From assembly GCF_907177275.1 (NCBI RefSeq), contig NZ_CAJSLV010000072.1:1-64000 (forward strand): a stretch of 64,000 nucleotides of DNA, written 5' to 3'. The position numbers were made by a program, and so were the translations under genes. The notes under the pieces were generated by a model. That model was not told the origin of the DNA and ran no database searches. It saw nothing but the letters and a program-made list of their open reading frames with translations. This DNA is from Actinacidiphila cocklensis. GTDB lineage: Bacteria > Actinomycetota > Actinomycetes > Streptomycetales > Streptomycetaceae. Shown here in pieces: positions 1-64,000 of this stretch (the first letter of the stretch is position 1; every line of letters starts with the position of its first letter).

Positions 1-158
1 CCCCGCAGGCCGCGCCGTGCGGCCGCGGCCGCGGCGGCGGCCAGCGCCGTGACCAGGGCGTCGTCGGCCGGTGGCCGGGCCGCACGGCGTGCGGCCTGCG
101 GGTCGATACGCAGCGTGCCGCCCGCCTGGGTGCCGGACTGCTCCCCCGTGGTCGTCAT
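1..158 (-). CDS. N-terminal part of an unknown protein, cut by the window edge
   Basis: An open frame starts with ATG at 158 and runs without a stop off the left edge, giving about 52 residues (MTTTGEQSGTQAGGTLRIDP and onward). The visible part is Ala/Arg-rich, with a run of eight alanines, and has no recognisable domain. Third-position G/C is high, as expected for a real gene. There is no clear ribosome binding site, so the start is uncertain. No function can be assigned. Confidence 0.45.
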   Translation of the reverse strand, partial: MTTTGEQSGTQAGGTLRIDPQAARRAARPPADDALVTALAAAAAAAARRGLR

Positions 159-342
159 CGGGCCAGTCAAGCATCCCCGCGGCTGTGCGGCTCTCCCAGC
201 GGCCGTACGGGGTCCGGACAGCGCAATGCCCGGGTATCGAGTGACACCCGGGCAAACGCAGTCGTCCGCCGTACCCCCGTCCCCACGGGGTTCTACCGGT
301 GAGTCCCTGGCCTGGACCGCTCTTCCAGGCCTGGCACGCCTC

Positions 343-534
343 TCAGCGCCCCATCAGGCCGGCCACGGACGACGCTTGTGTGACCACCGCATCCACACCT
401 CCGAAGGCGTAGGCGAGCAGTGCGGCGAGCGGCAGCACCATGGCTGCCGCCACCAGCGGATGCCGGGTCCCGGTCCGCCGCCCGCCGTGCACGGCTCGTG
501 CGGTGCGGGTCACCGTGTCCGCCATGCTCGCCAT
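343..534 (-). CDS. small single-pass membrane protein, 63 aa
   Basis: A basic N-terminal half (residues 1-25) is followed by one hydrophobic segment at about residues 27-45 (LVAAAMVLPLAALLAYAFGG), then a short tail. This fits a small single-pass membrane protein with a cytoplasmic basic N-terminus. A good purine-rich ribosome binding site (GGGAGAGG) lies just upstream of the ATG at 534, which fixes the start. Small proteins of this shape are common in Streptomyces. The role is unknown and it appears monocistronic. Confidence 0.55.
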   Translation of the reverse strand: MASMADTVTRTARAVHGGRRTGTRHPLVAAAMVLPLAALLAYAFGGVDAVVTQASSVAGLMGR

Positions 535-771
535 GTGCCTCTCCCTGAGGTCCTGAGGTCTGCTGTGTGGTCGGTCGCAATGTGCAGTTTTGGCAGCGGC
601 GGGCGCTTGACCTCGGGGGACGAGTGCTCCGCCCGCCGCTGAACATCAACATTAGGTGCGCCGCAGCCCCCGGTCGTCAGGCCCTGGTACCCCTTTGCAG
701 GCCTCCCGGAGGATGACAGGAGCGCTTGCAAATACTCCCCTGGGTGGACACCGCCACCCGGGTCCCCAGGG

Positions 772-1026
772 TCATCCCTGAGATGCCGGCAGCCGTCCGG
801 CGTGCTCGTCGTCCCGCGGGACGGGCTGTTCGACCAGGGCGAGCACCCGGGTGGCCATGAAGCGGGCGGTGCGCACGACGGTGCCGCTGCGGGTGACTTC
901 ACTCACTTCCACCACCCCGCGGCGCACTGCCGTCTCGACCCGGCGGCCGGCCCGGGTGGCGATGACCTCATAGGTGCGGGTGGTGTCCCCCGCGTCGACG
1001 ACTATTTCCACTCGATCACCTTTCAC
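772..1026 (-). CDS. conserved hypothetical protein, 84 aa
   Basis: The predicted protein begins MKGDRVEIVVDAGDTTRTYE. The GTG at 1026 is preferred because AGGGGA sits about 8 bases upstream, whereas the in-frame extension to 1107 looks non-coding and Pro-rich. The sequence reads as a small beta-strand-rich fold (EIVVDAG, YEVIATRAGRRVE, GVVEVSEV) with a charged tail. No domain is recognised. It is divergent from the downstream kinase gene, with a shared 250-base promoter region, but a functional link is only a guess. Confidence 0.6.
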   Translation of the reverse strand: MKGDRVEIVVDAGDTTRTYEVIATRAGRRVETAVRRGVVEVSEVTRSGTVVRTARFMATRVLALVEQPVPRDDEHAGRLPASQG

Positions 1027-1273
1027 GGCGTCATTCCCCTTTGGCAGACGGACCGTTGGCGGATCGGGGCGCGGTAGTGACGGCCCGTCGGACGGACCCC
1101 TCGCCACATGTCCAGGATCCCACCGGGCACTGACAATTCACGGCCCGCCGCCTGCGGGCCTTCACCGCGCGGCGGGACTTGAGTCCGTAAGCTGTGGGCG
1201 GCCGACCCGGCCGTCGGTGCTGGCACCGGAAGCAGCAGTGGGGTACTCGCCCACCGAAGGTAGGGGAACGGAC

Positions 1274-2494
<1,221 letters not shown>

Positions 2495-2560
2495 ACACCT
2501 TGCGCGCGTGGCTTGCGGGGTTTCTGCCCCTTGCGGTGGGCGCCTGCCTGCCACGCCGTC

Positions 2561-2719
2561 GTGGCTGAGCGCGCAGTTCCCCGCGCCCCTGAGGAACTGC
2601 CCCTTGCGCTGCGCGCATGCCTTCCACCCCGTCGTCGCAGACCGCGCCCCTGGAGGGTGGCCTCTCGTGGAGAGGGTGGGCGTTTTGAGGGGCGCGGGGA
2701 ACTGCGCGACAAGCCACGG
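2561..2719. repeat. intergenic inverted repeat (GCGCAGTTCCCCGCGCCCCT family)
   Basis: The gap between the kinase and the acyl-CoA dehydrogenase (2495-2858) holds no gene. It contains a perfect 20-bp inverted repeat, GCGCAGTTCCCCGCGCCCCT at 2571-2590 and its complement at 2688-2707. Imperfect pairing extends outward on both sides (GTGGCT... and ...AGCCAC). Related sequences occur at 10.3-10.5 kb and 60.0-60.2 kb. It may act as a terminator of the kinase gene or be a mobile palindromic element. Confidence 0.75.
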
Positions 2720-2810
2720 CGGCGAGAACGGCAAGCGCGCAGCGCAAGGAGCACTCATCCGGGAAAGCACCCCGCAGGGAGTGGCAGGGACGGGTTCGGG
2801 TCGGTAAGTT

Positions 2811-2824
2811 AACAAGCGCTTGCT
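2811..2824. promoter_or_regulatory. KstR2-like palindromic operator
   Basis: AACAAGCGCTTGCT matches the palindrome pattern AnCAAGnnCTTGnT known for the TetR-family repressor KstR2, which controls late steroid (ring C/D) catabolism in mycobacteria and rhodococci. It lies 34 bases upstream of the start of an acyl-CoA dehydrogenase pair, a gene type found in that regulon. That the regulator here is a KstR2 orthologue is inference; no regulator gene is next to it. Confidence 0.5.
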
Positions 2825-2858
2825 TAGGGATGCCTCCGGCGGAGAGAAGGCGGGATAC

Positions 2859-4049
2859 ATGGGAAGCGTGAGCGCAGCGGACGTGCGGGGGCGGGTGAGG
2901 GCGCTGCTCGACGGGTGGGAACCGGGCGTCACCGAGCCCGGGGAGTTCCTGCGGGCCAGGTTCGACGCCGGCCTGGCGTGGGTGCACTTCCCCGTGGGGC
3001 TCGGCGGCCTGGACGCCCCGCGCTCGCTGCAGGCCGTGGTGAGCGCCGAGCTGGACGCGGCCGGGGCGCCGGACAACGACCCGCGCCGCATCGGCATCGG
3101 CCTGGGCATGGCCGCGCCGACCATCCTGGCGTACGGCACCGACGAGCAGAAGGCCCGCTTCCTGCGCCCCCTGTGGACCGGCGAGGAGGTCTGGTGCCAG
3201 TTGTTCAGCGAGCCGGGCGCCGGCTCGGACCTGGCGGGCCTGCGCACCCGGGCGGTGCGCGACGGCGACGAGTGGGTCGTGGACGGCCAGAAGGTGTGGA
3301 CGTCGAGCGCCCACACCGCCCGCTGGGCGATCCTGATCGCCCGCACCGACCCCGACGTGCCCAAGCACCGCGGCATCACGTACTTCGTGTGCGACATGAC
3401 CGACCCCGGCGTCGACGTCAGGCCGCTGCGGCAGATCACCGGCGAGGCGGAGTTCAACGAGGTCTTCCTGACCGGGGTCAGGATTCCCGACGCGCACCGG
3501 CTGGGCGCGGTCGGCGACGGCTGGCGGGTGGCGCAGGCGACGCTGATGAACGAGCGCGTCGCGATCGGCGGCGGCGCGTCCGTACCGCGCGAGAGCGGCA
3601 TGATCGGCCCGGTGGCCGCGACCTGGCGGGACAGGCCCGAGCTGCGCACGCCCGAGCTGCACGACCGGCTGCTGCGGCTGTGGGTGGACTCCGAGGTGGC
3701 CCGGCTGACCGCGGAGCGGGTGCGCCAGCAGATGGCCGCGGGGACGCCGGGTCCCGAGGGCTCGGGCCTGAAGCTGTCGCTGGCCCGGCTCAACCAGCAG
3801 CTCAGCGGGCTCGAAGTGGAGCTGCTCGGCGAGCAGGGGCTGCGGTACGGCGACTGGACGATGGTCCGCCCGCAGAGCGTGGACTTCTACGGGCGCGACG
3901 CGGGCTACCGCTATCTGCGGGCGAAGGGCAACTCGATCGAGGGCGGTACGTCCGAGGTCCTGCGAAACATCGTGGCCGAGCGGGTGCTCGGGCTGCCCGC
4001 GGAACCACGCAACGACAAGGACGCCGCCTGGAAGGACCTGCCCCGATGA
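2859..4049 (+). CDS. acyl-CoA dehydrogenase, subunit 1
   Basis: A flavoprotein of about 396 residues that would introduce the alpha-beta double bond into an acyl-CoA. FAD and substrate-binding signatures are visible: CQLFSEPGAGSDLAGL, VDGQKVWTSSAH and, near the C-terminus, KGNSIEGGTSEVLRNIVAER. The ATG at 2859 with AAGG eight bases upstream is preferred over an earlier in-frame start. Its stop overlaps the start of a second, more divergent acyl-CoA dehydrogenase (ATGA). Such adjacent pairs form heteromeric enzymes in actinobacterial steroid and side-chain degradation. The KstR2-like site upstream supports that context, but the substrate is not known. Confidence 0.88.
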   Translation: MGSVSAADVRGRVRALLDGWEPGVTEPGEFLRARFDAGLAWVHFPVGLGGLDAPRSLQAVVSAELDAAGAPDNDPRRIGIGLGMAAPTILAYGTDEQKARFLRPLWTGEEVWCQLFSEPGAGSDLAGLRTRAVRDGDEWVVDGQKVWTSSAHTARWAILIARTDPDVPKHRGITYFVCDMTDPGVDVRPLRQITGEAEFNEVFLTGVRIPDAHRLGAVGDGWRVAQATLMNERVAIGGGASVPRESGMIGPVAATWRDRPELRTPELHDRLLRLWVDSEVARLTAERVRQQMAAGTPGPEGSGLKLSLARLNQQLSGLEVELLGEQGLRYGDWTMVRPQSVDFYGRDAGYRYLRAKGNSIEGGTSEVLRNIVAERVLGLPAEPRNDKDAAWKDLPR

Positions 4050-5200
4050 GCACTGCGCTGCCCTCCCCCGCCATTCCCGACCTGCTCTACTCCGACGTCG
4101 AGGACGACCTGCGGGCCGCGGTCCGCGCGGTGCTCGCCGACCGGTGCGGTCCCGCGGACGTGCTGGGCCGGATCGAGACCGCGGAGCCGTACGACCCGGC
4201 GCTGTGGCGGGTGCTGGCCCTGGAGCTGGGCCTTGCCGGGCTGCTGGTGCCGGAGAAGCTGGGCGGCCAGGGCGCTTCGGCGCGTGAGGCCGCCGTGGTG
4301 CTGGAGGAACTGGGCGGCGCGGTCGCGCCCGTGCCGTTCCTGGGCAGCGCGGTGCTGGCGACCACCGCGCTGCTGGGCTGCGACACCGCGGACCCGGCGA
4401 CGGCCGCGCTGCTCGGCCGGCTCGCGGCGGGCGAGGCGGTGGCCGCGCTCGCGGTGCCGCTGCCGTCGGCGCCGGGCGACGGCTTCCCTGCCGCGGTACG
4501 GGCGGACGCCGGCGGGCGGCTGACCGGCACGGTGACCAGCGTGCCGGACGCGCTCACCGCAGAGGTGCTGGTGGTGCCGGCGCTCGGCCCGCAGGGGCCT
4601 GGCCTCTACGAGGTGGCGGCCGCGGAGGCCGCGGTCGAGCGGCCGGTGTCCTTCGACCTGACGCGGCCGCTGGCCGATCTGCGGCTGGACGGGGCGGCAG
4701 GGCGGCTGCTGGCCGGCGGTGACGCGGCGGCGGCCGCGCTGGAGCGGGCGCTGCTGACCGGCGCGGGGCTGCTGGCGTCCGAGCAGCTGGGCCTGGCGCA
4801 GTGGTGCCTGGACGAGACGGTCCGATACCTCGGCCAGCGGCGGCAGTTCGGCCGGGTCGTGGGGTCCTTCCAGGCGCTCAAGCACCGGTTGGCCGACCTG
4901 TGGCTCGACGTGGTCTCGGCCCGGGCGGCGGCGCGCAACGCGGCCGGTGTGCTGGCCGCGTTGCCTTCCGACCCGGCGGAGGCGGTGCTCGCGGTGGCCG
5001 TGGCGCAGTCGTACGTCTCCCCCGTCGCGGTCCGTGCTGCCGAGGAGGCGGTGCAGCTGCACGGGGGTATCGGCATGACCTGGGAGCACCCGCTGCATCT
5101 GTACCTCAAGCGCGCGAAGGCCGACGAGATCGCGCTCGGCTCTCCCGGCCGGCACCGGCGGGCGCTCGCGGGACCGGTGCGGCTGCCGGCGGCCGGGTGA
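4046..5200 (+). CDS. acyl-CoA dehydrogenase, subunit 2 (divergent)
   Basis: A 384-residue protein of the acyl-CoA dehydrogenase fold, translationally coupled to the preceding gene by an ATGA overlap. The C-terminal helical domain is clear (GQRRQFGRVVGSFQALKHRLADLW, the region up to about residue 285, then QLHGGIGMTWEHPLHLYLKR). The middle beta domain is weaker and Ala-rich, as in partner subunits of alpha2beta2 dehydrogenases such as the ChsE1/ChsE2 type. It most likely pairs with the upstream gene product; the two may contribute different halves of the FAD or active site. Confidence 0.85.
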   Translation: MSTALPSPAIPDLLYSDVEDDLRAAVRAVLADRCGPADVLGRIETAEPYDPALWRVLALELGLAGLLVPEKLGGQGASAREAAVVLEELGGAVAPVPFLGSAVLATTALLGCDTADPATAALLGRLAAGEAVAALAVPLPSAPGDGFPAAVRADAGGRLTGTVTSVPDALTAEVLVVPALGPQGPGLYEVAAAEAAVERPVSFDLTRPLADLRLDGAAGRLLAGGDAAAAALERALLTGAGLLASEQLGLAQWCLDETVRYLGQRRQFGRVVGSFQALKHRLADLWLDVVSARAAARNAAGVLAALPSDPAEAVLAVAVAQSYVSPVAVRAAEEAVQLHGGIGMTWEHPLHLYLKRAKADEIALGSPGRHRRALAGPVRLPAAG

Positions 5201-5369
5201 GCGCGACGCGTTGAATGTCGGCGGGCCGTTTCCCGCAGGTCCCGACCGTGTCCCAAGGCCGTCCCAACGGCGTCCGAACGGTGGACGCCACAACTCGGCC
5301 TTGGGAGGATGTTCGCCATCTCCACGGACGATGGCCGGAAGGCGGCCTGCCGACAACTGAGGAATTCAC

Positions 5370-7127
5370 GTGGGACGACCAGACGACGGGGGCGGAGACT
5401 TCAGCGGTATCGATCCGCAAAAGCTCTGGGACCTGATCAACTCCATGAAGAACAAAACCGGTTACGACGGAAACGGGAGCGCGGCGCCGCAGGTCAGCAG
5501 CTGGATGGGCCAGGCCAATCGGATCGGCCTGGACACCAGCCGGCTGAGCACCATCAACAAGCACTTCTCGTGGGCGCAGGGCCAGTTGCCCATGCTGCGG
5601 CGCCGGCAGAGCCTGGCCGCCAACCAGTCGGCGGAACAGGGCGACTTCGGCCAGAAGGGCATGGTCGGTGCGGGCGCGGGCAGCCTGGGGAATTTCCCCA
5701 CGTCCGAGGCGGCCGCGAAAGCGGGACAGGACGACGCGAAGAAGTTCAAGGACGGCAAGATCAGCCTGCAGGACTATCTCAAGCTGATCCAGGCCAACCA
5801 GTCCGACCCGGACTACGCGAAAGCGGGGGCGACCGAACTCGGGCAGTACCGGCTCACGGAGCTGCTGCACGATTCCGCTGCTCTGGACTTCGACCACCCG
5901 GAACTGGGGCGTGCGGCGCTGGCCAACTTCGTCGCCAACGCGATGCGGGCGGGCGTCGACTTCAAGGACCGGGACGGCCGGGAGCCTTTGTCGCTGCTGT
6001 CCGGGCTGGTGAACAAAGCCGTGTTCCCCGCTGATGTGCTGACCAACCTGGCCGACCAGTGCCTGGCGCCGGGCAACACGATGTACTCGGACGAGGTGTG
6101 GAAGGCGCTGGCCGCCGACCCGAAGGCCGCCACCCAGTTCGTGCACGACAACATCGAGTACCTGCCGGAGTTCATGAAGGCGAACTCCGAGCACACCGGC
6201 GGCCTGGTGGACCCGTACGTCAAGGACTTCGCCGCGGTCCTGGAGGCCGGCATGATCGGCGGCCCGGGCGCGGACCCGAAGCTCGCCGCGGACAACACCA
6301 CCAAGCTGGTGACCTACTACTCCAGCCACGACAACCACACCCACCCGGAGATGCAGCAGGTCTTCGCGGACGTCATCGTCTTCTACGGGGACGACGTCAA
6401 GGCCTCGCTGACCGACCCCTTCCCGGTCGACCTCGGTCCCGGGCACGTCTCGGTGCCCAACTCCGCGTGGGAGGGCTTCATCCACGAGTCGATGCAGAAT
6501 CCCAAGGCCACCGCGGAACTCCTGGCGTTCAGCAAGGACATGGCCAACCGCGTCGCCGACAGCGATCCGGACAACCCCGCGGCGCAGAACGCGGCGGGCC
6601 TGATCGAGGGCACGTTCGGCTTCGAGGCGACCAAGGTCTACCAGGAGATCAAGGCCAAGGACAGCAAGGACGCCAGCACCTGGCAGGGCATCGTCAGCTC
6701 GCAGCTGAGCACGGTGCTGGGCACCGGTGTCGACATCGCCTTCGACCCCGGCGCGGTCGTCAAGACCGTCTCCAAGGCGGCCATCAAGGACGTGCTGAAC
6801 CTCTTCACCACGCACATCGTGAAGATCAGCCCGGACCAGATGGGCGACCCGCCCTCCACCGCGACCTGGCGGGACGACTGGAGCGAGGCGGCGCACCAGA
6901 GCTACATGAAGAACCACAGCCTGGGCAATCCGCAGCAGTACGCACAGATCTACTCCGACGGCAAGCCGTTCCTGACCGACGACGGGCATCTGGTCGAGAA
7001 CGCGACCCCGGGCCAGCAGAAGGCGTACAGCGAGTGGCTCAAGGACGCGGCGGTGGCCAACGCGCTGGACAAGGCGTTCCTCAACCGCGACCTGGGCCGG
7101 CTCGGTTCGATGACGGGAGTCCACTGA
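5370..7127 (+). CDS. 585-aa uncharacterised protein next to a WXG100 gene
   Basis: A soluble-looking, mostly helical 585-residue protein with no signal peptide and no catalytic motif that I recognise. It opens MGRPDDGGGDFSGIDPQKLW, continues with a segment rich in Gln/Asn and Ser, and ends with QKAYSEWLKDAAVANALDKAF. It resembles Streptomyces proteins found beside WXG100-type genes (possibly the DUF6571 group, from memory and unverified). The next gene, for a lipoprotein, starts 2 bases after its stop, and a WXG100 gene follows, so the three likely form one operon. A role in type VII secretion, as a substrate or envelope partner, is inference. Confidence 0.7.
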   Translation: MGRPDDGGGDFSGIDPQKLWDLINSMKNKTGYDGNGSAAPQVSSWMGQANRIGLDTSRLSTINKHFSWAQGQLPMLRRRQSLAANQSAEQGDFGQKGMVGAGAGSLGNFPTSEAAAKAGQDDAKKFKDGKISLQDYLKLIQANQSDPDYAKAGATELGQYRLTELLHDSAALDFDHPELGRAALANFVANAMRAGVDFKDRDGREPLSLLSGLVNKAVFPADVLTNLADQCLAPGNTMYSDEVWKALAADPKAATQFVHDNIEYLPEFMKANSEHTGGLVDPYVKDFAAVLEAGMIGGPGADPKLAADNTTKLVTYYSSHDNHTHPEMQQVFADVIVFYGDDVKASLTDPFPVDLGPGHVSVPNSAWEGFIHESMQNPKATAELLAFSKDMANRVADSDPDNPAAQNAAGLIEGTFGFEATKVYQEIKAKDSKDASTWQGIVSSQLSTVLGTGVDIAFDPGAVVKTVSKAAIKDVLNLFTTHIVKISPDQMGDPPSTATWRDDWSEAAHQSYMKNHSLGNPQQYAQIYSDGKPFLTDDGHLVENATPGQQKAYSEWLKDAAVANALDKAFLNRDLGRLGSMTGVH

Positions 7128-7129
7128 CC

Positions 7130-7771
7130 ATGGGGTTCCGCAGGCCGCTGCCCGTGCTCGCCGTCCTCACCTGTGCCGCGCTGGCGGCGGGTTGCGGCGG
7201 CGGCCCGAGCGCGGCCGACGGAACCGCCACCGCCGAGCAGGTGCGCAAGGGCGTCGCGGCGGCGTACTGGACGGTGCGCCCCGCGCTGCCGGCCACGCTG
7301 GAAGAACCGTACGGGCAGGGCGCCTTCACCGCATGCGACAAGAGCGAGGCGCACGGCAAGGGCGCGGTCCGGTACGACATCGAGGACTACCTGTCGCCGA
7401 AGGACGACTCGGAGACGATGGCCCAGCTGCTGTCCGGCATCAAGGGCGCGCTGGCGCCGCAGGGCTGGACCTTCGCGCCGGTGGACATACCGGAGTCCGC
7501 GATGCCCGACCCGCGGCGCGAGCCGCTGCACGGCTGGCTGGCGACGCGCGGCGGGGTGTCGCTGCGGCTCACCCTGCACGAGCGGTCGGGCGGCGAGCCG
7601 GGCGCCGGCTATCTCGATGTGCTCAGCGGGTGCCGGAGGTTCGGGAAGGCGCAGGAGCACCTGCTGGCCGCCTACCGCAACGGGAGCAGCCGGGACGACT
7701 ACCGCCCCACGGCGGCGTCGCCGCGGCCGGTGCCGACGGGCTTCCCCACCACGCAAGCATCCACGCAGTGA
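7130..7771 (+). CDS. lipoprotein, 213 aa
   Basis: A typical bacterial lipoprotein signal runs from residues 1 to 22, with an Arg-containing n-region and the lipobox LAAGC (Cys22). The mature part is about 190 residues and includes two further cysteines (about 62 and 162, in FTACDKSE and LSGCRRF) that could form a disulfide. It has no enzymatic motif and ends in a Pro/Ser/Thr-rich tail. ATG 7130 follows the preceding stop by 2 bases, so it is likely co-translated with the 585-aa protein. It would sit on the outer face of the membrane. Function unknown. Confidence 0.72.
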   Translation: MGFRRPLPVLAVLTCAALAAGCGGGPSAADGTATAEQVRKGVAAAYWTVRPALPATLEEPYGQGAFTACDKSEAHGKGAVRYDIEDYLSPKDDSETMAQLLSGIKGALAPQGWTFAPVDIPESAMPDPRREPLHGWLATRGGVSLRLTLHERSGGEPGAGYLDVLSGCRRFGKAQEHLLAAYRNGSSRDDYRPTAASPRPVPTGFPTTQASTQ

Positions 7772-7787
7772 CCAACGGGAGGACATG

Positions 7788-8102
7788 ATGGCTGACAAGG
7801 TGCCAAGTCCCATGTGGGCGGCCCTCAATCAGCTGAACAACGACGTGCAGCGCGAACTGTCCAATGTGGCGGGTGCGTTGAAGGACGCGGACACCAGGAT
7901 GGCGGGCGGGAAGGGCGACGTGTGGTGCGGGCCCACCGCCCGTACGTGGGCGAGCGACCTGACCGGCGCGGCCGGCGACATCACCAAGCAGGCCAACGAG
8001 TTCGCCGCGTACGTACGCCAGGAGCTGGCGAGCCAGGACAAGGAAGTCACCCAGAGCCAGGCCGACCTGGAGCGCCGGCTGCTCTCGGGGCGGATGGGCT
8101 GA
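7788..8102 (+). CDS. WXG100-like small helical protein, 104 aa
   Basis: About 100 residues with helix-turn-helix hairpin character. A WCG sequence (a WXG motif) lies at about residue 46 in GDVWCGPTARTW, between two long helices, which matches ESX/type VII secretion substrates. Two ATGs lie in tandem at 7785 and 7788. The second is better spaced from GGGAGGA at 7777-7783. It closes a probable three-gene operon with a lipoprotein and a 585-aa protein. No ESX ATPase is in the window. The presence of a cysteine as the X residue is unusual. Confidence 0.62.
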   Translation: MADKVPSPMWAALNQLNNDVQRELSNVAGALKDADTRMAGGKGDVWCGPTARTWASDLTGAAGDITKQANEFAAYVRQELASQDKEVTQSQADLERRLLSGRMG

Positions 8103-8118
8103 CCGGCCGGCGGCCCGG

Positions 8119-8946
8119 CTACCGCGCGGGGCGGGGGCTTCCCGCCGCGACGGCGTAGAAGGCGACCGCTGCCGCCGCACCCACGTTCAGCGAGTCGATG
8201 TCGTGCGACATCGGGATGCGGACCAGGGTGTCGGCGGCGGCGAGCGCCCGCGGGCTCAGCCCCGGGCCTTCCGCGCCCAGCAGCAGTGCCAGCCGCGGGA
8301 GTTCGTGCGCGGCCAGGTCGGGCAGCGCGGTGGCCTCCGCCGCGGGGGTGAGCGCCAGCAGCCGGAAACCGGCGTCCTTCACCGTCCCGTACAGATCCCG
8401 CGGCCAGGCGGTGAGCCGGGCGTAGGGCACCGAGAAGACCGCGCCCATCGAGACCTTCACCGAGCGGCGGTAGAGCGGGTCGGCGCAGTCCGGCGACAGC
8501 AGCACGGCGTCCATGCCGAGGGCGGCGGCGCTGCGGAAGATCGCCCCGATGTTGGTGTGGTCGTTGACCGCCTCCATGATCACCACGCGGCGGGCGCCGG
8601 CCAGCACGTCGGCCGCGTCCGGCAGCGGCTTGCGCTGCATCGCGGCGAGCGCGCCGCGGTGGACGTGGTAGCCGGTGACGCGCTCGGCCAGCTCGTCGCT
8701 GACGACGTAGACCGGTGCGGGCACCTCGTCGATCACGTCCCGCAGCGCGTCCACCCACTTCTCGGTGAGCAGCATCGAGCGCATCGCGTAACCGGCCCGC
8801 AGGGCACGCCTGACGACCTTCTGGCCCTCGGCGATGAAGAGGCCCTCAGCCGGTTCGCGGCGGCGGCGCAGCTCGACGTCGGTGAGGGCGGTGTAGTCGT
8901 ACAGCCGCGGGTCGTCCGGGTCGACGACCGCGACCGGCTCAGCCAC
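8119..8946 (-). CDS. TrmH/SpoU-family RNA 2'-O-methyltransferase
   Basis: A 275-residue SAM-dependent RNA ribose methyltransferase of the knotted SPOUT class. All three family motifs are visible: NDHTNIGAIFRSAAALG (motif 1), LLLGAEGPGLS (motif 2) and IPMSHDIDSLNVGAAAAVAF (motif 3). The N-terminal about 100 residues resemble the substrate-binding domain of 23S rRNA/tRNA family members (FIAEGQKVVRRAL). It overlaps the end of the upstream cobA/cysG-type gene by 8 bases, so it is probably in that transcript, but its RNA target cannot be told from sequence. Confidence 0.88.
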   Translation of the reverse strand: MAEPVAVVDPDDPRLYDYTALTDVELRRRREPAEGLFIAEGQKVVRRALRAGYAMRSMLLTEKWVDALRDVIDEVPAPVYVVSDELAERVTGYHVHRGALAAMQRKPLPDAADVLAGARRVVIMEAVNDHTNIGAIFRSAAALGMDAVLLSPDCADPLYRRSVKVSMGAVFSVPYARLTAWPRDLYGTVKDAGFRLLALTPAAEATALPDLAAHELPRLALLLGAEGPGLSPRALAAADTLVRIPMSHDIDSLNVGAAAAVAFYAVAAGSPRPAR

Positions 8947-10177
8947 GGGCCTGGCCGACGGTGCGCCCCACGCTCACCACGTCGCCGATGACGATCACGG
9001 CCGGCGGGCGTACGCCCTCCTCCGCGACCGTGCGGGCCACCGACGCCAGGGTGGCGTCCACCCGGCGCTGGGCGGCCGTGGTGCCCTCCTGGACCACCGC
9101 GACGGGAGTGCCGGCCGGGCGGCCGCCGGCGATCAGGGTGTCCGCGATGGCGCCGATCCGCTCCACGGCCATCAGCAGCACGAGGGTGCCGCGCATCCGG
9201 GCCAGCGCGGACCAGTCGACGAGCGAACGGGCGTCGTCGGGCGCGACATGGCCGCTGACCACGGTGAACTCGTGGGCGACGCCCCGGTGCGTGACCGGGA
9301 TGCCGGCGGCGCCCGGCACGCTGATGGAGCTGGAGATGCCCGGGACGACGGTCACCGCGATGCCCTCCGCCGCCAGCGCCTCCGCCTCCTCCATGCCGCG
9401 GCCGAAGACGTACGGGTCGCCGCCCTTGAGCCGCACGACGGCCTTGCCGGCCTTGGCGTGCTCGATCAGCGCGGCGTTGATGGCCTCCTGCGCCATCGCC
9501 CGTCCGTACGGGATCTTCGCCGCGTCGATCACCTCGACGTGCGGCGGGAGTTCGTCCAGCAGGTCGCGCGGGCCGAGCCGGTCGGCGATCACCACGTCCG
9601 CCTCGGCCAGCAGGCGGCGCCCGCGGACGGTGATCAGGTCGGGGTCACCGGGGCCGCCGCCGACCAGGGCGACGCCCGCGGTGCGCGCGCGGTGCCGCGG
9701 CGCGACCAGGCTGCCGTCCCGCAGGCCCTCGACGACCGCGTCCCGCACGGCGGCGGAGCGGCGCGGGTCCCGGCCGGTCAGCACGGCCACCGTCACGCCC
9801 TCGGTGCGGCCGGTGGCCGGCGTCCACGCGGTCGCCGCCTCGGCGTCGTCGCTGCGGACGCACCACACGCGGCGCTCCTCCGCCTCGGCGGAGGCCGCGG
9901 CGTTCGCGGCCGCGTCGGTGGAGGCGACCAGGGCGTACCAGGCCTCGGCCAGGTCGCCCGGGCGGTAGGCCCGGCGCTCCCAGCGCAGTTCGCCCGCGGC
10001 CGCCATCGCCTCGACCGACGCGGTGGCCTCAGGCGACACCACGACGATGTCCGCGCCCGCGGTCACCAGCGCCGGGAGCCGGCGCTGCGCGACCTGCCCG
10101 CCGCCGATCACCACGACGCGGCGGCCGCGCAGCCGCAGTCCGACCGGGTACGCCGGGGCGTCGTCCATCCGATCCAT
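8939..10177 (-). CDS. cobA: uroporphyrinogen-III C-methyltransferase with precorrin-2 dehydrogenase domain
   Basis: A 412-residue siroheme-synthase-like protein. Residues 1 to about 150 form a Rossmann NAD-binding precorrin-2 dehydrogenase domain (VVVIGGGQVAQRRLPALV). The rest is the SUMT methyltransferase with VALVGGGPGDPDLITVRG, VVRLKGGDPYVFGRG and GIPVTHRG. It would convert uroporphyrinogen III to precorrin-2 (and perhaps sirohydrochlorin) using SAM, feeding cobalamin and siroheme synthesis. A complete CysG is about 450 residues, so the dehydrogenase part is slightly short and ferrochelatase ability is uncertain. It lies downstream of cobT on the same strand, with a 483-base repeat-bearing gap between them. 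Confidence 0.87.
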   Translation of the reverse strand: MDRMDDAPAYPVGLRLRGRRVVVIGGGQVAQRRLPALVTAGADIVVVSPEATASVEAMAAAGELRWERRAYRPGDLAEAWYALVASTDAAANAAASAEAEERRVWCVRSDDAEAATAWTPATGRTEGVTVAVLTGRDPRRSAAVRDAVVEGLRDGSLVAPRHRARTAGVALVGGGPGDPDLITVRGRRLLAEADVVIADRLGPRDLLDELPPHVEVIDAAKIPYGRAMAQEAINAALIEHAKAGKAVVRLKGGDPYVFGRGMEEAEALAAEGIAVTVVPGISSSISVPGAAGIPVTHRGVAHEFTVVSGHVAPDDARSLVDWSALARMRGTLVLLMAVERIGAIADTLIAGGRPAGTPVAVVQEGTTAAQRRVDATLASVARTVAEEGVRPPAVIVIGDVVSVGRTVGQARG

Positions 10178-10341
10178 CGGGCTCGGCTCCCTCGCGTGAA
10201 CAGTGCTTTCCGGCTGATCTTACGTTCTGGCGCCGCCCCGATACCCGGTGGCCCGGGGAGGACTGTGCGCTTTGGCCCGCGCCACGAGGTGGGTGCCCCT
10301 TGCGGTGGCCCGCGCGCCTCTCCCCCGGTGGTGGGTTGCGC

Positions 10342-10520
10342 GCGCAGTTCCGCCCCCAGAGCTTCGCCTGGAGGTACCCCCAGCGCCGCTGAAAAACGCT
10401 CACCCTCTCCGCGGAGGGCAAGCCCCTGCCAGGGGCGAACCCTGTGCGCGGGAGGACGCAGGCCGAAAAGGGGCGCTGGGGGTAGGTACCCCAGGCGAAG
10501 CCCTGGGGGCGGAACTGCGC
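10342..10520. repeat. long intergenic inverted repeat with CCCCCAGAGCTTCGCCTGG core
   Basis: The gap 10178-10660 between cobT and cobA holds no gene but a large inverted repeat. One arm at about 10342-10387 starts GCGCAGTTCCGCCCCCAGAG. The other at 10472-10520 ends GGGGGCGGAACTGCGC. Smaller nested hairpins lie between them (for example CCTCTCCGCGGAGG and GCCCCTGCCAGGGGC). The same blocks recur near 2.6 kb and 60.1 kb. The arms can fold into a very stable stem and may uncouple cobT from cobA expression, which is inference. Confidence 0.72.
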
Positions 10521-10660
10521 GACCAGCCCTGGCGGCGGATCAGGCGACATGCCGCGGCAAGTGGCACCCACCTGAGGTCGGCGCGGAGAACTGTGCGCGG
10601 AGAACTGTGCGCGCAGGCCCCGCGAGGGGCACGCGTTGGCGTGCCCCTCCCGGGGAGGGG

Positions 10661-13600
10661 CTAGGCCTTCTCCGTGACGCCTGCCGCGTCGAACGTGGCG
10701 ACCTCGTGCATGACGCGGGCGGCGCTCTGGACGAGGGGGAGGGCGAGAAGCGCACCCGTGCCCTCGCCCAGGCGCAGGTCGAGGTCGACCAGCGGCCGCA
10801 GGCCGAGGGTGGTCAGGGCCGCGACGTGGCCCGGCTCGGCACTGCGGTGCCCGGCGATGCACGCGGCGAGCACCTCCGGTGCGATCGCGCGGGCGACGAG
10901 CGCCGCCGCCCCCGCGCTGACCCCGTCGAGGATCACCGGTGTGCGCAGCGCGGCCGCGCCGAGCAGCAGGCCGACCATCGCGGCGTGTTCGAGGCCGCCG
11001 ATCGCGGTGAGGACCGCGATCGGGTCGTCAGGGTCGGGCCGGTGCAGGTCGAGTGCGCGCCGGACGACGTCCACCTTCCTGGCGTGCATCTCGTCGTTGA
11101 TCCCGGTGCCGCGCCCGGTGACCTCCGCCGGGTCGACCCCGGTGTAGACGGCGATCAGCGCGGCCGACGTCGTGGTGTTGGCGATGCCCATCTCACCGGT
11201 GAGCAGCGCCTTGTTGCCGGCGGCCACCAGGTCGCGGGCGGTCTCGATGCCGACCTCGATGGCGCGCAGCGCCTCCTCGCGGGTCATCGCGGGACCGACC
11301 GTGAAGTCGGCGGTGCCAGGCCGTACCTTGCGCGGCAGCAGCCCGGGTGTACCGGGCAGCTCCGAGGCGACGCCGACGTCGATGACGCAGACCTCCGCCC
11401 CGACCTGGTTGGCGAAGGCGTTGCAGACCGCCCCGCCGCCGAGGAAGTTGGCGACCATCTGCCCGGTGACCTCCTGCGGCCACGCGGTGACGCCCTGGGC
11501 GTGCACCCCGTGGTCGCCGGCGAAGATCGCCACCGCCGCGGGCTCTGGGATGGGCGGCGGGCACTGCCGGGACAGGCCGCTGAGCTGCGCGGAGATGATC
11601 TCCAGCATGCCCAGCGCGCCGGCCGGCTTGGTCATCCGCTTCTGCCGCTCCCACGCCTCGCCGAGCGCCTTGGCGTCCAGCGGGCGGATGCCGCGCAGCG
11701 TCTCCTCCAGCAGGTCGTGCGGCTCCTCGCCGGGCAGCGCCCGGTTGCCGTACTCCTCGTCGTGCACCACCCAGGACAGCGGGCGGCGCTGCGACCAGCC
11801 GGCCTGCATCAGCTCGGGCTCTTCGGGGAACTCGTCGACGTACCCGACGCACAGGTAGGCGACGACCTCCAGGTGCTCGGGCAGGCCGAGCTCCGCGACC
11901 ATCTGGCGCTCGTCGAAGAAGCTGACCCAGCCGACGCCGAGCCCTTCCGCGCGGGCGGCGAGCCACAGGTTCTCCACCGCGAGCGCCGAGGAGTACGGCG
12001 CCATCTGCGGCTGGGTGTGCCGTCCGAGGGTGTGCCGGCCGCCGCGGGTCGGGTCCGCGGTCACCACGATGTTGACCGGGGTGTCGAGGATCGCCTCGAT
12101 CTTCAGCTCGCGGAACTGCCGGGCGCGGCCCTTGGGCAGCGACTTCGCGTACGCCTCGCGCTGGGCCATGGCCAGCTCGTGCATCTTCTCGCGGGTCTTC
12201 TCCGAGCGGATGACGACGAAGTCCCACGGCTGCGAGTGGCCGACGCTGGGCGCGGTGTGGGCCGCCTCCAGGACGCGCAGCAGCACGTCGTGCGGGATCG
12301 GGTCGGAGCGGAAGCCGTTGCGGATGTCGCGGCGCTCCCGGATGACCCGGTGCACCGCGTCCCGCACGGCGGGCTCGTACGCCTCCGCCGGCTCCGAGGC
12401 CTCGGCCTCCGCGGCCCTGGCCTCGGCCCGGCGGGCGGCCCTGCGGCCCTTGGGGGCGGCGTCCGCGGTCTCCGGTGCGGCCTCTGCGGGTGCGTCGGCG
12501 GTCACGGGCGCGGCTTCTTCCGCGGCCTGCTCGGGCGACGGTGCCGCGTGTGCGCGCGCCGCACGCCGGACGGTACGGCCCTCGGGCACCTCGACGGGGA
12601 CAGCCGCGGCTGCGGCGGGCTCCTCGTCGGGCGCGGCCTGGACCTCGGCCGCAACGGGCGCTGCCAGCACGGCCGGTACGGCGTCCGCCGCGGCCTCGGC
12701 GGGAGCGGCCGGTGAACCGGTGTCCTGGGCGGGGGCGTTGCTCGCGGCCGCCACCAGGGAGGCGAGGTTGGCGGTGCCGGTCGCCGCGAAGGCGGGTCCT
12801 GCCGGCGGGGCCGACAGGTCGAGACCGATCGGCGGTGTCGGGCCGACGGCCTGCAGCGCCCCTGACAGTGCGGCCGCGGGACCCGACAGGGCCGGGCCTG
12901 CCTGCGCCGCGTGCTCCTCGGCAGGCGCGGGCTCCCCCGCGTCCCCTTCCGCGGCGACGGGCGGCAGCGGCTCGGCCACCACCGGCTCGTCCACGACCGG
13001 TACGCCCGCACCCGCCGAATCGTCCAGGGCCGGAAGGACCGGTACGGGGGCCGGTTCCGCCCCACCCGCCACGGGCCCGGCGGGCTCAGCGCCTCCGGCC
13101 GGAGCGGACGGTACGGGCACCTGCTCGGCTCCACCGGCCACGGGCCCGGCCGGCTCAGCGGCACCCGCGGCCACCGCCACCTGCTCGACCGCCACCGGCT
13201 CGTCGACGACCGGCACGCCGGCAACCGGCGTGGGCGGTACGGCGGCCTGCCCTGCCGTGTCCGCCGTGAGCGCGACGGGCTCGGCGCCGGGAGCCGCGTC
13301 GGCCTCCGCGGCCGGGACCGCGGGAGCGCCGGCGTACGGCGTCTGCTCCGCCGCCGGTTCCGGCTCCGCCGGGGCGAAGGCCAGGATCGGCTCGGGGGCC
13401 GGCTGGGAGGGGATCACGCTGTCGGCGTGCGGGATCAGCGACTGCTGGGACGGGGTATGCGCCGCGGGCCAGGCACTGCCCGGGGTCAGGGTCGCCGGGT
13501 CGGCGGACTCGCCGGTCTGCTGGGCGGGGATGCCGTGGACGTCGTCCTGGGGCACGTCGAGGTATTCGGGACCCGAGGTGGGCGGACCGCCCTGCAGCCT

Positions 13601-14080
13601 GACCGGGGTCGGTACCGGGGTGCCGCCCTGGGCGGGGCCGCGGTCGGCGAGGGAGCGGACGGAGACGCCGCCGCTGGGGGTGTCGTTGACCGGCGGGCCC
13701 ATGTGCAGCGGGCGGCGCGGGGCGGCGGGGGCCGCGGGGGCGGATGACGGGGTGTCAACTCCCTGCGGGGTGCCGTAGTCGGGCGCGGGGGTCTCCGCGA
13801 CGGGGAGCGGCTGCGGCGGCACCGGCTGCGGGTCGCTCCAGGTGCCCTGCGGTCCCGGCATGAGCAGGACGTCTTCGTCGTCGTCGAGCCCGGCGCCGGG
13901 GGCGGCGGGCTGGTCGAGGTAGGTGTAGGCGGGAGCGCCGAGTTCGGCGGGCTCCTCCGTGCCCCAGCCGGGTGCGGTGGCCTGCGGTGCGCCGAGTGCG
14001 TCGGTGTGCGGCTGCGGAGCCGCTTCACCGACCGCGTTCTCCGGCAGCCCCTCGCCGGGGATCTGACCGGTGTCCGTCAT
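10661..14080 (-). CDS. cobT: BluB-CobT fusion: DMB synthase plus NaMN:DMB phosphoribosyltransferase
   Basis: A 1139-residue three-part protein. Residues 1 to about 570 are low-complexity Pro/Ala/Glu sequence with no fold. Residues about 573-775 are a nitroreductase-fold BluB domain (RRDIRNGFRSDPIP, SVGHSQPWDFVVIRSEKTRE, GWVSFFDERQMVAELG) that would make 5,6-dimethylbenzimidazole from FMNH2. Residues about 797-1139 are CobT (IFAGDHGVHAQGVTAW, GEMGIANTTTSAAL, RLGEGTGALLALPL), which makes alpha-ribazole phosphate. The ATG at 14080 has GAGGGG five bases upstream. The 293-base gap to cobL (14081-14373) shows no gene and no recognisable cobalamin riboswitch. Confidence 0.9.
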   Translation of the reverse strand: MTDTGQIPGEGLPENAVGEAAPQPHTDALGAPQATAPGWGTEEPAELGAPAYTYLDQPAAPGAGLDDDEDVLLMPGPQGTWSDPQPVPPQPLPVAETPAPDYGTPQGVDTPSSAPAAPAAPRRPLHMGPPVNDTPSGGVSVRSLADRGPAQGGTPVPTPVRLQGGPPTSGPEYLDVPQDDVHGIPAQQTGESADPATLTPGSAWPAAHTPSQQSLIPHADSVIPSQPAPEPILAFAPAEPEPAAEQTPYAGAPAVPAAEADAAPGAEPVALTADTAGQAAVPPTPVAGVPVVDEPVAVEQVAVAAGAAEPAGPVAGGAEQVPVPSAPAGGAEPAGPVAGGAEPAPVPVLPALDDSAGAGVPVVDEPVVAEPLPPVAAEGDAGEPAPAEEHAAQAGPALSGPAAALSGALQAVGPTPPIGLDLSAPPAGPAFAATGTANLASLVAAASNAPAQDTGSPAAPAEAAADAVPAVLAAPVAAEVQAAPDEEPAAAAAVPVEVPEGRTVRRAARAHAAPSPEQAAEEAAPVTADAPAEAAPETADAAPKGRRAARRAEARAAEAEASEPAEAYEPAVRDAVHRVIRERRDIRNGFRSDPIPHDVLLRVLEAAHTAPSVGHSQPWDFVVIRSEKTREKMHELAMAQREAYAKSLPKGRARQFRELKIEAILDTPVNIVVTADPTRGGRHTLGRHTQPQMAPYSSALAVENLWLAARAEGLGVGWVSFFDERQMVAELGLPEHLEVVAYLCVGYVDEFPEEPELMQAGWSQRRPLSWVVHDEEYGNRALPGEEPHDLLEETLRGIRPLDAKALGEAWERQKRMTKPAGALGMLEIISAQLSGLSRQCPPPIPEPAAVAIFAGDHGVHAQGVTAWPQEVTGQMVANFLGGGAVCNAFANQVGAEVCVIDVGVASELPGTPGLLPRKVRPGTADFTVGPAMTREEALRAIEVGIETARDLVAAGNKALLTGEMGIANTTTSAALIAVYTGVDPAEVTGRGTGINDEMHARKVDVVRRALDLHRPDPDDPIAVLTAIGGLEHAAMVGLLLGAAALRTPVILDGVSAGAAALVARAIAPEVLAACIAGHRSAEPGHVAALTTLGLRPLVDLDLRLGEGTGALLALPLVQSAARVMHEVATFDAAGVTEKA

Positions 14081-14373
14081 GCGTGCCCCTCGCCCATCGG
14101 TTTCGCTCCTTCCAGCCGCTGCACCGCGCACAACCCACCCCCCACGGACTCCAACGAGCGTGCATGGGATGCGGCACGTCGGCCGCCGGGACGCCGGAAT
14201 TTTCGACACCCCGTCAACGCACGACGACGGCACAACGATCCGTCAGCCTACCCCCCGGGGCACCGACGACCGTGCCGAAGTCCGCACCTCGGGACGTATC
14301 TCACAATGCCCGTGCCGGCAGGGCTCCGACCGGCGCAAACACCGCCGGGGAAGGGTCATTGATCATGGACAGG

Positions 14374-15624
14374 TCAGCGTCGGGTGCCGCACAGCACGAA
14401 GTCCGTGGAGCGGTCCCGCTCGTCCCATCCCGAGCCCAGTTCGACCGACTGCAGCAACATGCGTTCGACGGTGTAACCGCCCTCGGTGAGCGCCCTGTCG
14501 ACGGCCTCCGCGGCGTCCCTGGTGGCCGCCGAGGCGACGATGCGCTCGGGGCGGCGGGCGGCGCAGGCGGCGACCACGGCGGCGTCGGCGCAGCCGATCC
14601 TGACCACGTCCGGCTCCGGCAGGTCTTCGAGCGCCTGCGGCGCGGTGCCGTGCACGACCTGGACCTGGACGCCGCTGCGGCGGGCGGTGGCGGTGATCCA
14701 GTCGCAGGCGTCGGCGTCGCGGTCGACGGCGATGACGGCGGCCCCGAACCGGGCGGCCTCCACCGCGACGGCCCCGTCCGCGGAGCCGATGTCCCATACG
14801 AGGTCGCCGGTTCGCGGGCCGAGCCTGGCGAGTTGCACGGCGCGCACGTGGGCCGGCACGTCGCCGCCGTACTCGGAGGCGGGCAGCGCCCAGCCGCGTA
14901 CGGGGCCGGGGAAGCCGGGGTCGCGGCCGGCGATCCAGCCGCCGGCGCCGGGCCTGGCCACCGCGGAGCCGGGGGCGGGCAGCGGGGCGGCGCCGAGTGC
15001 GGCGATACCCGGGGCGGAGGTGCTGCCGCCGACGACGAGCACGACGTTGGGGTCGCGCCAGATGTGGTCGGCGACCTTGTCCGAGGTCAGGACGGAGATC
15101 TGCTCCTGCTCGGTGCCCAGGGCCTCGCAGATGACGAAGGTGCGGTGCACTCCGGCGAGCAGCAGGGCGACTTCCGCGGGTCCCGCGCCCGGCGCGGTGA
15201 GCACCGCGACCTTGGGGTAGGAGCGGCAGACGTTGACCGCGCGGCGCAGGGTGCGGCTGGTGGCGACGACCACCCGTGCGTCGTCCCAGGGCATGCCGGC
15301 GCGGGCGAAGGCCCGGGCGACGGCGGAGACGCCGGGGATGACCTCGATCTCCAGGCCGTGTTCGGGGTCGCGCAGGGCGCGGACCACGCCGAAGAAGCCG
15401 GGGTCGCCGTCGGCGAGGACGACGGCGGTGCCGCGGTGCCCCGCGATCCTGCGGGCGGCGATGTCGATACTGCCGAGCACGATGTGCTCGGCCTGCGCGG
15501 GGACGTAGGGCAGGGCCAGGTGATGGCGGGTGCCGGCCACGAGGGTGGCCGCGTCCAGCGCGGCGCGGGCGGCGTCGGACGGCGGGGAGCCGTCCCATCC
15601 GATCACGGTGACCCGGTCGGCCAT
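14374..15624 (-). CDS. cobL: precorrin-6Y C5,15-methyltransferase (decarboxylating)
   Basis: A 416-residue fusion of the two halves of CobL. Residues 1 to about 200 are the CbiE-like SUMT-fold C5 methyltransferase (VTVIGWDGSPPSDAAR, LADGDPGFFGVVRAL, IEVIPGVSAVARAFARAG). Residues about 230-416 are the CbiT-like class I methyltransferase and decarboxylase (VWDIGSADGAVAVEAAR). The full-length protein would methylate precorrin-6B at C5 and C15 and remove the acetate side chain at C12. It is the first of the leftward cob genes in the window, upstream of cobT and cobA. Confidence 0.9.
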   Translation of the reverse strand: MADRVTVIGWDGSPPSDAARAALDAATLVAGTRHHLALPYVPAQAEHIVLGSIDIAARRIAGHRGTAVVLADGDPGFFGVVRALRDPEHGLEIEVIPGVSAVARAFARAGMPWDDARVVVATSRTLRRAVNVCRSYPKVAVLTAPGAGPAEVALLLAGVHRTFVICEALGTEQEQISVLTSDKVADHIWRDPNVVLVVGGSTSAPGIAALGAAPLPAPGSAVARPGAGGWIAGRDPGFPGPVRGWALPASEYGGDVPAHVRAVQLARLGPRTGDLVWDIGSADGAVAVEAARFGAAVIAVDRDADACDWITATARRSGVQVQVVHGTAPQALEDLPEPDVVRIGCADAAVVAACAARRPERIVASAATRDAAEAVDRALTEGGYTVERMLLQSVELGSGWDERDRSTDFVLCGTRR

Positions 15625-15788
15625 CGTCGTCTGCCTCCATGCCGTGGGTCGCGGGGGTGCCGGTGGAGCCCTCTCGGAAGGGGCGGAGGGAAGGCCCGGG
15701 TGAGAACCCTAACCCGACCGGGTGTACGAGGGTGTGCCGCGTGCGGTGCGGATGTGCGCACACCGCTCCGGGCGGCCGCCGGCGCAGG

Positions 15789-16508
15789 TCAGCGGCGGTG
15801 GGCGGCGGCGCTGTAGTCGGCGCTGTAGTCGGCCTGGCCGCGGTAGGCGGTGTACGCGCTGTCGTAGCCGGAGTCGTAGCCGTCGGCGCGGCCCGCGGGG
15901 TCGTCCAGCTCGTCGGCGTCGTCCACGTCCTCCGGGAGCAGGCTCCACACCAGCAGGTCGGTGCGGGTCTCGGCCCAGTGGCCGTGCGGGTCGTCGTCGG
16001 GCCTGCTGCGGATGATGCCGGCGTTGCGCAGCACCCCCTCGCTGATGCAGCCGATCTTCTGCGCGACCTGCTGCGAGGCGGTGTTGTCCGCGGCGGTGCG
16101 CAGTTCGACCCGCTCGAAGCCCTGGGTGCCGAACAGCCAGCGGACGACGGCGAGCACCGACTCGCCCGCGTATCCCTCACCGCGCGCCCAGGACGCGGTC
16201 AGGTAGCCGATCTCGGTGCCGCGGATGCGCCAGTCGGTGTTCTGCAGCTGGACCGTGCCGACCAGCCGCTGGGTGAGCATCTCGGTCACGGCGAGCACCA
16301 GCCCGCGGCCGCTGCGCCGCTCGGCGGGGCCCGCGGAGGTGACGAAGGTGCGGGCGTTCGCCTCGGTGTACGGCCACGGCACACCGGTCCAGGCGGTCAC
16401 CAGGTCGTCGTTCATCATCTCCACGAGCTCGGGGATGTCGGCCTCGTCGTACGGGCGCAGCACCAGCCGCTCGGTACTGAGCGAGATGTCCGGAAAGGTG
16501 GAGGTCAT
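15789..16508 (-). CDS. GNAT-family acetyltransferase (RimJ/RimL type) with Tyr/Asp-rich tail
   Basis: Residues 1 to about 180 form a GNAT domain of the RimJ/RimL type, starting with SLSTERLVLRPYDEADIPEL. Acetyl-CoA loop sequence is GYLTASWARGEGYAGESV, and ELRTAADNTASQQVAQKIGC is the typical C-terminal strand-helix. From about residue 190 a low-complexity acidic and Tyr-rich tail follows (DDADELDDPAG, then repeats of DSGYDSAYTAY type) that is not part of the GNAT fold. Substrate is unknown; N-terminal protein acetylation or small-molecule acetylation are possible. Confidence 0.83.
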   Translation of the reverse strand: MTSTFPDISLSTERLVLRPYDEADIPELVEMMNDDLVTAWTGVPWPYTEANARTFVTSAGPAERRSGRGLVLAVTEMLTQRLVGTVQLQNTDWRIRGTEIGYLTASWARGEGYAGESVLAVVRWLFGTQGFERVELRTAADNTASQQVAQKIGCISEGVLRNAGIIRSRPDDDPHGHWAETRTDLLVWSLLPEDVDDADELDDPAGRADGYDSGYDSAYTAYRGQADYSADYSAAAHRR

Positions 16509-16695
16509 TCACTGCTCCGTAACCAGGGCCTAGGTGGATTGCACAGCATGCAGCATCGCGCGCGGCACCCGCCGGGCAGGGTCGCCGCGGGCGGCCGGCG
16601 GCGGACGGAGCGGCGAACGCCCTTCCAGAGTAGGGCGGATGCCCTTCAGGGCGGGTATCCGTGGGAGTCATCCGATCCTGCTACCGTCAGCCCGC

Positions 16696-17496
16696 GTGAC
16701 GGTGCACCACGCAGCAGGAGTCGGTTATCAGCGGGCCGCCGGGGTCTACGAGCGCTCCCGGCCCTCCTATCCGCTCGCCGCGCTCGCCGCGCTCGCCGAC
16801 GCGCTGCCGCTGGAGGCGGGCCGTACGGTGGTCGATCTCGGCGCGGGGACCGGCAAGTTCACCCGGTTGCTGGCGCTGACCGGCGCCGAGGTGCTGGCGG
16901 TGGAGCCGGTCAAGGAGATGCGCGAGACGCTGGCGGAGCTGCTGCCGGGGGTTGCGGTGACGGCGGGCACGGCGGAGGCGACCGGGCTGCCCGACGGGTG
17001 CGCGGACGCGGTGGTGGCCGCGCAGTCCTGGCACTGGTTCGAGGAGCGGGCGGCGCTGGCCGAGGTGGAGCGGCTGCTGCGGCCGTCGGGTGTGCTGGCG
17101 CTGGTGTGGAACACCTACGACACGTCGGTGCCGTGGGTGCGGGACTTCCAGGACATCTACTTCCGGCTGGCGCCGCGCGACCTGCCCAGCCCGCCGCTGA
17201 CGTCGGCGCTGGGCGACGCGGGTCCGGGCGGCGGCTGGCGCAAGGCGTTCGAGGCGCAGGCCGCGGGCTGGGGCGAGATGTCGGAGCGGCACTGGCCGAA
17301 CCCGTACTCGACGACGGTGGACGACGTGGTGGAGCGGATGATGTCCTCCAGCCACATCGCGGTGCTGGACGCGGGGGCGCAGGCGCAGGTGCGCGCCGAG
17401 GTGGAGGCGGTGCTCGGCGCGCACGACGCGACGCGGGTCAGCGGCGCGATAGAGATGCCCTACACCACGGACGTCTACTGGCTGCGGCGCGGCTGA
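16696..17496 (+). CDS. class I SAM-dependent methyltransferase, 266 aa
   Basis: A Methyltransf_11-type protein. Motif I is VVDLGAGTGKFTRLLA (residues about 44-59), followed by an acidic loop at VLAVEPVKEM and post-I/II sequence VVAAQSWHWFEERAAL. It resembles proteins annotated as generic small-molecule methyltransferases. The GTG at 16696 is taken as the start because the longer upstream frame is GC-skew noise; GTG 16702 is an alternative. It stands alone, divergent from the GNAT gene and convergent with metQ. Substrate unknown. Confidence 0.82.
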   Translation: MTVHHAAGVGYQRAAGVYERSRPSYPLAALAALADALPLEAGRTVVDLGAGTGKFTRLLALTGAEVLAVEPVKEMRETLAELLPGVAVTAGTAEATGLPDGCADAVVAAQSWHWFEERAALAEVERLLRPSGVLALVWNTYDTSVPWVRDFQDIYFRLAPRDLPSPPLTSALGDAGPGGGWRKAFEAQAAGWGEMSERHWPNPYSTTVDDVVERMMSSSHIAVLDAGAQAQVRAEVEAVLGAHDATRVSGAIEMPYTTDVYWLRRG

Positions 17497-17511
17497 GCGC
17501 GGACACCGGGA

Positions 17512-17543
17512 CGGGTCCGCGGCCGGTGCGGGCCGCGGACCCG
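17512..17543. terminator. bidirectional hairpin terminator between methyltransferase and metQ
   Basis: CGGGTCCGCGGCC (17512-17524) and GGCCGCGGACCCG (17531-17543) form a perfect 13-bp stem with a 6-base loop. It lies in the 52-base gap between two convergent genes, where a shared terminator is expected. There is no T-run, as is common in Streptomyces. Confidence 0.7.
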
Positions 17544-17548
17544 TGCCG

Positions 17549-18424
17549 TCAGGCGGCGGGGGTGCCGAAGGCGGGGATCACCGCGCCCTTGAAGGTGTCC
17601 TTGATGTACTGCTCGACCTGGGGCGAGTTGAGCAGCCTGACCAGCTTCTGCACCCGGGGGTCGCTCTCCTGGCCCTGCTTGACCACCAGGATGTTGGCGT
17701 AGGGGTTGCCCTGCGCCTTCTCCAGCACCAGGGCGTCCTTGACGGGGCTCAGGCCGCCCTCGATGGCGTAGTTGCCGTTGATCACGCCGGCGTCCACGTC
17801 GCCCAGCGAGCGGGGCAGCTGGGCGGCCTCCAGCTCCTTGAACTTCAGGTGCCTGGGGTTGGACGTGACGTCGGCGGGCGTCGCGGTCTGGCCGGTGCCG
17901 GACTTGAGCGTGATCAGGCCGTTGGCGGCGAGCAGGTCCAGGGCGCGGGCCTCGTTGGTCGTGTCGTTGGGCACGGCCACGCTTGCGCCGTCCTTGAGCG
18001 CGGACAGCGCGGTGATCTTGTGCGAGTACACGCCGAGCGGTTCGAGTTCGACGTCGGCGACGGCCACCAGGTGGGTGCCGTTCTTCTTGTTGAAGTCGTC
18101 CAGGTAGGGCTTGTGCTGGAAGAAGTTCGCGTCGACCTGGCCCTGCTCGGTGGCGGTGTTGGGCAGGACGTAGTCGGAGAACTCCTTGACCTGGAGGTCG
18201 AGTCCCGCGCTCTTGGCGAGGTGGTCGCGCACGTAGTCCAGGATCTGGGCGTGCGGGGTGGGGCTGGCGGCGACGACCAGCGGGGCGGACGCGTCCTTGG
18301 CGGCCTTGCGGTCGTCCTTGCTCGACGTGCCGGCGTCGGAGCCGGAGGAGCCGCAGGCGGACAGGCCGAGCGCGAGGGCTCCGGCGACGAGGGCGGCGGC
18401 GGTGATCTTGGCGGTGCTACGCAC
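17549..18424 (-). CDS. metQ: methionine ABC transporter substrate-binding lipoprotein
   Basis: A 291-residue lipoprotein of the NlpA/MetQ family. A signal peptide ends in the lipobox LSACG. The mature protein has the family blocks SPTPHAQILDYVRDHLAK, EFSDYVLPNTATEQGQVDAN, FQHKPYLDDFN and VPNDTTNEARALDLLA. The GTG at 18424 follows AAAGAGG at a normal distance. It is the last gene of a leftward metN-metI-metQ operon, and would deliver methionine (D or L) to the MetI-MetN complex on the outer membrane face. Confidence 0.93.
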   Translation of the reverse strand: MRSTAKITAAALVAGALALGLSACGSSGSDAGTSSKDDRKAAKDASAPLVVAASPTPHAQILDYVRDHLAKSAGLDLQVKEFSDYVLPNTATEQGQVDANFFQHKPYLDDFNKKNGTHLVAVADVELEPLGVYSHKITALSALKDGASVAVPNDTTNEARALDLLAANGLITLKSGTGQTATPADVTSNPRHLKFKELEAAQLPRSLGDVDAGVINGNYAIEGGLSPVKDALVLEKAQGNPYANILVVKQGQESDPRVQKLVRLLNSPQVEQYIKDTFKGAVIPAFGTPAA

Positions 18425-18504
18425 GAAAAGTGCCTCTTTCTTCTGTTGCGTGTGCTGGTGGTGCGGGGTGGTGCGGGTACGGCCGGGTGGCCGCGGGAGG
18501 AGGG

Positions 18505-19230
18505 TCAGGTGGTGGAGGGGGCGGCGGGGCGCGCGGAGCGCAGCAGCCGCAGCCGGGGCGGCGCGCCGGAACGGCCGCGCCGGCCGACGGTCCTCGCGGC
18601 GAGGTCGCCGGCCAGCTGGACCAGGGTGACCAGGGCCGCGAGGACGGCGACGATGACCCACATGAAGCCGGTCTCGAACCGCTGGTAGCCGTAGCGCAGC
18701 GCGAGGTCGCCGAGTCCGCCGCCGCCGACCACGCCGGCCATCGCCGAGTAGCCGATCAGCGCGACGACGGTGGTGGTGGCGCCGGCGATCAGCGACGGCA
18801 GCGACTCGGGCAGCAGCACCTTGCGGACGACGGTCCAGGTGCTGCCGCCCATCGACTGGACGGCCTCGACCAGGCCGTGGTCGACCTCGCGGAGCGAGGT
18901 CTCGACGAGCCGGGCGAAGAAGGGGACGGCGCCGACCGACAGCGGGACGACCGCGGCCTGCCAGCCGATGGTGGTGCCGACGATCGCGCGGGTGAAGGAC
19001 AGCAGCGCGATCATCAGGATCACGAACGGCAGCGACCTGCCGAGGTTCACCACGAAGCCGAGCGCGCGGTTCACCGCGAGGTTGCGCAGCAGGCCGCCGC
19101 GGTCGGTGAGGACCAGCAGCACGCCGAGCGGCAGCCCGGCGGCGACGGTCACGGCGGTGGACCAGCCGACCATCCGCAGCGTGTCGGTACACGCCTGGGT
19201 CAGCAGCGGGTGCATCTCCGACCAGGTCAC
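18505..19230 (-). CDS. metI: methionine ABC transporter permease
   Basis: A 241-residue integral membrane protein with about five spans and a basic, Pro/Arg-rich C-terminal tail. The permease EAA-type loop is VEAVQSMGGSTWTVVRKVLLP, which docks on the MetN ATPase. Other MetI blocks are PLSVGAVPFFARLVETSLRE and GVVGGGGLGDLALRYGYQRF. The GTG at 19230 overlaps the metN stop (GTGA), indicating translational coupling. It forms the channel through which methionine enters. Confidence 0.93.
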   Translation of the reverse strand: MTWSEMHPLLTQACTDTLRMVGWSTAVTVAAGLPLGVLLVLTDRGGLLRNLAVNRALGFVVNLGRSLPFVILMIALLSFTRAIVGTTIGWQAAVVPLSVGAVPFFARLVETSLREVDHGLVEAVQSMGGSTWTVVRKVLLPESLPSLIAGATTTVVALIGYSAMAGVVGGGGLGDLALRYGYQRFETGFMWVIVAVLAALVTLVQLAGDLAARTVGRRGRSGAPPRLRLLRSARPAAPSTT

Positions 19231-20327
19231 CTGCTCACCGCCGCGGTCTCCTGCGCGGACTTGTGCAGCACGGACGCAGGTGCGGCCGCGGTGCCGCCAG
19301 CGGGCTCCTGCTCGGCCGGGGCGATGTCGACCTGGAGGCCCTGCTCGCGCAGGAAGCCGATGGGCACGACGTTGTCCTCGAAGCGGCCGGGCAGTTCGAT
19401 CCGCATCCGGCCGATCTGCCGGCCGTCGTAGGTCTCCATGGCGGCGCCCAGGATGGACACGTCCACGTTGTAGGTGCGGGCCAGCTGGGAGATCACCGGG
19501 CGGGTCGCGCTCTCGCCGTGGAAGGTGAGGTCGACGACCGTACGGTCGGGTCCCGAGGCCTGGCCGCCGACCGGGAAGAGCTCGTCGGCCAGTTCCGAGC
19601 CGGGGGTGGCGAGCAGTTCCGCCACGGTGCCGGATTCCACCACGCGTCCGCCTTTCATGAGGGCCGCCGAGTCGCAGACGGCCTTGACGACGTCCATCTC
19701 GTGTGTGATGAGCAGCACGGTCAGGCCGAGCTGCCGGTTGAGGTCGCGCAGCAGTTGCAGGACGGAGCGGGTGGTCTCCGGGTCGAGCGCCGAGGTGGCC
19801 TCGTCGGAGAGCAGCACCTTGGGCTCGCCGGCCAGCGCGCGGGCGATGCCGACCCGCTGCTTCTGGCCGCCGGACAGCTGCGCGGGGTAGGCGCGGGCCT
19901 TGTCGGACAGGCCGACCAGGTCGAGGAGTTCGCCCGCCCTGCGGGCGCGCTCGCGGCCCGAGACGCCGAGGATCTCCAGCGGGAGTTCGACGTTGTCCTG
20001 GACGGTGCGCGAGGACAGCAGGTTGAAGTGCTGGAAGACCATGCCGATGCCGGCCCTGGCGGCACGCAGCGCGGCGGGTGCCCGGTCGGAGCGGCCGGCC
20101 AGCGCGGTCAGGTCGCGGCCGGCGACCTCGACGGTGCCGGAGGTGGGGCGTTCCAGCAGGTTGACGCAGCGGATCAGGGTGCTCTTGCCGGCTCCGCTGC
20201 GTCCGACGACGCCGAAGACCTCGCCTTCGCGCACCGTCAGGTCGACCCCGTCCAGTGCGGTGACCTCGCGGTCGCGTGAGCGGTAGACCTTGCGCAGGTC
20301 GGTGGTGGTGATCACAGGAGTGTCCAT
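19227..20327 (-). CDS. metN: methionine ABC transporter ATP-binding protein
   Basis: A 366-residue ABC ATPase. Walker A GRSGAGKST, Q-loop in GMVFQHFNLL, signature LSGGQKQRVGIARAL, Walker B VLLSDEATSALDP and switch HEMDVV are all present. The C-terminal about 100 residues resemble the methionine-sensing NIL domain of MetN (TRPVISQLARTYNVDVSILGA), which inhibits transport when methionine is high. ATG 20327 is chosen over a GTG at 20357, although neither has a strong ribosome binding site. It is coupled to metI by an overlap. Confidence 0.93.
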   Translation of the reverse strand: MDTPVITTTDLRKVYRSRDREVTALDGVDLTVREGEVFGVVGRSGAGKSTLIRCVNLLERPTSGTVEVAGRDLTALAGRSDRAPAALRAARAGIGMVFQHFNLLSSRTVQDNVELPLEILGVSGRERARRAGELLDLVGLSDKARAYPAQLSGGQKQRVGIARALAGEPKVLLSDEATSALDPETTRSVLQLLRDLNRQLGLTVLLITHEMDVVKAVCDSAALMKGGRVVESGTVAELLATPGSELADELFPVGGQASGPDRTVVDLTFHGESATRPVISQLARTYNVDVSILGAAMETYDGRQIGRMRIELPGRFEDNVVPIGFLREQGLQVDIAPAEQEPAGGTAAAPASVLHKSAQETAAVSR

Positions 20328-20776
20328 CGTGGTCGGGCGCACGGCGGGGCGAACCACCGCACAAGGGGAGTGTGCTGCGGGAGCGTGGCGCGGGTCGGCC
20401 CGCGCGGAGCTTCGGTTCCGGCGGCGCGGCGCGGCGCTGCACCGGAGGGGGTGACGCGGGGCGCGGCGCTCGGGGGCGCCGCTCAGGGCCTCAGGTCAGG
20501 CACACATTCGACACATACAACGAACACCGGGCGTGGTCGCCTCGGTCGCGCGGATGCGGCGGTTCGTCGTGGTCATGGACCCCAGTAAACCAGACATCCC
20601 GACCGGTTCCGAAATCCGGGCGACTTGTTCATTATGCGGACACAGCGTCGACATGGTGACTTCACAGCCCCGGAGCCGCCCCTTCCGGCCGCCGGGACCG
20701 CCGGGGCCACCGGTGGCGGCGCCCGAGGGCGGGGGTGGCGGACCGGCGGCCGGACGGTCCGTAATAAAGTCGGCGC
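20328..20776. other. metN leader and divergent promoter region, no gene seen
   Basis: No convincing coding sequence. A GC-rich hairpin (GCGGCGC ... GCGCCGC, about 20462-20482) could be an attenuator or simply a compositional palindrome. I looked for SAM-I and SAM-IV riboswitch cores upstream of metN and did not find them. The short frame with CSLCG at about 20625-20650 is not supported as a gene. Confidence 0.5.
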
Positions 20777-21145
20777 ATGCTCGACGCGGTCACCCTCACG
20801 GTCACGGTCACGGCACTGCTGCTCGCGGTGTGGTGCGCCTACGCCGCGTACCGCGACGAGCCGACCAACGACTGGCACTTCATCGGCATGGCCGTGGTCG
20901 CGCTCGCCGCGCTGGTCCAGCTGGCGGTGGGGCTGGTGCAGCTCGGACAGGGCGACCGCCCCGACCACGGGGTGGCCACCTTCGTCGGTTACCTGATCGG
21001 CGCGGCCTGCACGATTCCGCTGGCGGCCCTCATGTCGCTGACCGAGCGCAGCCGCTGGGGCTCGGCGGTCGTGGCGGCCGGCGGTGTGATCCTGGCCGTG
21101 CTCGAACTGCGGCTGCACGAGATCTGGGGAGCCGGCAATGGCTGA
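20777..21145 (+). CDS. small membrane protein with about four spans
   Basis: A 122-residue hydrophobic protein with likely membrane segments at about residues 5-24, 36-57, 71-90 and 97-113, and no recognised domain. Its last 8 bases overlap the next membrane-protein gene, so the two probably form a bicistronic unit and may form one complex. The ATG at 20777 follows a purine-poor leader, so the exact start is not certain. Function unknown. Confidence 0.68.
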   Translation: MLDAVTLTVTVTALLLAVWCAYAAYRDEPTNDWHFIGMAVVALAALVQLAVGLVQLGQGDRPDHGVATFVGYLIGAACTIPLAALMSLTERSRWGSAVVAAGGVILAVLELRLHEIWGAGNG

Positions 21146-21659
21146 CGAGAGCACCGCGGACGGCACGGAGGACACGGCGATGGCGCAGCAGCAGACAACG
21201 GCGGCACCCGGGGAGCCCGCCGCCGGGCCCCGCGGCAGGCGGCTCGGGCAGGGGCCGGGCCGGCTGCTGCTGTGGTTCTACGGCGTCTTCACGGTGGCCG
21301 CGCTGTCCCGCTCGATCGTGCAGATCAGCACCAAGTTCTCGGACGCGCCGCTGGCGTACGTGCTGTCGCTCGCGGCCGGCGTGGTCTACGCGGTGATCAC
21401 CGTGGCTCTGTGGCGGGGCGGCGACCAGGCCCGCAGGATCGCCCTGGTGTCCTGCTCGGCCGAGCTGATCGGGGTGATCGCGGTCGGCGTGCTGACGGTG
21501 GCCGACTCCTCGGCCTTCCCCGACGCGACGGTCTGGTCCGACTTCGGCGTCGGCTACGTCTTCCTGCCGCTGATCCTGCCGGTCATGGGCCTGCTGTGGC
21601 TGCGCGAGGCAGGCCGGCCGGAGCGCGGCACCCAGGAGAGTGCCGCACCCCGGCCGTGA
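21138..21659 (+). CDS. membrane protein, 173 aa
   Basis: A soluble, Gln/Ala/Pro-rich N-terminal segment of about 45 residues precedes four likely membrane spans (LLLWFYGVFTVAALSRSIV, APLAYVLSLAAGVVYAVITVAL, a span around IALVSCSAELIGVIAVGVLTV, and VGYVFLPLILPVMGLLWL), with a short charged tail. It overlaps the preceding membrane gene by 8 bases. Streptomyces genomes have such conserved membrane pairs, but I do not recognise a function. Confidence 0.7.
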   Translation: MADESTADGTEDTAMAQQQTTAAPGEPAAGPRGRRLGQGPGRLLLWFYGVFTVAALSRSIVQISTKFSDAPLAYVLSLAAGVVYAVITVALWRGGDQARRIALVSCSAELIGVIAVGVLTVADSSAFPDATVWSDFGVGYVFLPLILPVMGLLWLREAGRPERGTQESAAPRP

Positions 21660-21676
21660 CGTTCACGCCGTGACGT

Positions 21677-22183
21677 TCACGCGGTCGCTGCGTAGCCGGC
21701 GGTCTCCGCGGACTTCTCCATGGTGACCAGGCTCAGCCTGCGGGTGACCGGCTCGGCCACACCGACCTGCTCGTAGCCGAGCTTGCGGTACATCCGCAGG
21801 TTGACCTCGCTGCGGTGCCCGGTGAACAGCCGGTACCGCTTGGCCTCCGCCTCCGCCGCGAGCCGGTCCTCCAGGGCGTGCAGCAAACGCCCGCCCAGGC
21901 CGTGCCGCTGCAGGCGCGGATGCACGATCAGCTTGCCGATCCTGGCGGTGCCGTCGTCGTCGACGGCACCCCGCACGGAACCGACGACCTCCTCGCCGAG
22001 GCGCGCCACCAGCACGCAGCCCCCCGACAGTTCGGCACGCAGGTCCTCCAGGGTCTGGGTCAGCGGTTCGATGCTGTAGTCGCCGTACAGCTCGGCTTCA
22101 CTTTGGTAGCAGAGGTACTGGAGTTTCAGGATCTTCTCGGCGTCGCTCGACTCCGCCGTAGAGATGGTCACGCTCATGCCCAT
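21677..22183 (-). CDS. GNAT-family N-acetyltransferase, 168 aa
   Basis: A single-domain GNAT enzyme. The acetyl-CoA binding loop is IGKLIVHPRLQRHGLGGRLLHALE (Q/RxxGxG/A as RHGLGG), followed by KRYRLFTGHRSEVNLRMYRKLGYEQVG, the typical C-terminal motif. The ATG at 22183 is set by GGGGAGG nine bases upstream; a second ATG at 22177 is farther from it. Substrate is unknown. It is convergent with the membrane-protein pair. Confidence 0.85.
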   Translation of the reverse strand: MGMSVTISTAESSDAEKILKLQYLCYQSEAELYGDYSIEPLTQTLEDLRAELSGGCVLVARLGEEVVGSVRGAVDDDGTARIGKLIVHPRLQRHGLGGRLLHALEDRLAAEAEAKRYRLFTGHRSEVNLRMYRKLGYEQVGVAEPVTRRLSLVTMEKSAETAGYAATA

Positions 22184-22388
22184 GCGCGCAGGCCTCCCCT
22201 TCGAATCCGTCCGGGCAGTTTGAGGGTGAGGTATGCGCCCGGGACGTGTGCCTGACCGGAGTTGGTGCGGGTGTGCGCCGCCTCCGTGGCGCCGATGATC
22301 GCACAAAGATTCCGGTGGGGTACCGCCTGAGCGCTACCCGTCTCAGTCCCGTCCGGGCGTGCCGAGGGTGCCCACTGCCACTGACTGT

Positions 22389-22967
22389 TTACCGTGCATT
22401 ACCCCGTCTCACCGGGGATCCAACCCTCGAATTCAGGATGGATCGCAGACACCCCAGACACCGCGAGCGCAGCGGCCCCAGACTGCCCTGTGAGATTCCC
22501 AACTCCCGGGAGATTTGCCGGTATGTGGGGTCAGAACCGGACATCAGAGCGTGTACCACCTGCGGGCAGCGCCCCGGCAGCGTGCGGACGGCCGCCAGGA
22601 CCGCTCGCACGGCGTCCGCGGCGATCACCCGGTCCGCGATGTCGCCCGCCGGATGCGGCAGTCGGGGCGGCGGTCCCGCGTCCTGGTCGGCGTACGGGCG
22701 CTCGCAGCGCCGCCGCACGTCGCAGGCCAGCGCCTCGGCGCGGACCGCGGCCCGCATCCAGTCGACCGGGTCGGCGGGCGGCCCGTCGTGTTCCAGCAGC
22801 CGCAGCCAGACGGCCTGTTCGAGGTCGGCGGCCTCGATCCCGGTCCCCGGCAGCGCGTAGGCGGCGGCCTCGGCCGCGAGCAGCAAGGCGTACCCGGCGG
22901 GCAGCGCGGTGGCGGCGGTGACGGTAACGGCGGCAGTGAATGCGGCGGTGTCCATGGGCACGTGCAT
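22389..22967 (-). CDS. sigma-70-like protein (ECF-type region 4)
   Basis: A 192-residue protein. The C-terminal about 60 residues look like sigma region 4, a helix-turn-helix: LPGRCPQVVHALMSG, then YRQISRELGISQGSLGPLRSRCLG. The N-terminal part (DLEQAVWLRLLEHDGPPADP) is a degenerate region 2 with an Ala-rich start. This fits small ECF-like proteins of streptomycetes annotated as sigma factors. Whether it binds core RNA polymerase is unproven. ATG 22967 has GGAG 6-7 bases upstream. No anti-sigma gene is adjacent. Confidence 0.68.
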   Translation of the reverse strand: MHVPMDTAAFTAAVTVTAATALPAGYALLLAAEAAAYALPGTGIEAADLEQAVWLRLLEHDGPPADPVDWMRAAVRAEALACDVRRRCERPYADQDAGPPPRLPHPAGDIADRVIAADAVRAVLAAVRTLPGRCPQVVHALMSGSDPTYRQISRELGISQGSLGPLRSRCLGCLRSILNSRVGSPVRRGNAR

Positions 22968-22983
22968 ATCCGGCTCCGCACGC

Positions 22984-23015
22984 CGGCCGCGCCGGGCGGA
23001 TGCCCGGCGCGGCCG
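22984..23015 (-). terminator. hairpin terminator after the GDPD gene
   Basis: CGGCCGCGCCGGGC (22984-22997) and GCCCGGCGCGGCCG (23002-23015) form a perfect 14-bp stem with a 4-base loop. It lies 35 bases past the stop of the leftward phosphodiesterase gene. Confidence 0.7.
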
Positions 23016-23050
23016 TGTTCACCTCATGGAGTGCACGCGGCCCGTGCGGT

Positions 23051-24217
23051 TCACGAGGCCCAGTAGTCCTCGCGGGCCAGCACCGCGGTGTCGGCGTTGT
23101 CCGTGAACAGGCCGTCGATACCGGTGGCGAACCAGGTCCTGAACGCGGCGATCGGGTCGCCGTAGGCGTTCGGGTCGGTGCCGACCCGGAAGTCCGCCGG
23201 CAGGAACTGGTTCTCGTTGCGGGCGGTGAAGGGGTGCAGGACGAGTCCCGCCCGGTGCGCGTCCCGGACCACGGCGGTGGGTTCGAGCAGCTTGCCCGAC
23301 GCGTCCCGCGGGATGATCACGTCGGTGGTCGGGCCGATGCCCTGCGCGAACCCGGCGATCCAGCGCAACCCTTCGGGGGTGACCAGGTCGGCCACGGTCC
23401 GCTTGTCGCCGGCCACGATGAAGTCCCAGGGCTGCGAGGTCAGGCCGTTGAGCAGGAAGACCTTGGTCGCGGCCGCGCCCAGCCGGCCGAGCCGCTGCAG
23501 GCTCTGCGCCTCGAAGGACTGCAGGAACTGCGGGGCGTCGGCGCGGTGCCTGCCGTACGGCTTGAGCAGCGCGACCAGCCGCTCCTCCAGCGGCAGGCCG
23601 ATGCCGCGGAAGTAGGTGGGGTGCTTGGTCTCGGTGTGCAGCCAGACCGGCCTGCCGCGCCTGCGGCCCTCCTTGTCGGCCCACTCCAGCACCTCGGCGA
23701 AGGTGGGGATGTCCCAACGGCCGTTGTAGATCGCGTTGTGCGGCCGGACGGCGGGCAGCCGCTCGACGGCACGCAGCCGCTTCAGCTCGGCGAGGGTGAA
23801 GTCCTCGGTGAACCAGCCGGTGGTGGCGGTGCCGTCGATGGTCCTGGTGGTCCTGCGGCCGGCGAACTCGGGGTGGTCGGCGACGTCGGTGGTGCCGCCG
23901 ATCTCCGGCTCGTGGCGGCACACCAGGTGCCCGTCCCTGGTGGGTACGACGTCCTGCTCGACGACGTCCGCGCCGATCGCCAGCGCGTACTCGTACGATC
24001 CGAAGGTGTGTTCGGGGCGGTAGCCTGCGCTGCCGCGGTGGCCGACGATGGTCGGCACCGGCAGCTTCGGGGCGCCCCCGTGCCCCTTGCCCGTGCCGCC
24101 GGAGGGCTGGGCCTGCGCCGCGCCCGCGGTGCCGATCACCGCGCCGCCCGCGCCGAGGGCTGCCGCGGACAGCAGGGTGCGCCTGCCGGGGCCGGTCGTG
24201 TGCTGGTCATCCGTCAT
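23051..24217 (-). CDS. secreted glycerophosphodiester phosphodiesterase (GDPD)
   Basis: A 388-residue exported enzyme. A Tat-type signal is visible (GRRTLLSAAALGAGGAVIGT, ending AAQAQP). The TIM-barrel GDPD motifs follow: GHRGSAGYRPEHT, VEQDVVPTRDGHLVCRHEPE, then LHTETKHPTYF and FIPRDASGK-like segments. It would release glycerol-3-phosphate and an alcohol from glycerophosphodiesters, providing phosphate or carbon. ATG 24217 is preferred to an earlier start because the signal begins right after it. A strong hairpin terminator lies downstream. Confidence 0.9.
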   Translation of the reverse strand: MTDDQHTTGPGRRTLLSAAALGAGGAVIGTAGAAQAQPSGGTGKGHGGAPKLPVPTIVGHRGSAGYRPEHTFGSYEYALAIGADVVEQDVVPTRDGHLVCRHEPEIGGTTDVADHPEFAGRRTTRTIDGTATTGWFTEDFTLAELKRLRAVERLPAVRPHNAIYNGRWDIPTFAEVLEWADKEGRRRGRPVWLHTETKHPTYFRGIGLPLEERLVALLKPYGRHRADAPQFLQSFEAQSLQRLGRLGAAATKVFLLNGLTSQPWDFIVAGDKRTVADLVTPEGLRWIAGFAQGIGPTTDVIIPRDASGKLLEPTAVVRDAHRAGLVLHPFTARNENQFLPADFRVGTDPNAYGDPIAAFRTWFATGIDGLFTDNADTAVLAREDYWAS

Positions 24218-24405
24218 GCACGCATCGTGCCGCGAGCAGCTTGACTGCGTCCGACGCCGGACGGAACACATCCGTAACTCAGGTCAACACCGCGTGGCAT
24301 CTCCGTGAACCCGACGTGCGGCGGCGCCCCTCCCGGAAGTATCGTCCTCGTGTACGTACGGGCCGGTAGGTCCGGCCGCCCCACCGCGTGAACCGGAGGA
24401 ATGCG

Positions 24406-25074
24406 TTGTCCCGCAGCGTGCTCAAGGCGATTCTCGGACTGCTGATGCGGGTCCTGTACCGCCCCCGGGTCGAGGGTCTCGCGAACATCCCGGGCGACGG
24501 TCCGGTGATCGTGGCCGGCAACCACGTCACCTTCGTCGACTCGCTGTTCCTGTCGCTCGTGGTGGAGCGGCAGGTCTACTTCATCGGCAAGGACGCGTAC
24601 GTCACCGGCAAGGGCGTCAAGGGCCGGCTGATGGCGTGGTTCTTCACCACCTGCGGCATGATCCCGGTGGACCGGGACGGCGGGCACGGCGGGGTGGCGG
24701 CGCTGATGACCGGCCGCCGGGTGCTGGAGGAGGGCCGGATCTTCGGCATCTACCCCGAGGGCACCCGCTCCCCCGACGGCCGGCTCTACCGCGGCCGCAC
24801 CGGTGTCGCCCGGCTGGCCCTGATGACCGGCGCCCCCGTGGTGCCGTTCGCGATGATCGGCACGGACAAGGTGCAGCCCGGCGGCTCCGGCATGCTGCGG
24901 ATCGCCCCGGTCACCATCCGCTTCGGCAGCCCGCTGGAGTTCGCCCGCTACGAGGGCATGGACCGCGACCGCTACGTCCTGCGGGCCGTCACCGACGAGG
25001 TCATGAGCGAGGTCATGCGGCTCGGCGGCCAGGAGTACGTCGACATCTACGCGACCAAGGCCAAGGCCGCCTGA
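24406..25074 (+). CDS. PlsC-type lysophospholipid (1-acyl-G3P) acyltransferase
   Basis: A 222-residue acyltransferase with NHVTFVDS (the NHX4D catalytic motif), the GIYPEGTRSPDGRLYRGRTG substrate block and a final VTIRFGSPLEF. Membrane association through the hydrophobic N-terminus is likely. The start is judged to be TTG at 24406 because a strong CGGAGGA (24394-24400) lies five bases upstream of it; the earlier in-frame GTG at 24388 has that sequence inside the gene. It would acylate lysophosphatidic acid or a related lysophospholipid. It stands alone. Confidence 0.87.
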   Translation: MSRSVLKAILGLLMRVLYRPRVEGLANIPGDGPVIVAGNHVTFVDSLFLSLVVERQVYFIGKDAYVTGKGVKGRLMAWFFTTCGMIPVDRDGGHGGVAALMTGRRVLEEGRIFGIYPEGTRSPDGRLYRGRTGVARLALMTGAPVVPFAMIGTDKVQPGGSGMLRIAPVTIRFGSPLEFARYEGMDRDRYVLRAVTDEVMSEVMRLGGQEYVDIYATKAKAA

Positions 25075-25094
25075 CGGCCGCCCCGGCGGACAGC

Positions 25095-25117
25095 CCGCCG
25101 CGCGTGCGGCGCGGCGG
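25095..25117 (+). terminator. GC-rich hairpin after acyltransferase gene
   Basis: CCGCCGCGC (25095-25103) pairs with GCGCGGCGG (25109-25117) around a 5-base loop, 20 bases past the acyltransferase stop. No T-run follows. Confidence 0.5.
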
Positions 25118-25186
25118 CAGGAACCGCGGGGAGATCACCGGCGTCGTCCGTTGCACAGGACGGGACCCGGTGTCAGGGGGGCTGCG

Positions 25187-28802
<3,616 letters not shown>

Positions 28803-28817
28803 GGGTCTCTCCTTACG

Positions 28818-28867
28818 GTGCATACGCTGACTCGTATAAGTATGCACTCCACCGTATGCTTCGTCAA
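28818..28867 (-). promoter_or_regulatory. argGH promoter with probable ARG box
   Basis: On the minus strand TTGACG (28862-28867) and CATACT (28839-28844) are separated by 17 bases, a good sigma-70-type promoter. Around it is a perfect inverted repeat, GTGCATAC at 28818-28825 and GTATGCAC at 28840-28847, plus a further GTATGC at 28854-28859. These AT-rich palindromes covering the -10 region look like ArgR operators. Binding is inference from position and from argR next door. Confidence 0.68.
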
Positions 28868-28919
28868 AACCGCAGGTCAGCGTGTCCTACGGTGGTATAG
28901 GGAGTGCGGGTGGGGGGAG

Positions 28920-29453
28920 CTAGACCTCGCCCTGGGCGAGGCGCAGCAGGTGGTCGGCGAGCTTCTGGCCGCCGGTGGGGTCCCGGCTGATCAGGACGAC
29001 GGTGTCGTCACCGGCGATCGTACCGAGGATGTCGTAGACCTCCGCGGTGTCTATGGCCGACGCGAGGAACTGTGCCGCGCCTGGCGGAGTACGCACGACC
29101 ACCAGGTTGGCCGAGGCCTCGGCGGAGATCAGCAGCTCACCCGCCAGCCGCCGCATCCGCTCCTCCTTGACCGACTCGCCGAGCGGCGCCTGCGGGGTGC
29201 GGAACCCGCCCTCGGAGGGGACGGCGTAGATCAGCTCGCCGTCGTTGGTGCGGATCTTGACCGCGCCCAGTTCGTCCAGGTCGCGGCTGAGCGTCGCCTG
29301 TGTGACGCTCAGCCCGTCGTCGGCGAGCAGCTTGGCGAGCTGGCTCTGGGACCGCACCGGCTGCCGGCCGAGGATGTCCACGATCCTGCGGTGCCGGGCC
29401 GTACGGGTCTGCGGTACGGCCTGGCCGCCGCCGTGCTGCTGGGCCTCGCTCAT
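28920..29453 (-). CDS. argR: arginine repressor
   Basis: A 177-residue ArgR/AhrC protein. The N-terminal winged helix ([20 protein letters not shown], then [20 protein letters not shown]) binds ARG boxes. The C-terminal domain ([36 protein letters not shown]) carries the GT.AGDDT arginine-binding core and makes hexamers. It follows argD after a 7-base gap and precedes the argGH promoter, matching the argCJBDRGH layout of streptomycetes. It should repress both transcripts when arginine is abundant. Confidence 0.95.
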
Positions 29454-29460
29454 CGTCGCG

Positions 29461-30732
29461 TCATTCTCCGTCTGTCCCCCGGACTCCGGCGGTGCCCCGG
29501 GCTGCCCGGTTCTGCTGGTTCGCCTGCCACACCTGGTCGAGGACGCCGGGCAGCACCCGGAGGAACGCGTCCGTCTCGTCGTCGCCGACGATCAGCGGCG
29601 GAGCGAGCCGTACCGTGTCGGGCACGGCGGCGTTCACCAGGAGTCCGGCGTCCTGAGCCGCCTGCTGGATCGGTGCGGACAGCGGCTCGGTGAGCACGAT
29701 ACCGATCAGCAGGCCCGCGCCGCGCACATGATCGACCAGCGGGTGCCGCAGCGCCTCGATCCCCTCCCGCAGCTTCTCGCCCTGCCGCTTGACGTGGTCG
29801 AGCAGCCCTTCGGTCTCGATGGTGTCGAGCACGGCGAGCGCGGCGGCGCAGGCCACCGGGTTGCCGCCGAAGGTCGACCCGTGCGCACCGGGGGTGAGCA
29901 GCTCGGCCGCGGCCCCGAAGGCGACGGTCGCGCCGATCGGCAGCCCGCCGCCCAGGCCCTTGGCCAGTGTCACCACGTCGGGCTCGACGCCCTGGGCCAG
30001 GCACTCGAACCAGTGGCCCGTCCGGCCGATGCCGGTCTGCACCTCGTCCAGCACCAGCAGGGTGCCGGTCGCCGCGGTGATCTCCCGGGCGGCCCGCAGG
30101 TAGCCGGCCGGCGGCAGGACCACGCCGTTCTCGCCCTGGATCGGCTCGATGATCACCAGCGCGGTGTCGGTGCCGACGGCCGCCCGCAGCGCCGCCACGT
30201 CGCCGAACGGCACGTGGACGACCTCGCCGGGCAGCGGCGCGAAGCCGGCCTGCTTCTTCGGCTGGCCGGTCAGCGCGAGGGCGCCCATCGTCCGGCCGTG
30301 GAAGGCGCCGTCGGTGGCGACCATCCGGGTGCGGCCGGTGAGCCGGCCGATCTTGAAGGCGGCCTCGTTGGCCTCGGCGCCGGAGTTGCTGAAGTAGACC
30401 CGCCCTGACCTGCCGAACAGCTGGAGCAGCCGCTCGGCGACGGCGATCGGCGGCTCGGCGATGAAGAGGTTGGAGACGTGCCCGAGCGAGCCGACCTGCC
30501 GGGTCACCGCCTCGACCACCGCCGGGTGGGCGGTGCCCAGCGAGTTGACCGCGATACCGCCGAGGAAGTCCAGGTAGACCTTGCCGTCGGCGTCCCAGAA
30601 CCGCGCGCCCTCACCCCGTACCAGCGGCACCCGGGGCAGGCCGTAGTTGTCCATCAGCGCGCCCTGCCAGCGGGTGGCCAGCGCCTCGTTGCCGGTCGTG
30701 GCCGTGCTGGTGATGTCCGTGGTGCCGGTCAC
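29461..30732 (-). CDS. argD: acetylornithine aminotransferase
   Basis: A 423-residue class III PLP aminotransferase. Family blocks: [50 protein letters not shown], and [16 protein letters not shown] with the PLP lysine. It interconverts N-acetylglutamate semialdehyde and N-acetylornithine. The GTG at 30732 overlaps the argB stop (GTGA), so they are coupled. A short Gln/Arg-rich tail follows the fold. Confidence 0.95.
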
Positions 30733-31684
30733 CGTACTCCCCCTTCTGCGGCTGCCTGCTCGGGTACGTACTCTGTCGTGTGCTGCGGGGCGGGCGGCCG
30801 CGGGTCGTCGGGGACGACCATCGTGCCGATGCCCTCGTCGGTGAAGATCTCCAGCAGGATCGAGTGCTGGACCCGGCCGTCGATGACCCGGGCGGTGTGC
30901 ACGCCGTTGCGTACCGCGTACAGGCAGCCGCGCATCTTCGGGACCATGCCGCTGGACAGGTCGGGCAGGAGTTTCTCCAGCTCGGTGGCGGTGAGCCGGC
31001 TGATCACGTCGTCGCTGTGCGGCCAGTCCTCGTAGAGCCCCTCGACGTCGGTGAGCACCATCAGCGTCTCGGCGCCCAGCGCCGCGGCCAGTGCGGCGGC
31101 GGCGGTGTCGGCGTTGACGTTGTAGATGTGCCCGTCGTCCGCGGCCCGTGCGATCGAGGAGACCACCGGGATTCGGCCGTCGGCGAGCAGCGCCTCGATC
31201 GCGCCGGTGTCGATGGCGGTGATCTCGCCGACCCGGCCGATGTCGACCGGCTCGCCGTCGATCGTCGGGAAGTGCTTGACCGCGGTGATGGTGTGCGCGT
31301 CCTCGCCGGTCAGGCCGACCGCGAGCGGGCCGTGCTGGTTGAGCAGCCCGACCAGTTCCCGCTGCACCTGCCCGGCCAGCACCATCCGGACCACGTCCAT
31401 CGCCTCGGGCGTGGTGACCCGCAGCCCGGCCTTGAACTCGCTGACCAGGCCGTGCCGGTCGAGCGCCGCGTTGATCTGCGGGCCGCCGCCGTGCACGACG
31501 ACCGGCTTGAGGCCGGCCTGCCGCAGGAAGACCACGTCCTGCGCGAAGGCGGCCTTCAGCTCCTCGTCGACCATGGCGTTGCCGCCGAACTTGATCACCA
31601 CGACCCGGCCGTTGTGCCGGGTCAGCCAGGGCAGGGCCTCGATGAGCACCTGCGCCTTGGGCAGGGCCGAGTGCTTGCGCGCCG

Positions 31685-31688
<4 letters not shown>
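30729..31688 (-). CDS. argB: acetylglutamate kinase
   Basis: A 319-residue amino-acid kinase. [30 protein letters not shown] and [24 protein letters not shown] form the ATP and substrate sites, and [20 protein letters not shown] is the C-terminal block. ATG 31688 overlaps the argJ stop. A Pro-rich extension of about 25 residues lies at the C-terminus. It phosphorylates N-acetylglutamate, the usual feedback-control step in arginine synthesis. Confidence 0.95.
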
Positions 31689-33915
<2,227 letters not shown>

Positions 33916-34003
33916 GGTCTGATCGCGCCACGGTTCCGCGCGAACGGCCGGGTCGGCGAGAATCGCGTCCGACGGCTGAGCGGTGAAGGAGTGCGGCGCG
34001 CAA

Positions 34004-35191
34004 ATGGACGAGACGACCCCCACGGGAGCGGGCCACGGCAGGGCGGTTGTCGCGCGGGTGCGGATAAGGGCGCGCAGCAGGACCGAGCCGCACCGCGCCT
34101 CGACACCGCTTGAGCTGCTGTTCGACCTGTGCTTCGTGGTGGCGGTCGCGCAGGCGGGCTCGCGGCTGGTGCACGCGCTCACCGGGGGACACCCCGGGCA
34201 CGGGATCAGCGGCTACCTGCTGATCTTCTTCGCCATCTGGTGGGCCTGGATGAACTTCACCTGGTTCGCGTCCGCGTACGACACCGACGACGTCCTCTAC
34301 CGGATCGTCACGCTGGTGCAGATGTCCGGCGTCCTGGTGCTCGCCGCCGGTGTGCCGCGGGCCTTCGACGACGCCGACTACACCGTCGCCGTCGTCGGCT
34401 ACCTCATCATGCGGCTGGCGCTGACCTTCCAGTGGCTGCGGGCGGCGTCCGGCGAGACCGGGCCGGAGCGGACGGTCGCGCTGCGCTACGCGGCGGGCCT
34501 GGTCGTGGTGCAGCTCGGCTGGGTGGGCCTGGTCCTGCTGCCCGGCTCCCTGTGGATCGGCGGCTTCCTGCTGCTGGTCGTGGCGGAGCTCGCGGTGCCG
34601 GCCTACGCGGAACACGTGCGGCGCACCTCCTGGCATCCGCACCACATCGCCGAGCGGTACGGCCTGTTCACGCTCATCGTGCTGGGCGAGTCGATCTCGG
34701 CGGCCACGGTCGCGGTGCAGTCCGCGCTCGACGAGTCCGCCGCCCTCGACCTGCTGCTGCCGGTCGCGGCCGGCGGGCTGCTGATCGTCTTCGCGGCCTA
34801 CTGGAACTACTTCGCCGTACCCATCCACCAGCACCTGACCTCCAACCGGCAGTCGTTCGTGTGGGGTTACGGCCACTACGCCGTGCTGGGCTCGGCCGCC
34901 GCGATCGGCGCGGGCATCGAGGTGGTGGTGGAGCAGATCACCCACCACACCGACCTGTCGGCGCGCGCCGCGGCCGGTTGCGTCACGATCCCCACGGCCG
35001 TCTTCATGATCACGGTGTGGGCGGTGCACACCCGGCACTTCAAGACCGGCCTGGCGCAGCACCTGGTCCTGCCGATCGGCGCGCTGGCCGTGCTGGCCTG
35101 TACTCCGGCGGGGCACCTGGCGGTGCCGCTGGCGGGGCTGGTCTCGGCGTGCACGGTCGCCGCCGGGGTGCGGCCGGCCGCGTCGCGGTAG
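34004..35191 (+). CDS. LtrA-family membrane protein
   Basis: About 395 residues with a short basic N-terminus, the family entry EPHRASTPLELLFDLCFVVAV, HHIAERYGLFTLIVLGES and about ten to twelve membrane spans. This is the low-temperature-requirement A family (PF06772), a membrane family with no settled function. The ATG at 34004 is preferred because AAGGAG (33986-33991) precedes it, although 12 bases is a long spacing; the GTG at 33983 would place that site inside the gene. It is divergent from argC. Confidence 0.8.
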   Translation: MDETTPTGAGHGRAVVARVRIRARSRTEPHRASTPLELLFDLCFVVAVAQAGSRLVHALTGGHPGHGISGYLLIFFAIWWAWMNFTWFASAYDTDDVLYRIVTLVQMSGVLVLAAGVPRAFDDADYTVAVVGYLIMRLALTFQWLRAASGETGPERTVALRYAAGLVVVQLGWVGLVLLPGSLWIGGFLLLVVAELAVPAYAEHVRRTSWHPHHIAERYGLFTLIVLGESISAATVAVQSALDESAALDLLLPVAAGGLLIVFAAYWNYFAVPIHQHLTSNRQSFVWGYGHYAVLGSAAAIGAGIEVVVEQITHHTDLSARAAAGCVTIPTAVFMITVWAVHTRHFKTGLAQHLVLPIGALAVLACTPAGHLAVPLAGLVSACTVAAGVRPAASR

Positions 35192-35314
35192 CGCCGCCGG
35201 GGTGGCGCTCGCCCGTTCGGTGCCCGCCTCGCGAGCCTGCCGCCCTCGCCCGGGCTGTTCTGGGACGATGCCCGCACGTCAGCAGAGGGGGCGGACGCCC
35301 GTACAGGAGGATCC

Positions 35315-35761
35315 ATGGCCGGCAGGTTCGAGGGAACAGCCGAGATCGACCGCCCCATCGAGGAGGTTTTCGCCTTCCTCGCCGACGGCACCAACGACCC
35401 GAGGTTCAGCCCGCGGGTCCAGGAGATCGCCAAGACCACCGACGGCCCCACCGGAGTCGGCACCGTCTACGCGAGCACCGTCAAGGACGCCGGCATGACG
35501 ACCAGGCGCGAGTTCAGGATCAGCGAGTTCGTCGAGCCGGTCACGATCCGCTGGACCGAGCTGTCCAGGAACACCGTGACGTCCAAGGAGGGCGGCTACG
35601 ACCTGGAGCGGCTGCCCGGCGGCGGCACCCGGGTGACCGTCTTCAACGTCCTGGAGGGCCACGGGGCGGGGAAGCTCCTGGTCGGCCTCGCCCTGCTGGC
35701 CGCCCGCAGGGACGCGGACGCCTTCGCCGGCCGGATCAAGGCGGCCGTCGAGGCCACGTGA
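35315..35761 (+). CDS. SRPBCC-family protein, 148 aa
   Basis: A single START/polyketide-cyclase-like (SRPBCC) domain: FEGTAEIDRPIEEVFAFLAD at the N-terminus, VQEIAKTTDGPTGVGTVYAS, FRISEFVEPVTIRWTEL, and RLPGGGTRVTVFNVLEGHGAG. The fold makes a hydrophobic cavity that binds small molecules. It stands alone, just before a convergent rRNA-methyltransferase-like gene. Ligand unknown; CoxG-like or cyclase roles are possible but unsupported. Confidence 0.78.
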   Translation: MAGRFEGTAEIDRPIEEVFAFLADGTNDPRFSPRVQEIAKTTDGPTGVGTVYASTVKDAGMTTRREFRISEFVEPVTIRWTELSRNTVTSKEGGYDLERLPGGGTRVTVFNVLEGHGAGKLLVGLALLAARRDADAFAGRIKAAVEAT

Positions 35762-35788
35762 CCCGGCCCCCGTCCCGCGCGCCCCGGC

Positions 35789-36973
35789 TCAGCGCGCCCG
35801 GGGCGGCCGCCTGACCGCGCGCAGCACCACGAACTTCGGGTCGGACGCCACCACCTCGCAGTTCCCGAACATCCGCCGCAGCTGCACGTGGTAGCCCAGG
35901 TGGCGGTTGCCGACCACCCACAGCTCGCCGCCGGGGCGCAGCGCCGCCCGGGCGGTGGCGAACATCCGCCGGGCGCTGCTGTCGCTGGTGGCGCGGTGGG
36001 AGTGGAAGGGCGGGTTGTTCAGTACGAGGTCGGCGCTGCCCGCCGGTACGCCGGTCGCCGCGTCCGCGACCAGGAACTGCGCGGCGGTGGCCGGGTCCGC
36101 GTTGTCCCGGAAGGTCGCCTCCGCCGAGGCGACGGCCTGGTACGACTCGTCGGTGAACAGGACGTCGGAGTCGGGGTTGGCGAGCGCCGCGGCCGTGCCG
36201 ACGACGCCGTTGCCGCAGCCCAGGTCGATCACCCGGTCGGGTCCCTGCCTGCGCGGCAGGTGGGCGAGCAGCAGCCGGGTGCCGACGTCGAGCCGGTCGG
36301 CGCAGAAGATGCCGGCGTGGTTGGTGACCGTACGCCCCGACATCGGGCCGATGCCGTCCGGCAGGGCGTAGCGCAGCGGCCAGGGGCCGCGGGTGCGGGG
36401 CAGGTCGGGGTCGGGCGTGCAGTGGATCAGCCGGGCCTTGCGGACCGCCAGCGAGGTGACGGTCGGGCCGAGGATGCGCTCGAACAGGGCGAGGGTCGAG
36501 GTGTGGATCTCGGTGACCATGCCGGTGCCGACCACGACGGTGCCGCCGTGGACGGCGGGGGCGAGCGCGCGCAGCTGGTCCTCCAGCAGCGCCAGGCTCT
36601 TGGGCACCCGGACCAGCAGCAGGTCGACGCGCCGCGGCGGACCCCCCTCGGCGCCCCACGTCGCCCAGCTCTCCCGGGCGGACAGCAGCCGCACCCGGTC
36701 CTCGGCGCCGATCCTGCGCAGGTTCGCCAGGGTCGCCTGCTGCCCGAGGAAGGAGTCGCAGACCTGGACCGGTTCGCGCTCGGCGAGCGCGGTGGCCAGC
36801 GCGCCCCACCGGTCCCCCAGCACCACGGTGGTGCCGCCCGGCACGGGCTCCGTCGCCGCCAGGTGCCGCAGCAGGTAGTCGTCAGCGGCGTCCCACGCCC
36901 GCAACTGCTCGCGCGGCTCCGCCGGGTAGCGCGTCAGGTCGAGGTCGCCCCAGGGGGTGCTGAATCGGTACAT
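35789..36973 (-). CDS. RsmC/RlmG-like methyltransferase
   Basis: A 394-residue two-domain class I methyltransferase. The C-terminal catalytic half has VIDLGCGNGVVGTAAALANP (motif I) and VLNNPPFHSHRATSD (NPPFH motif of guanine-N2 rRNA methyltransferases). The N-terminal half is a degenerate copy of the fold. Length and motif match RlmG (23S G1835) or RsmC (16S G1207). Which of the two is unknown. Confidence 0.82.
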   Translation of the reverse strand: MYRFSTPWGDLDLTRYPAEPREQLRAWDAADDYLLRHLAATEPVPGGTTVVLGDRWGALATALAEREPVQVCDSFLGQQATLANLRRIGAEDRVRLLSARESWATWGAEGGPPRRVDLLLVRVPKSLALLEDQLRALAPAVHGGTVVVGTGMVTEIHTSTLALFERILGPTVTSLAVRKARLIHCTPDPDLPRTRGPWPLRYALPDGIGPMSGRTVTNHAGIFCADRLDVGTRLLLAHLPRRQGPDRVIDLGCGNGVVGTAAALANPDSDVLFTDESYQAVASAEATFRDNADPATAAQFLVADAATGVPAGSADLVLNNPPFHSHRATSDSSARRMFATARAALRPGGELWVVGNRHLGYHVQLRRMFGNCEVVASDPKFVVLRAVRRPPRAR

Positions 36974-37004
36974 GATCCCCTCAGCGTAGGCCCTGGACCC
37001 GGGC

Positions 37005-37853
37005 CTACCCGCGCACCGCCTCCCCGGCAGGCAGGTCCGCGATCCGCGCCAGGTCCGCGCCGGCCGGCCCCGGGTGCGAGGTGAGCCGCTCCAGGACGGT
37101 GCGCGCCAGCGGCAGGTCGGCCGCCGCGGCCGCGAGGCGCACGTCCTTGGCGGCGTGTTCCAGCGGGAAGTGCGCCGTGGTGGTCAGCACCCGCTGGAGC
37201 AGCGGCCCCAGGGGACTGGCGGCCAGGCCGTCGGTGACCAGGCCGTCGTCCAGCCCGAGCGCCCGGCCGAGCGCCATGGCCTCGGCGGTCAGCACGACAC
37301 CGCCGATCACCGCGTTGATGAGCACCAGCTTGAGCGCGGCGCCCGAGCCGACGCCGCCGCACTCGCGGACCTTGCCGAGGTGCGCGAGCACCGGGAGGAC
37401 CGGCCGGGTCTCGCCGCCGGCCAGGATCAGCAGCTCGCCGGCGGCCGCCCGGTCGACGCTGCCCATCACGGGCGCGTCCACGTAGGCCACGCCCCGCGGC
37501 AGGCGCGCGGCGGCCGCCCTCGCCGCGTCGGGGCCGATGCTCGAGGTGTCGACCAGGACGGTGCCGGGCCGCAGGGCACCGGCGATCTCGCCGACCACGG
37601 ACGCCACCGCCGCGGGGTCGGCGAGCATCATCACCACGACGTCGGCGCCCTCGACGGCCCCGGCGGCGGTGGCGGCCGCGGTGGCGCCGCGGGCGGCGAA
37701 GGGCTCGGCGCGGGCGGCGGTGCGGTTCCACACGGTCAGCGGCAGTCCGGCGTCGAGCAGCCGGTGCGCCATCGGTGTGCCCATGAGCCCGAGGCCGAGA
37801 AAGGCGACCCGGGGAAGTGCGGCGGTTGCGGATGCGGCGGGGTGCGATGTCAT
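37005..37853 (-). CDS. NAD(P)-dependent dehydrogenase (3-hydroxyisobutyrate dehydrogenase family)
   Basis: A 282-residue beta-hydroxyacid dehydrogenase. N-terminal VAFLGLGLMGTPMAHRLLDAG binds NAD(P). VDAPVMGSVDRAAAGEL is the substrate block, and GSGAALKLVLINAVIG carries the family's Gly...Lys active-site lysine. It is divergent from a LysR regulator, with an inverted repeat between them, so LysR probably controls it. The substrate (tartronate semialdehyde, hydroxyisobutyrate or a reductive-aminase type) is unknown. Confidence 0.85.
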   Translation of the reverse strand: MTSHPAASATAALPRVAFLGLGLMGTPMAHRLLDAGLPLTVWNRTAARAEPFAARGATAAATAAGAVEGADVVVMMLADPAAVASVVGEIAGALRPGTVLVDTSSIGPDAARAAAARLPRGVAYVDAPVMGSVDRAAAGELLILAGGETRPVLPVLAHLGKVRECGGVGSGAALKLVLINAVIGGVVLTAEAMALGRALGLDDGLVTDGLAASPLGPLLQRVLTTTAHFPLEHAAKDVRLAAAAADLPLARTVLERLTSHPGPAGADLARIADLPAGEAVRG

Positions 37854-37878
37854 GACGTCGACGCTAGGCCCGGCCCTC

Positions 37879-37906
37879 ACATGCCACAAGCGAATGTCTA
37901 GCATGT
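37879..37906. promoter_or_regulatory. LysR-type binding site between divergent genes
   Basis: ACATGC (37879-37884) and GCATGT (37901-37906) form an inverted repeat in the 58-base gap between the dehydrogenase and lysR starts. Its place and form fit an autoregulatory LysR site. Confidence 0.55.
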
Positions 37907-37911
37907 AAGGC

Positions 37912-38826
37912 ATGAGCAGTCCGCATACCTCTGTCCCCGACCTGCCCGCCGCCGCGCTGCGGGTCTTCACCGAGGTGGCGCGGCTCGGGTCGTTCACCGC
38001 TGCCGCCCGGGAGCTGGGCTACACGCAGTCGGCGGTCTCCCGGCAGATCGCCTCACTGGAGGCGGCCGCCGGGGCGCCGCTGGTCGACCGGCTGCCGCGC
38101 GGGGTCCGGCTCACCGCGGCCGGCCACGCCCTGCTGCCGCACGCGGATGCCGTGCTCGGCCGGCTGGCCGCCGCCCGCCGGGACCTGACCGCGCTGCGCG
38201 AGCTGACCGCGGGCCGGGTCAGGGCCGGCGCCTTCGCCACCGCACAGGCCTGGCTCCTGCCGCGCGCCTACGCCGCCTTCCGCACCCGGCACCCGGCGGT
38301 TGCGGTCACCGTGCGGGAAGGTCCTTCGCACCGGCTGGCGGCCGCGGTGCTGACCGGCGACCTGGACGTGGCGGTGGTCAGCACCACGGGCAGCCCCGAC
38401 TTCGAAGGCCTCGATCTGGTCCGCCTGCTGGAGGACCCGATGCTGCTCGCGCTGCCCGCGGGGCACCGGCTGGCCGGGCGGGCCGAGGTGGCGCTCGCGG
38501 ACGTCGCCGACGAGGCCTGGGTGGCCAGCAGCCCCAGGGCCGAGGACACCCTGCTGGCGCCCGCGCTGAGCGGCGGCTTCCGGCCCCGGGTCACCCTGGT
38601 GGTGGCCGACTGGCTGGCCAAGCTGGGCTTCGTGGCGCAGGGCCTGGGCGTCACGCTGCTGCCGTCGCTCGCGGTGGGCGCGGTACGCCCGGACGTGGCT
38701 CTCGTGCCCCTGCGCCCGGACGAGCTGCCGGTGCGCACGGTCTACGCGGCCACCTGCCGCGACCTGCACAGGACGGCCGCCGCCGCGGCCTTCCTCGACG
38801 TGCTCAGGCAGAGCGCGGGGCCGTGA
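37912..38826 (+). CDS. LysR-family transcription regulator
   Basis: A 304-residue LTTR. The winged helix (ALRVFTEVARLGSFTAAARELGYTQSAVSRQIASLE) is complete and the effector domain has TAGRVRAGAFATAQAWLLPR and ...DWLAKLGFVAQGLGVTLLPS. Length and architecture are complete, unlike the deleted LysR at 58.2 kb. It most likely regulates the divergent dehydrogenase. A strong terminator hairpin follows it. Confidence 0.9.
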   Translation: MSSPHTSVPDLPAAALRVFTEVARLGSFTAAARELGYTQSAVSRQIASLEAAAGAPLVDRLPRGVRLTAAGHALLPHADAVLGRLAAARRDLTALRELTAGRVRAGAFATAQAWLLPRAYAAFRTRHPAVAVTVREGPSHRLAAAVLTGDLDVAVVSTTGSPDFEGLDLVRLLEDPMLLALPAGHRLAGRAEVALADVADEAWVASSPRAEDTLLAPALSGGFRPRVTLVVADWLAKLGFVAQGLGVTLLPSLAVGAVRPDVALVPLRPDELPVRTVYAATCRDLHRTAAAAAFLDVLRQSAGP

Positions 38827-38833
38827 GCGGAGC

Positions 38834-38867
38834 GGGACCCGGAGGTTTTGTCCATCCTCCGGGTCCC
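38834..38867 (+). terminator. LysR gene terminator
   Basis: GGGACCCGGAGG (38834-38845) and CCTCCGGGTCCC (38856-38867) form a perfect 12-bp stem with loop TTTTGTCCAT, starting 7 bases after the lysR stop. Confidence 0.8.
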
Positions 38868-38920
38868 TGAGGCGCCGCCGAAGGCCCCGCCGCACCAGTC
38901 GCGCCACGGTTCACTCTCAT

Positions 38921-38997
38921 GTCGTCTCGTTCTGCCATTGAACTACCGCCGCAGGAAAGGAGAGCGGCGGACCGGAGTCGAACCGGCACCTGACGAC
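38921..38997 (-). tRNA. tRNA-like sequence with permuted halves (3' half before 5' half)
   Basis: On the minus strand, reading 5' to 3', a T arm comes first: GCCGG-TTCGACT-CCGGT (38987 to 38971), then acceptor strand CCGCCGC (38970 to 38964) and U. After 10 bases (38962-38953) follow acceptor strand GCGGCGG (38952 to 38946), UA, and a D arm GTTC-AATGGCA-GAAC (38943 to 38929). The two acceptor strands pair perfectly over 7 bp. The flanks GTCGTC (38997-38992) and GACGAC (38926-38921) can pair as an anticodon stem. So all parts of a tRNA except the anticodon loop are present, but in circularly permuted order. It may be a permuted gene, or a fused remnant of two tandem tRNAs. No anticodon can be assigned. 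Confidence 0.5.
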
Positions 38998-39164
38998 CCG
39001 GACCATGACCGGTCGGTACGGCGGGCGACGGGCGAATGCTGAGTCTGGAGCAAGAGTCTGAGATTGACGGCGAATCGACGTCGCTCACGACGAACTTCAG
39101 TTTCAGCTTTGCGCTCCTCGCGCACCCCTCCGCACTCGGGCGGAGGGGGGTCTTGGGGTGGGAA

Positions 39165-39899
39165 TCAGCTGCTGAACAGATACCCGAGCACGGCGTCGCC
39201 GACCCGCTGGTCGGTGACCTCGGCGCCGTTCGCCTCCTCGCGGGCGAACTTCACCGCCTGCTGCAACTTCTCCACCCTGGACAGCAGTTCGTTCACCCGG
39301 CGGGCGGGCAGCGCGCCGGAGAACTTCACCGTCGTCCAGTAACCGACCGGCACGTCCTCGTAGTAGACCTCCACCTGCGCCGGGTGGTTCTCGGTCGCCT
39401 CGGCCTTCACGTGGTTGCGCGGCACCTTCCTGGTACGGATGGTGCGCACCGGCTCGGTCTTCCACGCGTCGGTCGACGGGTCGAGCGTCCAGGACTCGGC
39501 GGCGTCCAGCACCGGCAGCTTGCGGACGAAGCCGTGCAGGTCGGTCAACTGCTTCTCCAGGAACAGCAGATACGGCACCGGCACCGCGGCGACGACCACC
39601 CGTCCCTCGACGGTGACGTCGGCGCGCGCCTCGCAGTTGGCCCAGTCCTTGGTGGCGGTCACGTCGAACAGCCGGGTCAGCGCGTCCGCGGTGGCCCGCA
39701 GCGCGCCCTCCGCCTGGACCTGCACCCTCGTCGACTCGGGCGGCAGTTGCTCGCCCTCCTCGTCCTTGGGCTGGTAGGTCCTGGATATGCCGGAGAGCAG
39801 CGCGGGCTTCTGCAGATCGTGCTGAGCTGCCGTCAACTCCTGCTGCGCCTTGGCCTTGACGCCCTTCTCGACCGCGATGATCTGGTTCAGTTTCGCCAC
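39165..39899 (-). CDS. conserved hypothetical protein, 244 aa
   Basis: The predicted protein starts MAKLNQIIAVEKGVKAKAQQ. It is rich in charged helices, with a central beta part (ARADVTVEGRVVVAAVPVPY) and a helical C-terminus (VNELLSRVEKLQQAVKFARE, a coiled-coil heptad pattern). No cofactor motif is seen. GTG 39899 is chosen because the strongly conserved-looking start MAKLNQ lies there; an ATG at 39926 is possible and neither has a ribosome binding site. The protein reads as a well-conserved actinobacterial family without a known role. Confidence 0.7.
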   Translation of the reverse strand: MAKLNQIIAVEKGVKAKAQQELTAAQHDLQKPALLSGISRTYQPKDEEGEQLPPESTRVQVQAEGALRATADALTRLFDVTATKDWANCEARADVTVEGRVVVAAVPVPYLLFLEKQLTDLHGFVRKLPVLDAAESWTLDPSTDAWKTEPVRTIRTRKVPRNHVKAEATENHPAQVEVYYEDVPVGYWTTVKFSGALPARRVNELLSRVEKLQQAVKFAREEANGAEVTDQRVGDAVLGYLFSS

Positions 39900-39966
39900 G
39901 CGGCAGACCGTAACAGCACACCGCATACCCGTTCGACGGGTTTTCCCTGCTTCCCTGCGCCCGAAC

Positions 39967-40155
39967 TCACGGCGTGCGCAACCGGGTCGGATACTGGTCC
40001 GCGACCGCGCGGGTCATCGCGCCGAGCGGGTTCGCGGCGACCTGGGTGGCGGAGAAGCAGACGTTGCCGCGCACCTGGGGGTAGTCGGCGTCGAAGGTGA
40101 GGTGCGGGACAGCCCGCGGCCTGGTCCTGCCAGGCCCCGGGCTGTCCTGCTGCCC
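39967..40155 (-). pseudogene. C-terminal remnant of a GHL10 glycosyl-hydrolase-like gene
   Basis: The translation of the minus strand resembles the end of the complete gene at 49191-50480. One frame reads GQPGAWQDQAAGCPAPHL, matching GQPAAWQDPRELLRHL. A shift of frame at about 40085 then gives YPQVRGNVCFSATQVAANPLGAMT, matching HPEVRGNVYFSASQVRADPFGAMT, then a stop at 39967. Only about 60 of the expected 430 residues remain and they are frameshifted, so this is a decayed relic. Confidence 0.62.
40110..40143. other. hairpin inside the relic
   Basis: AGCCCGCGGCCTGG (40110-40123) and CCAGGCCCCGGGCT (40130-40143) form a 14-bp stem with one mismatch. It lies inside the homologous relic, so it could be coincidental composition. 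Confidence 0.4.
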
Positions 40156-40170
40156 CCGGGCGCACAGCAC

Positions 40171-40208
40171 AACGCGCCATCCCCGGCCAGGTTCGGGGGT
40201 GGCGCGTT
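40171..40208 (-). terminator. terminator hairpin after the exporter gene
   Basis: AACGCGCCATCCCCG (40171-40185) and CGGGGGTGGCGCGTT (40194-40208) pair over 15 bp with one G-T wobble, 27 bases past the exporter stop. The minus strand has no U-run after the stem. Confidence 0.68.
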
Positions 40209-40234
40209 GACGTGCTCGAGGGGTTGAGCGCCGA

Positions 40235-41749
40235 TCAGGTTCCGGTGGCCGCGGGGGCGGGCGATTCCGTCAGCGAGCCGGCGGCCTCCGCATGGGCGTC
40301 CCGCGGTTTGGCGTTCACCCTCCCGAGCAGGAAGAGGGCGAGCAGACCCGCGGCAGCGAGTACGCCGGCAGAGACGCGCAACACCAGCGTGTACGCGTCG
40401 GACGTGACCGCAGGGAGGTTGCCGTCCGCCGCGTGGTCGCTGACGTAGCGCAGGGCGATCGGCACCAGGACCGCGAGGCCCAGTGCCGCACCGATCTGCT
40501 GCATCGAGGTCTGCACACCGGAGGCCAGCCCCGAGTCCTGCCCGGTGACCTCGTGCAACCCGCCGTTGATCAGAACGGGGAAGCCCATGCCGTTGAAGAA
40601 TGCGAACACGATGAGGCCTGGCATGACCCCGCCGACGTAACTGGCATGCGGGGCGAAGCCGCTGGCGGCGATGAGCTGCCCCAGGGCGCTGCCGAAGAAG
40701 GCGATCACCACGAGCGGCTTGACGCCGATACGGGGCATCAGCGCGGTGGACAGGCCCATGCCGACGCCCGTTGCGAGGGTGAGTGGGATATACGCCAGCC
40801 CCGTCTTCATCGGCGAATAGTGCAGCACGTGCTGGAGGTACAGGGTCGCCACGAAGGCGTAGGTGTAGAACGACGCGAACGACATCATGCTCACGACGTT
40901 GCTCGTCACCCGCGTGCGGTTCCTGAAGAACCGGAGCGGGATCAGCGGTTCGGGTGCCCGCGCCTCCCACACCACCGTGATGACCAGGAGGGCGATTCCG
41001 CCCAGCAGCGGCAGCAGCACCCGCGAGGACCCCCACGGCTTGTCGGCTGCCTCCAGCAGGCCGTACACGGCTGCCGTCAGCCCGCCGGTGATCGTGACCG
41101 CCCCGACCAGGTCCAGCTGGTGGCTCTCGCGGCGAGCCATCCGGCTCTCCGACATCAGGCGAGGGATCAGCACCAGCGCCAGCAGCACGACGGGCACGTT
41201 GATGTAGAAGATCCAGCGCCAGTCGATGTAATCGGTCACCAGCCCGCCGACGACCGAGCCGACCGCCCCGCCGAGCGCCGCCATTCCGCCCCAGATCCCC
41301 AGCGCCTTGCCCCGCTCCTTGCCGTCGGTGAACAGCACGGCGATGAGGCCGAGCGCGGCCGGTCCCGCGAGCGCTTCACCGAATCCCTGGAGGAACCGGC
41401 CGCCGACCAGCAGACCGGAGGTGTTCGCGGCGCCGCAGATGACCGAGGAGACACCGAAGACCAGGACGCCTGCCACGAAGACCCGGCGGCGGCCGAGCAG
41501 GTCGGCGATACGCCCGCCCAGCAGCAGGAATCCGGCGGCGGTCAGCAGGTAGCCGTTGACCACCCAGGCGAGGCCTTCGGTGGAGAAGTTGAGGTCGTCC
41601 TGGATGTTGGGGAGCGCGATGTTCACCACGGTGACGTCCAGCATGAGCATGAACTGCACGGCGGTGAGCACAGCCAGAGCTTTCCAGCGCATGGGATTGC
41701 CGCCGGTGTGGTCGCCTGGCTTGTCCTGTGGCTTTTCGAGATTAGTCAT
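40235..41749 (-). CDS. MFS drug exporter, DHA2 (14-TM) family
   Basis: A 504-residue transporter with about 14 membrane spans. N-terminal motif C-like and A-like blocks are visible: LDVTVVNIALPNIQDDL, NGYLLTAAGFLLLGGRIADLLGRRRVF (motif A), and PAALGLIAVLFTDGKERGKALGIWG. EmrB/QacA relatives use the proton gradient to pump hydrophobic compounds. It is the last gene of a probable operon with the TetR-like domain gene and an aromatic prenyltransferase, so it may export a prenylated aromatic. That is inference. Confidence 0.9.
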   Translation of the reverse strand: MTNLEKPQDKPGDHTGGNPMRWKALAVLTAVQFMLMLDVTVVNIALPNIQDDLNFSTEGLAWVVNGYLLTAAGFLLLGGRIADLLGRRRVFVAGVLVFGVSSVICGAANTSGLLVGGRFLQGFGEALAGPAALGLIAVLFTDGKERGKALGIWGGMAALGGAVGSVVGGLVTDYIDWRWIFYINVPVVLLALVLIPRLMSESRMARRESHQLDLVGAVTITGGLTAAVYGLLEAADKPWGSSRVLLPLLGGIALLVITVVWEARAPEPLIPLRFFRNRTRVTSNVVSMMSFASFYTYAFVATLYLQHVLHYSPMKTGLAYIPLTLATGVGMGLSTALMPRIGVKPLVVIAFFGSALGQLIAASGFAPHASYVGGVMPGLIVFAFFNGMGFPVLINGGLHEVTGQDSGLASGVQTSMQQIGAALGLAVLVPIALRYVSDHAADGNLPAVTSDAYTLVLRVSAGVLAAAGLLALFLLGRVNAKPRDAHAEAAGSLTESPAPAATGT

Positions 41750-41754
41750 GCCCG

Positions 41755-42222
41755 CTAGCCAACGATGTAGCGCTGGAGGGTGGGCGCGACGACCTCGACG
41801 ATCTGGTCCACCGACGCCGACGCGAGGGGCTGCACCCCCAGGACGTAGCGGAACAGGAACACGCCCCAGAGCTGCGCGGCCGAGGAGTTGATGTTGAGCG
41901 GATTGATGCCGAGCTTGTCCGAGAGCTCGTCGATGGTCAGCGGGGCATCGTCGAATATCACGCCCGCCTGCGCGAAGACCTGGGCGGAGAACAGGTTTCC
42001 CATTACCTCCGCGCCCTCTTTACTGTTGTTCGCAGTACGCAGGGTCTCAATGAGCTTCGGCTGCCACTCGGAGTCCTCGAAGAATTCCAGAGTGAGCCTG
42101 ACTATTGTCTCGCCAAGCTTATCGCGCGGCCCGTTGAACGCCGCCGCTCCGGCCTTCGCGAATGCCTGTCCGTACGCAGTGATGACGGCCGACGATTCTT
42201 CCACTTCAATGGCTGTAGACAT
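41755..42222 (-). CDS. TetR C-terminal (ligand-binding) domain protein, no HTH
   Basis: A 155-residue protein that resembles only the C-terminal domain of TetR regulators. Blocks: LGETIVRLTLEFFEDSEWQP, AAQLWGVFLFRYVLGVQPLA, SVDQIVEVVAPTLQRYIVG, typical of the TetR C-terminal family. The N-terminal about 20 residues have no helix-turn-helix. ATG 42222 follows GGGGAG at 4 bases. A start farther upstream would add Arg/Ser-rich sequence, not a DNA-binding domain. It could be a truncated regulator, a ligand-binding modulator, or a small enzyme-like fold. It lies between the prenyltransferase and exporter genes, just 5 bases from the latter. Confidence 0.68.
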   Translation of the reverse strand: MSTAIEVEESSAVITAYGQAFAKAGAAAFNGPRDKLGETIVRLTLEFFEDSEWQPKLIETLRTANNSKEGAEVMGNLFSAQVFAQAGVIFDDAPLTIDELSDKLGINPLNINSSAAQLWGVFLFRYVLGVQPLASASVDQIVEVVAPTLQRYIVG

Positions 42223-42340
42223 GCGCTCCCCTTCCAGGTGCCAACTTCGGATCCTGCTGGGATGGTCGCCCACCCCGCTTGACGTCAACTCGCCAGGCGC
42301 ATAGCGCGGGCCTGGTGCCTGCTTGTCTTGTAACGCACCA

Positions 42341-43240
42341 TCAGTTCGGTTTGGCCGCAAAAGCGGCCTTCGACGACTCGCGCGCCTTCTGGTAATAAGC
42401 TGCGAGCTTATAGTATGCCTCGCCGAATGGTGCCAGCGCGACGGCGGAAACGAACTCCCGGTCACCGGCATATGCCTGGGGAACGTCACACGCGAACTTC
42501 TCGATCTCCGGGTCGAAAGGAGCGGGAAGCTCCTTCGGGTTCTGGGTTTTCACGGAGAAGCAGATCCGCTCGGCCGCCGAGGAGTCCCAGTTGAAGGTGG
42601 GATACATGGAGAACGACCGTTTGATGAACTCCGCGACGCGGGCGTCCGGCTCAGGGAACCCGAACGCGTGCAGCATCGAAAGCTTGGCCTCCGTCTCCAC
42701 GACTGCCGCGCCGAAGTACACATTCAGCGTCCGCTTCGCGTAGTTGAGCCCGATGATCGACACTTTGTCGTCCAGTCCGAGGCTCGTCAGCATGCTCACG
42801 TGCTCGGCAAGGGCAGGCGGCATGGAGGGGATTTCGGCGAGCTTCGCCAGCGGCGGGAGATCGTCGAGCGGAAAGAACGCATAAGATTTCTTGAAGCCGC
42901 CGATGACGCCGTACTCGACACCGTAACTTGCAATATCGAAGCGCGCCTGGACCTCCGTCAGCAGTGAGCCGACGGGGTGGTCGGTCTCCTTGGCAAGACC
43001 TTCCGCCAGCGCGGTGGCATAGGGGTTCAGGCCCTTGGGAGACACCGAGAAGTCGAAGTCGAGCTCCCCGCGATGGCGTTCACCGCCCGCCATACTGAAA
43101 ACCAGGTGGGCATCGGGGAGTTCGTCTCCGAACGCCTTCAGAGCCTGCGAGACCTGGTCGAGCGAACACGGCACGTCCAGCAGCCGGGCCGCTTCTTCGA
43201 TCGCTGAATAAACCTTGTCCAATCCAATAGCTTCTGGCAT
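42341..43240 (-). CDS. ABBA-type aromatic prenyltransferase (NphB/CloQ family)
   Basis: A 299-residue PT-barrel enzyme. The sequence closely parallels NphB: VFSMAGGERHRGELDFDFSV, GGFKKSYAFFPLDDLPPLAKL, IPSMPPALAEHVSML, YAKRTLNVYFGAAV, IKRSFSMYPTFNWDSS and AYAGDREFVSAVALAPFGEAYY. Length matches the family (about 300). It would move a prenyl group (C5 to C15) onto an aromatic acceptor without the DDXXD Asp motif. The acceptor is unknown because no polyketide or phenazine genes adjoin. The start is ATG 43240 with GGAGGAG just upstream. Codon usage is less GC-biased than neighbours (for example AAA TCT TAT), which suggests transfer. Confidence 0.9.
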   Translation of the reverse strand: MPEAIGLDKVYSAIEEAARLLDVPCSLDQVSQALKAFGDELPDAHLVFSMAGGERHRGELDFDFSVSPKGLNPYATALAEGLAKETDHPVGSLLTEVQARFDIASYGVEYGVIGGFKKSYAFFPLDDLPPLAKLAEIPSMPPALAEHVSMLTSLGLDDKVSIIGLNYAKRTLNVYFGAAVVETEAKLSMLHAFGFPEPDARVAEFIKRSFSMYPTFNWDSSAAERICFSVKTQNPKELPAPFDPEIEKFACDVPQAYAGDREFVSAVALAPFGEAYYKLAAYYQKARESSKAAFAAKPN

Positions 43241-43467
43241 AAACTCCTCCAAAAGTCAGCCAACGTACACGGCATGCGCCACGAATTTAGCTCACCGCGC
43301 TTGGCGACGACTTGGCGGCCTGAGGCCCGCACTAAGGTTGCGTCCTATGAAGTGGTGTACGGGTTGGACCCGATCCGGGGGTTTGCTCCGGTGTTGGGAT
43401 GACTGCCCGCATAGATGAACGGCCATCGGCACCCGGGGTCTGAACGTGTCCGCAACCAAGGTTCCGC

Positions 43468-43656
43468 CATGGAAAGCACAAGGAACTCGGAGAGTGGTTG
43501 AACGACCGGGCACCTGAGTTCGATGTCCTCTACTTCTGGAAGCTGGACCGATTTGTTCGGCGTATCCTGGACCTTCAGGTGATCATTGAGTGGTGCCAGA
43601 AGCCCCATAAGAACCTGAAGTCACTCAATGACCCGATCGACCTCAGTAGCCAGATG
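43468..43656 (+). pseudogene. serine-recombinase (integrase) fragment
   Basis: About 60 residues read HGKHKELGEWLNDRAPEFDV, LYFWKLDRFVRRILDLQVI and IEWCQKPHKNLKSLNDPIDLSS, a typical part of the N-terminal catalytic domain of large serine recombinases (the FWKLDRFVRR helix). Start, Ser nucleophile region and the rest of the protein (400+ residues) are missing. Bases 43241-43467 before it hold no gene. It is a relic of an integrase or resolvase, marking a mobile-element scar. Confidence 0.65.
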
Positions 43657-43865
43657 GCGCCCCCGGGTCTGTCGCGGGGAGGGCGTTGTCCATGAGGACG
43701 GCGGCGATGGCGGCGGGGAAGGATTCGGCGTTGAGGACCCGGGGGCGGGCCGAGGCGCCATCGAGGAGCAGCGCCAGTTGTTCGCCGAGCTGTTCGGGGT
43801 TGGTGGCGCCGGCTTCGCGGGCCGTTCCGGCGAGCCGCGCGGCGATGGCGAGCTTGTATTCGCGT
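43643..43865 (-). pseudogene. C-terminal fragment of a TetR regulator
   Basis: The minus strand encodes YKLAIAARLAGTAREAGATN, PEQLGEQLALLLDGASARPR and VLNAESFPAAIAAVLMDNAL, then a stop at 43643. This is the end of an AcrR-type TetR protein; no N-terminal DNA-binding domain is left. The homology stops abruptly near 43865, exactly where a plus-strand SDR fragment begins. Confidence 0.62.
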
Positions 43866-44283
43866 GCGTATCTGGCTGAACGCGCGCGGCACGCTGTTCA
43901 CGGCGCAAAAGGCGCTGCCGCTGCTCAACGACGGTGGCTCGATCTTCATGACCGGGTCGAACGCTTCGCTCAGGGGCTTCCCCGGGTGGAGTGTGTATGC
44001 GGGGAGCAAGGCCGTGCAGCAGGCCTGGGCCCGTGTGTGGCTGAACGAGCTGAGGGACAGGCGGATCCGGGTGAACGTGCTGGCCCCCGGCCAGGTCGCC
44101 ACGGCCAAGCAGGAGGAGTTGTTCGACGAGGAGAGGAAGCGGCAGTTCGAGTCCCTGATCCCGCGGGGCAAGATGGGCCGCCCCGAGGAGATCGCGACGG
44201 TCGCGCTGTTCCTCGCCTCGGACGACTCAAGCTACGTGAACGGGCTGGAACTGACCACTGACGGCGGCACCACGGTGATCTGA
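43864..44283 (+). pseudogene. short-chain dehydrogenase lacking its N-terminal third
   Basis: About 139 residues of an SDR: LNARGTLFTAQKALPLLNDG, then GSIFMTGSNASL, YAGSKAVQQAWARVWLNELR (YxxxK active site YAGSK), VNVLAPGQVATAKQEE and LASDDSSYVNGLELTTDGG. The GXXXGXG NAD-binding N-terminus (about 90-100 residues) is missing. A GTG at 43864 would give a frame, but the product would lack the cofactor site. It is the mirror image of the TetR fragment: both start at the same scar. Confidence 0.68.
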
Positions 44284-44377
44284 ACGGACACACCGGTATG
44301 TGCGGGCATGCCCGCTGGAACGCAGTCATCACGGGCCAAGGGACTGGCCCCGAATGCGGACATTCGCAACACGTTGA

Positions 44378-44707
44378 AGTGCTGCGCGCGCCCGAAGCCC
44401 GCTCGGCGACGAGCCACTCATCGGGCGCGAGGCCGTCGTGGAAGCCATACAGACCGTCCACAGGCTGGCGGCCGACCTCACTTACAGGGAGGTCCTCAGC
44501 GGCGAGACCCACCACACCGCATTCTTCCGGCTGCAGATCGAAGACACCGTAGTCAACGGAGTGGATTACGCCCTGCTCGACGCGGACGGCGAGATTGCCG
44601 AGGTGACCATATGGTGGCGCCCGCTGCCGTCCGCCGTCGAGTTGCAGGGGCACCTTGCGCATGTCCTCGGCATGCAGCCCTGGGAACTGCGCACGAACGG
44701 GGAGTAA
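44378..44707 (+). pseudogene. SnoaL/NTF2-like fragment
   Basis: The frame reads ARSPLGDEPLIGREAVVEAI, TYREVLSGETHHTAFFRLQI and DADGEIAEVTIWWRPLPSAV, which is most of a SnoaL-like NTF2 fold, with EPLIGREAV the usual N-terminal turn. Its N-terminal strand is cut, with an in-frame stop just upstream at 44375-44377 and no good start. A GTG at 44438 gives an 89-residue product. It may be a remnant or a short functional domain. Confidence 0.5.
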
Positions 44708-44796
44708 CGATCATGGATGCCTCGTCCCATGTCTGTGACCTCCTTGGAAGAGGTCATCGAGGGGCAGGTTCACGCATCCCGACCTACCGGCGGAAT

Positions 44797-44836
44797 CGGG
44801 GGTCCGACTGGATGCCGGCATCCAGTCGGACCCCCG
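44797..44836. repeat. 40-bp perfect palindrome
   Basis: Positions 44797-44836 equal their own reverse complement (left arm CGGGGGTCCGACTGGATGCC). Shorter arms extend outside it (GGCGGA at about 44789, TCCGCC at about 44841). It can form a long cruciform or hairpin. It lies 130 bases before the transposase remnant and may be a small palindromic element or an IS end. Bases 44708-44968 hold no gene. Confidence 0.8.
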
Positions 44837-44968
44837 GCTCCTCCGCCAGCGCCGAGCTCTGCGGCTCACCCAGTTGGGTGACTCGGCACAAACGAAACAA
44901 AGCGAAAGTTCGAGAACAAGGAAGAGAGCACACCTCATGAGCGGCATCAGATCATCGGCACTGGGAAC

Positions 44969-45676
44969 ATGGCCCGTACCATCGGCGCGCTGGCGGTAGC
45001 GGGCGGCAACACCGCCGCCGACCACATCACCACAGCCCAACTCGCGTTGGCCCAGCTGCCGAAGAAGTACCGGCGCGGACGCCAGACGCTGATCCGTACC
45101 GACTCCGCAGGCGGCACCCACGAGTTCGTCGCCTGGCTCGCGAAGCGGGGCCGGTGGCTGTCGTACTCGGTCGGCATGACCATCACCGACGCCATCCACC
45201 AGGCCGCCCTGCAGGTTCCACCCGCCGCCCGCTACGACCGCGAGACCGGGCACGGCCGACGCGAGACCCGCTCGGTGCGTGTGCTGACCGTCACCGGCCT
45301 CGGCCTGGACTTCCCGCATGTCACGCAGGCCGTGAAGATCCACCGCTACCGCACCGACGCCAAGAGCGGGAAGACCACCCGGCAGACCGTCCACGCGATC
45401 ACCGATATGGCTACCCATCAGGCATCCCCCCAGCATCTCGGACAACTCGCCCGCGGCCACTGGGGCATCGAGTCGGTCCACCACGTGAGGGACACGACCT
45501 TCGCCGAGGACGCCTCCCAGATCCGCACCGGGCACGGTCCGGCGAACATGGCCACACTGCGCAACCTCGCAGTCAACACACTCCGCGACGCCGGCCACCG
45601 CAGCATCGCCGCCGGGCTACGACAAGCCTCCTACCAACCCTTCACACACCCACTCGACCTGCTCGGACTCACCTGA
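44969..45676 (+). mobile_element. chimeric transposase: IS1380-like N-half fused to ISAs1-like C-half
   Basis: A 235-residue frame. Residues about 8-85 (NTAADHITTAQLALAQLPKK, RTDSAGGTHEFVAWLAKRGR) match IS1380-family DDE transposases. Residues about 90-235 (HGRRETRSVRVLTVTGLGLD, GHWGIESVHHVRDTTFAEDA, NMATLRNLAVNTLRDAGH) match the ISAs1 family C-terminus. The join is at about 45225-45245 in frame, giving a product that cannot be a normal member of either family. Some element end follows the stop (GACTTTGAATCAGCCCTG at about 45700-45717). No upstream catalytic part of either family remains. Confidence 0.7.
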
Positions 45677-45745
45677 CCTGCACCAACACATGATCACCAG
45701 GACTTTGAATCAGCCCTGTGTGCCCCCCGGGATGTCCGCACGCCC

Positions 45746-45781
45746 CGGATGTGCCGCCACGGGGAGGTGGCGGCACATCCG
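45746..45781 (-). terminator. hairpin terminator after the GH2 gene
   Basis: CGGATGTGCCGCCAC (45746-45760) and GTGGCGGCACATCCG (45767-45781) form a perfect 15-bp stem with a 6-base loop, 18 bases past the GH2 stop. Confidence 0.82.
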
Positions 45782-45798
45782 ACAGGCGGGCCGCCGGC

Positions 45799-48486
45799 TC
45801 AGGCCGGTGTCAGCTGCCATTGCTGGTTGGCGCCGTTGTTGACGGCCCACTGCACGACTTGGGCGCCGTCGCTGGTCGACTGGCCGGACACATCGGCGGC
45901 CAGACTGCTGGCGCGGCTGACGATGGTGTAGTAGCCGTCACCGGTCGGCCGGAGGTACCACTGCTGGTTCGTGCCCCCGTTGGCGGACCACTGCTGCAAC
46001 TGCAGTCCGGCAGTGGTGGAGGAGGCGTTGACGTCGAGCATTTTGCCGCTCGCGGTGTAGCGCAGGGTGTAGGCGCCGTCCTGGGCGGAGCCGAGGGTCC
46101 AGGTCGCGTTCCCGGTCTGCTGGACGGCCTTGGCGCCGTCGGCCGTGGAGTTGCCGGCGATGGCCAGCGGCTTGCCGCTGTTGCGGTTGACGATCCGGTA
46201 GGTGCCCGGCGCGGGGCTCGTGGAGCTGCCAAGGGTGAAGTACTCGACCGCGTCGCTGAACACGGTCGTCCCGGCTTTGCTGGTGGACAGGACGAGGTAG
46301 ACCCGTGAGCCGCTGGACGGCGCGGTGAACGACACGGTCTGCGTCGCCTTCGAGCCGAGCGGGACGGTGAGGGTGGTGTTCCCGGAGGCGATCACCGGGC
46401 CGGTGGCGCTGTCGAGGTGGGCGCTCCAGGCGAAGCCCACGGCGGTGCCGGTGAAGTCGTCGTTGAACACCGAGATCGCACGGTTCACGGTGCTGTTGGC
46501 GGCGTATCCGGGGACCGCTTGCGGGAGCGGGAAGGTGCCGTTGGAGTCCGACGCGCCCGAGGCCGACCAGTAGGGCAGGTCGATCGCGGCGACCGGGTTG
46601 AACGCGGCCTGGATGCGCTGGATCTGCGGATTGCTCCACGGGTCGGAGAGGTTGTCGGCGCCGTAGACGGGATGGCCGCCCTCTTCGGGGGTGAAGTCGG
46701 TGGTGCGGACGCCGGGTATGACGCCCGCCCAGGCGGACAGCAGGGTGTAGGGGCGCAAGTCGCTGGCGTCCTTGCCGCGCTTGGCCACCATCGTGGTGGC
46801 GAACCACTCGAAGCCCTGCTTGGTGTTGCACTTCGGCCAGATGTACTCGCCCTCGCCGTCGGGCCGGCCGGCCACCGACACGACCTTCTCGCCGTAGGTG
46901 CCGAAACCGTCCAAGTAGTGCCCGAAGACATCGAAGTTGGCGTACGTCATGGTGGGGTAGGGGTTGGCCGGAGCGCCGACCCACGCGTCGACGCTGACCG
47001 GCCGGGTGCCGTCGTTGCCGTTCATCGCCGCGTACAGGTCCTTCTCGAACTGCTCCGAGTCCATACCGCTGCTGCCGGGCTCGTTGCTCTGGCTCCAGCG
47101 GATGATCGCCGGGTGGTTGCGGTCGCGCAGGGTCAGCGCGCGGGCGTGGTCGACCATGTTGTCGTGCCCGGCGACGAAGTCCTGAAGGCTGTTGGAGCCG
47201 CGGATGCCGGTCTCGTCGATGATCATCAGGCCCATCTCGTCGGCCACGTCGAGCATGTAGGGGCTGGCCGGCTCCTGATGAATGCGGACCACGTTGTAGT
47301 TGAGCCGCTGGTAGTTGTCGACCGCCTGCGGCCAGCCGCCGTTGCCCGAGGAGGGCGCGAGGAAGCCGGGCAGGGTGTCGTAGGCGTCGCCCTTGCCGCC
47401 GTCGTTGATGCGGTCGAAGTCCGCGCCCTGGAGGTTGTCGCCGCGGAAGTTCACCCGCACGCCGTTGAGGTAGTAGTACTCGCCGTTCTGGCTGCTCTCC
47501 CGGAATCCGAAGCGGTAGGTCGCGTCGCTGGTGCGGCCGTCGTCGGTCGCCGCGTGGACCGTCAGGCGGTGCAACTGCGCCCGATACCCCTGCCGGTAGG
47601 GGACGTTGGGCCACCAGTACGAGGAGGAGCCCAGGTTCCACGCCACCGGCCCGACCGTCACCTTGACGGTCGAATGGGCGGCCACGGTCACCGTGCTGCT
47701 CGGCAGCGCCGGGTAGGTGAACGACGTGCCGTTGTCCGATGCGAGCGAACCGGTCAGCGTCACCGTCCGCGCGGCGCCGGAGGTGTTGGTCACCGACGCG
47801 TCGTAGGCGAGGGTCTGATTCGCCACCGACGTACGGACGAACGTGTCACTGACGTACACCGCCGGATACACGCGCAGGAACGCCGAACGGAAGATCCCCT
47901 GCGGCACGGCCTCGGCCCAGTCGGCCGCGTCGGGCACCAGATACCTGCCGTTCGCGGGGTTCTTCAGGGCACCCCTGCCCTTCACATCGACCGTGATGGT
48001 GTGCGTGGTACCCGGTGCCGCGTACGCGCTGATGTCGAAGCCCGACGGCGTGAAGGCGGTGGTCCTGGTCGCCACCGTCCGACCGTCGACCGACAGGGTC
48101 GCCTGGTGGTTCACCGCGCCGAACTCGATCCACGCGGACTGCGGCTGCCCGGAGTCCGGCACGGTGATCGTGCGGGAGTACACCGCCTCGTTCACATCGG
48201 TGAAGCCCTGCTTGTACCAACCGCCGCCCGGCACCGTGATCGACGTCGCCGACCGGCCCACCGGGGTGAACCCCCACGTGCCGGCCAGGTCGACCGACGC
48301 GATGGCGGCGTTGCCAGCGGTGACGCCGTCGGTGCCGGAGGCCGGCGAGGCAACTGCCGGCGTGGCTCGAGGGGCGGTCGCCGTGGCCGGCTGTGTTCCC
48401 ACAGCCCCGGTCAGCAGCGCCACGACGGCCACGGACCAAAGGGCCAGGCGTCGACGGCGCGGCGGCTGTACGTGTTGTCGCTTCAC
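45799..48486 (-). CDS. secreted GH2 glycoside hydrolase with C-terminal ricin-type lectin domain
   Basis: An 895-residue exported enzyme. A signal with RRRR n-region (residues about 10-35) is followed by GH2 sandwich domains and a TIM barrel (NGVRVNFRGDNLQGADFD, VVRIHQEPASPYMLDVADE, IIRWSQSNEPGSSG with the general acid/base Glu). A C-terminal beta-trefoil of about 130 residues has QQW/QxW repeats (LQLQQWSANGGTNQQW, AQVVQWAVNNGANQQWQL), a carbohydrate-binding CBM13. The GTG at 48486 has GGAGGA nearby. Substrate is unknown (beta-galactoside, mannoside or similar). A LacI-type palindrome lies 185 bases upstream. Confidence 0.88.
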   Translation of the reverse strand: MKRQHVQPPRRRRLALWSVAVVALLTGAVGTQPATATAPRATPAVASPASGTDGVTAGNAAIASVDLAGTWGFTPVGRSATSITVPGGGWYKQGFTDVNEAVYSRTITVPDSGQPQSAWIEFGAVNHQATLSVDGRTVATRTTAFTPSGFDISAYAAPGTTHTITVDVKGRGALKNPANGRYLVPDAADWAEAVPQGIFRSAFLRVYPAVYVSDTFVRTSVANQTLAYDASVTNTSGAARTVTLTGSLASDNGTSFTYPALPSSTVTVAAHSTVKVTVGPVAWNLGSSSYWWPNVPYRQGYRAQLHRLTVHAATDDGRTSDATYRFGFRESSQNGEYYYLNGVRVNFRGDNLQGADFDRINDGGKGDAYDTLPGFLAPSSGNGGWPQAVDNYQRLNYNVVRIHQEPASPYMLDVADEMGLMIIDETGIRGSNSLQDFVAGHDNMVDHARALTLRDRNHPAIIRWSQSNEPGSSGMDSEQFEKDLYAAMNGNDGTRPVSVDAWVGAPANPYPTMTYANFDVFGHYLDGFGTYGEKVVSVAGRPDGEGEYIWPKCNTKQGFEWFATTMVAKRGKDASDLRPYTLLSAWAGVIPGVRTTDFTPEEGGHPVYGADNLSDPWSNPQIQRIQAAFNPVAAIDLPYWSASGASDSNGTFPLPQAVPGYAANSTVNRAISVFNDDFTGTAVGFAWSAHLDSATGPVIASGNTTLTVPLGSKATQTVSFTAPSSGSRVYLVLSTSKAGTTVFSDAVEYFTLGSSTSPAPGTYRIVNRNSGKPLAIAGNSTADGAKAVQQTGNATWTLGSAQDGAYTLRYTASGKMLDVNASSTTAGLQLQQWSANGGTNQQWYLRPTGDGYYTIVSRASSLAADVSGQSTSDGAQVVQWAVNNGANQQWQLTPA

Positions 48487-48670
48487 ACGATCCTCCTTGT
48501 AAACGGACCAGGCACGGGCAGGTGGTGAACCGGTTGGGGCGGCGCTGAAGCCGTAAGGCGGTGAGCGACCCGCCGGGTTGGCCTTGTCCCACCACAACTC
48601 GCCGACAACCAGGGGGAAGGGTGGCGCCCGGACCGCCCGACCCCTCGGCTCGCCTGAAAGGCACCCACGG

Positions 48671-48684
48671 TGTTAGCGCTCACA
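48671..48684. promoter_or_regulatory. LacI-type operator upstream of GH2
   Basis: TGTTAGCGCTCACA is a 14-bp near-palindrome with the AGCGCT centre typical of LacI-family repressors controlling Streptomyces glycosidases. It sits 185 bases upstream of the GH2 start. Confidence 0.5.
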
Positions 48685-49032
48685 CATACCGATCGGTCGG
48701 AGATATGGCGTCACTGGAGGGACAGATGTTTCGGATACAAGAACGTGCACCTGCACCCCTCGCAGTGTCAAGCCTCACGACACGAACCGATTCACCCGGT
48801 CATCGGTGAGACCTCCCGTCCCAACCCTTGCCCTGGGTGCCCCTGCGCTCGCGTCGGCGCCAGAAGCCGAGGTCCCCGCGCGGACGGCTGGCGCGCGGGG
48901 CCGGCGCCGGAACAGGCTCGTACCGCACACCCCTTGAGGTGGCGCCGAAGGATGTGTCAGTCTCATTTCGACCATCTACCGGAGCAGTGTCCCCGCTGGC
49001 CGACTGCGCACACCTGGGCCTCTCACACTGAA

Positions 49033-49046
49033 TGTGAGCGCTCACC
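49033..49046. promoter_or_regulatory. second LacI-type palindrome
   Basis: TGTGAGCGCTCACC is palindromic except at the ends, with the same AGCGCT centre as the site at 48671. It lies far upstream of GH2 and just past the 3' end of the GHL10 gene, so a role is unclear. Confidence 0.4.
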
Positions 49047-49190
49047 CCTCCTGGGCGACGCGCGCTCTGGAGTTGCAGCACCCCGCGCCGGTCGGCACTT
49101 TGTGCCGGCTCCTGGAAAGACAAGCGCGCAGCTGTAACCCGCGGCGCTATCTGCTGGTGAGGAGCAGCAGCCGTGCCACCGCCATCCTCT

Positions 49191-50480
49191 CTAGCGTGCC
49201 CATTGCCCACCCCGCTGTGCGTAGCGGTCCTGGACGAGGGTCATGGCCCCAAAGGGGTCAGCCCGGACCTGCGACGCCGAAAAGTAGACGTTCCCTCGGA
49301 CCTCCGGGTGTTCGGCGCAGAGGTCCAGGTGTCGGAGCAGCTCTCGGGGGTCCTGCCACGCGGCGGGCTGGCCCGCGACCCCGACCTTGTAGAGGGCCTC
49401 ACCGACGTAGAGCCGCACCCGGGTGCCGGCGACGACGTCGGACCACCAGGGGACCAGGGCCGCGTAGTCGGCCGCGGCGAAGCCGATGTTCCAATAGACC
49501 TGAGGGACGATGTAGTCGATCCACTCCCGCTGGACCCAGCCGCGGGTGTCGGCGTGCAGGTCGTCGTAGGTCTGCACGCCTGCGGTGGTGGCCGAGCCCA
49601 GCGGGTCGGTGGCGGCGTTCCGCCAGACGCCGAAGGGGCTGATGCCGAACCGGGTCCCGGGGCGGATCGCCTTGATACGGGCCGCGGTCTCGCGCACCAG
49701 CAGGTCGGTGTTGTTGCGGCGCCAGGCGTCGCGGTCGGGGAAGCCGGCGCCGTACTCGGCGAAGGCGGCGTCGTCGTCGAAGACCTGGCCGGCGACCGGG
49801 TAGGGGTAGAAGTAGTCGTCCCAGTGGACGGCGTCGACCGGGTAGCGGCGGACCGCGTCGAGCATCGCGTCCTGGACGAAGCGGCGCACTTCGGGCAGGC
49901 CGGGGTTGTAGTAGAGCTTGCCGCCGTAGGCGACCGTCCACTCCGGGTGCAGCCGTGCCGGGTGGGTGGGGGCGAGCAGGGCGGGGTCGGCGCTGTTGGC
50001 CACCCGGTAGGGGTTGAACCAGGCGTGCAGTTCGAGGCCGCGGCTGTGCGCTTCGCGGACGGCGGTGCCCAGCGGGTCCCAGCCGGGGTCGCGCCCCTGG
50101 GTCCCGGTCAGGTACGCGGCCCACGGTTCGTACGGGGAGGGCCAGAACGCGTCCGCGGTGGGCCGCACCTGGAGCATGACGGCGTTCAGCCGCCGCTCGA
50201 CCGCCAGGTCGAGCAGGTCGAGCAGTTCGGCGCGCTGGGCTTCCGGCGACAGGCCGGGGGCCGACGGCCAGTCGGTGTTCGCGACGGTCGCGATCCACAT
50301 GCCCCGCAGTTCCCTGCGGTGCGGGTCGGGGTGGCCGTGCGATGCCGTTTGCGCCGCGGTCCGCCCCGAGGACGCGGCTGTCGCCGCACTTGCCGCGGTC
50401 GCCGCCGCGAGCGGCAGTGCCGCGGATGCGGCCACGGTGGCCGCGCCCAATGTGAGCGTTCTCCGCGAGAGCTTCGGCAT
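49191..50480 (-). CDS. secreted GHL10 (DUF187, YngK-like) glycosyl-hydrolase-like protein
   Basis: A 429-residue exported protein. The signal is Tat-like (LSRRTLTLGAATVAASAALP), followed by the GHL10 barrel: ELRGMWIATVANTDWPSAPG, LNAVMLQVRPTADAFWPSPY, HAWFNPYRVANSADP, YPVDAVHWDDYFYPYPV and QVYWNIGFAAADYA. These proteins are usually predicted to act on peptidoglycan or extracellular glycans, with activity not well established. ATG 50480 follows AGGAGG. A decayed C-terminal copy lies at 39967-40155. It is divergent from the GH74 gene, with a CebR box between them. Confidence 0.85.
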   Translation of the reverse strand: MPKLSRRTLTLGAATVAASAALPLAAATAASAATAASSGRTAAQTASHGHPDPHRRELRGMWIATVANTDWPSAPGLSPEAQRAELLDLLDLAVERRLNAVMLQVRPTADAFWPSPYEPWAAYLTGTQGRDPGWDPLGTAVREAHSRGLELHAWFNPYRVANSADPALLAPTHPARLHPEWTVAYGGKLYYNPGLPEVRRFVQDAMLDAVRRYPVDAVHWDDYFYPYPVAGQVFDDDAAFAEYGAGFPDRDAWRRNNTDLLVRETAARIKAIRPGTRFGISPFGVWRNAATDPLGSATTAGVQTYDDLHADTRGWVQREWIDYIVPQVYWNIGFAAADYAALVPWWSDVVAGTRVRLYVGEALYKVGVAGQPAAWQDPRELLRHLDLCAEHPEVRGNVYFSASQVRADPFGAMTLVQDRYAQRGGQWAR

Positions 50481-50700
50481 GCTGCCTCCTGAGGATGTGT
50501 CACTCGCCGACCCGGGATCCGTCCATCCCTTCCCCCACCACCCCCTCCCCGAACCAGGCCCTCTCCGCGCGCGGGGTGAGCCTTTCCGGGGGCACCCTGC
50601 GCACGGGGCGACATCCGACGGGTGGGGCAACGGACCGCCCACAAACGACCGTTGGCAGACCCTTCTCGCCCTGACATGCGAGCGCTATCATCGGACCTCT

Positions 50701-50718
50701 CGTGGGAGCGCTCCCACG
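50701..50718. promoter_or_regulatory. CebR-type operator
   Basis: CGTGGGAGCGCTCCCACG is an 18-bp perfect palindrome containing TGGGAGCGCTCCCA, the classic CebR box of Streptomyces cellulase and cellobiose genes. It lies 43 bases upstream of the GH74 start and in the shared promoter region with GHL10. It predicts induction by cello-oligosaccharides; binding is unproven. The rest of 50481-50761 holds no gene. Confidence 0.85.
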
Positions 50719-50761
50719 CATCTCTCATCGTTCGTCCGCCCCCCACATCGAGGACGTACCC

Positions 50762-53521
50762 ATGCTTCGCAGACCCCTCGCCGCGCTCGTCGCGGCACTC
50801 TCCCTGATCGGCGGCGCCGTCACCGTGGCCTCGGCCACCGCCGCCGCCACCGGTTCGGACGCCGCGGCGGCGCCGACCGCCGTCGCGGACACGTACAGCT
50901 GGAAGAACGTGCAGATCCAGGGCGGCGGCTTCGTCCCCGGCATCATCTTCAACCAGTCGGAGAAGAACCTCGCCTACGCCCGTACCGACATCGGCGGCGC
51001 ATACCGCTGGAACGAGTCGACGAAGTCCTGGACACCCCTGCTGGACTCGGCGGGCTGGACCGACTGGAACAAGAACGGCGTGGTGAGCCTGGCCACCGAC
51101 GCCCTCGCACCGGACAAGGTGTACGCGGCGGTCGGGATGTACACCAACTCCTGGGATCCCGACAACGGCTCCATCCTGCGCTCGTCGGACCGCGGGGCGA
51201 CCTGGTCGGCGACCGCGCTGCCGTTCAAGCTCGGCGGCAACATGCCGGGCCGCGGCATGGGTGAGCGGCTGGCCATCGACCCGAACAAGGACAGCATCCT
51301 GTACTTCGCCGCGCCCAGCGGCAACGGACTGTGGCGCAGCACGGACTCCGGCGTGACCTGGGCGAAGGTCACTTCCTTCCCCAACGTGGGCAACTACGTC
51401 GCCGACGCCTCCGACAGCACCGGCTACCAGAGCGACAACCAGGGCGACGTGTGGGTGACCTTCGACCCGCGCAGCGCCGCCAAGGGCTCGACCACGCAGA
51501 CGATCTACGTGGGCGTGGCCGACAAGGCCAACACCGTCTACCGCTCGGCCGACGGCGGCGCCACCTGGTCCCGGCTGGCCGGCCAGCCCACCGGCTACAT
51601 CGCGCACAAGGGCGTCCTGGACCCGGTCAACGGCTACCTCTACCTCGCCACCAGCGACACCGGCGGCCCCTACGACGGCGCCAAGGGCCAGGTCTGGCGA
51701 TACGCCACCGCGACCGGCACGTGGACCAACATCAGCCCGATGTCGGACGCCGACACCTACTTCGGCTACAGCGGCCTGACGGTGGACCGCCAGCACCCGG
51801 GCACCGTCATGGTCACCGGGTACAGCTCCTGGTGGGCCGACACCCAGGTGTTCCGCAGCACCGACAGCGGCGCGACCTGGACGCGGGCCTGGGACACCCC
51901 CAGCTACCCCACCCGCAGCGACCGCTACACCATGGACGTCTCCGCCTCCCCCTGGCTGAGCTGGGGCGCGAACCCGGCACCGCCGGAGGAGACCCCCAAG
52001 CTCGGCTGGATGACCGAGTCGCTGGAGATCGACCCGTTCAACTCCAACCGCATGTGGTACGGCACCGGCGCGACCCTCTACGGCACCGACAACCTCACCA
52101 ACTGGGACACCGGCGCGAAGTTCACCGTCAAGCCGAACGCCAAGGGCCTTGAGGAGACGTCGGTCCAGGACCTGATCAGCCCGCCCAGCGGCGCCCCGCT
52201 GATCAGCGCGCTCGGCGACATCGGCGGCTTCCGGCACACCGACCTGACGGCCGTACCCCCGATGATGTTCACCCAGCCGAACTTCACCACCACCACGAGC
52301 CTGGACTTCGCGGCCGCCAACCCGAACACCATGGTGCGGGTCGGCAACCAGGACACGGGCGCCCATGTGGCCTTCTCCACCGACGACGGCGCCAACTGGT
52401 TCGCCGGCACCGACCCGTCGGGCGTCAGCGGCGGCGGTACGGTCGCGGCGGCGGCCGACGGCAGCGGGTTCCTGTGGAGCCCGCAGGGCACCGGCGTCCA
52501 GCACACCACCGGCTTCGGCAACTCCTGGTCCGCCTCCAGCGGCCTGCCGACCGGCGCGGCGATCGGGTCCGACCGGGTGAACCCGAAGAAGTTCTACGGC
52601 CTGTACGCCGGGAAGTTCTACGTGAGCACCGACAGCGGCGCGACCTTCACCGCCACCGCGGCCACCGGGCTGCCCAACGACAGCGGGAAGCTCAAGGCGC
52701 TGCCCGGCGCCGAGGGCGACGTGTGGGTCGTGGGCGGCAGCGGCAGCACCTACGGGCTGTGGCACTCCACGAACTCCGGCGCGTCCTTCACCAAGCTGTC
52801 CGACGTGCAGGAGGCCGACACCATCGGCTTCGGCAAGGCCGCCCCCGGCGCGTCCTACCAGGCGCTGTACACCAGCGCGAAGATCGGCGGTGTCCGCGGC
52901 ATCTTCCGCTCCACCGACGCGGGTGCGAACTGGGTGCGGATCAACGACAACGCCCACCAGTACGGGGTCACCAACACCGCCATCACCGGCGACCCGCGGG
53001 TCTTCGGCCGGGTGTACGTGGCGACCAACGGCCGCGGCATCATCTACGGCGACACCTCGGACAGCTCCGGCGGTACGACGCCGCCGACCACCCCGCCGAC
53101 GACACCTCCGACGACTCCCCCCACCACGCCTCCCACGACACCTCCGACGACTCCCCCCACCACACCGCCCACCACGCCTCCGACGACTCCGCCCGCCACC
53201 GGGGCGTGCACGGTCGGCTACGCGATCACCAACAGCTGGCCGGGCGGCTTCCAGGCCTCCGTCACCGTGACCAACAAGGGCAGTTCCGCGGTGAGCAACT
53301 GGAAGCTCGGCTGGACGTTCACGGCGGGCGAGACGATCAGCTCGCTGTGGAGCGCGGACTACACGCAGAGCGGGGCGGCCGTGTCGGTCACCGCGCCGAG
53401 CTGGGCGACCTCGATTCCGGCGGGCGGCAACGCGACGTTCGGCTTCGGCGGCACCGTCACCGGGACCGCGGCCGTGCCCGGCGCGTTCACGCTGAACGGA
53501 GCCGCGTGCACCAAGGTCTGA
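50762..53521 (+). CDS. secreted GH74 xyloglucanase with CBM2
   Basis: A 919-residue modular enzyme. A signal peptide (LRRPLAALVAALSLIGGAVT and the following AAA region) leads to a GH74 tandem seven-bladed propeller with repeated sorting-like blocks (VFRSTDSGATWTRAWD, VYRSADGGATWSRLAGQ, YVSTDSGATFTATAATG). Near residues 775-815 a linker of TTPP repeats follows, then a CBM2 of about 100 residues (CTVGYAITNSWPGGFQASVT, GNATFGFGGTVTGTA). GH74 enzymes cut xyloglucan backbones. ATG 50762 starts the signal. A CebR box precedes it and a strong terminator follows. Confidence 0.92.
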   Translation: MLRRPLAALVAALSLIGGAVTVASATAAATGSDAAAAPTAVADTYSWKNVQIQGGGFVPGIIFNQSEKNLAYARTDIGGAYRWNESTKSWTPLLDSAGWTDWNKNGVVSLATDALAPDKVYAAVGMYTNSWDPDNGSILRSSDRGATWSATALPFKLGGNMPGRGMGERLAIDPNKDSILYFAAPSGNGLWRSTDSGVTWAKVTSFPNVGNYVADASDSTGYQSDNQGDVWVTFDPRSAAKGSTTQTIYVGVADKANTVYRSADGGATWSRLAGQPTGYIAHKGVLDPVNGYLYLATSDTGGPYDGAKGQVWRYATATGTWTNISPMSDADTYFGYSGLTVDRQHPGTVMVTGYSSWWADTQVFRSTDSGATWTRAWDTPSYPTRSDRYTMDVSASPWLSWGANPAPPEETPKLGWMTESLEIDPFNSNRMWYGTGATLYGTDNLTNWDTGAKFTVKPNAKGLEETSVQDLISPPSGAPLISALGDIGGFRHTDLTAVPPMMFTQPNFTTTTSLDFAAANPNTMVRVGNQDTGAHVAFSTDDGANWFAGTDPSGVSGGGTVAAAADGSGFLWSPQGTGVQHTTGFGNSWSASSGLPTGAAIGSDRVNPKKFYGLYAGKFYVSTDSGATFTATAATGLPNDSGKLKALPGAEGDVWVVGGSGSTYGLWHSTNSGASFTKLSDVQEADTIGFGKAAPGASYQALYTSAKIGGVRGIFRSTDAGANWVRINDNAHQYGVTNTAITGDPRVFGRVYVATNGRGIIYGDTSDSSGGTTPPTTPPTTPPTTPPTTPPTTPPTTPPTTPPTTPPTTPPATGACTVGYAITNSWPGGFQASVTVTNKGSSAVSNWKLGWTFTAGETISSLWSADYTQSGAAVSVTAPSWATSIPAGGNATFGFGGTVTGTAAVPGAFTLNGAACTKV

Positions 53522-53563
53522 GCCCCGCAGGGGCCTGGCAGCCGCACTCCTGAGCGCATGGCG

Positions 53564-53604
53564 GCCGCGGGTGGGACCGGCACGGTGCCGGTCCCACCCG
53601 CGGC
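53564..53604 (+). terminator. GH74 terminator
   Basis: A perfect 20-bp inverted repeat (53564-53583 and 53585-53604, starting GCCGCGGGTGGGACCGGCAC) around a single G, 42 bases past the GH74 stop. Confidence 0.8.
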
Positions 53605-53667
53605 GCCGGCTCCGTACACCGGTAACGTCTGTCCGGTAAACGTGAAGCTGCGCGAAAGGCTGGTCGA

Positions 53668-54525
53668 GTGAGTGACATCGAGCGCGTCGGAGTGGTCGGC
53701 GCCGGCCAGATGGGTTCCGGGATCGCCGAGGTGTGCGCGAAGGCCGGGCTCGACGTCCGGGTCGCCGAGACCACGGGCGAGGCGCTGGAGCTGGGCAGGG
53801 CCAGGCTCACCCACTCGCTCGACAAGGCGGCCGAGCGCGGCAAGATCACCGCGGAGCAGCGGGACGACGCGCTCGGGCGGCTGAGCTTCACCACCGATCT
53901 CGGCGAGTTCGCCGACCGCGACCTGGTGATCGAGGCCGTGGTGGAGAACGAGCAGGTCAAGACCGACATCTTCCGGGTGCTCGACCAGGTGGTCACCCGC
54001 GAGGACGCGATCCTGGCGTCCAACACCTCGTCGATCCCGCTGGTCAGGCTGGCGGTGGCGACCTCCCGCCCGGACCACGTGCTGGGCATCCACTTCTTCA
54101 ACCCGGCGCCCGTGCAGGCGCTGGTCGAGCTGATCCCCGCGCTCACCACCGGCAGTGACACCCTCAAGCGGGCGGAGCACCTCGTCACGCAGGTGCTGGG
54201 CAAGCACGCGATCCGGGCGCAGGACCGGTCGGGCTTCGTGGTGAACGCCCTGCTGGTGCCGTACCTGCTGTCCGCGATCCGGATGTTCGAGTCGGGCATC
54301 GCGACCCGCGAGGACATCGACAACGGCATGGAGATGGGCTGCGCCCACCCGATGGGTCCGCTCAAGCTGTCCGACCTGATCGGCCTCGACACCATCGCCG
54401 CCATCGCCGACTCCATGTACGCCGAGTACAAGGAGCCGCTGTACGCGGCCCCGCCGATCCTCCAGCGGATGGTGGACGCCGGGCGCCTCGGCCGGAAGTC
54501 GGGGGCGGGCTTCTACCCGTACTGA
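53668..54525 (+). CDS. 3-hydroxyacyl-CoA dehydrogenase (3-hydroxybutyryl-CoA type)
   Basis: A 285-residue NAD-binding enzyme. GVVGAGQMGSGIAEVCAKAG binds NAD, DLVIEAVVENEQVKTDIF and ASNTSSIPL are the middle blocks, and GIHFFNPAPVQALVELIP carries the catalytic His with RSGFVVNALLVPYLLSAIRM. It would oxidise (S)-3-hydroxybutyryl-CoA or reduce acetoacetyl-CoA. The start is GTG 53668, with a weak AAAGG upstream. It appears monocistronic, just before the convergent ABC exporter genes. Confidence 0.9.
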   Translation: MSDIERVGVVGAGQMGSGIAEVCAKAGLDVRVAETTGEALELGRARLTHSLDKAAERGKITAEQRDDALGRLSFTTDLGEFADRDLVIEAVVENEQVKTDIFRVLDQVVTREDAILASNTSSIPLVRLAVATSRPDHVLGIHFFNPAPVQALVELIPALTTGSDTLKRAEHLVTQVLGKHAIRAQDRSGFVVNALLVPYLLSAIRMFESGIATREDIDNGMEMGCAHPMGPLKLSDLIGLDTIAAIADSMYAEYKEPLYAAPPILQRMVDAGRLGRKSGAGFYPY

Positions 54526-54556
54526 CGGGAAGGCGGTGGCCCTGTTTCCGGCGGGG

Positions 54557-55477
54557 TCAGCTGCCGCCGGTGTGGGCCTCGTAGGCCTTGATCACGGTGT
54601 CGGTGGGGCCGTCCATGAGCAGCTCGCCCTTCTCCAGCCACAGCACGCGGTCGCAGGTGTCGCGGATGGAGTTGTTGTTGTGGCTGACCAGGAAGACCGT
54701 GCCGGCCTCCTTGCGCAGCTCGCGGATGCGCTCCTCGGAGCGGCGCTGGAAGTCGCGGTCGCCGGTGGCCAGCGCCTCGTCGATCATCAGCACGTCGTGG
54801 TTCTTGGCCGCCGCGATCGAGAACCGCAGCCGGGCGGCCATGCCGGAGGAGTAGGTGCGCATCGGCAGGGAGATGAAGTCGTCCTTGTCGTTGATGCCGG
54901 AGAAGTCGACGATGCCCTGGTAGCGCTCGTGCACCTCCTCCTGGGACATGCCCATCGCCAGGCCGCCGAGGATCACGTTGACGGCCCCGGTGAGGTCGTT
55001 CATCAGCGCCGCGTTCACGCCGAGCAGGGACGGCTGGCCGTCGGTGTAGACCCGGCCGCGGTCCGGCGGGAGCAGGCCCGCGATGGCCTTGAGCAGGGTG
55101 GACTTGCCCGAGCCGTTGGAGCCGATGATGCCGATCGCCTCGCCGCGGTAGGCGGTGAAGCTCACGCCCCTGACGGCGTGCACGAGGTGCACGCTGGGCG
55201 TGCCCTGGCGCAGCAGCATGCGGCGCAGGGCCGCGGTGGCGCTGCCGTGGCCGGCGCCGGCGCCGTAGATCCGGTAGACGACGTGCAGGCCGTCGACCAC
55301 GACGGTCGGCACTCCCGGCGGCGTCGCGGGCCGCGGCCCGGCTCCCTGCTCGGGGCGTGTTTCCGGCCCGGTCTCGCGCTCGGTCTCCCGCCGGGGCGTC
55401 GGCCCGGCTACCGGCCCGGCCTTGCTCCCGGCCTGCTGGGGCTGCGCTGCGGCCTCGCCTGCGGACTGTTCAGCCAC
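54557..55477 (-). CDS. polysaccharide/teichoic-type ABC exporter, ATP-binding subunit
   Basis: A 306-residue ATPase with a disordered Gln/Pro/Arg-rich N-terminus of about 60 residues. Walker A is GIIGSNGSGKSTLLKAI, signature YSSGMAARLRFSIAAA, Walker B HDVLMIDEALATGD and switch LVSHNNNSIRDTC. These are the features of TagH/Wzt-like ATPases that export cell-wall polymers. The GTG at 55477 follows GAGGAG. It overlaps the end of the permease gene by 8 bases. Confidence 0.88.
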   Translation of the reverse strand: MAEQSAGEAAAQPQQAGSKAGPVAGPTPRRETERETGPETRPEQGAGPRPATPPGVPTVVVDGLHVVYRIYGAGAGHGSATAALRRMLLRQGTPSVHLVHAVRGVSFTAYRGEAIGIIGSNGSGKSTLLKAIAGLLPPDRGRVYTDGQPSLLGVNAALMNDLTGAVNVILGGLAMGMSQEEVHERYQGIVDFSGINDKDDFISLPMRTYSSGMAARLRFSIAAAKNHDVLMIDEALATGDRDFQRRSEERIRELRKEAGTVFLVSHNNNSIRDTCDRVLWLEKGELLMDGPTDTVIKAYEAHTGGS

Positions 55478-56342
55478 GTCCGTACTCCTCCTCGGACGAC
55501 CAGAAGAACGCGTATCCCGCACACCCCGCCACAGTCGCCCAGATCAGCGCGAGCGGCCACACGTGGGCCGGCAGCCGGCCGGGGGTGACGCTGTCGATCA
55601 GGGCGTAGCGCACCAGCGCGACGTAGACCTGCGCCGGGTTGGCGGCCAGCGCCAGCGCCACGGCGTGCGGGACGCGGGCGGTGATCCGGGAGAGGTCGTA
55701 GAAGATCCCGGAGGCGTACATCCAGCTGCGGACCACGAAGGGCAGCAGCTGGGCGAAGTCGGTGGTGCGGGCGCCGGCGCGGGCCACGGCGAGGGCGCAT
55801 CCCGCGGTGAAGACGGTCTGCAGCGCCAGGGCGGGGACCGCGAGCAGCCAGCGGGCGGTGACGGGTGCCCCGCCGGCCACGACGATCACGGCGAGCACCG
55901 CGAGCGACAGCACGAGCTGTCGCAGCTGTACGAGGGTGACGGCCAGCGGCAGCCCGGCCCGCGGGAAGTGCAGGGCTCTGACCAGCCCGATGTTGTCGGT
56001 CAGCGAGCGCGCGCCGGCCAGCACCGCCGACTGGGTGAAGCCGAAGACGAAGATCCCCGTGCAGAGGAAGGGGATGTAGTCCGGCACTCCGCGGCCCGAC
56101 CCGAGCAGCGCGCCGAAGACCAGGTAGTAGACGACCGCGTTGAGCAGCGGTGTCCCGAGCTGCCACAGCTGGCCGAGCCTGGCCTGGGCGTACGGGGCCT
56201 TGGCGCGCGCCTTGGCGAACTCGTGGATGAAGTGCCGGCGGCTCCACAGTTGCCGGGCGTATCCGGCCGGTGAGGGCCGGGCGCCGCTGACGGTCAGCCC
56301 GTGGGCCGCGGCCAGGGCGGCGAGGGGAGTGGTGTCCTGCAT
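55470..56342 (-). CDS. polysaccharide/teichoic-type ABC exporter, permease
   Basis: A 290-residue ABC-2 type permease (TagG/Wzm-like). Six membrane spans are likely, with cytoplasmic N-terminal helix LWSRRHFIHEFAKARAKAPY, which resembles the coupling segment of TagG. Blocks: NAVVYYLVFGALLGSGRGVP, SLTDNIGLVRALHFPRAGLP, YASGIFYDLSRITARVP. The start is ATG 56342. It is upstream of the ATPase gene in one transcript and divergent from the TetR gene. Confidence 0.87.
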   Translation of the reverse strand: MQDTTPLAALAAAHGLTVSGARPSPAGYARQLWSRRHFIHEFAKARAKAPYAQARLGQLWQLGTPLLNAVVYYLVFGALLGSGRGVPDYIPFLCTGIFVFGFTQSAVLAGARSLTDNIGLVRALHFPRAGLPLAVTLVQLRQLVLSLAVLAVIVVAGGAPVTARWLLAVPALALQTVFTAGCALAVARAGARTTDFAQLLPFVVRSWMYASGIFYDLSRITARVPHAVALALAANPAQVYVALVRYALIDSVTPGRLPAHVWPLALIWATVAGCAGYAFFWSSEEEYGRG

Positions 56343-56412
56343 GGGCGGTCTCCGAGGGTTCACGTCGGAACGGGTCCGTATCGTCGCAACGAACGCTACG
56401 ACCCGTGGAGGT

Positions 56413-56430
56413 CGGAACGCAACCGTTCCG
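56413..56430. promoter_or_regulatory. TetR-type operator between exporter and regulator
   Basis: CGGAACG (56413-56419) and CGTTCCG (56424-56430) form a perfect 7-bp inverted repeat around CAAC, 18 bases upstream of the tetR start. A partly similar copy (CGGAACG) lies at about 56368. Placement suits a local repressor. Confidence 0.62.
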
Positions 56431-56448
56431 TCGCGATAGGCTCCTCGT

Positions 56449-57066
56449 ATGACCGCAGAAGACTCCACCTCGCCGCCGCCCCGCCGGCCGCCCGCCGGTG
56501 CTGCCGTCCTCCGGGCGGAGGTCACCGAGGCGATCAGGGCCGCGGTCTTCGCGGAACTGGCCGAGGTCGGCTACGCGCGGATGTCCATGGAGGGCATCGC
56601 CCGGCGGGCGGGCGTCGGCAAGGCGGCGGTCTACCGGCGGTGGCACTCGAAGCTGCCGCTGGTCCTCGACGTCGTGCCCGCGGTCGCCGCGCAGGGGCTC
56701 CCGGTGCCGGACACGGGTTCGCTGCGCGGCGACGTGCGAGCGCTGCTGGAGGTCAGCGCGCGGGCGCTGCGCCATCCCGCGGTCGCGCAGATCCTCCCCG
56801 ACCTGCTCGCCGAGGCCGCCCGCAGCCCGGAGCTGGCGGAAGCGCTGCACGGCGCGCTGCGCGAGGCGCACGGCGGGATCGTGGCGGCGGTGCTCGCGCA
56901 GGCCGCCGCCCGCGGCGAGGTCCCCGCCGGTATGTCCCCCGACCTCGCCGTCGACCTGCTGGCCGGTCCGCTCTACTGGCGGCAGGCCGTCCTGGGCGCG
57001 GCGTACAGCCCCGCCGGGCTCGACGCGCTGGCCTCGGCCACGGTCGCCGCGCTGGCTGCGGGCTGA
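56449..57066 (+). CDS. TetR-family repressor
   Basis: A 205-residue regulator. The helix-turn-helix is GYARMSMEGIARRAGVGKAA and VYRRWHSKLPLVLDVV; the rest is an Ala-rich TetR C-terminal domain (PDLLAEAARSPELAEALHGA). It is divergent from the exporter genes and has an inverted repeat in the gap, so it most likely represses the exporter. Ligand unknown. Confidence 0.85.
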   Translation: MTAEDSTSPPPRRPPAGAAVLRAEVTEAIRAAVFAELAEVGYARMSMEGIARRAGVGKAAVYRRWHSKLPLVLDVVPAVAAQGLPVPDTGSLRGDVRALLEVSARALRHPAVAQILPDLLAEAARSPELAEALHGALREAHGGIVAAVLAQAAARGEVPAGMSPDLAVDLLAGPLYWRQAVLGAAYSPAGLDALASATVAALAAG

Positions 57067-57093
57067 GGGACCGGCCGGCCTGTCCCGGTGCGC

Positions 57094-57552
57094 TCAGAGC
57101 GCCCGGTGCACGGCGCGGGAGAACCAGCTCAGTCCGCCGCCGAGGGGGTAGCCGGTCACGCTCACCACAGGAGAGTTTCCGGGGAGGCCGGTCAGGCCGT
57201 GCGCGCCGGCGGCCTGCTGCACCTCGCCCCAGCGCACCCCCGCGCCGACCCGTGCGGTGCGGGCGACGGGATCGACCGCGACCTCGCCGAGGCGCCGGGT
57301 GCGCAGCAGGATCGCGCCGTCCGGGTCGCCGGTGGCGCCGTGCCCGCTGGGCTGGGCCGGCACCCGCAGCCCGCGGGCGGCGGCGTGGCGGAGCAGCGCG
57401 GCGACGTCGGCGACGTCCGCCGCCTCGACCACCGCGGGCACGTCCTGCGTGACGGCCGGGTTCCAGGGGCGGCGGGCGGCGTCGGACCCGTCGTCCCCGG
57501 GAAGCAGCACCCGTGCGCGGACGGACCGGCGTAGTTCTGCGAGGTCGTTCAT
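57094..57552 (-). pseudogene. N-terminal part of an FAD-linked oxidoreductase (berberine-bridge type)
   Basis: A 152-residue frame starts like an FAD-binding (PCMH-type) oxidase: RPWNPAVTQDVPAVVEAADV, LRVPAQPSGHGATGDPDGAI, PGNSPVVSVTGYPLGGGLSW. It then ends with FSRAVHRAL and a stop, where complete relatives continue for about 300 residues. The TetR gene begins 27 bases beyond the stop on the other side, so the rest has been deleted. The remnant keeps the FAD-binding half but not the substrate domain. Confidence 0.65.
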
Positions 57553-57574
57553 CGTGTTCTTCTCTCCGTGGTCG

Positions 57575-58084
57575 TCAGGCGGCGAAGATGGCGGCGGGGT
57601 CGCCGGTGTACCAGGCGTTGTCGATCCGCAGCCGCCGGATCACCCAGCGGTCGCCGTCGCGGACCAGGTCGACGTCGTAGGGGTTCTTCAGCAGGGCGAA
57701 GGTGCCGTGGTCGGCGGTGAGCAGGTGCTGGGCCTCCACCAGTGCGGTCAGGCGGGCGGCGTCGCCATCGCGCGCGATGCGCGGGTTGGTGACCTGGTGG
57801 GTGGTGTCCACCCGGCCGGCGAAAAGGCCGAGGATCGTGGTGACGATCATGTCCCGGCCCACCATCACCGGCGGCCTGGCTCCCCACTTCGCCGCCGCGG
57901 GGCCGAAGTCCAGCTCGGCGTCGGCGGCGAAGGACGAGGCGAACAGCCGGGGGTCCTTCAGGTCCTGGCCCAGGCCGAACCGGTGGAGCGCGTCGAGGAT
58001 CTCGGCGCGGTCGCGCAACTCTGCGACGACGGACTCCGTGGCACCGGCCGGGGCGGACAGCGCATGGCCGTCGGTGACGTACAT
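57575..58084 (-). CDS. NTF2/SnoaL-like protein, 169 aa
   Basis: A single NTF2-fold domain of 169 residues. DRAEILDALHRFGLGQDLKD (first helix), FAADAELDFGPAAAKWGARP, DTTHQVTNPRIARDGDAARL and RWVIRRLRIDNAWYTGD are the typical blocks of the SnoaL_4/hydroxylating-like family. ATG 58084 is set by GAGGAG six bases upstream. It lies between the FAD-oxidase remnant and a LysR gene on the other strand, which may once have regulated this pair. Confidence 0.82.
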   Translation of the reverse strand: MYVTDGHALSAPAGATESVVAELRDRAEILDALHRFGLGQDLKDPRLFASSFAADAELDFGPAAAKWGARPPVMVGRDMIVTTILGLFAGRVDTTHQVTNPRIARDGDAARLTALVEAQHLLTADHGTFALLKNPYDVDLVRDGDRWVIRRLRIDNAWYTGDPAAIFAA

Positions 58085-58221
58085 CGTGTGCTCCTCTGCA
58101 GGTCGGAAGGGTTTCCGAGCTGCCTCAACCCTCGCCGGACGCGGGAGCCGCATCAACGCCGACCTGCGCAATGACCGTGAAGCCTGGGTTCACGATGCGG
58201 GGTTCACGACGCGGGGGCGCG

Positions 58222-58650
58222 ATGCCGGAGCGACACGAGCTGGACGCCTTCCTCACCCTGGCCGAGGAGTTGCCCTTCGGCCGGACCGCGGAGCGGTTGC
58301 ACCTGTCCACCACCCGGGTCAGCCGGACCATCGGCGAGCTGGAACGCCGCATCGGCGTCCCGCTGTTCAACCGCACCAGCCGCCGGGTGGAACTGACCGC
58401 GGTGGGCAGGCAGTCGGCGGAGGAGGTCCGGCCGTCCTGGGCACGTATCGCCGCCGCGTTCGAGCGGGCGGTCGACACCGGCCGCGGCATCACCGGCACG
58501 CTGAGCGTCGCGTTCGTCGGCGCCGCCGGCGGGCAGCTGCTCGCCGGCGCGACCCCGCCGCTGGAGTGGTGCCTGCACTGGCGTGCCGACGCCGCCACCG
58601 CCCGCGTCCGCGCCTTCAACGAGGCCGCCCTCCGGCTGGTCGGCCGCTGA
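58222..58650 (+). pseudogene. LysR regulator with an internal deletion of its effector domain
   Basis: A 142-residue protein keeps a complete helix-turn-helix (FLTLAEELPFGRTAERLHLS, TTRVSRTIGELERRIG, LTAVGRQSAEE) and the start of the effector domain (GTLSVAFVGAAGGQLLAGA). It then jumps to what looks like the extreme end of a LysR protein (PPLEWCLHWRADAATARVRA). About 140 residues are missing without a frameshift. ATG 58222 is a plausible start. The product could still bind DNA but not an effector, so it may be a constitutive regulator or a dead gene. Confidence 0.6.
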
Positions 58651-58674
58651 CGCCGGCGGCCGCCGGCGCTCCCG

Positions 58675-59829
58675 TCACCGACGCGATCGGGGCCTTCCCG
58701 GCCCGGACGGGATCACCGCGTGCCGGGAGGCGGAGGCGGGGGTGGGGCTGAGGACGAGGAGCGCGATGTCGTCGGCGCGGTGGTCGCCGGTATGAAGAAC
58801 GATCTCCGCGCGTAGCAGGGCGGCGACGTCCGAGTCGTGGACGCGGGCGGCCGCCAGAGCGGCCAGGGTGTCGGGCAAGGGGAAGAAGCGGCCGGTGCCG
58901 TCGCGGGCGTCCGGGACCCCGTCCGTGTAGAGGAGCAGCCCCTCCCCCGGCGCGAGCCGGTCGCGGCACACGGTCACGTCCGTACGCAGCGGGTCGAAGA
59001 GGCCGAGCGGCGGCAGCGGTTCGCCCAGCGCCAGTGGACCCGCCCGCGTGCCCAGCAGATACGGCGGCGGGTGGCCGCAGTTGACGGCGAGCAGCCCGCC
59101 GTCGTCGGTGAGCTGCACCAGCTGGACGGTCGCGAACTCCTCCGCGGCCACGTCCTCGCCCGCGGGGCGCTCGCTCAGATGCCGGTGCATGGCGCCGTCG
59201 AGGCGGTGCACCACACCGGCCAGGTCCTGCTCGTGGTGCGCGGCCTCGCGGAAACTGCCGAGCAGTGCCGCGACCAGGCCGATCGCGGGCAGGCCGTGCC
59301 CGCGCGCGTCCCCGATCAGGGCGCGTACGCCGAACGGTGTGGCCAGCACCTCGTAGAAGTCGCCGCCGACCCGGGCGCCGTGGCTGGCCGACAGGTACTC
59401 GCCGCTGACCTCCACGCCGCCCACCCTGCGCGGCAGCGGGCGCAGCAGCACGTGCTGCGCCGCGACCGCGATCTCCCGCGTCCTGGCCAGCTCCGCAGAC
59501 AGCCGGCTCCTGCGGCCCGCGGTCCACATGCCCGCGGCTATCACGGCCAGTACGGTGCAGGCGGCGCCGGCCGACAGGCCCGAGACGTCGACGGAGTCGT
59601 CGGCGAGGTCGGTGCCGAGCGCGGCGAGGGCGAGGGTGCCGCTGGCGAGGACCGCGCGGCGGCGCGCGCCCGTCGCCAGGCTCAACGCGGGGGTCACGGC
59701 GAAGGCGGGCAGGACGTCGGTGCCCTGGGGCACCTGCCAGGCCAGGACGCCCATCGCGACGACCCAGAGCGCCGACAACGGTGCCCAGGGTGTGCGGCGC
59801 AGGCCGCGGATGGTTCGCATCAGACTCAT
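58675..59829 (-). CDS. membrane PP2C/SpoIIE-type phosphatase
   Basis: A 384-residue protein. N-terminal membrane spans (APLSALWVVAMGVLAWQVPQ, then LSAGAACTVLAVIAAGMW) precede a linker (RLSAELARTREIAVAAQHVL) and the phosphatase (GVEVSGEYLSASHGARVGGD, ALIGDARGHGLPAIGLVAAL, LLLYTDGVPDARDGTG, then HRADDIALLVL). The Asp residues of the SpoIIE/RsbU metal site are present. Such proteins dephosphorylate anti-anti-sigma factors. No partner genes adjoin. Confidence 0.86.
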   Translation of the reverse strand: MSLMRTIRGLRRTPWAPLSALWVVAMGVLAWQVPQGTDVLPAFAVTPALSLATGARRRAVLASGTLALAALGTDLADDSVDVSGLSAGAACTVLAVIAAGMWTAGRRSRLSAELARTREIAVAAQHVLLRPLPRRVGGVEVSGEYLSASHGARVGGDFYEVLATPFGVRALIGDARGHGLPAIGLVAALLGSFREAAHHEQDLAGVVHRLDGAMHRHLSERPAGEDVAAEEFATVQLVQLTDDGGLLAVNCGHPPPYLLGTRAGPLALGEPLPPLGLFDPLRTDVTVCRDRLAPGEGLLLYTDGVPDARDGTGRFFPLPDTLAALAAARVHDSDVAALLRAEIVLHTGDHRADDIALLVLSPTPASASRHAVIPSGPGRPRSRR

Positions 59830-60082
59830 GCGGCCGGCTCCCTTTGCGGCTCTTGGCGTCCCCCGATTGTTCCTTGCGGCCGGGCGCCACGCCCACGCTG
59901 CTCGGGCCGGTCACCCGATCGAGCGAATTCCCTCCGGGGTTCACCCGCCACTCCGCCTCGGCCCGGCGGGGGCTTCCGCGCGGTTCCCCGCGTCCCCTTG
60001 CGGTGATTGCCCCTTGCTGTCGCCTTCACAGTGCCGCTGCACTGTGGCTGAGCGCTCCGTTCTCCCCCAGAGCTTCGCCTGG

Positions 60083-60159
60083 GGGTACCCGCACGCACCC
60101 CTGGGGGCGTGCCCTCTGTGCAGAGGGTGAGCGTTTTTCAGGGGCGCGTGGGGGTACCC
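60083..60159. repeat. intergenic inverted repeat (third copy of the family)
   Basis: GGGTACCCGCACGCACCCCT (60083-60102, with G at 60103) pairs with 60139-60159 over 21 bp with two mismatches. Just before it CCCCCAG AGCTTCGC CTGGGGG (60064-60085) is a small hairpin identical in core to that at 10.36 kb. A CACAGTGC...GCACTGTG hairpin lies at about 60027-60046. The whole 59830-60233 interval contains no gene. Confidence 0.7.
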
Positions 60160-60194
60160 CGGACGCAACGCCACAGCAAGTGGCACCCCCAGGG

Positions 60195-60226
60195 GGGTAG
60201 GGGGCACCCGGGGGTGCCCCCTACCC
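60195..60226 (-). terminator. pheT terminator
   Basis: GGGTAGGGGGCACCC (60195-60209) and GGGTGCCCCCTACCC (60212-60226) form a perfect 15-bp stem with a 2-base loop, 8 bases past the pheT stop. Confidence 0.82.
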
Positions 60227-60233
60227 GGGAGGG

Positions 60234-62717
60234 CTAGGCGCCGCGGAGGGTGGCCTTCGTGCGGGTTGCCGCTGAGGCAACCGCGGCGTCACGCGCCGCC
60301 GAGGCTTCCTCGGCGGTGAGCGTGCGGTCCGGCGCCCGGAAGCGGAGCGCGTACGCCAGGGACTTGCGGCCCTCGCCGATCTGCGGACCGGTGAAGATGT
60401 CGAAGAGGCGTACCGATTCGAGCAGTTCACCGGCGCCCGCGCGCAGCGCCCCCTCCACCTCCGCCGCCGGAACATCCGCGTCGACGATCAGCGCGACGTC
60501 CTGCGTGGCGACGGGGAAGGTCGAGACCCGCGGGCCGCTGGCGCGCTCGCCGCCGGCCTGCTCGACCAGGTCGAGGTCGATCTCCATGGCCGAGGTGCGC
60601 CCGGGCACCCCGAAGGCCTTGGTGACCCGGGGGTGGAGCTCGCCGGCGTGGCCGACGACCTGCTCGCCGGCCAGCAGGACCGCGCACCGCCCGGGGTGGA
60701 AGGGCGCATAGCGGCCGGCCCGTACGGTGAGCTCGACGCCCGCCTCGCGGGCGACGGTCCGTGCGGCCTCGATCGCGTCGGCCCAGCTCGCGGTGTGGCC
60801 CGCGCCCCACCAGCCGGGCAGCTCGCGCGCACCGGCGAGCACCGCGCCGACGCGACGCGGCTGGTCGGGCAGCGCGGCCTGCAGCGCGGCGATCTCCTCG
60901 TCGGTGGGCCGCCGGTCGACCGGCAGCCGCGGCGGGGCGACCCGCTCGGCGGCCGGCAGGAAGACCAGGCCGGTCTCGAAGAGCGCCAGGTCGTGCGCGC
61001 CCCGCCCGCTGTTGCGGCGCAGCGTGCCGAGCAGCCCGGGGATCAGCGTGGTGCGCAGCGCCGGCTCGGTGCCGTCCAGCGGGTTGGCGAGCCGGACCGT
61101 GCGGCGCCGCTCGTCGTCCGCGTCGAGGCCGAGCTGGTCGAAGACCTCGGCGCCGACGAAGGGGTAGCTGGGCGCCTCGACGTATCCCGCGCCGGCCAGC
61201 GCGCGGCCGACCCGGCGGCGCAGCAGCTGCGACTCGGTCAGACCGCGGCCGGCGGGCGGCTGCGGCAGGGTCGAGGGCAGATTCTCGTAGCCCTCGAGCC
61301 TGATGACCTCTTCGGCCAGGTCGTTGGGGTACGCCAGGTCGGGGCGCCAGGACGGCACGGTGACGGTCAGCTCGTCGCTGCCCAGGACGTCGCAGCCGAT
61401 CTCCTGGAGGCGGCGTACGACGGTCTCCCGGCCGTACTCGGTGCCGGCGACCCGGTCGGGGTGGTCGGCGGGCATCGCGATCGTGCGCGGCCCGGCGGGC
61501 GAGACGATCTCGGTGACGCCGGGCTCCGCGGTGCCGCCCGCGAGGCCGACCAGCAGGTCCACCGTGCGCTGGGCGGCGGCGGAGGTGGTCAGCGGGTCGG
61601 TGCCGCGCTCGAAGCGGCGGGACGCCTCGGAGCCGAGCTTGTGCCGGCGCGAGGTGCGCGCGATCGGGATCGGCGCGAAGTGCGCGGCCTCGATGACGAC
61701 GTCGGTCGAGCCGCCGTCGGCGATCTCGGTGTGCGCGCCGCCCATGACGCCGGCGAGCCCGATGGGTCCCGAGTCGTCGGTGATGACCAGGTCCTCGGCG
61801 TCGAGGACCCGCTCGGCGCCGTCCAGGGTGGTCAGCTTCTCGCCGGGCTGCGCGCGGCGGACGCCGATCGGCCCGTCGATCCTGGTCCTGTCGTAGGCGT
61901 GCAGCGGCTGGCCCAGCTCGAACATCACGTAGTTGGTGACGTCGACGGTGAGCGAGATCGGGCGCATGCCGACCTTCTGCAGCCGGCGCTGGAGCCAGAT
62001 CGGCGAGGCCGCCTCGGGGTCGAGGCCGGTGACCGTCCGCGCGGTGAAGCGGTCGCAGCCGTCCGGGGCGGCGATCCGCACCGGGTAGCCGTCGCCGTTG
62101 TGCGCGGGCACGTCGAGCAGCGCGGGGTCGCGCAGCGGCACCCCGTAGGCGATGGCGGCCTCGCGGGCGACGCCGCGCAGCGACAGGCAGTAGCCGCGGT
62201 CGGGGGTGACCGCGATGTCCAGCACCTCGTCGACCAGCTCCAGCAGCTCGATCGCGTCGGTGCCGGGCTCGGAGCCGGGCGGCAGCACGATGATGCCGTC
62301 GTGGTCGTCGCCCATGCCCAGCTCGCGGGCGGAGCAGATCATGCCGTGCGAGGTGTGGCCGTAGGTCTTGCGGGCGGCGATCTGGAAGTCGCCGGGCAGC
62401 ACGCCGCCGGGGAGGATCACCACGACCAGGTCGCCGACGGCGAAGTTGCGGGCGCCGCAGACGATCTCCTGCGGCTCACCCGTCCGGTTGGCGTCCGCGA
62501 CGTCGACGGTGCAGAAGCGGATCGGCTTCTTGAAGCCCTCCAGCTCCTCGATGGTCAGGACGCGGCCGACCACCAGCGGCCCCTTGAGGCCGGCGCCGAG
62601 CTGCTCGACGGTCTCGACCTCCAGGCCGGCGGAAATGAGCTTGGCCTGGACGTCGCGGCCGGTGACTCCGGCGGGCAGGTCGACGTACTCCCGCAGCCAA
62701 GAAAGCGGGACCCGCAT
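60234..62717 (-). CDS. pheT: phenylalanyl-tRNA synthetase beta subunit
   Basis: An 827-residue beta subunit. N-terminal EMAP-type tRNA-binding domain ([20 protein letters not shown], then [16 protein letters not shown]), B3/B4 editing region, B5 domain and a C-terminal anticodon-binding FDX-ACB domain ([40 protein letters not shown]). It pairs with PheS to form the alpha2beta2 enzyme. The pheT ATG overlaps the pheS stop, and a terminator hairpin ends the operon. Confidence 0.97.
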
Positions 62718-63838
62718 CAGATCTCCATCCCGAACGGGAGGGTGAAGCGCACGTCACCCTCGACGATGTCTCGCATGTCCTCGACGTTGTGGCGGAACAT
62801 CAGCATCCGCTCGATGCCGAAGCCGAACGCGAAGCCGCTGTACTTCTCCGGGTCGACGCCGCACGCGGTGAGCACCCGGGGGTTGACGACACCGCAGCCG
62901 CCGAGCTCGATCCAGCCCTCGGAGGAGCAGGTGCGGCAGGGGCGGTCGGGGTTCCCGACGGAGGCGCCGCGGCACACGTAGCAGAGCATGTCCATCTCGG
63001 CGGACGGCTCGGTGAAGGGGAAGTGGTTGGGCCGCAGCCGGGTGGTCATGCCCTCGCCGAACAGCGAGACCACCATGTGGTCCAGGGTGCCCTTGAGGTC
63101 GGCCATGGTCAGGCCCTCGTCCACCGCGAGCAGCTCGACCTGCGCGAAGACCGGGGTGTGGGTGGCGTCGAGCTCGTCGGAGCGGTAGACGCGGCCCGGC
63201 GCGATCACGTAGACCGGCAGCTCGCGCTCCAGCAGGGCACGGATCTGCACCGGCGAGGTGTGGGTGCGCAGCACGACACCGGACTCGCCGCTGCCGCCGG
63301 CACCCTCGACGAAGAAGGTGTCCTGGGTCTCGCGGGCCGGGTGGTCGGGCGGGAAGTTCAGCGCGTCGAAGTTGAACCACTCGGCCTCGACCTCGGGGCC
63401 TTCCGCGACCTCGTAGCCCATGGCCGTGAAGATGTCCTCGATCCGCTCGGACAGCGTGGTGAGCGGGTGCCGCGCGCCGGCCGTGCGGCGGTCGTACGGC
63501 AGGGTGACGTCGACGGCCTCCTCGACCAGGACCCGCGCGTCGCGCTCGGCCTCCAGTTCCGCCTGCCGGGCGGCCAGTGCCTGGTTGACCGCGCCGCGGG
63601 CCTGGCCCACCCGCTTGCCCGCCTCGGCCTTGGCCTGCGGGGGCAGGGCGCCGATCTCGCGGTTGGCGAGCGCCAGCGGCGAGCCGCCGCCGGTGTGCGC
63701 GGTCTTCACATGGGTGAGCGCTTCGAGGTCGCCGGCGGCCGCGACGGCGGCGAGTGCGTCGCTGCGCATCCGCTCGATCGCCTCGGGCTTGAGGGCCTCG
63801 ACCTCGACAGGGTCGTACGACTTATTCGGTGCCGACAT
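62717..63838 (-). CDS. pheS: phenylalanyl-tRNA synthetase alpha subunit
   Basis: A 373-residue alpha subunit with the class II core: [33 protein letters not shown]-like motif 2 loop ([15 protein letters not shown]), [20 protein letters not shown] (motif 3). A Cys pair region ([20 protein letters not shown]) is a small zinc-type insert as in some PheS proteins. The N-terminal coiled coil (about residues 1-90) binds tRNA. ATG 63838 follows GGGAAGAG. Confidence 0.97.
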
Positions 63839-64000
63839 CTCTTCCCGTTCCGAAATGGATGATGTTGGGGGCGCCTCGCGTGCCGACCTTCCGGTGGAGG
63901 CTCTGCCCGACCGGACACATGCCAGGGCACGAGTCTACTGGCGCTCGGGGGACCGGCGGTTTTCGCCCGTCCCGGAGGGCTGACGCACGAGCTTCCGGAG
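63839..64000. other. pheS upstream region, no gene seen
   Basis: No complete gene in the last 162 bases. On the minus strand TAGACT at 63932-63937 is a possible -10 element. No Phe-rich leader peptide or T-box was recognised. Confidence 0.4.

Follow-up and report, generated by a model that had tools for sequence, protein, structure and literature searches.

A permuted tRNA-like element next to a DUF7873 gene is probably one head of a conserved tRNA-mimicking RNA

Introduction

On the minus strand of a 64,000-nt stretch of Actinacidiphila cocklensis DNA (the window), an intergenic sequence carries the 3′ half of a tRNA-like structure ahead of the 5′ half, raising the question of what it is. 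The initial annotation offered two readings, a circularly permuted tRNA gene or a fused remnant of tandem tRNA copies, and cautioned that the locus might be dead debris. Here we address the question by analysing the element itself, its neighbourhood and the related loci of other genomes and phages.

Results

The permuted tRNA-like head

The element occupies positions 38921–38997 of the minus strand and is supported by sequence, fold and family covariation. Reading along that strand, the 5′ strand of an anticodon-like stem, GTCGTC (38997–38992), is followed by a T arm of 5 bp with the loop TTCGACT (38987–38971), the 3′ acceptor strand CCGCCGC (38970–38964), a linker (38963–38953), the 5′ acceptor strand GCGGCGG (38952–38946), a D arm (38943–38929) and the 3′ strand of the anticodon-like stem, GACGAC (38926–38921). 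The sequence thus confirms the reversed order in which the arms had been described, and the linker is 11 nt long instead of the 10 bases first counted. The minimum-energy fold of the head consists of the T arm, a 7-bp acceptor, the D arm and a 6-bp anticodon-like stem, in agreement with both pairings proposed by eye, and in the predicted fold of the window locus the 6-bp stem runs on into a long stem. The folding energy of the head is unremarkable (z −1.84; equalled by 10 of 200 shuffles). ARAGORN called no tRNA in the whole window, excluding a normal tRNA at the head, and no Rfam family matched the window at gathering scores, excluding a known family at that threshold.

A permuted-tRNA pattern scan of both strands of the window returned a single match, the head at 38921–38997, and the same scan of 200 dinucleotide-shuffled windows returned 8 matches, or 0.04 per window. 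Because of these 8 matches, the pattern taken alone is no more than suggestive. The annotation had held chance to be unlikely from the pairing across the break; the head is indeed real, but what settles this is the conservation and covariation seen in relatives. A search of this genome for an unpermuted copy, which had been proposed as a check, found no second match to the 18-nt 5′ half with fewer than 3 mismatches, and the sole other match to a 96-nt stretch of the locus was 28 nt long (E 0.03).

An RNA region follows the DUF7873 gene

Upstream of the head on the same strand lies a gene of the DUF7873 family (PF25283; 39165–39926 in the list of open reading frames), whose product, the presumed partner protein, matches the Pfam model over residues 11–251 with 397.9 bits (E 2.5e-119; curated cut-off 27). 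As its start, a GTG at 39899 appears to fit the starts of phage homologues better than the ATG at 39926. From this gene onwards, sequence and fold outline a 5′ hairpin (39125–39148), and the fold gives a second small hairpin, GCGCgaggaGCGC (39111–39123), with a matching helix in the streptomycete-group consensus described below. Unit 1 (39038–39107) is a long stem pairing GCUGAAACUGAAG at its start with CUUGCUCCAGACUCAGC at its end, which is present in the fold and in the 60-locus streptomycete-group consensus; it is headless, since the scan finds one module only, and in the fold a small hairpin (39079–39093) replaces the head. Unit 2 (38885–39028) combines a long stem with the tRNA-like head, and a 3′ hairpin with the loop AUGGACAAAA follows (38834–38867; sequence and fold). 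A LysR-type gene on the plus strand, recognized from the list of open reading frames and Pfam, ends at 38826. The 3′ hairpin had been taken for a strong terminator; it is present and possibly terminates transcription too, but it seems to belong to the RNA element, because its loop type recurs across the related loci: the sequence GGAYA or GGCTA lies in the loop at 59 of the 60 streptomycete-group loci with two modules and at 27 of the 34 viral ones, and shuffles give 1.1 and 0.4. The loop motif of the 5′ hairpin is weakly conserved (11/60 and 14/34 loci, against 2.75 and 1.45 in shuffled sequences).

The window copy has retained both long stems and lost the first head. In the window and in its two nearest relatives, L002 and L003, whose DUF7873 proteins are 95.6% and 91.7% identical to that of the window, the scan finds one module only after the DUF7873 gene, the 3′ side of the unit-2 internal loop deviates from UUAAACG, and the pairing of the unit-2 head is intact. 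Because of the absent first head and the deviating internal loop, the window copy of the RNA may be specialised or decaying.

Two units are the usual form of the RNA

As the annotation had suggested looking for the same element in related genomes, we searched 61 of them with a 96-base BLAST query and obtained matches at E 2e-8 or better in 20, this genome counted; a DUF7873 gene was present at 22 of the 30 BLAST loci fetched. Pfam found 40 DUF7873 genes in 37 of the 61 genomes, and all 40 had a match to the covariance model R1 (see below) 54–268 nt downstream on the same strand, with scores of at least 57.5 bits for 39 of them and 36.1 for the other. Among 217 DUF7873 loci, which include duplicates (the same genomes from two collections and near-identical viral contigs), 190 carried one to three permuted tRNA modules within 1500 nt downstream of the gene, against modules upstream in 2 and on the reverse strand in 2 of the same loci used as controls. 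The 27 loci without a scan module yielded 22 R1 matches at E 0.1, including one on the other strand (L081), one upstream (L214) and one 2 kb off (L068). The upstream case is an IMG/VR contig in which the RNA (L214:2172-2423) precedes the DUF7873 match instead of following it.

Exactly two modules, usually spaced about 145–150 nt apart, were present in 119 of the 217 loci. These reduced to 109 distinct and 88 non-redundant loci, and with other thresholds to 60 streptomycete-group and 34 viral loci, for which RNAalifold returned one shared outline. Unit 1 consists of a stem (GCUGA..CUG against CAG..UCAGC in streptomycetes) and head 1, and unit 2 of head 2 and a stem interrupted by an internal loop, in which AUCGAC faces UUAAACG. 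In the streptomycete-group consensus, for which no anchors were used, AUCGAC is conserved above 85% and the opposite strand is more variable. The support for the unit 1 stem is weaker than that for unit 2, since it is near-invariant in the streptomycete group and aligns poorly in the viral group. A 5-bp helix on the anticodon side was present in 60/60, 58/60, 26/34 and 24/34 cases, a modest excess over the 46.3, 47.5, 15.5 and 17.3 obtained when partners were exchanged among loci. Judging from these alignments, the usual form of the RNA is two Y-RNA-like units of roughly 300–400 nt in total, in each of which a long stem carries a permuted tRNA head closed by a loop. The two heads of one RNA usually differ. 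ARAGORN made 340 calls on the viral loci, of which 11, including 8 for tRNA-Leu, have a D arm of the head 1 type AGCCCAA, numbers too small for naming the imitated tRNA.

Covariation supports unit 2 and its head

Alignment A4 covers unit 2 in 31 relatives, with the window excluded. It was derived from 187 module loci, of which 52 had both anchor motifs and a short linker and 32 were non-redundant; L169, cut short, was omitted. Anchor selection makes ATC and TTAAA invariant in A4, and the pairing of T stem and acceptor is partly built in because both were scan criteria. Changes on both sides were found in 29 of 33 pairs, with 95.8% of cells paired, and the covariation score reached 0.684, against 0.233 in shuffled alignments (0 of 500 reached it) and 0.12–0.16 in slid ones; no shuffle among the 500 reached A4 on any of five measures. 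The three outer helices, which were not selected by the scan, showed changes on both sides in 15 of 17 pairs, and in helices 1–3, where the 5′ and 3′ flanks form the long stem, 90.6–96.8% of cells were paired.

A covariance model, R1, was built from A4. This carried out another suggested check, and R1 detected unit 2 of the window, which was not in its training set, at 81.8 bits (E 3.5e-20). Two members of A4 are traceable to the 61 genomes (L023 and L025). In the 24 genomes that have no DUF7873, R1 scored at most 53.9 bits, on the head of a Ro60-adjacent Y RNA (L035), and a tandem tRNA-Asn pair in this genome scored 43.8 bits. At E 1e-4, R1 matched 91 of 100 phage or viral DUF7873 loci and 12 of 13 further DUF7873 loci, viral and plasmid ones included, 15 of these 113 being training sequences; the other 9 phage or viral loci gave no match at that threshold.

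After the acceptor, a base followed by CCA is encoded in 24 of the 60 streptomycete-group and 17 of the 34 viral first modules and in 12 of 34 viral second modules, against 3.4, 1.5 and 0.9 in shuffled linkers, and in 3 of 60 streptomycete-group second modules against 0.8. The window head has no encoded CCA after its acceptor. The CCA may mean that some heads undergo tRNA-like processing, or it may belong to the mimicry itself. The linker is in many cases a short hairpin loop, 4–7 nt long.

DUF7873 is common in the order of the window and in phages

In the order to which the window belongs, 92 of 197 genomes have DUF7873; in a sample taken from the whole phylum, 6 of 296 do. Among phages, homologues are carried by those of Arthrobacter, Gordonia, Rhodococcus, Pseudanabaena, Microcoleus, Vibrio, Rhizobium, Klebsiella and Prevotella. 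The RNA follows the gene in the Arthrobacter, Gordonia, Rhodococcus, Pseudanabaena, Rhizobium and Klebsiella phages. The Vibrio phage locus has one module with a weak R1 match (18.1 bits), the sole R1 match of the Microcoleus phage is the one 2 kb from its DUF7873 gene, and the distant homologue of Prevotella phage Lak-A1 (L277) is followed by no recognisable RNA of this kind over the 1.1 kb examined and gave no R1 match. tRNA genes lie near DUF7873 in the annotated records examined, those of actinophages and of the Vibrio and Rhizobium phages.

Other structured RNAs were encountered at these loci. A HEARO RNA (L068:3941-4150; 129.1 bits) lies directly 3′ of the DUF7873 gene of Microcoleus phage My-WqHQDG, and a tmRNA match of 89 bits that is absent from the listed annotation falls within the tRNA array of Gordonia phage Phendrix (L062:1063-1591). 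In Klebsiella phage vB_KpM_FBKp24, an annotated tRNA-Sup(TTA) (L278:3018-3097) overlaps the 3′ half of the second permuted head and is probably a misread head of the DUF7873 RNA.

The predicted structure of DUF7873 (mean pLDDT 92.9, pTM 0.66) consists of long helices and a beta region. The protein alignment, A3, was reduced from 57 sequences to 50 by removing L204 and L222, which contain a stop codon, and L133, L180, L236, L241 and L247. Searches of PHROGs and PADLOC with DUF7873 proteins gave no match; the best hit of a sequence profile search of the PDB was a RelA/SpoT protein at E 0.074, and Foldseek against the PDB found no confident relative (best E 0.056). The best match listed by VIA was 3kdq_A (Z 9.1, rmsd 8.9, 148 aligned), the listed matches being mostly short helical overlaps, and BFVD gave one match below E 0.001, unnamed and with TM-scores of 0.22 and 0.20. 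The PDB, viral and defence libraries yielded no confident relative and no known RNA-binding fold. Pfam assigns the protein to DUF7873 only, and no Ro60 appears among the Foldseek and VIA matches listed, which does not speak against a kinship with Ro60. None of the papers searched mentions DUF7873 or PF25283. It is the genomic linkage that makes DUF7873 a putative RNA-binding protein.

Relation to Y RNAs and Ro60

At a lax threshold, the best Rfam match in the window is YrlA (‘Y RNA-like’, RF02553), a bacterial Y RNA whose protein partner is Rsr, a Ro60 orthologue. The match reaches 27.8 bits (E 0.00048), and that of a viral relative 34.9 bits (E 5.6e-6) over the whole model, both under the gathering score of 69. 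However, the one Ro60-adjacent Y RNA tested also stays below 69, at 41.2 bits, so the YrlA cut-off discriminates poorly here. In this genome YrlA also matches the junction of two tandem tRNA-Asn genes (L264, C47:27881-27992); surveys of genomes may therefore count too many YrlA RNAs because of such spurious matches.

The Ro60 domain TROVE was found in 28 of the 61 related genomes, including 24 of the 37 with DUF7873 and four without it; in the other 13 DUF7873 genomes none was found at the sensitivity of that search. The two genes co-occur more often than expected by chance (DUF7873 in 24 of 28 Ro60 genomes against 13 of 33 others; p 0.0002, within the order 0.016, both ignoring kinship), so that DUF7873 may share a role with Ro60. 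Permuted modules stand upstream of the gene in 14 of 30 TROVE loci fetched, and in 13 of the 30 the Y RNAs match R1 over the head only, at positions 30–117. Here, the Ro60 gene is on another contig than DUF7873 (C58 and C71), and what appears to be a headless Ro60-type Y RNA stem (L053:482-595) precedes it, the gene starting near L053:682. Within the available flanks, Ro60 is present at 2 of 221 DUF7873 loci and absent at 219. Both of these are IMG/VR contigs (L224:2-1525 and L082:4604-5742) in which DUF7873 and its RNA have a Ro60 gene in their vicinity; the one in L082 is preceded by three Y RNAs of the Ro60 type. Based on the partial co-occurrence, the head-only matches and the two viral loci with both, the DUF7873-RNA and Ro60 systems are separable yet seem akin.

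Discussion

Comparison among relatives establishes, at the level of sequence, the two-headed RNA and its linkage to DUF7873. The element in the window is probably the tRNA-mimicking head of unit 2 of a structured non-coding RNA that lies just after the DUF7873 gene. That a conserved structured RNA is encoded here seems nearly certain from the covariation, and the linkage makes DUF7873 very likely to be its partner, whereas the chances that the RNA works as a tether or decoy by tRNA mimicry look evenly balanced to us. The RNA is best classed among the tRNA mimics of the Y RNA kind, here with a presumed partner that is new, and not among permuted tRNA genes.

Both readings of the initial annotation appear very unlikely in this light. 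Debris of tandem tRNA genes, or a chance pattern, could give such a signature, as the tandem tRNA-Asn genes of this genome do and as the rate in shuffled windows (0.04 matches each) illustrates, and the caution about debris was to that extent well placed. However, such debris is not the origin here: no unpermuted copy was found in the genome, the position beside DUF7873 and the compensatory changes are conserved in many genomes and phages, and a loss of pairing, looked for in L002 and L003, was not seen. Least probable of all is a circularly permuted tRNA gene that splicing would restore, like those of algae and archaea. Its reversed halves and perfectly pairing acceptor strands are present, but the strands past the anticodon-like stem pair as a covarying long stem, as in Y RNAs, with no anticodon loop, and the RNA usually carries two different heads.

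Two further explanations, both improbable in our view, accept the RNA and differ on its use. The heads might be cut at the linker by RNase P and 3′ processing enzymes, giving tRNA-like CCA ends that may be aminoacylated, as in two-piece tmRNA; this would suit the excess of a base plus CCA over shuffled linkers in first and viral second modules, but the CCA is present in just 3 of 60 streptomycete-group second modules and missing from the window, many linkers are hairpin loops of only 4–7 nt, and this genome has a normal tmRNA (170.1 bits). We regard as marginally less probable still an ordinary Ro60-bound bacterial Y RNA (YrlA) with DUF7873 as a mere neighbour. In its favour, no Rfam family is nearer than YrlA, and Ro60 occurs in this genome, is shared by 24 of 37 DUF7873 genomes, a co-occurrence above chance, and lies in the flank of two DUF7873 loci; against this stand the 13 of 37 DUF7873 genomes with no TROVE at the sensitivity of the search, the 219 of 221 loci with no Ro60 in the available flanks, and the Ro60 loci's own Y RNAs, which in 13 of 30 loci match R1, and then just in the head, and are represented in this genome by an apparently headless one.

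In the preferred reading, a DUF7873 partner with a tRNA-mimicking RNA, DUF7873 would bind the RNA at the unit-2 internal loop, at the 3′ hairpin or at both, and the heads would hold an enzyme that recognises tRNA; PNPase is one candidate, and enzymes that process, modify or repair tRNAs are others. Such a particle would resemble Ro60 with YrlA in acting as a tRNA-mimicking tether or decoy, but with a different protein. Phages often carry the gene among tRNA genes, and there the particle would most likely serve to protect, replace or turn over tRNAs during infection. A bolder and distinctly tentative proposal, which we think more likely wrong than right, is that DUF7873 and the two-headed RNA form an undescribed ribonucleoprotein that is a counterpart of Ro60 with Y RNA, disseminated by large phages and retained in streptomycetes, and that its heads, of which some encode a CCA, interact with the machinery that maintains tRNAs, for example by protecting or replacing tRNAs that host defences cut during infection. 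If the preferred reading holds, mimicry by loop-capped permuted tRNA heads would not be tied to Ro60, and the module, used with another protein, would span phages of very different hosts and many streptomycetes. It would also provide a defined protein–RNA pair, with a conserved internal loop, two heads and a 3′ hairpin, for asking what bacterial tRNA-mimic RNAs bind, and the DUF7873 RNA may account for some odd tRNA annotations in phage records.

No such RNA appeared among the listed matches of literature searches on Y RNAs, permuted tRNA and tRNA mimics, and earlier surveys may contain one. Among known systems, YrlA is the closest. In the description given in PMC8394870, its ends form a stem and its tRNA-like domain has D, T and acceptor arms in permuted order, and the DUF7873 RNA resembles it, judging from that account and the Rfam alignment, in having a stem made by its ends and a permuted tRNA-like domain. 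T, acceptor and D arms are common to both, the acceptor being closed by a linker. Unlike YrlA, the DUF7873 RNA usually has two units, another stem and a conserved 3′ hairpin, and DUF7873 instead of Ro60 is next door; the long stem is likewise not common to it and the Y RNAs of local Ro60 genes. The two-piece permuted tmRNA, as presented in PMC10085705, also has a permuted tRNA-like domain and is in this sense a comparable bacterial RNA, but in the DUF7873 RNA a short linker joins the acceptors and the nearest Rfam family is YrlA. GOLLD and ROOL are described in PMC12286853 as large structured RNAs often near phage tRNA islands, and the DUF7873 RNA, too, is large and structured and often has phage tRNA genes near; an identity with either was rejected, with no Rfam match to them in the window or the 12 loci scanned. 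With the permuted tRNA genes of algae and archaea, finally, the head shares a 3′ half that precedes the 5′ half, but it differs from them in having no anticodon loop and in flanks that form a long stem.
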